A stretch of DNA of 36,353 nucleotides from Polyangiaceae bacterium (GTDB taxonomy: Bacteria > Myxococcota_A > Polyangia > Polyangiales > Polyangiaceae), in assembly GCA_023150915.1 (NCBI GenBank), contig JAKLKA010000069.1:1-36353 (forward strand), in the 5' to 3' direction. The notes beneath the pieces were generated by a model that was not told the origin of the DNA, did not search any database, and worked only from the letters and a program-made list of their open reading frames with translations. A program made the translations under genes and the position numbers. Below are positions 1-36,353 of the stretch, in pieces. Positions within the stretch are counted from its first letter, which is position 1. The number at the start of each line of letters is the position of its first letter.

Positions 1-132
1 GCGACGCCAGCACCGACGGCAGCGCCGGCGACGCCAGCACCGACGGCAGCGCCGGCGACGCCAGCACCGACGGCAGCGCCGGCGACGCCAGCACCGACGG
101 CAGCGCCGGCGACGCCAGCACCGACGGCAGCG
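1..132 (+). repeat. 27-bp coding tandem repeat
   Basis: A 27-bp unit beginning GCGACGCCAGCACCGACGGC starts at 1, 28, 55, 82 and 109, the last copy being shortened. The copies look identical, which implies recent expansion or slippage. The unit is nine codons, so copy-number change keeps the reading frame. The array continues past the left edge. Confidence 0.95.
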
Positions 133-551
133 CGTGCGGCGTGAAGCCCCCGCCTTCGTCCACGCAGTGCCCGGTGGGGTGCGAGGCCTGCGACCAAGGC
201 ACCTGCGTGATGCAGTGCTCCACGGCCCAGGAGTGCAAAGGCGCGGCCATCGCGTGCCCCGCCGGCGCCCCATGTCGGGTCGAGTGCACGAACGCCCAGG
301 CATGCAGCGGCGCGACCATCACCTGTCCCGGCACCTATGCGTGCACCCTGAAGTGCGACGGTAACCAAGCGTGCAAGGACGCCGTGCTCACCTGCGGCGG
401 CGGACCCTGCGACGTCTCGTGCTCGTCGGCGGCCCAGGCCTGCAAGAGCGCCACCGTGACCTGCGGAGCACAGTCCTGTTCGTCCACCTGCGGCTCGAGC
501 GACAAGCCGGCGCTTGCGTGCGGCGGCGCGTGTGCCTGCACGCAGTGCTGA
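1..551 (+). CDS. Cys-rich repeat protein, 5' end missing
   Basis: The reading frame is open to the left edge (first full codon at position 3), so the true start lies outside the window. The visible part begins with about five copies of a 9-residue repeat, DASTDGSAG, which would act as a flexible linker. It is followed by a Cys-rich domain ending in TGA at 549-551. A GTG at 141 is in frame but is only an internal codon. The Cys domain holds three to four units of 22-23 residues with spacing C-x5-C-x6-C-x4/5-C-x3-C and a hydrophobic strand (AIAC, TITC, VLTC, TVTC) in each, which suggests a disulfide-laddered beta-solenoid. By analogy with other myxobacterial proteins built this way it is probably exported or a lipoprotein, but the signal is not visible. 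It converges on the TonB-fusion gene with no base between the stops. Function unknown. Confidence 0.8.
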   Translation, partial: DASTDGSAGDASTDGSAGDASTDGSAGDASTDGSAGDASTDGSACGVKPPPSSTQCPVGCEACDQGTCVMQCSTAQECKGAAIACPAGAPCRVECTNAQACSGATITCPGTYACTLKCDGNQACKDAVLTCGGGPCDVSCSSAAQACKSATVTCGAQSCSSTCGSSDKPALACGGACACTQC

Positions 552-2813
552 TCAGAAGAACGCTTCCACACCGACGCTGGGGATGGTGACCGGACCGATC
601 TCTTCGGCGCGACACTCGCCGCCCGTGTCGCAGTCCAGATCCACCGGCTCTTTGCTGAGCGTGGCGTTCAACACTTCGAACACGAACGCCCACGAGCCGC
701 GCTCGCCCAGACGCCAGCGCTTCTCGAGCCTCACGTCGACGCGGTAGAAGTGCGGCACCCGCCGCGGGCTTTCGGAGCGAAGCTGGTCGACGGAAGCGCG
801 CTCTGCCGGAAAGCCCGAGTAGAAGACCAGCCGCGTCCCGGCTCGCCAGCGTCGCCCGAGGTCGTACGCCAGGGCCAGGTTCACCACGTGCGTGCGGTCG
901 AAGGCCGCGGGGAAGTGCTCGCGACCAAAGCTGCGGGTCGAGCGACTGAGCGTGTACGCCAAGTAGCCGCCGAGCTTCTGGGTCAGCGGCCGGCGGATCA
1001 TCAACTCGGCGCCCACGGCCGAGCCCAGGCTGCGCCGATCGATGCGGTCGTCGTCGCTGGCGGTGCCGATACCGTCGGTCATGTCGAGGAACACGTTCTG
1101 GAACAGCGTGAGCGAGCCGGTGAGGCCCGCGGGCAGGTCGTGCTCGACCCCCGCGCTGGACTGCAGGCTCCGCTGCAAACCGCCCCGCAGACCCGCCAGC
1201 TGGAAGCCGGGTACCGGCACGACGAACGAGGGTGCTTGGTGCGCGACGCCCAAGGCGTGGATCGTCCGCAGGGTGGGTGTGAGCTCGAAGCGGGCGGAGA
1301 TGCGCGGATCGATCCCGAGCAATGCCGCGCCGTCGGACTCGTAGAGATCCACCCGCAGCCCGGGAGTCACGCTGACCCCCCGCGCCGGCGACCACGTCAG
1401 ATCGGTCCAGGCGCCCACTGCCAGATCCGTGCGCTCGGGGAAGAGGCGCTCGAAGGTCTCTCGGTCCTCGAGGTCATCGCCCTCGAAACGAGGCGCCTGC
1501 ACGTCGTAGTGGTCCACCGCGACGTCCGTCCCCGCCCGCAGGCCGACCTCGCGGCTGGCCCGATGCTTGATCTCGCTGCGCGCCGAGATCAGCCGATCGC
1601 GTACGAAGAAGTCGCGCTCGCCCCCGCGGGTGCGGTCCAGGCCGGCGGTCACCGCCAGGCGCAGTTCGGTGTCGCGCGACGCACGGCGGTCCCAGCGCAG
1701 ATCCACGCGATGGAACTCCGTACCCAGCAGGGTCTTGGTCCGACCGTCGTCCTTCTCACCCAGGAAATCGAAGGCACCGAACGAGAACAACGTGAGGGTG
1801 TCGCGCGCGCTGACGTCGTGGCTCACCCGCAGCTGGTAGTCCCAGTACTCGAGCACCGCTTCCGGCGAGAGCAGCGAGAGCAAGAGGCCGGTGTAGGAGT
1901 AGCGTCCGCCGGCCAGCGCGGTCCCGCGGCCGCCGTCGAACGGCGCCTCGACCAGCGCGCCGGCGTCGACCAGCCGCACGTTGGCCTCACCGTGAAGCTC
2001 GGGCCTGGGTGGGGTGGTCTCGCCCGCGACGATCCCGCCGGCGAAGCGGCCGAAGCGCGCGGGGTATCCGCCGGGGTAGAGGTCCACGCGATCGATGATG
2101 CCGGGGTGGATCACCGACGGGCCGAGCCCCACGTGATACAGCAGCGGCACGCGGATCCCGTCCAGGAAGTACCCCACGTTACCGGGTGGCGCGCCGCGCA
2201 CGAAGAAGAACGGCACGCCGCTGATGATCGGCGTGACCCCCGGCAACGCCTCGACCGCGCGAAACGGATCCCCGAAGCTGCCCGGCAGCTCGCGGACCTC
2301 GGCGCGCGTGAAGCTGCGCACCGTGGGCGCCTGCTTCTCGCCGTGAACCACCACCTCGATCTGCTCGGCCGCGCGCGGCCGAGCGGGCAGAGCCGGCGCG
2401 TCCCCGGGCGTGCTGGCCGGAGCCTCGGGCGCGGGAGCCGGCTCGGTGAAGCGCACCTCGAAGCGAATGCGTGCCGCCACCGCGCGGCCGCCCCGCGTGG
2501 CGGGGTCGAACGCCCAGCGGAACGCGTTTCGGGCCGCGACCTCCGAGAACGGCGGCCGGCCGCTGACCACGGTCACGTCGCGTACGCTGCCGTCGACGCC
2601 GATCACGAGCTCGAGGACCACCTGCTCGTCGCCGTGGGCCCCCTCGGGGTAGGCCACGCTGGTATCGCCGACCACCCGCGGACGCTGGACCTCGTCGCCC
2701 GAAGCCCGGGGTGCCCAGAGCGCCAGCGCGCCCAGGAGCGCGATCAGCCCGGCGTGCCGCCGAACACGCCATCGACGGCCTTGGCTCCGACACTCGCGAA
2801 GGCCTGCGGTCAT
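552..2813 (-). CDS. TonB-domain/TonB-dependent receptor fusion
   Basis: A 753-residue outer-membrane receptor with an energy-transducer-like domain at its front. The start is the ATG at 2813, which overlaps the upstream gene's TGA (ATGA). Residues 18-40 form a signal peptide. Residues about 48-123 resemble the TonB C-terminal domain (VAYPEGAHGDEQVVLELVIG, then a DGSVRDV and FDPATRGGRAV pattern). Residues about 150-270 are a plug domain (VRGAPPGN, YFLDGIRVP, DLYPGGYPARFGRFAGG). The rest is a beta-barrel with alternating aromatic strands ending in phenylalanine, as outer-membrane proteins do. Family knowledge: such receptors import bulky ligands using the TonB-ExbB-ExbD motor. Similar fusions are annotated in myxobacteria. 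The substrate is unknown. It is the last gene of a four-gene operon of envelope proteins. Confidence 0.88.
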   Translation of the reverse strand: MTAGLRECRSQGRRWRVRRHAGLIALLGALALWAPRASGDEVQRPRVVGDTSVAYPEGAHGDEQVVLELVIGVDGSVRDVTVVSGRPPFSEVAARNAFRWAFDPATRGGRAVAARIRFEVRFTEPAPAPEAPASTPGDAPALPARPRAAEQIEVVVHGEKQAPTVRSFTRAEVRELPGSFGDPFRAVEALPGVTPIISGVPFFFVRGAPPGNVGYFLDGIRVPLLYHVGLGPSVIHPGIIDRVDLYPGGYPARFGRFAGGIVAGETTPPRPELHGEANVRLVDAGALVEAPFDGGRGTALAGGRYSYTGLLLSLLSPEAVLEYWDYQLRVSHDVSARDTLTLFSFGAFDFLGEKDDGRTKTLLGTEFHRVDLRWDRRASRDTELRLAVTAGLDRTRGGERDFFVRDRLISARSEIKHRASREVGLRAGTDVAVDHYDVQAPRFEGDDLEDRETFERLFPERTDLAVGAWTDLTWSPARGVSVTPGLRVDLYESDGAALLGIDPRISARFELTPTLRTIHALGVAHQAPSFVVPVPGFQLAGLRGGLQRSLQSSAGVEHDLPAGLTGSLTLFQNVFLDMTDGIGTASDDDRIDRRSLGSAVGAELMIRRPLTQKLGGYLAYTLSRSTRSFGREHFPAAFDRTHVVNLALAYDLGRRWRAGTRLVFYSGFPAERASVDQLRSESPRRVPHFYRVDVRLEKRWRLGERGSWAFVFEVLNATLSKEPVDLDCDTGGECRAEEIGPVTIPSVGVEAFF

Positions 2814-3676
2814 TCCGGCGAGAGGGGGTCTTTGCAGCAGCGGAAGCCGATCTCGTAGAACCGGAAGGCGTTGCCGTGGTTGGTCACTGCGTTCTGGCAA
2901 GTGCGCGACTCGGCCCAGTAGCGGCCCTTCAGCGAACCCGAGAAGTCCTTGCCGGCGCCGCCGTCTCGCCGGCGCGTCCACTCTTCGACGTTTCCGCACA
3001 GGTCGAACACGCCGTCCGGCCCGGCGCAGCCGCCATTCGAGCCGCCGGGTTCGGCTTGATACAGCGCTTCGACGTGATCGGCTGCCACCTTGCCCGACGC
3101 CGAGGCAACGCGCGCGGCGTCGAGCAGCGCCGTCAACGACTCGATGTTCGGCTTCGACACCGTCCACGGCCAGCCGTTCAGCTTGCTCTGATCGTACAGC
3201 TTCCACGGTTCTTCGTCGTTGCAGGTACCGGGCACATGCTTGTCCCCGTAGGGGTAGCTCGTACCGGTCGGACCTTCGCAACTGCGAGTCCACTCGTCGT
3301 CGAAACACAGCCGCTTGCCCCGGGCCTGACACCAGGCGGCGCTCTCGTCGAAGGTGAACATGACCAGCGGCAACGCGCCGGCCGCGTTGGGCGCTTCGTG
3401 GCGGTCGATGCAGAAGTCGTCGACCAGCTGCATGTCGGCCGGGCACGGTGGCGCGGCCTCTGCGTCGGGCGGCCCCGCGTCTGCTGCGTCACCCGATGCG
3501 TCGGCATCGCCGGGCGGCTCCGCGCCGTCCGCGCGGTCGGCCTCGAACGCGGCGTCCGCCAGGCCGCCGGTGCCGCCGCCCGCGGCGCCATCGGCGCCCG
3601 GATCGTCGTCGCTGCAGGCCCATGCACCGAGGCCGGCGGCGACGATCCAGAGCGGCAGCCTCATGCGTTTCATCAT
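2810..3676 (-). CDS. SUMF1-like lipoprotein
   Basis: A 288-residue protein starting at ATG 3676 with a lipoprotein signal (lipobox LGAWAC, Cys21), an Asp/Ala/Gly-rich linker to about residue 77, then a formylglycine-generating-enzyme/sulfatase-modifying-factor (SUMF1) fold: PADMQLVDDFCIDRHEAPN, AWCQARGKRLCFDDEW, SCEGP, DLCGNVEEWT and GFRCC. True FGE enzymes use a close Cys pair near the C terminus. Here that region has a single Cys (ESRTC) before the final FRCC, so sulfatase-activating activity is doubtful. Family members lacking the pair act as binding domains or Fe(II)-type oxidases. Third gene of its operon, 43 bp downstream of the preceding gene and overlapping the TonB-receptor gene by 4 bp. 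Probably displayed in the periplasm or on the surface. Confidence 0.88.
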   Translation of the reverse strand: MMKRMRLPLWIVAAGLGAWACSDDDPGADGAAGGGTGGLADAAFEADRADGAEPPGDADASGDAADAGPPDAEAAPPCPADMQLVDDFCIDRHEAPNAAGALPLVMFTFDESAAWCQARGKRLCFDDEWTRSCEGPTGTSYPYGDKHVPGTCNDEEPWKLYDQSKLNGWPWTVSKPNIESLTALLDAARVASASGKVAADHVEALYQAEPGGSNGGCAGPDGVFDLCGNVEEWTRRRDGGAGKDFSGSLKGRYWAESRTCQNAVTNHGNAFRFYEIGFRCCKDPLSPE

Positions 3677-3719
3677 GCCTCGTCTTCGGCCGGTGCGCCC
3701 CTCGGGTTGCGTGAAGAAT

Positions 3720-4607
3720 TCACTCCTCGGGCGGGGTCTCGGGCTCGAGGGGGGCGGGTGCAGAAGACGCCTCGAAGCGCGCGCTCTGGTCGCGCCAGCG
3801 GCCGAGCACCGCGACCTCGACGCGCAACGCCACCTCGGCCGGCGCCGGGGGCAGCGTCACCAGGGGCAACGGCACCACCAGCTTCTCACCCGGACCCAGC
3901 ACCGGGCGGCCCGCCGGGAGCTTCTTCTTCGCCACCAGCCGCTCGAGGTCGCGGGTCGAGAGAAAGCGTTCGTCGGCCAGGCGACCCGCACGCTCGAAGA
4001 CGACCCGCACGCTGAGCGTGCCGTCAGGCGTCTTCGGATCGAGCACGAACACCTCCAGAGGGTCGACCCCTTCGTGCACCAGCGCGAGATCGATCACGGC
4101 GTTCGGGCCATCCATCCGCGCCCGCGAGGCCACCGACAGGGCCGCCAACGGGCGTTTTTTGGCCGAATCGATCAACCCGCGCAACAGCAGGCGGAGCGCG
4201 CCTGCACCCTCGTCTTTCGAAGTGAGCGACAGCTCGGCGCGGCGCGCACCGTGCGAAAGTCGCAGGTGACCCGAACCGTCGGCAGTGAGGCCGGGCTCGT
4301 CATGGCGATCGAGCAGCGAGTGCTCCCCCACGAGGGACGCGAGCTCGGCTCGCTCTCGGGGCGTGGGCCGCACGGCGAAGAAACCGACAGGCCCCCAGGG
4401 GTCGGCGCGCCCGGCCTTCTTCACCACGAGCCGCGCGAGCCCCTCGCCCGCGACCGCCAGCTCGAAGCTCTCGGGTGGGCGCGTGGACTGGACGGCGTAG
4501 TCGATCTCGAGACCGCGGCTTTGCGGAGCTTCGGCGGGCGGCTGCCGAGCACAGGCCACCAGCGCCAGGGCCGCCGCCCCCACGGCGAATCGAGCAGTGT
4601 GACCCAT
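3720..4607 (-). CDS. hypothetical lipoprotein
   Basis: A 295-residue protein of no family I recognise. The start is the ATG at 4607, two bases after the upstream gene's stop. The N-terminus MGHTARFAVGAAALALVAC is a lipoprotein signal with lipobox LVAC (Cys19). The mature part is mixed alpha/beta. Its second half reads like an immunoglobulin-type beta sandwich: strands such as AVIDLALVHEG, LSVRVVFERAG, KLVVPLPLVTLP and VALRVEVAVLG, with GPGEKLVVPLPL resembling intermembrane or chaperone-like modules. There is no catalytic motif. Second gene of the four-gene minus-strand operon, so probably an envelope accessory partner of the Cys-ladder lipoprotein and the TonB-receptor fusion. Confidence 0.8.
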   Translation of the reverse strand: MGHTARFAVGAAALALVACARQPPAEAPQSRGLEIDYAVQSTRPPESFELAVAGEGLARLVVKKAGRADPWGPVGFFAVRPTPRERAELASLVGEHSLLDRHDEPGLTADGSGHLRLSHGARRAELSLTSKDEGAGALRLLLRGLIDSAKKRPLAALSVASRARMDGPNAVIDLALVHEGVDPLEVFVLDPKTPDGTLSVRVVFERAGRLADERFLSTRDLERLVAKKKLPAGRPVLGPGEKLVVPLPLVTLPPAPAEVALRVEVAVLGRWRDQSARFEASSAPAPLEPETPPEE

Positions 4608-4609
4608 CG

Positions 4610-5689
4610 TCAGCCCGTGCCCGCGCCCACCCGACCGCTGACGCTGGCGCTGGCTTGCACGCTCACGTTGATCCGCACCGAGGCCTGGACGGAAGCGTGG
4701 GCCGCCGCCGCGACGCACGCCACGGCCTGCGCGCCCGCGTTGCCGATGACCTTGGGCAGGCGGCCGCCGACGTCGACCACCACCTTCACGTCGCCCAGCA
4801 CGCGCTTGCCGAGCCCGACCTCGGCCTGGATCAGATAGGGCAGGTTGGCCCGCAGCGTGGCCGCCAGGCGCATGGCCAGGTCCACGTTCTGCCCAACGTT
4901 CACGTTCACCTGCCCCGGCGTGCACTGGGCACGCAGGCTGGCGCGAGCGCTGCAACTGGCCTGACACTCGCCGGAAGCGCTGGGGCCCTGCACGTGGCCC
5001 TCGCACTTCGGCGACTGCCACTGCCCCTGGCACTTGGCGTGGCAGGTGGCATCGCAGCTGCCGGTGCAGGTGCCGTTACACGTGCCCGTGCAGCGCCCCT
5101 GCGCGTCCACCGCGCTGCACTGCCCGTTGCAGGTACCGTTGCAGCGGCCTTCGCAACGCCCTTCACAGGTGCCCTGACAATAGCCAGACAGGCGGGCTGG
5201 CTCGCACTGCGCGACGATCTGCCCCGGATCGACCTGCACGTTGCACTGCCCTTCGCACTGGGCCTTGGCCTGGAAGTCGGCCTGGCAGGCGGGCGGCTGC
5301 GCTTGCACCTGGATCTGGATCCCCTGGCGCAAGATCCAGTCGATCTGCCCGGCCAGCGCGCCGCACGCGGCCTTGGCCGAGGCGCCCGGATCGTCGTTCT
5401 TGGGCGCCATGGCTGCGTCGGGGATGCCCAGGTCGCGACCCATGTTCTTGCAGGCCGTGGTCGCCAAGAGCTCCATCTGCACCGAGGCCTGCATCAGATC
5501 CTTGGTCGCGGCCACGAACGCGCGCACCTCCCCGTTTGCCTTGGCGTTGGCCGAGAAGCTCATCTGCATCGGGTCGCCCGAGCCCAGCGCCGGGCAGGCC
5601 GCACCGCCCAGCGCGCCGAACTTGCCGTCCATGCAGCTCGCGCTGACGACCACCAGAACCAGGGCGAAAACCAGATGAAGCAGGCGCAT
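4610..5689 (-). CDS. Cys-ladder (C-x-G-x repeat) lipoprotein
   Basis: A 359-residue lipoprotein. ATG 5689 gives signal MRLLHLVFALVLVVVSASC with Cys19 lipidated; upstream in-frame codons would only add an unrelated extension. The mature protein has an alpha-helical N-terminal part (about 45-135), then a Cys-rich core with cysteines exactly every four residues in two runs of six (171, 175, 179, 183, 187, 191 and 200, 204, 208, 212, 216, 220), mostly as C-x-G-x. There are 25 cysteines in all. The C-terminal 100 residues are Ala/Val/Ser-rich with a VNVNVGQNV strand. Possible roles are a disulfide-crosslinked stalk or a metal-binding surface; neither is shown by the sequence. First gene of the operon, with the next gene starting two bases after its stop. 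I do not recognise a named family. Confidence 0.82.
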   Translation of the reverse strand: MRLLHLVFALVLVVVSASCMDGKFGALGGAACPALGSGDPMQMSFSANAKANGEVRAFVAATKDLMQASVQMELLATTACKNMGRDLGIPDAAMAPKNDDPGASAKAACGALAGQIDWILRQGIQIQVQAQPPACQADFQAKAQCEGQCNVQVDPGQIVAQCEPARLSGYCQGTCEGRCEGRCNGTCNGQCSAVDAQGRCTGTCNGTCTGSCDATCHAKCQGQWQSPKCEGHVQGPSASGECQASCSARASLRAQCTPGQVNVNVGQNVDLAMRLAATLRANLPYLIQAEVGLGKRVLGDVKVVVDVGGRLPKVIGNAGAQAVACVAAAAHASVQASVRINVSVQASASVSGRVGAGTG

Positions 5690-5771
5690 GCCCGAGAGCC
5701 TGTCCGGACCACCGACGCGGCGCAAGTCCCCCCGCGCCTGCACGGCCTGCGCTACCCTCGGGCCGCCGGTG

Positions 5772-6572
5772 ATGCCCCCGCATAAACCCTACTTCGATGG
5801 CACGCGTCCGCTGTGCTTCGCACATCGGGGCGGCGCGGCGCTCTGGCCCGAGAACACGCTGGTGGCCCTGCGCGGCGCCATCGAGCTGGGCGTGACCCAC
5901 CTCGAGACCGACGTGCACCTGACCCGCGACGGCGAGCTGGTGGTCTTCCATGACACGCGCCTGGAGCGCACCACCGACGGCTACGGGCCGATCCGCGACT
6001 TCACTCTGAGCGAGTTGCACGAGCTCGACGCGGGCTTCCGCTTCTCACCCGACGGCAAGAGCCGCCCCTGGCGGGGCAAGGGCCTACGCATCCCGCGGCT
6101 GTCGGAGGTGTTCGAGCTCGACCCGCGCGTGAGGCTCAATGTCGAGATGAAGCAGAGCGGTGTGGGCCTGCCGCAGGCGCTGTGGCGGTTCATCGAGGAG
6201 CGGGGCGTTCACGATCGGATCTTGGTGGCGGCCGCGGAGCTCGGCCTTGGCCGCGAGTTCCGGAAGATCGCCCGCGGACGCGTGGCCACCAGCGCTTCGG
6301 CGCTGGAGGTGGTCGAGCTGTGGGCCGCGGCTCGGGTGGGCCTGGGTCGCGTGATCCCCATCGCCTACGACGCCCTGCAAGTGCCGCCGAGCCAGTACGG
6401 GCTCGAGGTCGTCACCGAGCGGTTCGTGGAGCTGGCCCATGCCCGCGGTCTGCACGTGCACGTCTGGACCATCGACGACCCCAGCGAGATGCGCCGGCTG
6501 ATGGCCCTGGGGGTGGACGGGCTGATGAGCGATCGCCCCGACGTTCTGCTCGAGGTGGTGCGGGCGCCATGA
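5772..6572 (+). CDS. glycerophosphodiester phosphodiesterase
   Basis: A 266-residue GDPD-family enzyme that hydrolyses glycerophosphodiesters to glycerol-3-phosphate and an alcohol. The TIM-barrel catalytic set is intact: HRG at 18-20, PEN at 26-28, E45-T-D47 in HLETDVHLTRDGELVVFHD, and second catalytic His60 in FHD. The C-terminal VHVWTIDD and LMSDRPD motifs are also typical. No signal peptide is visible, so it is probably cytoplasmic, as UgpQ-type enzymes are. ATG 5772 is preferred for length; the adjacent GTG 5769 is possible. It is divergent from the Cys-ladder operon (82-bp gap). Its TGA overlaps the ATG of the next gene (ATGA), so the two are probably translationally coupled. Confidence 0.93.
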   Translation: MPPHKPYFDGTRPLCFAHRGGAALWPENTLVALRGAIELGVTHLETDVHLTRDGELVVFHDTRLERTTDGYGPIRDFTLSELHELDAGFRFSPDGKSRPWRGKGLRIPRLSEVFELDPRVRLNVEMKQSGVGLPQALWRFIEERGVHDRILVAAAELGLGREFRKIARGRVATSASALEVVELWAAARVGLGRVIPIAYDALQVPPSQYGLEVVTERFVELAHARGLHVHVWTIDDPSEMRRLMALGVDGLMSDRPDVLLEVVRAP

Positions 6573-6955
6573 ATCCCCACCCGCCCCAGCCGCCTCCCAC
6601 CGCCGCACCGGGTCCGGTCGGCGGCTACGGGCTCGCGCTGCCTCCGGGCGTGAGCGTCGAGAGCGCGTATCAGAAGCCCGGCGGCGGCAGCGGCAGCGAG
6701 CCGCTCGGCCTGGTCGGCTTGATCTTGGGCGTGCTCAGCCTGCCGCTCTACCTGTGCTGTGGCGGGCTCTCGCTGGTCTTGAATCTGGTGGGGCTGGGTC
6801 TGGGCGTGGCGGGCATGGCGCGGTCCCGCGGCGGGGGCCAAGGGCGCGCGGTGGCGATCGCCGCCGTGGCGGTCAACGGTCTGCTCTTGCTGCTGAACGT
6901 CCTGGCGCTCGTGTTCGTGTTCGGCGTGATGGGCTTCGGGCTCTTGAGCCCGTGA
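6569..6955 (+). CDS. small DUF4190-like membrane protein
   Basis: A 128-residue protein with a Pro/Gly-rich cytoplasmic N-terminus (about 1-45) and two hydrophobic hairpin segments (about 47-82 and 95-125) separated by the basic stretch ARSRGGGQGRAV. This pattern (LGLVGLILGVLSL, then GRAVAIAAVAVNGLLLL) is that of DUF4190-type two-helix proteins, whose role is unknown. The start overlaps the phosphodiesterase stop by 4 bp. It ends 8 bp before a convergent lipoprotein gene. Confidence 0.75.
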   Translation: MNPHPPQPPPTAAPGPVGGYGLALPPGVSVESAYQKPGGGSGSEPLGLVGLILGVLSLPLYLCCGGLSLVLNLVGLGLGVAGMARSRGGGQGRAVAIAAVAVNGLLLLLNVLALVFVFGVMGFGLLSP

Positions 6956-6963
6956 GCGCCGCC

Positions 6964-7308
6964 TCAGTCGGCGCCGCTGTCGGGCGGCGGCTGCGACAGG
7001 CAAACCTGCGGCCCGTCGTCGCCGGCATCCGGAGGCGGCGGCGAGAGGCACGGCTGCGCCCCCGCAGAGCCGCCGGTGCTGCTGCCGCCCGCGCCGGCGG
7101 TGCCGCCGCTGCCACCCGTGGCGCCGCCGCTGCCACCGCTGGCGCCACCCGACCCCGAAACGGCAGCGGTGCCACCGCTGCCGCCGTCGTCGGTGTCGCC
7201 GCCGCACCCGGTGATCGCCACCGAGGCCACACCCGCGCTGGCCAGCGCCGCCGCGATGAAGCGGGCGCGGCGAGCCATGATCAACCGCTTGGCGTCTCCG
7301 TCGCTCAT
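6964..7308 (-). CDS. small Gly/Ser-rich lipoprotein
   Basis: A 114-residue lipoprotein from ATG 7308; an alternative ATG at 7278 (MARRARF) gives a more usual signal length. The lipobox is AITGC. The mature chain is almost all low complexity: GGSGGA-type repeats, then two related short motifs near the C-terminus (PCLSPPPPDAGDD and VCLSQPPPDSGAD), a small duplication. No domain is present. Such short lipoproteins are common in Sorangium-like genomes and often sit beside redox or cell-envelope genes. The flavoprotein gene lies 38 bp upstream on the same strand, so they may share a transcript. Confidence 0.6.
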   Translation of the reverse strand: MSDGDAKRLIMARRARFIAAALASAGVASVAITGCGGDTDDGGSGGTAAVSGSGGASGGSGGATGGSGGTAGAGGSSTGGSAGAQPCLSPPPPDAGDDGPQVCLSQPPPDSGAD

Positions 7309-7346
7309 GACACGGTGATGATGCGCCGAACCGGCGCCGCTGTCAT

Positions 7347-8048
7347 TCAGTGTTTCTCGGTGAACACCCGTTCGGCCGGCACGCCCAGCTCGCCAACCAG
7401 CTTGGCGACGCACTCGACGACCATTTCGCCCACCCCACACACGTAGACGTGGGCCCCAGCCAGAGGCACGACCAGCTCGGCCAGGTGAGCCTGCACCCGG
7501 CCGGTGCGGCCGGCCCAGCCGTTCTGCGGCTGGCTGACGATCGGCTCGTAGCGCAGGCGCGAGTGCGCCTGGCACAGCGCTTCGAGCTCGGCCCGCCACA
7601 AGAGCTCGAGCTCGGTGCGCGCTCCCGAGAGGAGGAGCAGCGGGCTCGTTCCGCCCGACGCGAGCGCCTGTTGCACGATGGCGCGGATCGGGGCCAGGCC
7701 GGTTCCGGTGGCGACGAACACCTCGGGGCAGCCCTCGGGGTCGCGGCGCACGAAGCCGCCCTTCGGGCCGAACACGTCCACGGCGCCACCGACCACGACG
7801 TCGTCCAGCGCGCCGCCGCGGAGCACCGCCAGCTCGAACTGACCCGGACGGGCGGGGTCGGGCATGCTGGCGATGGAGAACGGCGTGCGCCGCTCGTCGC
7901 CCGCGGGCGCCACCTCGACGTATTGCCCCGGCACCCAGTCGAGCGGCTCGGGGCCGAGCGTGGCCAACGTGAGCCCGCGGACGCGCGGTGAAAGCGTGGC
8001 CTGCGCCACGAGCTCGGCTCGAATCTGACGCGGCTCCGGGAAGGTCAT
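7347..8048 (-). CDS. ferredoxin-NADP reductase-like flavoprotein
   Basis: A 233-residue FAD/NAD(P)-binding oxidoreductase of the ferredoxin-NADP reductase superfamily, with no extra iron-sulfur domain. The FAD part shows PGQYVEVAP (40-48) and RTPFSIAS (54-61, the R-x-[YF]-S flavin motif). The nucleotide-binding part shows VATGTGLAPIRAIVQ (112-126) and the C-terminal YVCGVGEMV, the usual C-G-x-x-x-M motif. It transfers electrons between NAD(P)H and an unknown acceptor in the cytoplasm. The start is ATG 8048. It is divergent from the biotin carboxylase gene with 69 bp between starts. No obvious ferredoxin partner is nearby. Confidence 0.88.
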   Translation of the reverse strand: MTFPEPRQIRAELVAQATLSPRVRGLTLATLGPEPLDWVPGQYVEVAPAGDERRTPFSIASMPDPARPGQFELAVLRGGALDDVVVGGAVDVFGPKGGFVRRDPEGCPEVFVATGTGLAPIRAIVQQALASGGTSPLLLLSGARTELELLWRAELEALCQAHSRLRYEPIVSQPQNGWAGRTGRVQAHLAELVVPLAGAHVYVCGVGEMVVECVAKLVGELGVPAERVFTEKH

Positions 8049-8117
8049 GGGGGCCTCCCATAGTCCAAGGTACGAGCGGACCGCAACGGCAGTCGCTGTG
8101 GTAGCCTGCGCCGCGTC

Positions 8118-10100
<1,983 letters not shown>

Positions 10101-10101
10101 C

Positions 10102-10413
10102 TCAGGGCCCTCGCCAGCGCCACACCAGCACCGCCGCCACCCCCAGCACCACGACCGCCAGCACGCTCACCGCCACCGCGATGGGCAAGAGCACGCTGCG
10201 CGGCTTGCCCGCCGGTGGCCGCTGCCGCGGCGGCGGCTCGAGCGGCAACAGCCGGGTGGGCTCCCGGCCGGACGGCGGCGCCAGCAGCTGCGTGGGCACC
10301 TGTCCCGACGGCAGCTCGGCTTCGGGCACGGCGTCCTGTTCCAAGCCCGATCGTGCTAGCGCCTGTGACCGGCGCGACGCAGCGCTGCTTTCGAGCGGCC
10401 CTTTCGTTACCAT
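10102..10413 (-). CDS. small C-tail-anchored hypothetical protein
   Basis: A 103-residue protein with a Pro/Arg-rich soluble part and one C-terminal membrane helix (about 75-98, SVLLPIAVAVSVLAVVVLG) ending in WRWRGP, so probably tail-anchored with the N-terminus in the cytoplasm. A short duplicated pattern occurs (GQVPTQLLAPPSG and GREPTRLLPLEPP), resembling linkers of myxobacterial kinase-associated proteins. The ATG at 10413 lies only 7 bp from the divergent ATG at 10421, leaving no room for a promoter, so the true start may be further in. It converges on the carboxylase gene through the palindromic stop junction TGACTCA. No family recognised. Confidence 0.55.
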   Translation of the reverse strand: MVTKGPLESSAASRRSQALARSGLEQDAVPEAELPSGQVPTQLLAPPSGREPTRLLPLEPPPRQRPPAGKPRSVLLPIAVAVSVLAVVVLGVAAVLVWRWRGP

Positions 10414-10420
10414 CCACTCG

Positions 10421-13168
10421 ATGCGAAGGCGGCTGACCTGGCTCGCGTGCTCGTGGGTGCTGATCGGCTGCGGGCAAGACGAGCGCGCGCCGGCACCCGG
10501 CACGGGCGACCCGCCGTGGGTGCCCGCGCCCGAGAGCTGCGACGCGCCGAACCTGGACGACCCCAGGCAGTTCCGCGACTGCTCGCTGGGCAGCGGGATC
10601 TTCGGCCGCTGGGTGATCGACGACCAGGGACGGCCGGCCTACGACTATCGGCTGGACCAACACGCCGACGCCCGCGCCGCGTATCCGGTGAGCGAGCGTG
10701 CGCCAGACGGCGAAGCGCTCGATCGCCGCGACCATTGGGCGGCCTTCGGCAACCACCGCGTCAACGCACACGTCTTCAACGACGGCATGATCGAGCTGGT
10801 CACCCAGGATCGCGGCGTGGAGTACCTGAACAAGCTCGACGAGTCGAAGCAGGCGTTCGCCGGCGGCTTCGGCTGGCTGTCGGACGGCGACGAGCGCTGG
10901 TGCACCGCCTACAAGTGGCGACCGAAGTCGGCCCGCACCACGCGGCGCTTCGGCATGGGCTATGCCGAGAGCAGCATCGAGCATCGCGGGGTGCGCGCGA
11001 CGCGGGTCACCGCGGCGGCGAAGGGCAACGTCGCGGCGATCGTGAGCGACGTGACGCTCGAGAACCTGGGCAGCGAGACCAAGACCCTGACCCACTGGGA
11101 ATACTGGGACGTGTTCCGACGCCCGATCGAGATCAACTGGATCGTATCGGGCGAGAGCTTCGCGCTGGCGCCGAGCATGGCCCGCGACACCCGCGACGCT
11201 CGGAACGACTGGTTCGAGGAAGAGGCGAGCTTCGATCCCGAGCACCATCGCCTCGAGCTCCGGCGCAGCTGGGCGGGCGACGCCGCGCGCCCGAAGCCCG
11301 ACGAGCCCAGCGCCGCGGACCACTACGCGAACAGCCCGTTTCTGGCGGCGCCCCTCGGAGGCATCTCGGACGTGCTGGTGGACCAGGCGGCGTTCTTCGG
11401 CGCCGGCACGGTCGCCGCGCCCGACGGCGTGCTGTTCGACGTCGGCGGCGCCGGGCTCGAGCCGTTCAGCCGCGCACCCGTGAGCGGCACCGGTGAGCCG
11501 CACGCGTTCGTGATGAAGAGCGTGGTGGTGCTCCCCCCCGGCGGCTCCGAGCGCCTGCGGTTCGTCTATGGCTACGCGGCCGAGGGCGAAGAGTTCCCCG
11601 ACGCGCCCAGCTGGCACGACCCCAGCTTCAGCGCGAGAGACCAGCAGGCCGACGAGCTCTCGGACCGACTGCTGTACTTCGCCGAGCAAAGCGCCCCCGA
11701 GCTGTCGCGCGAGCTGGCCTGGCACGCCTACCAGGTCGAGGCCTCGGTGGGGCGGCACGACTACTGGCAGGGCCCGGTGGTGCCGCAAGGCTCGGCCTAT
11801 CTCTACTTGCACGGCGCGGACGGCGCGGCACGCGACCTCGGGCTGTTCACCCTGCCGCTGGTCTACACCAACCCGCCCCTCGCGCGCGCCGAGCTGCGGC
11901 TGTTCATGGGCATCCAGTTCGCCGACGAGCGGTTCTCGTACGCGTTCCAGGGGCACGGCATGCTCGACGACGCGGGCATCCACTCCGCACCCAGCGATCT
12001 GCCGCTGTTCTTCCTGTGGGCGCTGGGCGAGTACCTGGGCGCCACCGGCGACCTGGCGTTCTTCGACGAGAAGGCGCCCTACTGGCCGCGCACGGCGCGC
12101 CCGGGCGCCACGGTGTGGGATCACACCGCCGGCGCACTGAAGCATCTGTTCCAGTCGGTCGGCACCGGCGAACACGGCCTGATCCGCATCGGCACCGGGG
12201 ATTGGAGCGACGGCATCGTGATGGAGGCGCCGAATCGCGAGCTGGCCATAGCGAAGGGCGAGAGCGTTCCCAACACCCAGATGGCCGTGGCCGTCTTGCC
12301 GCGCATCGCGGATCTGGTCGAGCCCCGGGCCCCCGAGCTGGCGAAGGAGATCCGAGCGCGCGTCACGGCCTACCGCGCGGCCCTCGAGCAGGCCCACAAC
12401 GGCGAGTTCTTCTACCGCTGCTATTTCGGCGACGGCAAGCCGCGCTACGACCAGACCATCAACCTGGAGTCACAGATCTGGGCGCTGATCGGCGACACTT
12501 TCGACACTGGGCTGTCACGCGCCAAGCTGACCCAGAACGTGGCCGAGAAGCTCGACGACCCCTCACCCATCGGGGCCACGCTCACGCCCGGAGGGCAAGT
12601 CTGGCCAGCGATCAGCGCGCCGCTCACCTGGGGCTATGCGCGCTCGGACCCGGCGCGAGCCTGGAAGCACTTCACCAAGAACACCATGGCGGCCCACGCG
12701 CAGGCCTTCCCCGAGAGCTGGTACGGGATCTGGAGCGGCCCCGACGGCGTGAGCAGCCAGAGCGGCTGGGCCTGGAAGAGCCAGGTGACGCCCATGACCG
12801 ACTTCCCCGTGCAGAACAACAACTATCACGCGATGCCGCTCTTCGCTGCGCTCAAGATCGCCGGCGTCGAGGCGAGCGCTGCCGGGGTCGTGATCTCACC
12901 GCGCGTCCCGAGCCGCAGCTTCACGCTGGCCACGGCGCTGGTCGAGCTCTCTCAGCGGGGCGCGTCGCTCCGCGGGCGCTATCGGCCAGGCGGCACCAGC
13001 CCGCGGCAGCTCGTGGTGCAGGCGCCGAAGGGCGAGCAGGTGAAGAGCGCTCGGGTGAACGGAGAGGAGTTGAGCGTCCCCGCCGGCGCCCAGTCGATCA
13101 CCGCCACGACCGATCCCAAGCAGACCCCGGAGCTCGAGTTCGAGCTCGTGACGGAGCCCGCACCATGA
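10421..13168 (+). CDS. GH94-like glycoside phosphorylase/hydrolase with lipoprotein signal
   Basis: A 915-residue protein related to family GH94 (cellobiose/chitobiose phosphorylase) and the GH36-type glycosidase fold. ATG 10421 gives MRRRLTWLACSWVLIGC, a lipoprotein signal with lipobox LIGC (Cys17). The N-terminal half is a beta-sandwich (FNDGMIELVTQDRGVEY, TLTHWEYWDVFRRP). The C-terminal half is an alpha/alpha barrel with the family hallmark GTGDWSDG (594-598 being DWSDG), followed by AKGESVPNTQMA and TPGGQVWP. GH94 enzymes are normally cytoplasmic and use phosphate, so export is unusual. A periplasmic phosphorylase, a hydrolase or a non-catalytic sugar-binding form are all possible. It overlaps the enoyl-CoA hydratase gene by 4 bp. 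The substrate is unknown. Confidence 0.82.
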   Translation: MRRRLTWLACSWVLIGCGQDERAPAPGTGDPPWVPAPESCDAPNLDDPRQFRDCSLGSGIFGRWVIDDQGRPAYDYRLDQHADARAAYPVSERAPDGEALDRRDHWAAFGNHRVNAHVFNDGMIELVTQDRGVEYLNKLDESKQAFAGGFGWLSDGDERWCTAYKWRPKSARTTRRFGMGYAESSIEHRGVRATRVTAAAKGNVAAIVSDVTLENLGSETKTLTHWEYWDVFRRPIEINWIVSGESFALAPSMARDTRDARNDWFEEEASFDPEHHRLELRRSWAGDAARPKPDEPSAADHYANSPFLAAPLGGISDVLVDQAAFFGAGTVAAPDGVLFDVGGAGLEPFSRAPVSGTGEPHAFVMKSVVVLPPGGSERLRFVYGYAAEGEEFPDAPSWHDPSFSARDQQADELSDRLLYFAEQSAPELSRELAWHAYQVEASVGRHDYWQGPVVPQGSAYLYLHGADGAARDLGLFTLPLVYTNPPLARAELRLFMGIQFADERFSYAFQGHGMLDDAGIHSAPSDLPLFFLWALGEYLGATGDLAFFDEKAPYWPRTARPGATVWDHTAGALKHLFQSVGTGEHGLIRIGTGDWSDGIVMEAPNRELAIAKGESVPNTQMAVAVLPRIADLVEPRAPELAKEIRARVTAYRAALEQAHNGEFFYRCYFGDGKPRYDQTINLESQIWALIGDTFDTGLSRAKLTQNVAEKLDDPSPIGATLTPGGQVWPAISAPLTWGYARSDPARAWKHFTKNTMAAHAQAFPESWYGIWSGPDGVSSQSGWAWKSQVTPMTDFPVQNNNYHAMPLFAALKIAGVEASAAGVVISPRVPSRSFTLATALVELSQRGASLRGRYRPGGTSPRQLVVQAPKGEQVKSARVNGEELSVPAGAQSITATTDPKQTPELEFELVTEPAP

Positions 13169-13866
13169 AAGAAATCATCCTCTCGGCGCCCGGCAAGAAC
13201 GCGATCAACAGCGCGCTGATGCGGCAGATCATCGACGAGCTCGCCGCCGCGGCCGGCGAGCCGCTGCTCTTGACCGGTGCCGGCGACGCCTTCAGCGCTG
13301 GCCTGAACCTGAAAGAGGTTCTCTCGCTCGACCGGGCCGGGATGGCGACGTTCCTGGAGCTGCTCGAAGAGATGACCCGAGCCTTGTTCGAATACCCCGG
13401 CCCGACCGTGGCGCTGGTCAATGGCCACGCCATCGCCGGCGGCTGCGTGCTCGCCCTGTGTTGCGATCACCGTGTGGCCCCCGCCAGCGGCAAGGCCCGC
13501 ATCGGACTGAACGAAGTGGCCCTGGGCCTGCGCTTCCCGCCGCGGGTGATGAAGCTGGTGAAGGCTCGCGTCCCGGCCCGGGCCCTCGGCCGCGTGGTGC
13601 TCGGCGCGGAGCTGTTCGACCCAGCGACGGCCCTCGAGCTCGGCCTGCTGGACGAGCTCAGCGACGACGCGAGCGCGCGCGCCGGCGAGCGGCTGGCCGC
13701 CTTCGCCGCTCACCCGCCCGACGCCTACGCCCGCGCGAAGCATCTCGTGCGCGGCGGGGTGCTCGACGTGTCCGCGGCGGAAGCGGCAAGCTTCGATCGA
13801 GACGATCTCGGAGCGTGGGTCAGCGACGCGCTGCGCGAGAAAATCCGCCAGGTGCTGGCGCGCTGA
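13165..13866 (+). CDS. enoyl-CoA hydratase/isomerase family protein
   Basis: A 233-residue crotonase-fold protein, slightly short for the family (about 255-265). Oxyanion-hole elements are present: GDAFSAGLNLKEV (41-52) and NGHAIAGGCVLALCCDHRVA (86-105). Of the two catalytic glutamates of enoyl-CoA hydratase, the first is present (Glu117 in GLNEVALGLRFPP). The position of the second, in the region ARALGRVVLGAEL, is Gly rather than Glu. That pattern suits an isomerase or another crotonase reaction better than hydration. The start ATG overlaps the GH94-like gene's stop (ATGA), so translation is probably coupled although the functions look unrelated. Confidence 0.88.
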   Translation: MKEIILSAPGKNAINSALMRQIIDELAAAAGEPLLLTGAGDAFSAGLNLKEVLSLDRAGMATFLELLEEMTRALFEYPGPTVALVNGHAIAGGCVLALCCDHRVAPASGKARIGLNEVALGLRFPPRVMKLVKARVPARALGRVVLGAELFDPATALELGLLDELSDDASARAGERLAAFAAHPPDAYARAKHLVRGGVLDVSAAEAASFDRDDLGAWVSDALREKIRQVLAR

Positions 13867-13879
13867 CTCACTTCGGCAC
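13867..13879 (+). repeat. 13-bp direct repeat, copy 1
   Basis: CTCACTTCGGCAC begins directly after the enoyl-CoA hydratase stop codon and recurs at 14031. The 151 bp between hold no convincing gene. There is a GGGCC/GGCCC inverted pair around 13989-14008. Confidence 0.7.
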
Positions 13880-14030
13880 TGCCTGCACGGCCCACTCGAC
13901 GGCGCCGCCGGTCGGGGCGCGCACGGCACGGTCGTGTGACGTGACCGCACCGAATCCGAGCGGGCGCGAGTGCCGGTGCTGAGCCCTTGGGCCGAAGCCT
14001 GAAGGCCCGCGCCCGGATCCGCGTTCCTGG

Positions 14031-14043
14031 CTCACTTCGGCAC
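14031..14043 (+). repeat. 13-bp direct repeat, copy 2
   Basis: A second copy of CTCACTTCGGCAC, 164 bp from the first, sits 20 bp outside the stop of the NfnAB-like gene. The two copies flank the spacer between two convergent genes and may be a scar of a past deletion or insertion. Confidence 0.7.
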
Positions 14044-14062
14044 CGGCCTCTGGGGATGACCC

Positions 14063-17014
14063 TCAGAAGAACCCCGCCCGCCCGCCCTTCCGGCGCAGGA
14101 GCTCGGTCTCGATCAGCGCCACGTGCTCGTGCTCCTCCGCTTCGAGCTCGCGGTACAGGCGCCACACGGCGCTGCCGCGCGCCAGCTCGCTGGTCTTGTC
14201 GCCGAAGAAGCGCTTCGCGCGCTCTTCCAGGCTCAGCGCCAGCTCGAGCAGCTCGACCGGGGTCTTGGGCGAGTCCACGCCGGCATAGAGCGCGCTCACG
14301 TCGGCGCCCAGCTCGACGTCGCCCAGCTCGGGCGCGGGGATGTGATAGCGCGTCGCGAGCAGCTCGAGGTGCTCGCGCTCCATGGCCGCCAAGCGCGAGA
14401 ACATGTCCGACAGCTCGGGCTCGGTCGTGGCCTTGGCGCCGCGCGCGTAGAAGACCCAACCGCCCAGCTCGATCTCCATGGCCTTCTGCACCGCGTCGCG
14501 CACCGCGTCGTCGGCGGGGGACTCGCTGGCCTCGCGCGAGAGCTTGCCGCCGCAGGCCGCACAGCGCCCGAAGGGGAAGGCGAAGCCCTCGTGGATCTTG
14601 TGGCACGACAGGCACTGCCAGCGAATGGCGGCGCCGGCGCAGCACACGTAGGGCTCGCCGGGATCGACCGGGCCATGGCAGCGCGGGCACTTGCCCTCGC
14701 CCGCCGGGAAGTCGTCCTCGCCGCTGTCCGCCGCCGTGGGCGGCCACACGCGGCTCGCCAGGTAGCGGCTGACGTGCCGCGCGGCGCGCCGGCCGGCGCC
14801 CAGCGCGAGGATCACGGTGGCGCCGCCGGTGACGATGTCCCCGCCAGCGAACACCCCCTCGATGCTGGTGGCCTGGGTGAGCGGATCCGCCTCGATGTAG
14901 CCCCACTTGTTCAGCTTCAGGTCCGAGGTCGAGCGCGGCACGATGGGGTTCGCGCGGGTGCCCAGGGCGTAGATCACGGTGCTGGCCGGGTACTCGGCGA
15001 TCTCGCCCTCGACCGGCACGGGCTTGCGCCGCCCGGAGGCATCGGGCTCGCCCAGCGCCATCTGCTGACAGCGCAGCGCGCGCACGTTGTCGTCGGCGTC
15101 GAGCACGATCTCGGTGGGCGCGCGCAAGAAGTGGAACGCCACGCCCTCTTCGCGAGCGTGCCGCAGCTCTTCGACCCGCGCCGGCGCTTCGGCTTCGGTG
15201 CGGCGATACACGCAGTGCACCTGCTGGGCGCCGAGCCGCTTGGCCACGCGCAGGCAGTCCATGGCGGTGTTGCCGGCGCCGATGACCACCACCGACTCGC
15301 CCAGGTCGATGGGTGTGTCGCGATACGGGAAGCGATCGCCGCCCATCAGGTTGACGCGAGTCAGAAACTCGTTGGCGCTCAGCACTTGGCCCGCGCCCTC
15401 GCCCGGTATGCCCAAGAACACCGGGTACCCGGCCCCGGTGGCGACGAACACCGCCGAGAAGCCCATCTCGCCCAGCAGCTGCTCGACGGTGAAGGTCTTG
15501 CCGACGACCTTGTTCACCTCGAACCGCACGCCCAGCTGCTCGAGCGCGCGCACCTCACGCTCGATGGACTCGCGAGGCAGGCGGAAGCTGGGGATGCCGT
15601 AGCGCAAGACCCCGCCGACGACGTGTAACGCCTCGTACACCACCACTTCGACGCCCTCGCGCGCCAGATCGCCCGCACAGGCCAGGCCCGCCGGGCCCGA
15701 GCCCACGATGGCCACGCGACCCTTGCTGGGATCTTTGGCTACCGGCTCGATGATCGGCATGGGCGAGTGATCGCCCACGAAGCGCTCGAGCCGGCCGATG
15801 GCCACCGGCTCCATCTTCTTGTGCAAGATGCACTGCGCTTCGCACTGGCTCTCTTGCGGGCACACGCGCCCGCAGATCGCCGGGAACAGGTTCTCCTCGT
15901 GGATCACCGAGAGCGCGCCGGGCAGGTCGCGCACCAACAGGTGCCGGATGAAGCGCGGAATGTCGATGTTGACCGGGCAGCCCTCGATGCAAGTCGGGCG
16001 CACGCACTGGATGCAGCGCTCGGCTTCGAGCAGCGCCTGCTCTTCGGTGTAGCCCAGGTTCACCTCGTCGAAGCACTGCGCGCGCTCCAGCGCGGGCCGC
16101 TCGGGCATGGGGGTGGCGACGGCGGGCACCTCCTTGAGCTTCTTGTAGTTGCGCTTGCCCTCTTCGAACAGCTGAAGGTCCAGGTTGCAGACGTGGGCGA
16201 AGTCGGCGTCGGCCCGCTGCTCCAGCTTCTTGAACCGGCGCTGGCGAACGCTGAGCTCGGCGAAGTCGACCTGGTGCGCGTCGAAGTCGGGCCCGTCGAC
16301 GCAGGCAAAGCGCACGTCGCCGCCCACGGTGACCCGGCACGAGCCGCACATGCCGGTGCCGTCCACCATGATGGCGTTCAGGCTCACCACCGTGGGGACG
16401 CCCGCGGGTCGCGTCACCTCGGCCACGGCCCGCATCATCGGCAAGGGCCCGACGGCGATCACGCGCTTGGGAACGGGCTCGCGGGTGATCACGTCTGCCA
16501 CGGCGCCGGTCACCAGCCCGGCGCGCCCATGGCTGCCGTCGTCGGTGCAGACGATCAGCTCGTCGCTGATCTCGGCGAAGCGCGCTTCCCAGAAGACCAA
16601 GGCCTTGCTGCGGAAACCGATGATGCTGGTCACCCGGTGGCCGGCCTCTTTGAAGGCCCGCGCTTGCGGAAAGATGGGCGCGACCCCGAGCCCGCCGCCC
16701 ACCAGCACCACGTGCCCCGGCTCGTCGATGTGGCTGGCAATCCCCAGGGGGCCGACGAAGTCGAGGAACCAGTCACCCTGGGCGTAGTTGCCCAGCATCT
16801 CGCGGGTCGAGCGCCCCAGCGCCTGGATCACCAGGGTGACCGTGCCGCGCCGGCGGTCGAAATCGGCGATGGTCAGCGGAATGCGCTCGCCGTGCTCGTG
16901 CAGCCGCAGCATGACGAACTGCCCCGGCTGGGCCGCCTTGGCCACGTCGGGGGCAAAGACCTCCCACAAGAAGGTGGATTCGGAGAAGGTCTGGTGGGCG
17001 ACGATCTGATACAC
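14063..17014 (-). CDS. NfnA-NfnB-rubrerythrin trifunctional fusion
   Basis: A 983-residue fusion. Residues 1-280 are an NfnA/SudB-type FAD and NAD-binding reductase (VGGGLGVAPIFPQ) with a [2Fe-2S] site whose ligands match NfnA: Asp218, Cys223, Cys226, Cys238. Residues 300-755 are an NfnB/GltD-type subunit with 4Fe-4S cysteines (CIQC..CIEGCP at 334-346 and CGRVCPQESQCEAQC at 381-395), FAD motif GSGPAG (438) and NADP motif GAGNTAMD (579). Residues 775-825 form a zinc-ribbon-like C-x2-C set. Residues 835-975 are a ferritin-like diiron domain with two E-x-x-H motifs (MEREH, AEEHEH). Homologous Nfn complexes shuttle electrons among NADH, NADPH and ferredoxin; the tail may reduce peroxide. GTG 17014 matches the family's usual M-Y-x-I start. 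No glutamate synthase large subunit is nearby. Confidence 0.9.
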   Translation of the reverse strand: MYQIVAHQTFSESTFLWEVFAPDVAKAAQPGQFVMLRLHEHGERIPLTIADFDRRRGTVTLVIQALGRSTREMLGNYAQGDWFLDFVGPLGIASHIDEPGHVVLVGGGLGVAPIFPQARAFKEAGHRVTSIIGFRSKALVFWEARFAEISDELIVCTDDGSHGRAGLVTGAVADVITREPVPKRVIAVGPLPMMRAVAEVTRPAGVPTVVSLNAIMVDGTGMCGSCRVTVGGDVRFACVDGPDFDAHQVDFAELSVRQRRFKKLEQRADADFAHVCNLDLQLFEEGKRNYKKLKEVPAVATPMPERPALERAQCFDEVNLGYTEEQALLEAERCIQCVRPTCIEGCPVNIDIPRFIRHLLVRDLPGALSVIHEENLFPAICGRVCPQESQCEAQCILHKKMEPVAIGRLERFVGDHSPMPIIEPVAKDPSKGRVAIVGSGPAGLACAGDLAREGVEVVVYEALHVVGGVLRYGIPSFRLPRESIEREVRALEQLGVRFEVNKVVGKTFTVEQLLGEMGFSAVFVATGAGYPVFLGIPGEGAGQVLSANEFLTRVNLMGGDRFPYRDTPIDLGESVVVIGAGNTAMDCLRVAKRLGAQQVHCVYRRTEAEAPARVEELRHAREEGVAFHFLRAPTEIVLDADDNVRALRCQQMALGEPDASGRRKPVPVEGEIAEYPASTVIYALGTRANPIVPRSTSDLKLNKWGYIEADPLTQATSIEGVFAGGDIVTGGATVILALGAGRRAARHVSRYLASRVWPPTAADSGEDDFPAGEGKCPRCHGPVDPGEPYVCCAGAAIRWQCLSCHKIHEGFAFPFGRCAACGGKLSREASESPADDAVRDAVQKAMEIELGGWVFYARGAKATTEPELSDMFSRLAAMEREHLELLATRYHIPAPELGDVELGADVSALYAGVDSPKTPVELLELALSLEERAKRFFGDKTSELARGSAVWRLYRELEAEEHEHVALIETELLRRKGGRAGFF

Positions 17015-17070
17015 GGGCGCGGAAGCATTGTCCGGCGGCGGCCACGCTCCCAGAGAAATCGAGCACGCCC

Positions 17071-17076
17071 TATACT
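17071..17076 (+). promoter_or_regulatory. -10-like element TATACT
   Basis: TATACT lies 6 bp before the GTG start at 17083. If used, transcription would begin at or next to the start codon, giving a leaderless message. No clear -35 is present and no Shine-Dalgarno site precedes the GTG. Confidence 0.35.
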
Positions 17077-17082
17077 CCCGGC

Positions 17083-17727
17083 GTGAACTTCTTCGGTCAC
17101 GCGGCGGTGGCGTGCTGGCGCTCGACGGAGCCCGGCTACGTGCTGGGGGCCATGCTGCCGGATCTGGCCGCGATGATCGGAGCGCGCCCGCCGGGCGTGG
17201 GCGACGCGACCGTGGCGAAGGGCGTGGCGTTTCATCATCTGACCGACGACGCGTTCCACGACTCGCCGACGTTCCGAGCGCTGATGGGCGAAGCGTCGAC
17301 GCGGCTGGTCCGCACGGGGCTCGAGCGGGGTCGCGCTCGCGCGGTGGCCCATGTCGGCGTCGAGATCTTGCTGGACGGCGTGCTGGCCGACTCGCGAGAG
17401 GCACGAGCAGCGTATTTGGCAGCACTGGCCCACGCGCCCCGCCTGAGCGCCGCGCTCGAGTGGCGGAATGCGGGTGAAGGGGTCGCGTACACGGCGCTCG
17501 TCACCAGCATGCGCGCCCGCGGCGTTTCGCGGCAGCACACCACGCCGAGCGTGGTGGCGTTGCGGGTGCAGCACGCGCTCTCGGCGCGCCCGCGGCTGGC
17601 CATCGACCGCGCAGAGCTGCCGCTGGTCGAGGCTTGGGCCCGCGCCGCGGCGAGCGACGTCAGGGAGCAGACGCCGCGGCTGCTGACCGAGCTCGAGGGC
17701 CCGCTCGCTCGCCCCCCAATCGGGTGA
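17083..17727 (+). CDS. AcpH-like putative metal-dependent hydrolase
   Basis: A 214-residue helical protein beginning MNFFGHAAVA from a GTG. The arrangement of His and Asp residues (His6, Asp27 in GAMLPDLAAMIG, His51/His52 and Asp55/Asp56 in AFHHLTDDAFHD, His90 and Asp98 in AHVGVEILLDGVL) resembles acyl-carrier-protein phosphodiesterase (AcpH) and related HD-type bundles, where these residues bind a metal. The match is by pattern only, so the substrate is unknown and a different helical hydrolase is possible. It is divergent from the NfnAB-like gene (68 bp between starts) and followed by GC-rich hairpins. Confidence 0.65.
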   Translation: MNFFGHAAVACWRSTEPGYVLGAMLPDLAAMIGARPPGVGDATVAKGVAFHHLTDDAFHDSPTFRALMGEASTRLVRTGLERGRARAVAHVGVEILLDGVLADSREARAAYLAALAHAPRLSAALEWRNAGEGVAYTALVTSMRARGVSRQHTTPSVVALRVQHALSARPRLAIDRAELPLVEAWARAAASDVREQTPRLLTELEGPLARPPIG

Positions 17728-17786
17728 GGGCGGGGGCAATTCCCATTTCGTCGACGGCCGCCTCGCCGGCCGGACGATGCCGACCC

Positions 17787-17806
17787 CGGCGGGGACAACC
17801 CCGCCG
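17787..17806 (+). terminator. GC-rich hairpin after 17083-17727
   Basis: A perfect 8-bp stem CGGCGGGG / loop ACAA / CCCCGCCG lies 60 bp after the stop. A second possible stem, GGCCG/CGGCC, lies just before it. There is no T-run, so an intrinsic terminator is only likely if this host tolerates T-poor terminators. Confidence 0.45.
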
Positions 17807-17907
17807 TGAGCGCGCGGAGGCGGAATCGCGGCGCGCCGCGCCATCCGGCTGGATGGAGCAGGATCGAACGAAATTATTGCCTAAGCGTCCAGGAGAGCGC
17901 GGCAAAG

Positions 17908-17996
17908 CCTGAAACGATAGCATTTTTCAGGGCCCCAAGGTTGCACCATGCCCCACATGGGGCTACCTGAGGTGCCTCTTCGGGAGGTAACGGCAA
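17908..17996 (+). promoter_or_regulatory. structured leader of the Stig1-like lipoprotein gene
   Basis: Just before ATG 17997 lie a CCTGAAA/TTTCAGG inverted repeat (17908-17931), a GCCCC-ACAT-GGGGC hairpin (17950-17963) that competes with CCATG/CATGG, and a CCTC/GAGG hairpin (17976-17988). A TTGCAC (17941) and TACCTG (17964) pair with a 17-bp spacer could be a promoter. The Shine-Dalgarno site GGGAGGT (17982-17988), nine bases before the ATG, forms the right arm of the last hairpin, and an upstream GAGG (17969-17972) could compete for the same CCTC. The surrounding 17865-17930 is unusually AT-rich for this genome. Confidence 0.45.
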
Positions 17997-19988
17997 ATGA
18001 GTCTTAGGAAGGGTGTTCTACGCGCGTCTGCCATCGGGGTCTTCGGCCTCGGTGCAGCGGCAATGGCTCCGGGTTGCGGCAGCGACAGCAGCGGCGGCGG
18101 CACGGCTACGGGCGGCACCGGCAATGTCGGCGCGACCGGCGGGATGGGCGGCGGGCTCGGCGGCGGCGGCACCGGCGCGACCGGCGCCACCGGCGGCAGC
18201 GGCGCCACCGGCGGCATGGCCGGCATGGGCGGCGGCGGCGGTTGCCCCGGCACGCTCAAGGACTGCAACGGAACCTGCACCAACACCGACTTCGACCCGG
18301 CCAACTGCGGCACTTGCGGCACGGCCTGCAAGACCGGCGAGTTCTGCTCGCAGGGCAAGTGCGACGCCAAGTGCGCGGGCACCACGCTCTGCACCGACAA
18401 GTGCGTCGACACCGGCACCGACCCGAACAACTGCGGCGCCTGCGGCACCGTCTGCAAGTCCGGCGAGGTCTGCTCGGTCGGCGTGTGCGGCATCAAGTGC
18501 GCCGGCGGCGCCACCAAGTGCGGCACCGAGTGCGTCGACACCCAGAGCAACCCGAACCACTGCGGCGCCTGCGGCGCGGCCTGCCAGTCGGGCCAGGTTT
18601 GCTCGGCGGGCCAGTGCGCCACCAGCTGCGGCACGGGTTACACCAAGTGCGGCAGCTCGTGCGTGGACACGGGCAACGACAAGAACAACTGCGGCGGCTG
18701 TGGCACCGTCTGCCCCAGCGGCCAGGCCTGCCTGCAGGGCAAGTGCGGCAGCTGCGACACGAACACCACGGACTGCGACGGCGACGGCTACGCCGGCAAG
18801 GCCGAGGGCGACTGCTGCGAGGTCCCGGGCGTCTGCGGTGCAAACCCGCAGCTCGTGAACCCCGGCGCGCTCGAGGTCGTGGGCAACGGCATCGACGACA
18901 ACTGCAACGGCTTGGCCGATCTGTTCGACAAGTCGGACACCCAGGACTGCGACGCGGCCCTGGCCAGCGACTCGTCGGACCCGAAGGACTATGCCAAGGC
19001 CCTGGGCGTCTGCCGCACCACGGAAGAGACCCCGGCCGACAAGAAGTCCAAGACCTGGGGTCTGATCGAGGCCGAGCTGCTCCGCGCCGACGGCTCGCCC
19101 GTGGGTGACAAGCGCGCCCACAGCATCCGCCCGAAGTTCGGCGACAACATCACCGCGCTCGAAGGCAAGAGCATGGTGGTCCTGTCGAGCGGCATCGCTG
19201 CGGACAAGACCCAGACCAACCCGGGCCCGAACGGCGGCACGTTCGGCTCGAACGTCGCGACCGGGCACACGCCCTCCTCGAACGTGAACATCACCACCTG
19301 CACCAGCCCGAAGTGCATCAAGGACTGGTACGGCGCCGCCAACCCGCCGCTCAAGGCAGCCAACCAGTTCCCGCAGGCTCCCGCCTGTGGCAGCGCGGGC
19401 GGCGGCACGGCGAACGACTCGGTCATGCTGCGCATCCGCCTGCGTGCACCGACCAACGCCCGGTCGTTCTCGTTCAACAGCTACTTCTTCTCGTCCGAGT
19501 ACCCTGAGTACGTCTGCTCGACCTTCAACGACCAGTTCATCACGCTGGTCGATACGCCGAGCGGGACGCCCCAGCCGATCCCCAACCCGGTCGACAAGAA
19601 CCTGACCACCTACATCGACCTGGCAACGGGTACCAAGTGGCCGGTCGGCATCAACATCGCGAAGGGCACCAACCTGTTCGCGGTGTGTGACCCCAAGGTC
19701 TCGGTCTCTGGCTCGCCCTGCTACGAGGCGGACGTCAACGCGAAGTCCTGCTCGCTCGGCGTCACCGACCTGGCCGGCACCGGCTGGGAGCCGGGTACCG
19801 GCGCGAACGCCTGCCCCGGTGGCGGCGGCACCTACTGGCTCACGGTCGCGGGCAACGTCATCCCCGGGCAGATCGTCGAAGTCCGCTTCGCGATCTTCGA
19901 CGTGGGCGACACCACCCTCGATTCGTTGGCGCTGCTCGACGGCTTCAAGTGGCTGCCGAACGCCACGCTGCCGGGCACCGGCGGCTGA
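17997..19988 (+). CDS. Stig1-repeat / choice-of-anchor-L-like lipoprotein
   Basis: A 663-residue exported protein. The lipobox is MAPGC (Cys27), followed by a Gly/Thr/Ala linker (28-82). Four Cys-rich units follow at about 83-250, each like C-V-D-T-x4-NNCGACG-x2-C-x2-G-x-x-C-x2-G-x-C, the pattern found in Stig1-type proteins of myxobacteria. Residues 258-312 match the putative metal-binding motif found beside MopE-like proteins (DCDGDGY, VGNGIDDNCNGLADLFD). The C-terminal 340 residues are beta-rich and contain SFNSYFFSSEYPEYVCSTFND, typical of choice-of-anchor L domains. A strong Shine-Dalgarno site and almost uniform C/G-ending codons suggest high expression. Probably a cell-surface or matrix adhesin; the partner is unknown. 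Confidence 0.87.
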   Translation: MSLRKGVLRASAIGVFGLGAAAMAPGCGSDSSGGGTATGGTGNVGATGGMGGGLGGGGTGATGATGGSGATGGMAGMGGGGGCPGTLKDCNGTCTNTDFDPANCGTCGTACKTGEFCSQGKCDAKCAGTTLCTDKCVDTGTDPNNCGACGTVCKSGEVCSVGVCGIKCAGGATKCGTECVDTQSNPNHCGACGAACQSGQVCSAGQCATSCGTGYTKCGSSCVDTGNDKNNCGGCGTVCPSGQACLQGKCGSCDTNTTDCDGDGYAGKAEGDCCEVPGVCGANPQLVNPGALEVVGNGIDDNCNGLADLFDKSDTQDCDAALASDSSDPKDYAKALGVCRTTEETPADKKSKTWGLIEAELLRADGSPVGDKRAHSIRPKFGDNITALEGKSMVVLSSGIAADKTQTNPGPNGGTFGSNVATGHTPSSNVNITTCTSPKCIKDWYGAANPPLKAANQFPQAPACGSAGGGTANDSVMLRIRLRAPTNARSFSFNSYFFSSEYPEYVCSTFNDQFITLVDTPSGTPQPIPNPVDKNLTTYIDLATGTKWPVGINIAKGTNLFAVCDPKVSVSGSPCYEADVNAKSCSLGVTDLAGTGWEPGTGANACPGGGGTYWLTVAGNVIPGQIVEVRFAIFDVGDTTLDSLALLDGFKWLPNATLPGTGG

Positions 19989-20005
19989 GTCGAGCGTGAG
20001 ACAGG

Positions 20006-20064
20006 GCTCTCCCCTTCCGGGGAGGGCAGCGGCGGGCGCCCCACGGGGCGCCCGTCGTCGTTTT
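20006..20064 (+). terminator. double-hairpin terminator
   Basis: Two stems follow the lipoprotein stop: CTCCCC-TTCC-GGGGAG extended by flanking pairs (20006-20027), and CGGGCGCC...GGCGCCCG (20033-20054). GTCGTCGTTTT follows the second stem. This is the best intrinsic terminator in the window and fits the strong expression suggested for the gene before it. Confidence 0.75.
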
Positions 20065-20096
20065 GTGCGAGCGCCAGCCTGGGCTAAGCCCGAGCC

Positions 20097-21191
20097 ATGG
20101 GTCCGACGTACTGGGACTACTTGAAGCTCGACCGACTGCTCGACCTCCAGGGTGGGGTCGAGGGCGACGAAACCCGGCTGAGCACCGACGAGCTCCACTT
20201 CATCATCGTGCACCAGGCGTACGAGCTGTGGTTCAAGCTGGTGCTGCGCGAGCTTCGATCTGCGCGCACCGAGCTGGCCGCGCCCCGCGTGCCCGAAGAG
20301 AAGATCCCGTTCGTGGTGCACCACCTGGGCCGCGTGACCGAGATCATGAAGCTCTTGGTCGACCAGTTCCGAGTGATGGAGACGCTGACGCCGCAGGACT
20401 TCCTGGCGTTCCGCGACAAGCTGATCCCGGCCAGCGGCTTTCAGTCGTTCCAGCTGCGCGAGCTCGAGATCTTGCTCGGCCTGGGCGACGCCGAGCGCAT
20501 CGCCTACGCTGGCGCCGACCCGCTCGAGCACATCCGCGGCCTGGCCCAGAGCTCGCCGGGCGGGCGTCAGGCGTGGGGACGCATCGAGCAGGCACGCTCG
20601 GAGCCGACGCTGCGCTCGGTGCTCCACGACTGGCTGTATCGCACGCCGGTTCAGGGCTCGGGGCCCAGCGAGCCCGGCGACGACGCCACCGTCGAGCGGT
20701 TCGTCGCCAGCTACTTCGCCGCGTTTCAGCGCGCGAACGCCCTGAAGACCGGCCAGCTCGTGGCGTCGCTGGGCGGCGACGCGGCGGCCATCGAGGCACG
20801 AATGCGCGACGCCGAAGCGGCGGCCAAGCGCTTTCTGTTCGCCGAAGACGTGACCGAAGCCGAACGCGCGCGTGTGCGTCGGGTGCGCGCGGGCGTGCTG
20901 TTCATCGAGAGCTATCGCGAGCTGCCGCTGCTTGCGTGGCCCCGCCTGCTGATCGACTCGGTGGTCGAGCTGGAAGCGCAGCTGGTGATCTTCCGCTCGC
21001 GGCACGCTCGCATGGTCGAGCGCATCATCGGCCGCCGGGTCGGCACCGGCGGGTCGAGCGGCGTCGACTATCTGGACCAGACCGCGCGCTATCGCGTCTT
21101 CAGCGAGCTCTGGTCGGTGCGAACGCTGCTCTTGGCGAAAGAGCATCTGCCGCCCCTCGAGCGCGCCGAGGCCTACGGGTTCGCGCGATGA
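20097..21191 (+). CDS. kynA: tryptophan 2,3-dioxygenase
   Basis: A 364-residue heme enzyme that opens the indole ring of tryptophan to N-formylkynurenine, the first step of the kynurenine pathway. Family motifs run the whole length: YWDYLKLDRLLDLQ (5-18), DELHFIIVHQAYELWFK (31-47, with active-site His39), LLVDQFRVMETLTPQDF, PASGFQSFQLRE (111-122) and the heme-ligand region SRHARMVERIIG (His303) followed by GTGGSSGVDYL. The length is slightly greater than the common bacterial form (about 280) because of inserts in the middle. No kynureninase or formamidase gene is adjacent. No Shine-Dalgarno site precedes the ATG. It converges on the phosphoesterase gene with one base between stops. Confidence 0.95.
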   Translation: MGPTYWDYLKLDRLLDLQGGVEGDETRLSTDELHFIIVHQAYELWFKLVLRELRSARTELAAPRVPEEKIPFVVHHLGRVTEIMKLLVDQFRVMETLTPQDFLAFRDKLIPASGFQSFQLRELEILLGLGDAERIAYAGADPLEHIRGLAQSSPGGRQAWGRIEQARSEPTLRSVLHDWLYRTPVQGSGPSEPGDDATVERFVASYFAAFQRANALKTGQLVASLGGDAAAIEARMRDAEAAAKRFLFAEDVTEAERARVRRVRAGVLFIESYRELPLLAWPRLLIDSVVELEAQLVIFRSRHARMVERIIGRRVGTGGSSGVDYLDQTARYRVFSELWSVRTLLLAKEHLPPLERAEAYGFAR

Positions 21192-21192
21192 G

Positions 21193-22176
21193 TCAGCGCT
21201 GCTGCTTCTTCTTCCGCTGCTGCTCTTTCTTCACCACGGCAGCCGCGCGCGCGTAGCGCTTCTTCTCGGAGGGGGCGCGGCCGGGTCGCGGCGCTTGCTC
21301 GGAGTGCGGCTCGTCGAAGCTTCCGGGCTCGTGGCCCAGCTCGAAGATCGTCACCTCGCGTCGGCCCCGCTCGCCGATGCGCAGCGGCATGACCGACGCG
21401 CCGACCCCAGCGCCCACGTAGACCGCGCCACCGGCGCCGGCGCCGGCGCCGCCGTTACGCGCACCGTACAGGCCGTGCACGTACTTGTGCCCGGCCAGGC
21501 GCCCGATGGCCAGCTCGTGCAGGCGCGCGAGGGTGACTTGCCCCGCGTGGGTGTGCCCCGACAGCACCAGCGGCACGCCGTGCGCCCAGAGCACGTCCGC
21601 TTCTTCCGCAATGTGTGAAAGGCCGATGGTCGGCAGGTCGCGCGACAGCCCGCGCACGGCGTCGGCCCACGACGCATGCCCGGTGTACGCGTCGTCGAGC
21701 CCCACGATCTGCAGCTTCTGTCCCCGGAAGGTGAGGACGGTGTGCTCGTTCGACAGCACCTCGGCGCCGCCGCGGCGAAGCGCCTGTCGCACCTCTTCGG
21801 CGCCGGCCCAGTAGTCGTGGTTGCCGAGCACGCACAGCACAGGGGCGTCGAAGCGGGACACCAGCCACGACAGTTGGTCGAGGTAGAGCTGGCTGTGACA
21901 GACGAAGTCCCCGGTGATCACCACCACGTCGGGGGCCTCGCGGTTGGCCAGCTCGACCGCCGTGTCTTGCACGGCCTCGGGCGTGACGCGCCCGACGTGC
22001 AGATCGGTCAAGTGGGCGATGCGCAGGTGGGACAGCGCGCCCACGTGCGCACCGGGGCCGGCGAAGCGCCGCACGCGGAACTGCGGCGAGATCTTCTGGG
22101 CTTGCGGCGACAACGGCCGGCGAGAACGCCGGTGGCCGTCGGCGTGCAGCCCCGCCGGCGAGTGCGCTTTCGACAC
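21193..22176 (-). CDS. calcineurin-like metallophosphoesterase
   Basis: A 327-residue metallophosphoesterase with the full dinuclear metal set in order: DLHVGR (D-x-H), GDF, GNHDYW, LSHIAEE and GHTHAG. It resembles the YkuE/YaeI group, which often act at the membrane on phospholipid-like or UDP-sugar substrates, but no membrane helix is evident here. GTG 22176 is the upstream candidate start. The first 45 residues are basic and not conserved-looking, so a later GTG just before LSHLRIAHLTDLHVG is possible. The last 30 residues are a Lys/Arg/Gln tail (KKRYARAAAVVKKEQQRKKK) that could bind nucleic acid or membrane lipids. Confidence 0.88.
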   Translation of the reverse strand: MSKAHSPAGLHADGHRRSRRPLSPQAQKISPQFRVRRFAGPGAHVGALSHLRIAHLTDLHVGRVTPEAVQDTAVELANREAPDVVVITGDFVCHSQLYLDQLSWLVSRFDAPVLCVLGNHDYWAGAEEVRQALRRGGAEVLSNEHTVLTFRGQKLQIVGLDDAYTGHASWADAVRGLSRDLPTIGLSHIAEEADVLWAHGVPLVLSGHTHAGQVTLARLHELAIGRLAGHKYVHGLYGARNGGAGAGAGGAVYVGAGVGASVMPLRIGERGRREVTIFELGHEPGSFDEPHSEQAPRPGRAPSEKKRYARAAAVVKKEQQRKKKQQR

Positions 22177-22228
22177 GGAGTCGACAATGTAGCGCGGGGG
22201 GGGCCGCGATCTCGCGCCGAATTTGCGA

Positions 22229-22522
22229 TCAGAAGCGGCCGCGGACGACCAGCTCGGCGCCGCCCGGGCGGCGATGCACCCGCGCCTGCGACCACATGCG
22301 CTCCACCGCCAGGCTCAGGTCTTGGCCGGGCTCTGCGGCTTCTTTGTGCGCCGCGGTCTGGCGACCCAGGTCGATCTGAGGGCCCTGAGCGCGCCAGCCC
22401 TCGAGCAACGTGACCTCCAGCGCCGACGCGCCCCGGGAAGCCGGGGCCCGGCGCTCGGCGGCCGCCGTCCGGGTTGTCCCCAGGGCCAGCACCGCCGCCA
22501 CGATCACCAGTCCGAGCCGCAT
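22229..22522 (-). CDS. small exported hypothetical protein
   Basis: A 97-residue protein from ATG 22522 (an upstream GTG at 22543 is also in frame). It has a signal peptide MRLGLVIVAAVLALGTTRTAAA with likely cleavage after AAA. The mature part is about 75 residues, charged, without cysteine, ending in ELVVRGRF. No family recognised. It lies 52 bp upstream of the phosphoesterase gene on the same strand, so co-transcription is possible. Confidence 0.55.
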   Translation of the reverse strand: MRLGLVIVAAVLALGTTRTAAAERRAPASRGASALEVTLLEGWRAQGPQIDLGRQTAAHKEAAEPGQDLSLAVERMWSQARVHRRPGGAELVVRGRF

Positions 22523-22655
22523 GTCCGCCGTGAGTGCAGACACCGTGCCACCTGCGCCTTTGCGCTCACCGCCGCGATTTCGCGGTTTCGGCCGCCCGGC
22601 GTTTCCGGATCTGCTGAGGGCCGCAGCCTACAGCTGATGGCTCGGGCCCTCAGGG

Positions 22656-23171
22656 CTACTTCCCGAGCTTGCCGCTGATGTCGGACCCGAGCTTGTCGAG
22701 GTCGTCCATCTTCTTCTTCTCGGCACCGGTCGGCGCCTTCTTCTTGGGCGGGTCGTCGCTGGGCGCCTTGGCCGCCACCGGGGCCGGATCACCGCCGCCG
22801 CCCGCCGCCGGTGCCACGCCGCCGCCCGCCGCGGGCTTGGCGGCCTCTTCCGCCTTCTTCGCCTCTTCGGCCGCCTTCTTCTTGGTGTCCTCTTCGGCTT
22901 GCTTGGCGGCGACGGCCTCGAGGCTCTTGCGAGTGATCTCGATGTGGCGCTTGCGCTCTTCGGGCGTCATCCCAGCCAGCGGGTCTTCGACGCTCGAAAC
23001 CGCGGCAGCGCTCGCCTTGGGCTTGCCGCCCATGCTCTTGACGGCGATCACGCCGCCCACCAGCAGCACCGCGCCGATGATCCCGAACAGGACCAGCGGG
23101 TTGGACTTCTTCATCGGGATGGCGTCGAGGGACGCGTCGGCGGCTTTCGAGCTCGGGTTCGGTGAGGCCAT
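22656..23171 (-). CDS. membrane-anchored Lys/Ala-rich protein
   Basis: A 171-residue protein with one membrane helix near the N-terminus (about 25-45, PLVLFGIIGAVLLVGGVIAV). A charged segment, probably coiled coil, follows (EERKRHIEITRKSLEAVAAK and EEDTKKKAAEEAKKAEEAAK), then a Gly/Pro/Ala linker and a short C-terminal helix (MDDLDKLGSDISGKLGK). The layout resembles TolA/TonB-like periplasm-spanning proteins, but no TonB C-terminal domain is present. Unknown function. It lies 133 bp upstream of the small exported protein on the same strand. Confidence 0.72.
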   Translation of the reverse strand: MASPNPSSKAADASLDAIPMKKSNPLVLFGIIGAVLLVGGVIAVKSMGGKPKASAAAVSSVEDPLAGMTPEERKRHIEITRKSLEAVAAKQAEEDTKKKAAEEAKKAEEAAKPAAGGGVAPAAGGGGDPAPVAAKAPSDDPPKKKAPTGAEKKKMDDLDKLGSDISGKLGK

Positions 23172-23227
23172 GGGCTGCCAAAGAGTACGTGCTGGGCCGA
23201 GCCCGGTCCAGGGTCCGCGTGCGCTTT

Positions 23228-23250
23228 GCCGGCCGGGGGAGCAGGCCGGC
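23228..23250 (-). terminator. hairpin after the acyl-CoA dehydrogenase gene
   Basis: A perfect 7-bp inverted repeat GCCGGCC/GGCCGGC with a 9-base loop lies 45 bp past the dehydrogenase stop, before the next minus-strand gene. It has no T-run, so termination is plausible but weakly supported. Confidence 0.4.
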
Positions 23251-23294
23251 GCGAGACCGCGACAAACCTGGGGTTTCGGCGGGCTTACACGGCC

Positions 23295-25037
23295 TCACAC
23301 GTTGTCCCAGCTGAACTTCTCGGCGTCGAAGGCGTGATCGGCCAGACCCTTGATCAGCTCGTCGTCGTTGATGTCGATCAGGCCGAAGGCGTGCTTGACC
23401 CGACGCTCGACCTGCCCGCTGAACACCTTGAGAATGTCGACCTCTTTGGCGGCCTTCTCGGCCCCGAGGGCGGCCAGCGAGGCGTTCACCCGAGAGATCA
23501 CGCACGCCAGCACGAAGAGGTCGATCATGATGTTGGCCAGCCGGCGCGACGCCAGCTGCTTGCCGATGATGTTGCGCCCGTGCTTGCGCAAGATCCGGTC
23601 CACTGCCGCCGCCAGGTGGCGAGTCAGCTCTTCGAACACCGTGGTCGCCTCGTGCAGCTCGGGGCTGACCAGCGTGAAGCGGCTGCGCGCCCGGGGAATG
23701 CCCGTCACCAAGCTGGCGTGCTTGAGCGCGTACTGGCGCAACACACCAAAGCCCTTGATCGGGTCGTCGAACAGGCCTCGCATGCTCGACGACAGCTCTT
23801 TGAGCTGACTGCCCACGTCGTTCATCGCAGTCAAGGCGATGAACAAGCGCAAGATCTCGTTGGTCCCTTCGAAGATGCGATTGATGCGCGCGTCGCGAAT
23901 CATGCGCTCGTAGGGGTATTCGCACATGTACCCATTGCCGCCGGCGATCTGCAGTGCCTCGTCGGCGGTGTGCCACAGCGCCTCGCTGGCAAAGACCTTG
24001 CTGATCGCCGCCTCGACGGCATAGTCCTCGTAACCGCCGTCGATCAGCGCGGCGACCATCTCGACCGCGGCCTCCGTGGCGTAGCAGTCGACGACCATCT
24101 GGCCGACCTTCAGCTTGATCATGCCGTATTCGCGGATCGACTTGCCGAAGGTCTTGCGCTCGTTCGCGTACTTCGTCGAGTGCTCGATCAGCTTCTTCAT
24201 GGCGCCAATGGCGCCGCCACCCAGCCCGGTGCGCCCGTTGTTCAAGATCGCCATCGCGACCTTGAACCCCTTGTTCTCTTCGCCCAGCACGTTCTCCGCC
24301 GGAACCCGTACGCCGTCGAAATGCACGGTGGTGGTGGAGCTGGCGCGCAGCCCCATTTTGTCTTCGTGGGTGCCCACGCTGACGCCCGGCATGTCGCGGG
24401 TGACGATGAACGCCGTGATGTGGGGCTTGCCTTCGAGCTCGCCGGTGCGGGCGAATACGGTGAAGAAGTCGGCGATGCCCCCGTTGGTGATCCAGAGCTT
24501 GTTGCCGGTCAGCACCCAGCCGTCGCCGTCCCGCTCGGCCCGGGTCTTGAGGGCCGCCGCGTCCGATCCGGCACCGGCCTCGGTCAGGGCGAATGCCGCG
24601 ATCATCTCGCCGGTGGCCAGCTTGGGCAGATAGCGCTGCTTCTGCTCGGGGGTGCCGAACAAGAGCAGCCCACGCATGCCGATCGAGCTGTGCGCCCCCA
24701 CCGTGACCGCCACCGAGGCGTCGTACTTGGCGATCTCTTGCAGGGTGCGGGCATACGACGCGCTCTTGAAGCCCATGCCGCCGAACTCTTCGGGAATGAC
24801 CAACCCGAACAGGCCGAACTGCTTGAGCTCTTCCACGAACGCGGCGGGCATCTCGCCGGCCCGGTCCCACTTGCGGAAATCCTCGGCGCGCGGTCCGAGC
24901 AGCTGCTTCACCGAGTCGATCACGCCGTGCAGCGTCTCTTTCTGCTCCGCGGCCATGGCCGGGTACGGGATCAGGACCTGCTCTTCGATGATGCCCATGC
25001 ACAGGGAGCTCATGAAGCTGACGCTGGTGTCGACCAT
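23295..25037 (-). CDS. VLCAD-type acyl-CoA dehydrogenase
   Basis: A 580-residue flavoprotein that oxidises acyl-CoA to trans-2-enoyl-CoA, the first step of beta-oxidation. The dehydrogenase core covers about 30-410: FGLFGLVIPEEFGGMGF, AFALTEAGAGSDAAAL (FAD/substrate signature), LTGNKLWITNGGIADFF, and the catalytic-base motif RIFEGTNEILRLF (Glu390), the position used by VLCAD and ACAD9. The extra C-terminal helical domain of about 170 residues also matches that subgroup, which in mitochondria handles long chains and associates with membranes. Start ATG 25037. It is divergent from a SUMF1-like lipoprotein gene (110 bp). Electrons would go to ETF, which is not encoded here. Confidence 0.94.
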   Translation of the reverse strand: MVDTSVSFMSSLCMGIIEEQVLIPYPAMAAEQKETLHGVIDSVKQLLGPRAEDFRKWDRAGEMPAAFVEELKQFGLFGLVIPEEFGGMGFKSASYARTLQEIAKYDASVAVTVGAHSSIGMRGLLLFGTPEQKQRYLPKLATGEMIAAFALTEAGAGSDAAALKTRAERDGDGWVLTGNKLWITNGGIADFFTVFARTGELEGKPHITAFIVTRDMPGVSVGTHEDKMGLRASSTTTVHFDGVRVPAENVLGEENKGFKVAMAILNNGRTGLGGGAIGAMKKLIEHSTKYANERKTFGKSIREYGMIKLKVGQMVVDCYATEAAVEMVAALIDGGYEDYAVEAAISKVFASEALWHTADEALQIAGGNGYMCEYPYERMIRDARINRIFEGTNEILRLFIALTAMNDVGSQLKELSSSMRGLFDDPIKGFGVLRQYALKHASLVTGIPRARSRFTLVSPELHEATTVFEELTRHLAAAVDRILRKHGRNIIGKQLASRRLANIMIDLFVLACVISRVNASLAALGAEKAAKEVDILKVFSGQVERRVKHAFGLIDINDDELIKGLADHAFDAEKFSWDNV

Positions 25038-25147
25038 GCGGATCGAGTACCCCAGCCTCGCCTGGTCGGCGACCCTTTTGACCCGAGCCCGCGATCCGCT
25101 TCGGGTTTGCGCGACGCCCGCGGCGACAGTATGAGAGCGCGGCCCCG

Positions 25148-26080
25148 ATGCTCCGACCTGCCCACGCGCTTCGAACGCTCGCCCCTGCCCTGCTGCTGGT
25201 GTGGCTCACCGCGCCGAGCTGCAAGTCGAGCCGGGCGTCGGACGGCGCCGCCACCACCGCGGCCGCCACCGCGCCAGCGCCTGCGCCGGCGGCATCCCTC
25301 ACGCCCGACGCCGCCGAGCCGGCGGACGCGGCAGCGGCCGACCTGGCGCCGCCGGCGCGCACCGAGGGGTGCGAAGCCGGCATGGTGCGGGTCGAGGGCG
25401 ACTATTGCCCGGCCGTGATGCAGGACTGCGTCGAACACCACCCCGAGTACAAGTCCCGCAAGGGTGAGAAGACCGTCAGCGAGCGGTGCATGAAGTACAA
25501 GCAGCCGTCGACCTGCGTGTCGAAGGAGAGGAAACGCCTCTCTTTCTGCGTCGATCGCTACGAATGGCCCAACCAGGTGGGCCAGCTGCCGCGCGTCTTG
25601 ACCTCGTGGCTCGAGGCCAAGGCCCTGTGCGAGAAGGCGGGCAAGCGGCTCTGTACCGAAGACGAATTCAACTTCGCCTGCGAGGGGCCCGAGATGCTGC
25701 CCTATGCCACGGGCTACGTCCGCGACCAGGCCAAGTGCAACATCGACAAGCCGTACGTGCAGCCCGACCAGTCACGGCAGATGGCGACCTACGACAAGTG
25801 CCCGGACAACGAGTTCTGCCGCTCGGAGATGAAGCGCCTGGACCAACGGCACGCCATCGGGGCCAAGCACAGCTGCGTGTCCTGGGCGGGGGTGGTCGAC
25901 ATCAACGGCAACGTCAACGAGTGGGTCGAGATCCCCGGCGAGAAGCACCCGAATCGCAGCGGGCTGAAGGGCGGGTGGTGGGGTCCGGTGCGCAGCCGCT
26001 GTCGCCCCACCGTCACGTTCCACAAAGAGTTCGACTACGGCTACGAAGCCGGCTTCCGCTGCTGCAAGGACACCAAGTAG
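25148..26080 (+). CDS. SUMF1-like lipoprotein, paralog A
   Basis: A 310-residue lipoprotein (lipobox TAPSC, Cys25) with an Ala/Pro/Asp linker to about residue 72 and a SUMF1-type domain: GMVRVEGDYC, FCVDRYEWPNQVGQLP, CEKAGKRLCTEDEFNFACEG, INGNVNEWVEIPG, LKGGWWGPVRSRCRP and GFRCC. Compared with true FGE, the C-terminal catalytic Cys pair is absent, leaving one Cys in RSRCRP and the terminal CC. An extra Cys-rich insert after GDYC (C-x12-14-C pattern with VSERC and STC) is shared with the protein at 28420 but not with the one at 3676. Probable periplasmic or surface binding protein. Confidence 0.88.
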   Translation: MLRPAHALRTLAPALLLVWLTAPSCKSSRASDGAATTAAATAPAPAPAASLTPDAAEPADAAAADLAPPARTEGCEAGMVRVEGDYCPAVMQDCVEHHPEYKSRKGEKTVSERCMKYKQPSTCVSKERKRLSFCVDRYEWPNQVGQLPRVLTSWLEAKALCEKAGKRLCTEDEFNFACEGPEMLPYATGYVRDQAKCNIDKPYVQPDQSRQMATYDKCPDNEFCRSEMKRLDQRHAIGAKHSCVSWAGVVDINGNVNEWVEIPGEKHPNRSGLKGGWWGPVRSRCRPTVTFHKEFDYGYEAGFRCCKDTK

Positions 26081-26081
26081 T

Positions 26082-26105
26082 GCGCCAGTCGCCAGCGACT
26101 GCGCC
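26082..26105. terminator. hairpin between convergent genes
   Basis: CAGTCG-CCAG-CGACTG (26086-26101) lies in the 36-bp gap between two convergent stops and could serve both strands. There is no T-run on either side. Confidence 0.4.
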
Positions 26106-26116
26106 AGCCGCATGAG

Positions 26117-27391
26117 CTACTGCGGCCGGCCCTGGGCCACCCAGCTCTCGATGATCTGCACCTGCTCGGCGGTCAGCGCCGGCAGACCCAGGGGCATGCC
26201 GCGCGCCTCGGGGTCGATCTCGCCGGCCTCTTCTTTCTGCCGCGCCAGCACCGCGGCCACCAGCAGCGGCGTGCCGTCTTTGGTCTTGGTGAACACGCTC
26301 ATGCGCTCGCCCTTCAGATCGAGCAGGCCGCCGTTGGTGCTCTCGTAGGTCGAGAAGTCCAGCTTGCGCGGGATGAAGCCGAAGCCGCCCGTCATGCCCG
26401 GGCCGCCGTCACCGCGGGCGATGTCCGGGTTGGTGTGGCAGTGCCGGCAGGTCTTCTGCAAGACCTCGCGGTCCACGTCCTCGAAGGTCACCTTGCGCTC
26501 GAGCACTGGCAGCCGGGCGGGGATGGGCTTCTTCGCGACTGGCGCCAGCGGGGTACCGAGCAGATAGGCGGCGGCGTCTTTCGCCTCTTTCTCGGAGAGC
26601 CCCAGCTTGGGCATGAGCGTGCTGGGCTTGACCTTCGCCGGATCGAGCAGCCAACGCCAGAGCTTGCCGAACGTGATCCGGTCGCGGGTGAAGCGCAGGT
26701 CCGGCGCGAGCTCGATGGCGTCGTTGCCCTTCTGCCAGGGCGTGGCCAGGCTGGGCTGCACCGGCAGCGCGGGCACTCCCGAGAAGGTGTGGCAGGTGCC
26801 GCACGCCTTGGTCTCGAGCACCTGGCGGCCGGCGGTCAAGTCGCCGGCGGCGGGCTCGGCAGCGGTCTTCGCGCCGCGAGTCAGGTAGGCCGCCACGTCG
26901 GCCGCCTCTTGCTCGCTGATGCGCAGCCGCGGCATGGTCGAGACCATGTTCGGGCGCAACTTGTGCGGCCTCAGCAAGAACGCCGAAACGAACGCCGGCT
27001 CGAGCCGCTCACCCGCGTTCTCGAAGCTCGGCGCGTTCAGATAGTGGACGACGGTCTTCTTCCACTTGGCAATCTTGTCGGGTTTCGCCTTGAACTTGTC
27101 GGTCCAGATCTCCTGGTGACAGGTCACGCAGTGCTTCTCCAGCGGCGAGGCGGCGAGGCCGGTGCCGTCGTGGCATCGGCTGCACTCGAACTTCTCGACC
27201 AAGGATCGACCGCGTTCCGAGTCGCCGGTCAGGTGCGGCGGGCTGGGGGTCGTCGGGCTCACCGAACCGACCGAAGCAGCCGAGCCGCTGGCACTGGCGG
27301 ACGCCTCGGGTTTCGCCCCCCCGTTGGTTTTCTTGCAGCCGGTGACGAACAAAAGGCCGAGCGCCAGCGTGAGGACCAGAGGGCGGGTCAT
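26117..27391 (-). CDS. tetraheme cytochrome c lipoprotein
   Basis: A 424-residue exported electron-transfer protein. The signal MTRPLVLTLALGLLFVTGC has lipobox VTGC (Cys19), followed by a Ser/Ala/Pro linker. Four C-x-x-C-H heme sites are visible: 70-74 (CSRCH), 88-92 (CVTCH), 197-201 (CGTCH) and 315-319 (CRHCH). Candidate axial methionines occur in STMPRL, TLMPKL and ARGMPLG, so at least two or three class-I-like cytochrome domains are present, the first with two hemes close together. It ends in a typical final helix (QVQIIESWVAQG). It probably passes electrons in the periplasm or at the outer membrane. No terminal oxidase or reductase is adjacent, so the partner is unknown. Shine-Dalgarno GGAGGT precedes the ATG. 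Confidence 0.92.
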   Translation of the reverse strand: MTRPLVLTLALGLLFVTGCKKTNGGAKPEASASASGSAASVGSVSPTTPSPPHLTGDSERGRSLVEKFECSRCHDGTGLAASPLEKHCVTCHQEIWTDKFKAKPDKIAKWKKTVVHYLNAPSFENAGERLEPAFVSAFLLRPHKLRPNMVSTMPRLRISEQEAADVAAYLTRGAKTAAEPAAGDLTAGRQVLETKACGTCHTFSGVPALPVQPSLATPWQKGNDAIELAPDLRFTRDRITFGKLWRWLLDPAKVKPSTLMPKLGLSEKEAKDAAAYLLGTPLAPVAKKPIPARLPVLERKVTFEDVDREVLQKTCRHCHTNPDIARGDGGPGMTGGFGFIPRKLDFSTYESTNGGLLDLKGERMSVFTKTKDGTPLLVAAVLARQKEEAGEIDPEARGMPLGLPALTAEQVQIIESWVAQGRPQ

Positions 27392-27436
27392 GGGACCTCC
27401 GAGTCAACTCCCGCTGGCGCGGAGCTTCAAGTCGGC

Positions 27437-28102
27437 TCAGGCCGAGGCGCGGCACACGTTGGCGGACTTGGCCATCGACTCGCAGCGCTTGAGCGCCACC
27501 TTCTGGCCTTCGCTGTCGCCGGCGGCGCTGCGCAGGTCGGCGAGCGTGGCGTAGGCTTCGGGGGTCGCGATCAGATCCTTCTCCGCCAGCTTCTCGAGCA
27601 TCGCCTTGGCTTCACCGCGGTGCTTCTCGACCTTGGCAAGGGCCTCGGCCAGGTCGCTCTGGACCGCGGCGTCGTCCTTCTTGATGTCGTTCAGCTTGCG
27701 AAGGGCCGCCACCGACCACTCGAGGTTGGTCGCCTTGTCCTTGTCGCTCTTGCCGATCCAGGTGCCCTGCACGTAAGACGGCAGCTCCTTGTCGATGGGC
27801 AGCGCGCCGTTGTTGCGGGCAACCGAGAGCGCCAAGATGCGCTGAGCGCGGGCGACCAGCGTGCCGTCCTTCTTGGCCTTGAGATCCTTCACGTGGGGCA
27901 TCATGCGGATGATCATCGCCGCCGCCGCCGCGTGCTCGCCCTTCTTCAGGACCTTCTCGGCGCGGGCGATGCCCTCGGGGCGGTGATCGATCTCGACCGC
28001 GGGCACCCACTCACCACCGCAGGCCTTCGCGTCACTCGCCACCGAGCCAACCGCCGCGAACGCCGAAACCGCCACCATCATCACTGCACCGAGCTTCTTC
28101 AT
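27437..28102 (-). CDS. exported helical-repeat protein
   Basis: A 221-residue protein with signal peptide MKKLGAVMMVAVSAFAAVGS and probable cleavage after DAKA, leaving CGGEWVPAVEID. The mature part is a run of amphipathic helices resembling TPR or HEAT-like repeats (IARAEKVLKKGEHAAAAAMI, QRILALSVARNNG, SDLAEALAKVEKHRGEAKAM, TPEAYATLADLRSAAGDSEG). No catalytic motif. A strong Shine-Dalgarno site (AGGAGGAG, 28112-28119) lies nine bases before the ATG, and a long structured leader and a sigma-54-like element lie upstream, so it may be tightly regulated. The tetraheme cytochrome gene follows 45 bp downstream and may be co-transcribed. Function unknown. Confidence 0.75.
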   Translation of the reverse strand: MKKLGAVMMVAVSAFAAVGSVASDAKACGGEWVPAVEIDHRPEGIARAEKVLKKGEHAAAAAMIIRMMPHVKDLKAKKDGTLVARAQRILALSVARNNGALPIDKELPSYVQGTWIGKSDKDKATNLEWSVAALRKLNDIKKDDAAVQSDLAEALAKVEKHRGEAKAMLEKLAEKDLIATPEAYATLADLRSAAGDSEGQKVALKRCESMAKSANVCRASA

Positions 28103-28140
28103 GACCCTTTTCTCCTCCTACGACCTTTCTCACCGACTGG

Positions 28141-28167
28141 GGTCGGCCACGCTTCTTCGTGCCGACC
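28141..28167 (-). promoter_or_regulatory. leader hairpin upstream of 27437-28102
   Basis: GGTCGGCCACG (28141-28151) pairs with CGTGCCGACC (28158-28167) with one bulged base and a six-base loop. It lies 39-65 nt before the minus-strand ATG, so it would be within the leader if the upstream promoter is used. Confidence 0.4.
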
Positions 28168-28204
28168 GCTCCGACTGTGACCGCCTGTTTCTGTGAAGGT
28201 TCCC

Positions 28205-28223
28205 TTTGCAACTGCCAGACCAA
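28205..28223 (-). promoter_or_regulatory. possible sigma-54 promoter
   Basis: On the minus strand TTGGTCTGGCAGTTGCAAA has the GG and GC doublets ten bases apart and a perfect TTGCA -12 box. The -24 box TTGGTCTG departs from TGGCACG at the CAC. It would start transcription about 94 nt before the helical-repeat gene. Confidence 0.3.
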
Positions 28224-28419
28224 CCTCTGAACGGCGGAACGGCGGACTTCTTTCACCCCCGGCGTGGGCGCCGACCCACACGCCGTGTGTCGTTCCGAGG
28301 TCGCCCCGTCCGACCTTGGCCCAGGCGGGAAGCTTGGGTCGGGGCGCACCGTAGGACGCGGCCGGGCGGTGCCAAAAACCCTTCCCGTCCGCGGGGGTCG
28401 CTCGTAAAAGGGGGCAGCC

Positions 28420-29598
28420 ATGCGCGTCGCCCCCCTGCTCGCTTCTGCCGGTCTGGCCGGCTTCTTCGCCTGCGCGACCGTCCCGCCCGCCGAGCCCGAA
28501 ACCGGCGGTTCCGACCTGGTGGGCCCCGGCGCACCTACATCGGCGCCAGACGCCGGTGTGACGTCACAACCGGACGGAAGTGTTACGGCCGAGCCCGTCA
28601 CGGTTACGGACGCCGGGGCGGCGGATGCTGCGCCGAGTCAGGCCGCCGACGAGGGCGCCTGCCCAGCCGGCATGAAGCTGGTCAGCGGCGAGTACTGCAC
28701 GGACGTCGACTACAAGTGCGAGAAGAGCTGGTACGCGAAGTGGAACAAGAAGACCGTCTGCGAGCGCTTCGAAGAGAAGAGCGTGTGCGCGGGTGAGAAG
28801 GTCAAGAAGCGCTACTGCGTGGACACCTACGAGTGGCCCAACCAGAAGGGCGTGCGCCCCGAGGTGATGAACCGCTTCCACCAGGCGCAGCTCAAGTGCG
28901 CTGCGGTCGGCAAGCGCATGTGCACCGAAAGCGAGTGGAACATGGCCTGTGAGGGCCCCAGCATGAAGCCCTATCCCCAAGGGTACGTGCGGGACTCGTC
29001 GCAGTGCAACGGCGATCACAAGTGGGACAACCCCGACATGAAGAAGGTCGCCCAGCGCGATCCGAAAGAGCTGGCGCGCTTGTGGAAGGGCGTGCCCAGC
29101 GGCAGCCAGCCGAACTGCGTGAGCGACTATGGCGTGGCCGACATGCCCGGCAACACCGACGAGGTGGTCGCCAGCGAGCACCACACGCAGAGCGACTTCC
29201 GCGGCAAGTACGACAGCGTGCACACCGGCGGCCCCTGGTACGAAGGCGTTCGCAACCAGTGTCGCCCCAAGGTCTATACCCACGACGAGGGCTTCTATTA
29301 CTACTTCTTGAGCTTCCGCTGCTGCGCCGAGGCCGACGGCAAGCCGACCGATCCGCGCACGCCCAAGCAGATCAAAGAGAAGTGGACCATGGACAAGGTC
29401 GAGAAGCTGGCCGGCTGGACCGTGGCACAGGTCAAAGAGAAGCTGGAGCTGAAGAAGCAGGGCAAGTGCAGCTGCGCGGACAGCGACGCCAACTGCAAGA
29501 CGCTGTGCGGCACGCTGCTCGGCCCGAACGCCAAGGACGCCGTGGTCGGCCAGAAGCGCGGAGAGTTCGGCAGCGCCGGCAAGGGCAAGGGCCCGTGA
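28420..29598 (+). CDS. SUMF1-like lipoprotein, paralog B
   Basis: A 392-residue lipoprotein (lipobox GFFAC, Cys18; linker to about 78) with a SUMF1-type domain closely related to the protein at 25148: GMKLVSGEYC, VCERFEEKSVC, YCVDTYEWPNQKGVRP, AVGKRMCTESEWNMACEG and YPQGYVRD are all shared in order. The region GGPWYEGVRNQCRPK ending in SFRCC again lacks the FGE Cys pair. Also, the usual GN-x-x-EW is altered to GNTDEVV, arguing further against catalysis. It carries about 85 extra C-terminal residues with a Lys-rich helix and a small Cys cluster (KCSCADSDANC...LC). Its TGA overlaps the asparaginase-domain gene's GTG by 4 bp. Confidence 0.87.
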   Translation: MRVAPLLASAGLAGFFACATVPPAEPETGGSDLVGPGAPTSAPDAGVTSQPDGSVTAEPVTVTDAGAADAAPSQAADEGACPAGMKLVSGEYCTDVDYKCEKSWYAKWNKKTVCERFEEKSVCAGEKVKKRYCVDTYEWPNQKGVRPEVMNRFHQAQLKCAAVGKRMCTESEWNMACEGPSMKPYPQGYVRDSSQCNGDHKWDNPDMKKVAQRDPKELARLWKGVPSGSQPNCVSDYGVADMPGNTDEVVASEHHTQSDFRGKYDSVHTGGPWYEGVRNQCRPKVYTHDEGFYYYFLSFRCCAEADGKPTDPRTPKQIKEKWTMDKVEKLAGWTVAQVKEKLELKKQGKCSCADSDANCKTLCGTLLGPNAKDAVVGQKRGEFGSAGKGKGP

Positions 29599-30134
29599 CT
29601 CGGCCGCCTCCAAGCCGCTTGGAAGGGCCGCTGCACGTGGCCATCTTGACCACAGGCGGAACCATCGAGAAGACGTACGACGAGACCGACGGCAGCCTGC
29701 GCAACGTGCGCTCGGTGCTCGACCGACTGCTCGAGGAGCTGCGCCTGCCCGATCTGCGGGTGACGCACGTGCCGGTGATGAACAAGGACTCGCTGGACAT
29801 GACGCCGGCGGACCGCGAGCAGATCCTCGACAAGGTGCGGGGCGCGCTCGCGCACTACGACGCCATCTTGGTGATCCACGGAACCGACACGCTGGCCGAG
29901 ACGGGGGCGCACCTCGAGCGCAACCTGCCCGGGCTGGCGGTGCCGGTGGTGCTGACCGGGGCCATGCGGCCCTTCGAGTTCCGCGACTCGGACGCGCTGC
30001 AGAACGTCAACGAGTCACTGCTGGCCGCGCGCCTGCTCGCACCCGGGGTCTATGTGGTGATGCACGGGCGCGCCCTGGCGTTCCCCGGCGTCACGAAGAA
30101 CCGCGAACGACGAACGTTCACGCGCTCGAGCTGA
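29595..30134 (+). CDS. short asparaginase-domain protein
   Basis: A 179-residue protein matching only the N-terminal domain of type I/II L-asparaginases: TTGGTIEKTY (first catalytic Thr), HGTDTLAETG (Thr/Asp of the second site) and VVLTGAMRPFEFRDSDALQN. Classical asparaginases are about 330 residues with a second domain that completes the active site of the neighbouring subunit. Short single-domain forms are known from many bacteria, so this is probably not a truncation. The chain ends shortly after GRALAFPGVTKNRE. The GTG 29595 start overlaps the SUMF1-like gene's stop (GTGA). Probably cytoplasmic; activity on asparagine is not certain. Confidence 0.82.
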   Translation: MTRPPPSRLEGPLHVAILTTGGTIEKTYDETDGSLRNVRSVLDRLLEELRLPDLRVTHVPVMNKDSLDMTPADREQILDKVRGALAHYDAILVIHGTDTLAETGAHLERNLPGLAVPVVLTGAMRPFEFRDSDALQNVNESLLAARLLAPGVYVVMHGRALAFPGVTKNRERRTFTRSS

Positions 30135-30137
30135 AGC

Positions 30138-32075
<1,938 letters not shown>

Positions 32076-32195
32076 CGCTCTGTGGGCGCGGGGGGAGCGG
32101 GGTGAACGCCGAAGCTTACCACCACCGCCCGCGCCGGCGCCATCGGCCCGAAAGAACCGAAATCGCGCCCGAGCGGGCACGGCCGATTCTGCCTT

Positions 32196-32717
32196 CTACG
32201 GGCAGAAGTTCGGATCCACCAGCTCCCGCAGCGCGAGCATGTCGCCCAGCGCCTCGAGCCGAGCCAGCGCCGAGAGCTCGAGCTGCCGGATGCGCTCACG
32301 GGTCAGGTTCAGGATGCCCCCGACGTCCTCGAGCGTGGTCGCGCCCCCCTCGGCGACGTCCAGCGCGCACGAGGTGGGCAGGTCCCAGACCTCGAGGTCG
32401 GGGAAGTTCAGCTTGATCGCCCCGGTGCGCGGCGACACGTCCAGGTAGAGGTGGTGGCGACAAGACACGTGCGGGCAGGGCCTCGGGCCATCGGCGCACT
32501 CGCCACGGGTCTTCGGTCGCAGCGCTTCGACCCGCGCGCGCAGCTCACGGGTCAGCTCGGAATCGAGCCGCGACAGCCGCTTGACGCTCAGGGTGCGCGC
32601 CCGCACCGCGCGCTTGCGGCGCGAGCGCCGGCGGTCGCGGCTGTCCGGTCCGGGCTCGAAGGCGGCAGACGCGGTGATGGAATACGAATCGTTCGGGCTC
32701 TCGTTGACGTGACCCAC
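32196..32717 (-). CDS. sigma-region-4-like DNA-binding protein
   Basis: A 173-residue protein with a C-terminal helix-turn-helix almost identical in plan to sigma-70 region 4.2: [20 protein letters not shown] (128-147) followed by [10 protein letters not shown]. Before it is a compact Cys/His cluster, C74-x6-C81-x4-C86-R-H-H-L-Y-L-D-V, a probable zinc site. The N-terminus is very basic ([20 protein letters not shown]). Regions 2 and 3 of a sigma factor are missing, so it is not a complete sigma factor. It may bind -35-type sites or sit on RNA polymerase as an anti- or co-sigma. The GTG 32717 start has Shine-Dalgarno GGAGG seven bases upstream. The upstream region carries GAATGGA repeats. Confidence 0.85.
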
Positions 32718-32751
32718 GGCGGATCCTCCCCAGTCGCGCTCTTGAATGCCC

Positions 32752-32802
32752 GAATGGAGCGCGAATGGAAATAGGGGAAGTGCACCGCGGGATCAGAATG
32801 GA
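32752..32802. promoter_or_regulatory. three phased GAATGGA direct repeats
   Basis: GAATGGA occurs at 32752, 32763 and 32796, that is 11 and 33 bp apart, so the sites lie on about the same face of the helix. They lie 35-86 bp upstream of the GTG of the sigma-region-4-like gene, in an AT-richer stretch. A related GAATG occurs at 32744. They could be an operator for this gene, possibly recognised by its own product. Confidence 0.45.
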
Positions 32803-32839
32803 AGGACAACGTGGGACATGGATGACATGGACCTACACA

Positions 32840-32855
32840 CCCCGATCGAGCGGGG
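32840..32855 (-). terminator. hairpin after the dihydroneopterin aldolase-cupin gene
   Basis: On the minus strand a CCCCG-CTCGAT-CGGGG stem-loop starts 8 bp after the stop codon and is followed by TGTGT rather than a full T-run. Weak intrinsic terminator. Confidence 0.5.
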
Positions 32856-32863
32856 TACGCCCC

Positions 32864-33613
32864 TCATTCGAGACGGTCGTCGGGCCACGGTCGCGCGCCG
32901 CGAGCGGCGGCCGAGGCCCGCGGCATGCTCGGCGAATCGGCGCAGAGCACCGACTGCCAGCGCCGCGACGGATTGCTGAGCACGCGGGGCGTGCCGCGCC
33001 CGAGCGCGCGCCGCGAGCCCCGCGGGAAGGGAGCGCCGTCGAGCACCAACCCCGCGGTGAGCGCCAGCTCGGCGTCGTGCGCCTCGTGGTGCTCGTGCAA
33101 CGCCACCTCGGCGCCGGGCGCAACGTTCAGGCGCACGATGCTCGCCTCGCGACAGTCGAGGATCAGATCGACGCTGCCGAACGCGCAGGGTTCGCGCGGG
33201 ACGGCCGCCCAGCTCGCATCACGCTCGATGGTCAGCGACGCAACGGCGCTACCGGCCAGCGCTTGGGGCTTCACCAGTCGGATGCGCACCGCATGCACCC
33301 GCGCTTGACGCTGGGTCGGCAGCGGGTGCGAGAGCAGGTACCGCGCCAGAGCGTGAGCGGCGGTCTCGAGCAGACCGAATCGGCACGTCTGGAGCAAGAA
33401 CACCAGCGCCTGCGCGGTGGCGTCGTAGTCGACGGCCTTCGACAGCTTGCCGCTCGCGGCAGCGGGCTCGGTGTCGACGGTCAGATCGATGTCGAGTGAC
33501 AAGGGCTGAGGACGCCCGCGCTCGCGCGGGTACACGCCCACCACGCATTCGGTCTCGAGACCGTGGATCGAGAGGACGTCGCTGGCGGGCACGTGCACCC
33601 CGAGCTTTGTCAC
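32864..33613 (-). CDS. dihydroneopterin aldolase (FolB)-cupin fusion
   Basis: A 249-residue protein. Residues about 10-132 are FolB-like: SDVLSIHGLETECVVGVYPR, then Glu31 in RERGRPQ, Tyr63 in KAVDYDA, Glu83 in GLLETAAHALA and Lys115 in RIRLVKPQA. These match the substrate-binding and catalytic Glu, Tyr, Glu and Lys of dihydroneopterin aldolase, so it probably cleaves 7,8-dihydroneopterin to 6-hydroxymethyl-dihydropterin in folate synthesis. Residues about 150-230 look like a single-domain cupin (VAPGAEVALHEHHEAHDAELALTAG) with a His cluster at 173, 175, 176 and 179 able to bind a metal. A FolB-cupin fusion is unusual. The start is uncertain: GTG 33613 is used, and GTG 33625 is possible. It is divergent from the DUF4349-type gene. 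Confidence 0.82.
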   Translation of the reverse strand: MTKLGVHVPASDVLSIHGLETECVVGVYPRERGRPQPLSLDIDLTVDTEPAAASGKLSKAVDYDATAQALVFLLQTCRFGLLETAAHALARYLLSHPLPTQRQARVHAVRIRLVKPQALAGSAVASLTIERDASWAAVPREPCAFGSVDLILDCREASIVRLNVAPGAEVALHEHHEAHDAELALTAGLVLDGAPFPRGSRRALGRGTPRVLSNPSRRWQSVLCADSPSMPRASAAARGARPWPDDRLE

Positions 33614-33675
33614 GAGCGCGGGCACGACGGAAGGGGCCGTGTAAGCGCCCGAGGGGCCCGGCCGTTCTGGGCAGC

Positions 33676-34569
33676 ATGACTCACCTTCTCCGCCGCGACC
33701 TGGGCGTGGCCCTGCTGCTCGCTTCACTCTTCGCCAGCGGGTGTGCGGCGCGCTCGAGCGCCGGAGCGCTGGCCCCGATGGCGGCCCCGGCGGCCGCGAC
33801 CGAGGCGTCGGTCGACGCTGCCCCCGCGCCGGGGGCAATTCCGGGTGGTGCCGCCCAAACGCCGGCATCGGCCCCGAGGTCGGCGCCGAGCACCGGCCTG
33901 GCGCGCCCAGCGCCGGCGCCGAGCCCCAGCGGCCCCAGCGCCGTGCAGGCCAAAGAAGATCCGCGCGCGCCGAAGCTGGACGACGCGCAGAAGCCGCTCT
34001 TGGTGTACGAGGGCGGGCTGGGCGTGCGCGTGCCGAAGGCCGAGCTCGCCGATCGCCTCGAGCAAGCCATCGACGTGGCCGAGGCCCACGGCGGCTACCT
34101 GGTGTCGCGCACCGACAGCGGCGCGCAGCTGCGGGTGCCTTCGCAGCGGTTCCGCGCGGCCCTCAAAGATCTGGGCGCGCTCGGCGAGGTGACGCGCCGC
34201 TCGGTGGCCGCACAAGACGTGTCCGAGCAGTACCACGATCTGGAAGTGCGGCTGAAGAACCTGGAGTCGGTGCGTGCTCGGCTGGAGCAGTTCTTGGCGC
34301 GTGCCGCCAACGTGGACGAAGCGCTGCGCGTGGGCAAAGAGCTGGAAGGCGTGGTGCGGCAGATCGACGAGGCCAAGGGCCGCATGCAATACCTGAAGAC
34401 TCGCGCCGCCTTTTCGCTGATCACCCTGACGCTCGAGCCGGCCGCAGACAAGGCGCCGGTCGTCGCCACCGGAGACAAACCCGTCCCGACCCCTCCGGCC
34501 CGCCCGCTCCGCATGCCGGTGAAGTGGCTCGGGGCAGTCGGCCTGGACCAGCTGCTCAGCTTGGAATGA
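33676..34569 (+). CDS. DUF4349-type lipoprotein
   Basis: A 297-residue lipoprotein: MTHLLRRDLGVALLLASLFASGC (lipobox FASGC, Cys23), a Pro/Ala/Ser linker to about residue 95, then a DUF4349-like domain. In order it shows PLLVYEGGLGVRV (start of the domain), GGYLVSRTDSG, LRVPSQRFRAAL, EVTRRSVAAQDVSEQYHDLE, a coiled coil (LEVRLKNLESVRARLEQFLA) and GRMQYLKTRAAFSLITLTLE. DUF4349 proteins are envelope proteins of unknown role; most have a C-terminal membrane helix, which this one lacks because lipidation anchors it. It overlaps the next gene by 4 bp. Confidence 0.87.
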   Translation: MTHLLRRDLGVALLLASLFASGCAARSSAGALAPMAAPAAATEASVDAAPAPGAIPGGAAQTPASAPRSAPSTGLARPAPAPSPSGPSAVQAKEDPRAPKLDDAQKPLLVYEGGLGVRVPKAELADRLEQAIDVAEAHGGYLVSRTDSGAQLRVPSQRFRAALKDLGALGEVTRRSVAAQDVSEQYHDLEVRLKNLESVRARLEQFLARAANVDEALRVGKELEGVVRQIDEAKGRMQYLKTRAAFSLITLTLEPAADKAPVVATGDKPVPTPPARPLRMPVKWLGAVGLDQLLSLE

Positions 34570-35051
34570 ACGGAAGCACGACCATGACCCAGCGAACCTT
34601 TGTCCTGACCCTCTCCCTCGTCGCGACGCTCTTCGGCAGCGGGTGTAGCCGCGGCTTCGACATCAAGACACCCGACGGCTTCGCCGAGCTCGACGACGCG
34701 GCGGGCTACCGCTATCGGGCCACCAGCGCCGACGGCGTGGTGCTCGCGGTGCGACGCGAGAAGAACGAGCCGAAGGGCAGCCTGGACTTCTGGGCGGCCG
34801 CCGTGGGCAACGAGCTGACGAGCCGCGGGTACGGCAAGCCGGCGGTCGAAAGCCTGAAGAGCCAGAACGGCACGGCCGGAAAGAAGCTGGCCTTCCGTAC
34901 GGTGAAGAACGGACGACCGAGCGTGCTGTGGGTGGCGGTGTTCGTCAGTGACGATCGCGTGGTGGTGGTCGAAACCGGCGGCGACGCCGATCACTTCAGC
35001 CAGGTGGAAAGCAAGGTCTCGGCCGCCCTGAGCGCGCTGGTGGTGGGCTGA
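34566..35051 (+). CDS. small lipoprotein
   Basis: A 161-residue lipoprotein. The ATG at 34566 overlaps the DUF4349-type gene's stop; a second ATG at 34584 gives the more standard signal MTQRTFVLTLSLVATLFGSGC (lipobox GSGC). The mature part (about 135 residues) is one compact alpha/beta domain: DIKTPDGFAELDDAAGYRYR, LDFWAAAVGNELTSRGY, GTAGKKLAFRTV, VLWVAVFVSDDRVVVVETGG. It resembles small domains that follow secreted stress or transport proteins, but I cannot name it. Co-expressed with the DUF4349-type protein, probably as an envelope partner. Confidence 0.8.
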   Translation: MNGSTTMTQRTFVLTLSLVATLFGSGCSRGFDIKTPDGFAELDDAAGYRYRATSADGVVLAVRREKNEPKGSLDFWAAAVGNELTSRGYGKPAVESLKSQNGTAGKKLAFRTVKNGRPSVLWVAVFVSDDRVVVVETGGDADHFSQVESKVSAALSALVVG

Positions 35052-35131
35052 CCCGCGGACCGGCGGAGGGCAGGCCGCGCGACCGACCCACCGCCGCGCG
35101 GGCCGCGGAAGGGCGCGAAACGCGACGAGAT

Positions 35132-35159
35132 TTGATATCGGCACCCGGCGCGATAAGGT
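35132..35159 (+). promoter_or_regulatory. candidate promoter of the FHA gene
   Basis: TTGATA (35132-35137) and TAAGGT (35154-35159) with a 16-bp spacer lie in the only AT-richer part of the 117-bp gap. The -10-like box is 9 bp from ATG 35169, so the leader would be only a few bases. Confidence 0.4.
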
Positions 35160-35168
35160 GAGGCGAGC

Positions 35169-36023
35169 ATGGGCGTTCGCGAGCCGCGAGGGCTGACCCG
35201 GGTGAGACTTCGGCATCGAGGGCAAGAGCTGCTCCTCACCGAGGGCACCTATCTGATCGGTCGCGACGCCTCGTGTCACATCCTGCTGGACGACGCCAAG
35301 GTCTCTCGTCGCCATGCGCGCATCAACGTGCGCGGCGAGCAGGTCAGCATCGACGACCTGGGAAGCATGAACGGGCTGTACGTGAACGGGGTGCGACTGA
35401 CCGGGTCGCAACCCCTGTTCGACGGGGACTGGCTGACCGCCGGCGCCGAAGAGCTCGAGGTGCTGATCGGCGACGGCACGACCCGGCGCTCGGCAACCGC
35501 CACCCAGGACGAGTTCAGCCCGGTGCCGTCGAGCAGCGAGGCCGAGACGACCCGACGCATCTCGGAGCCGCCCGACAACCCCGAGACGACCCAGAAGAGC
35601 CGCGCCCTCGAGATCTTGGCGAACATCGCGGACCGCGCGCTGGAGGCAGGTCGCATGGAGGATGCCGAGGACCTGCTCAAGACGACCCTGCTCGACATGG
35701 CCCAAGAGTCGAGCTTGGGGCACGCGCTCGAGCCGGACTCGATGGAGTTCGCGACGCGCTACGCCCTGCGCTTGGCGCAGACCAGCGGCACCAGCCGCTG
35801 GTTCGACTTCACCGTGGATCTGCTGAGAGGCCAGCGCGCGCCGTGCACACCGGTGGTGGCGTCCAACCTCAGAGCAACGATGAAGCGGGTCACGGCCGTC
35901 GACCTGGATCGGCTCTCGGCCTACGCGCGGGCGCTGCGCGAATCAGGCAACCCGGTCGCGGTCCAGTCTGCGACCGCGGTCGACGAGCTGGGCCAAGAGG
36001 CCGCCCGAAAGCGGGGCGGCTGA
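35169..36023 (+). CDS. FHA-domain protein
   Basis: A 284-residue cytoplasmic protein with an N-terminal forkhead-associated domain (about 10-100): TYLIGRDASCHILLDD, VSRRHARI, DLGSMNGLYVNGVRL. The phosphothreonine-contacting residues (Gly31-Arg32, Ser46-Arg47-Arg48-His49, Asn68-Gly69) are present, so it should bind phosphoproteins, plausibly targets of Hanks-type kinases such as the one at 30138. A Thr/Ser-rich linker (about 105-145) with many TT/TR sites could itself be phosphorylated. The helical C-terminal half (ALEILANIADRALEAGRMED onward) is like TPR-containing FHA proteins of myxobacteria. Its stop overlaps the next ATG by one base (TGATG), so the two may be coupled. Confidence 0.9.
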   Translation: MGVREPRGLTRVRLRHRGQELLLTEGTYLIGRDASCHILLDDAKVSRRHARINVRGEQVSIDDLGSMNGLYVNGVRLTGSQPLFDGDWLTAGAEELEVLIGDGTTRRSATATQDEFSPVPSSSEAETTRRISEPPDNPETTQKSRALEILANIADRALEAGRMEDAEDLLKTTLLDMAQESSLGHALEPDSMEFATRYALRLAQTSGTSRWFDFTVDLLRGQRAPCTPVVASNLRATMKRVTAVDLDRLSAYARALRESGNPVAVQSATAVDELGQEAARKRGG

Positions 36024-36353
36024 TGCGGGCCTGGGCGCTGGGCGCCGTGGCCGCGGCCCTCGTTCCGCTGGCCTGGGCGTGCGCCGGGGAACCGGCCGAA
36101 GACATGGCCGTCTCGTGCTCGGCCGAAGAGCCCCACGAATGCCCCTCGCCCGAGGGCGTGATCATCGGGTGTTGCCCCGACTCGCACCCCGTCTGCTCGA
36201 CCGACGGCACGCAGTGCTTCGAATGGGGTTCGACCGGCGGCGGCGGCTCGCCCAGCGGTGGCGGCGGCTCGCCCAGCGGTGGCGGCGGCTCGCCCAGCGG
36301 CGGTGGCGGCGCGCCCAGCGGCGGTGGCGGCTCGCCCAGCGGTGGCGGCGGCT
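36023..36353 (+). CDS. Cys-rich lipoprotein with GGGGSPS repeats, 3' end missing
   Basis: A lipoprotein gene running off the right edge, 110 codons visible. Signal MRAWALGAVAAALVPLAWAC gives lipobox LAWAC (Cys20). A Cys-rich part of about 50 residues follows (SCSAEEPHECPSPEGVIIG then CCPDSHPVCSTDGTQCFEWG), with cysteine spacing like a small disulfide domain. Then comes a repeated seven-residue linker GGGGSPS (one copy reads GGGGAPS), continuing past the end. The fold beyond is unknown. The start overlaps the FHA gene stop by one base. Confidence 0.82.
   Translation, partial: MRAWALGAVAAALVPLAWACAGEPAEDMAVSCSAEEPHECPSPEGVIIGCCPDSHPVCSTDGTQCFEWGSTGGGGSPSGGGGSPSGGGGSPSGGGGAPSGGGGSPSGGGG
36233..36353 (+). 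repeat. 21-bp coding tandem repeat
   Basis: A 21-bp unit (GGCGGCTCGCCCAGCGGTGGC and near copies) is repeated five to six times to the window edge. Being seven codons long, it changes copy number without shifting frame. One copy has GCG for TCG. Confidence 0.93.

Follow-up and report, generated by a model that had tools for sequence, protein, structure and literature searches.

Four closely spaced genes at one end of a contig from a Polyangiaceae bacterium encode predicted cell envelope proteins, and they raise the question of whether such a set represents a conserved machine for uptake or surface assembly, or a young assembly of envelope genes peculiar to one lineage. The window analyzed here is the whole of contig C7 (36,353 bases), one of the 295 contigs of an 8.0 Mb genome. 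Named relatives of the locus of the first gene, A, come mostly from Polyangiaceae/Myxococcales assemblies.

Results

Layout and expression of the cluster

All four genes lie on the minus strand. Gene A (4610-5689, 359 aa) encodes a lipoprotein with a ladder of cysteines, gene B (3720-4607, 295 aa) a lipoprotein without a family match, gene C (2810-3676, 288 aa) a lipoprotein of the FGE/SUMF1 fold that lacks the catalytic cysteine pair, and gene D (552-2813, 753 aa) a TonB-dependent receptor whose N-terminal part carries a TonB_C domain. The genes and spacings given in a preliminary description of the locus were confirmed as placed: A and B are separated by 2 bp (4608-4609), B and C by 43 bp (3677-3719), and C and D share a 4-bp ATGA overlap (2810-2813). 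Its prediction of three lipoproteins also agrees with the lipobox-type signal peptides that we recognized by inspection in A (VVSASC), B (LALVAC) and C (LGAWAC). The dN/dS values against the congeners are 0.07-0.08 for A, 0.24-0.40 for B, 0.17-0.24 for C and 0.13-0.20 for D, so that all four are real genes under purifying selection, which is strongest on A and weakest on B.

A scan of the gaps found no terminator-like site between the four genes, and the single transcript that had been proposed is probable in this genome. A sigma-70 scan returned no promoter-like sites, a result that says little in DNA this G+C-rich. A to D are probably co-transcribed here as an envelope operon, and its promoter is likely to lie in the 82-bp intergenic region (5690-5771) between A and a divergent gene for a glycerophosphodiester phosphodiesterase (GDPD; 5772-6572, plus strand; PF03009, 164.8 bits). 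The divergent A-GDPD arrangement is kept throughout the genus and in G034, a genome of another genus. At the other end of the cluster, window positions 1-551 hold the 3′ part of a gene for a cysteine-rich protein, convergent with D and cut at the contig start, where a 27-bp tandem repeat (positions 1-133, 4.9 copies, 100% matches) probably caused the assembly break. Further along the contig, a 983-aa fused flavin/glutamate-synthase-type oxidoreductase is encoded on the minus strand at 14066-17014; it matched PRK12775 over its full length, below the cut-off.

A fifth gene deleted between C and D

Both congeners, G002 (loci L065/L109) and G001 (L064), have a further gene between C and D, which we call E and which encodes a VWA-domain lipoprotein of 405-423 aa (PF00092, 24.7 bits against a cut-off of 23.8). 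Alignment by blastn matched window 5800-2791 to L109 9892-12890 and window 2756-520 to L109 14205-16450, so that a 34-bp scar at 2756-2791 replaces the 1,314 bp of L109 that contain gene E. E has been deleted in this genome and the C-D overlap is the scar of that deletion; DNA of the final codons of E persists near the N-terminus of D in a different reading frame. The 4-bp overlap is therefore no sign of tight coupling and, because this tightest junction is a deletion scar, close packing of the genes here is no mark of an old system.

On contig C14 (L084, 491-2926) the same genome carries a paralogue of D with 78% identity, preceded by decayed pieces of E that are read through with it as one ORF. 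In the gene tree this copy groups with D of G001. The pieces on C14 aside, the best other relative of E is 43% identical. Another family of the order has a distant VWA relative of E (27%) at L087 9668-10834, with an A homologue about 1.5 kb away.

Distribution of the set

Homologues were surveyed in 108 genomes of the family, with cut-offs of E<=1e-45 for A, E<=1e-50 for C and E<=1e-120 for D. A has homologues in 26 of these genomes and D in 81, and C has orthologues in 13. Clear orthologues of B were confined to this genus among the 59 relatives searched, where the fourth match had an E value of 5e-4 and extended over 91 residues only. All four genes occur together in one genus only (3 of the 108 genomes) and as a contiguous four in this genome alone: the order here is D-C-B-A, that of G002 is D-E-C-B-A with no insertion and the same short A-B and B-C gaps, and that of G001 is D-E-C-B-A, where B and A are separated by two genes on the opposite strand. 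Outside the genus, A, C and D are linked again in G034, whose genus is about 60% identical, in the order D-C-A with B absent and E elsewhere; A and C, with E, are also linked in a third genus. The order in G064 is E-C-EamA-A, with D at another locus. The intervening gene (L097 8189-9094, minus strand) was assigned to the EamA-type permeases by eye.

Elsewhere the set is scattered. A and C are both present and unlinked in four genomes: in G022, G024 and G017 the genes A, C and D are on three separate loci, and in G072, where the contig that carries A is just 3.2 kb long, A and C are apart and there is no close D. At locus L072 the calls of our own gene finder were poor, and the position of its C was taken from the homology search of the genomes. 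With or without B, C and D, gene A keeps its own surroundings, namely GDPD, a small membrane protein, a flavin-reductase-like gene and biotin carboxylase, although the full set varies.

The preliminary description had proposed a dedicated four-part uptake or surface-assembly system, and had named beforehand, as the finding that would speak against it, that homologues of the four genes are rarely found together. This is largely what the family genomes show, and the proposal is not supported: all four co-occur in one genus, A-C-D in only one more, and three genomes own A, C and D without any linkage among them. A version of the proposal in which A, C or both capture a ligand outside the cell and pass it to D in the manner of SusD, BtuG or a haemophore, with B and E as accessories, would fit the probable single operon and the adjacency of C and D in two genera, with or without E in between, and of A and C in three. 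It does not sit well with the dispersal of A, C and D, with the many A genes, a majority, that have neither C nor D alongside, or with the large differences in the strength of selection among the genes.

At the other extreme, the four could be chance neighbors in a genome rich in envelope genes, with a shared promoter as their sole link. The genome contains 52 FGE-domain matches, C among them, D belongs to a multi-copy family, B is restricted to the genus and the composition of the cluster is unstable, all of which would be expected of chance neighbors. The relinking of A, C and D in the G034 genus, the linkage of A and C (with E) in the third and the unchanged gaps in G002 are not, and we regard this explanation as unlikely. 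Adjacency of A-C-D in two genera and of A-C in three is far above random placement, which makes a degree of functional coupling likely; to call the genes unrelated would go too far. Support in the gene trees was too low to put a date on the linkage or to tell an ancestral linkage from one that arose more than once.

The receptor D and its family

The N-terminus of D consists of a signal-peptide-like stretch followed by a TonB_C domain at residues 64-122 (2448-2624, minus strand, as are all D features; PF03544, 31.9 bits, or 36.5 in a second search, against 24.6). Downstream are a plug domain (2034-2324; PF07715, 28.5 bits against 23.9) and a beta-barrel region (666-1751; PF00593 TonB_dep_Rec, 45.8 bits against 27). 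The preliminary description was therefore correct in reading D as a receptor with its own TonB-like domain, all three matches being above the Pfam cut-offs; the order of its predicted parts differs from that of a TonB energy transducer, in which an inner-membrane anchor is combined with TonB_C at the C-terminus. Past a Pro-rich linker lies the stretch EQIEVVVH (2340-2363), in which 25-28 of the 29 aligned rows keep E153, V154 and V156; on the basis of this conservation the EVxV stretch is a candidate TonB box. Relatives of D share this N-terminal arrangement of TonB_C, Pro-rich linker and EVxV stretch, followed by a strongly conserved RAEVRxLPGAFGDPFRAxExxPGVTP. Sequence searches of the PDB with D, as with B, gave no match.

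Such a fusion is ordinary in this lineage, because TonB_C is present on five of the ten plug-bearing receptors of this genome (contigs C7, C14, C61, C83 and C147). Our literature searches found no paper on TonB_C-receptor fusions. The TonB box is known to pair with the C-terminal domain of TonB by beta-augmentation (PMC11658791), and a built-in TonB_C could therefore cap the TonB box of D itself.

At 15 of 34 D-family loci, a proportion that is not an unbiased rate because the loci were selected as top hits, the gene that follows downstream on the same strand, in many cases with an overlap, encodes a lipoprotein of a family that we call F7 (L090 6535-7413, L094 9491-10342, L095 6683-7723 and twelve more among L075 and L128-L146). 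F7 proteins start with C-L/V-P-x-D-x-R-P at the N-terminus and several have a loop that resembles an EF-hand, for example DTNGDGEITLDE, with 6 of 11 aligned members fitting a strict pattern; the one member tested had no Pfam match at E 0.01. These pairs, and the well-documented lipoprotein partners of other TonB-dependent transporters (review PMC11658791), lend some weight to a dedicated system of ligand capture and import at our locus. However, the usual lipoprotein neighbor in the D family is neither A, B nor C, and D of the window has no F7 beside it, and altogether we consider a dedicated system unlikely.

Genes B and C

Neither A nor B has a family match in Pfam or NCBIfam, and the predicted structure of B, made from two sequences, has a mean pLDDT of 33.7. 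C matches the FGE-sulfatase family (PF03781, 41.7 bits against a cut-off of 23.3), in keeping with its earlier description as a SUMF1-like lipoprotein, and its only sequence match in the PDB is SUMF2 (1y4j). Catalytic formylglycine-generating enzymes have a copper-binding cysteine pair (C-x4-C) near the C-terminus. This motif is absent from all eight aligned C orthologues, and we rejected an active FGE for that reason; judged from sequence, C more probably binds a partner or serves a structural purpose than acts as a catalyst. Two further FGE-domain genes are present on the contig (25457-26065 and 28837-29322, plus strand).

The cysteine ladder of A

A search of 379 genomes from the phylum with a profile of A gave matches in 79, all of them in Polyangia, the class of the source genome. 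The protein contains a Cys-x-Gly-x ladder at residues 168-225 (5015-5188, minus strand), which coincides with the strands of predicted beta-hairpins. In the AlphaFold2 model, made from 20 sequences (mean pLDDT 76.8, pTM 0.63), helices flank two beta-hairpins, and residues 171-220 have 10-residue mean pLDDT values of 79-91. The cysteine pairs 171/191, 175/187 and 179/183 of the first hairpin are in register with one shared sum, the glycine pairs 173/189 and 177/185 sit between them, and the second hairpin repeats the pattern (Cys 208/220 and 212/216). Two A homologues (L085 4524-5402 and L086 7792-8622) lack the ladder and retain its flanks, which identifies the ladder as a module. Comparison of the model with known folds (Foldseek/VIA-align) gave generic helical-bundle matches only (best E 1.8; Z <=7.4). 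The radical-SAM target Cys-rich repeat TIGR04114 was considered for A and rejected (11.9 bits, E 0.26, against a cut-off of 20 bits).

Of 20 A homologues, 19 have a cysteine in the lipobox column. Beyond this column fifteen of the 20 carry 24 cysteines, four carry 32, and L127 carries 31. The aligned cysteine (KKC) of L127 is likely not the true lipobox; counted from its LGGC the number is 30, so that all 20 are even given this correction, which was made after the count. The even number and the symmetric pairing positions favor disulfides over a metal store, and the Cys-x-Gly-x repeat is most likely a cross-strand disulfide ladder on the predicted hairpins.

The preliminary description had also suggested that D might take up a metal bound by the cysteines of A. 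A of the window does have 24 cysteines past its lipobox, and receptors of the class of D often import metal chelates. Even, symmetrically paired cysteines are instead what would be expected of disulfides in an oxidizing compartment, homologues without a ladder persist, and most A genes have no D beside them, so that storage and uptake of metal is a very improbable function for this pair.

Discussion

Our results suggest, with a probability that we put at about one half, that the cluster is a young, lineage-specific envelope operon rather than a conserved machine, reshuffled from genes whose histories are mostly distinct, in which D imports a nutrient, C contributes binding at the surface and A stands apart as a lipoprotein braced by disulfides. 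A, strongly conserved in its own right, could serve as a rigid spacer that projects from the outer membrane. In the ancestry of the genus, the genes C and E, the genus-specific B and the receptor gene D would have become aligned behind A, E being lost here later. D most likely imports a scarce nutrient, energized by the separate TonB-ExbBD of the cell, and its TonB_C domain, without an inner-membrane anchor of its own, probably binds its own TonB box, that of a neighbor or the incoming TonB, so that access would be regulated. C, a non-catalytic protein of the SUMF1 fold and probably a ligand-binding lipoprotein, may, formerly together with E, provide binding at the surface as do lipoproteins of other TonB-dependent transporters.

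A bolder reading is that A represents a new structural class, a symmetric Cys/Gly "disulfide zipper" hairpin between the helical segments of a lipoprotein found across Polyangia, and that receptors like D are autoinhibited by their TonB_C cap. If so, the cap would cover the TonB box of these receptors up to the arrival of the true TonB, and they would form a lineage-specialized class of transporters; we consider this combination improbable. Better targets for study than the presumed system are, first, A itself, as a strongly conserved Polyangia family of Cys-ladder proteins without a Pfam model. The second is the receptor design in which TonB_C precedes the TonB box, which is frequent in the lineage and often paired with F7, a lipoprotein carrying an EF-hand-like loop.

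Parts of the cluster resemble known proteins. C shares the FGE fold (PF03781) with FGE/SUMF1 and with SUMF2, its match 1y4j, and differs from them as a lipoprotein without the catalytic pair. E of the congeners belongs with the VWA-domain lipoproteins, whereas this genome has lost the gene. Residues 45-274 of D, its TonB_C and plug stretch, align with positions 2-246 of the model for the myxochelin receptor MxcH (NF038079); at 47.4 bits against a cut-off of 925, D was rejected as an MxcH orthologue, and we recognized no siderophore genes beside it. The SusCD/BtuBG-type pairs of Bacteroidetes likewise combine a TonB-dependent barrel with lipoproteins and offer an analogy of working principle only, as here A, B and C have no SusD/BtuG match, D has no CarboxypepD_reg extension and receptor and lipoproteins do not stay paired across genomes. 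TonB_C is absent from the five N-terminal architectures that a study of TonB-dependent transporters (PMC6434023) counted. The Oar-type transporter of Myxococcus xanthus described in that work resembles D in that its TonB-dependent barrel is preceded at the N-terminus by an additional periplasmic domain, which in Oar is CarboxypepD_reg and in D is TonB_C.
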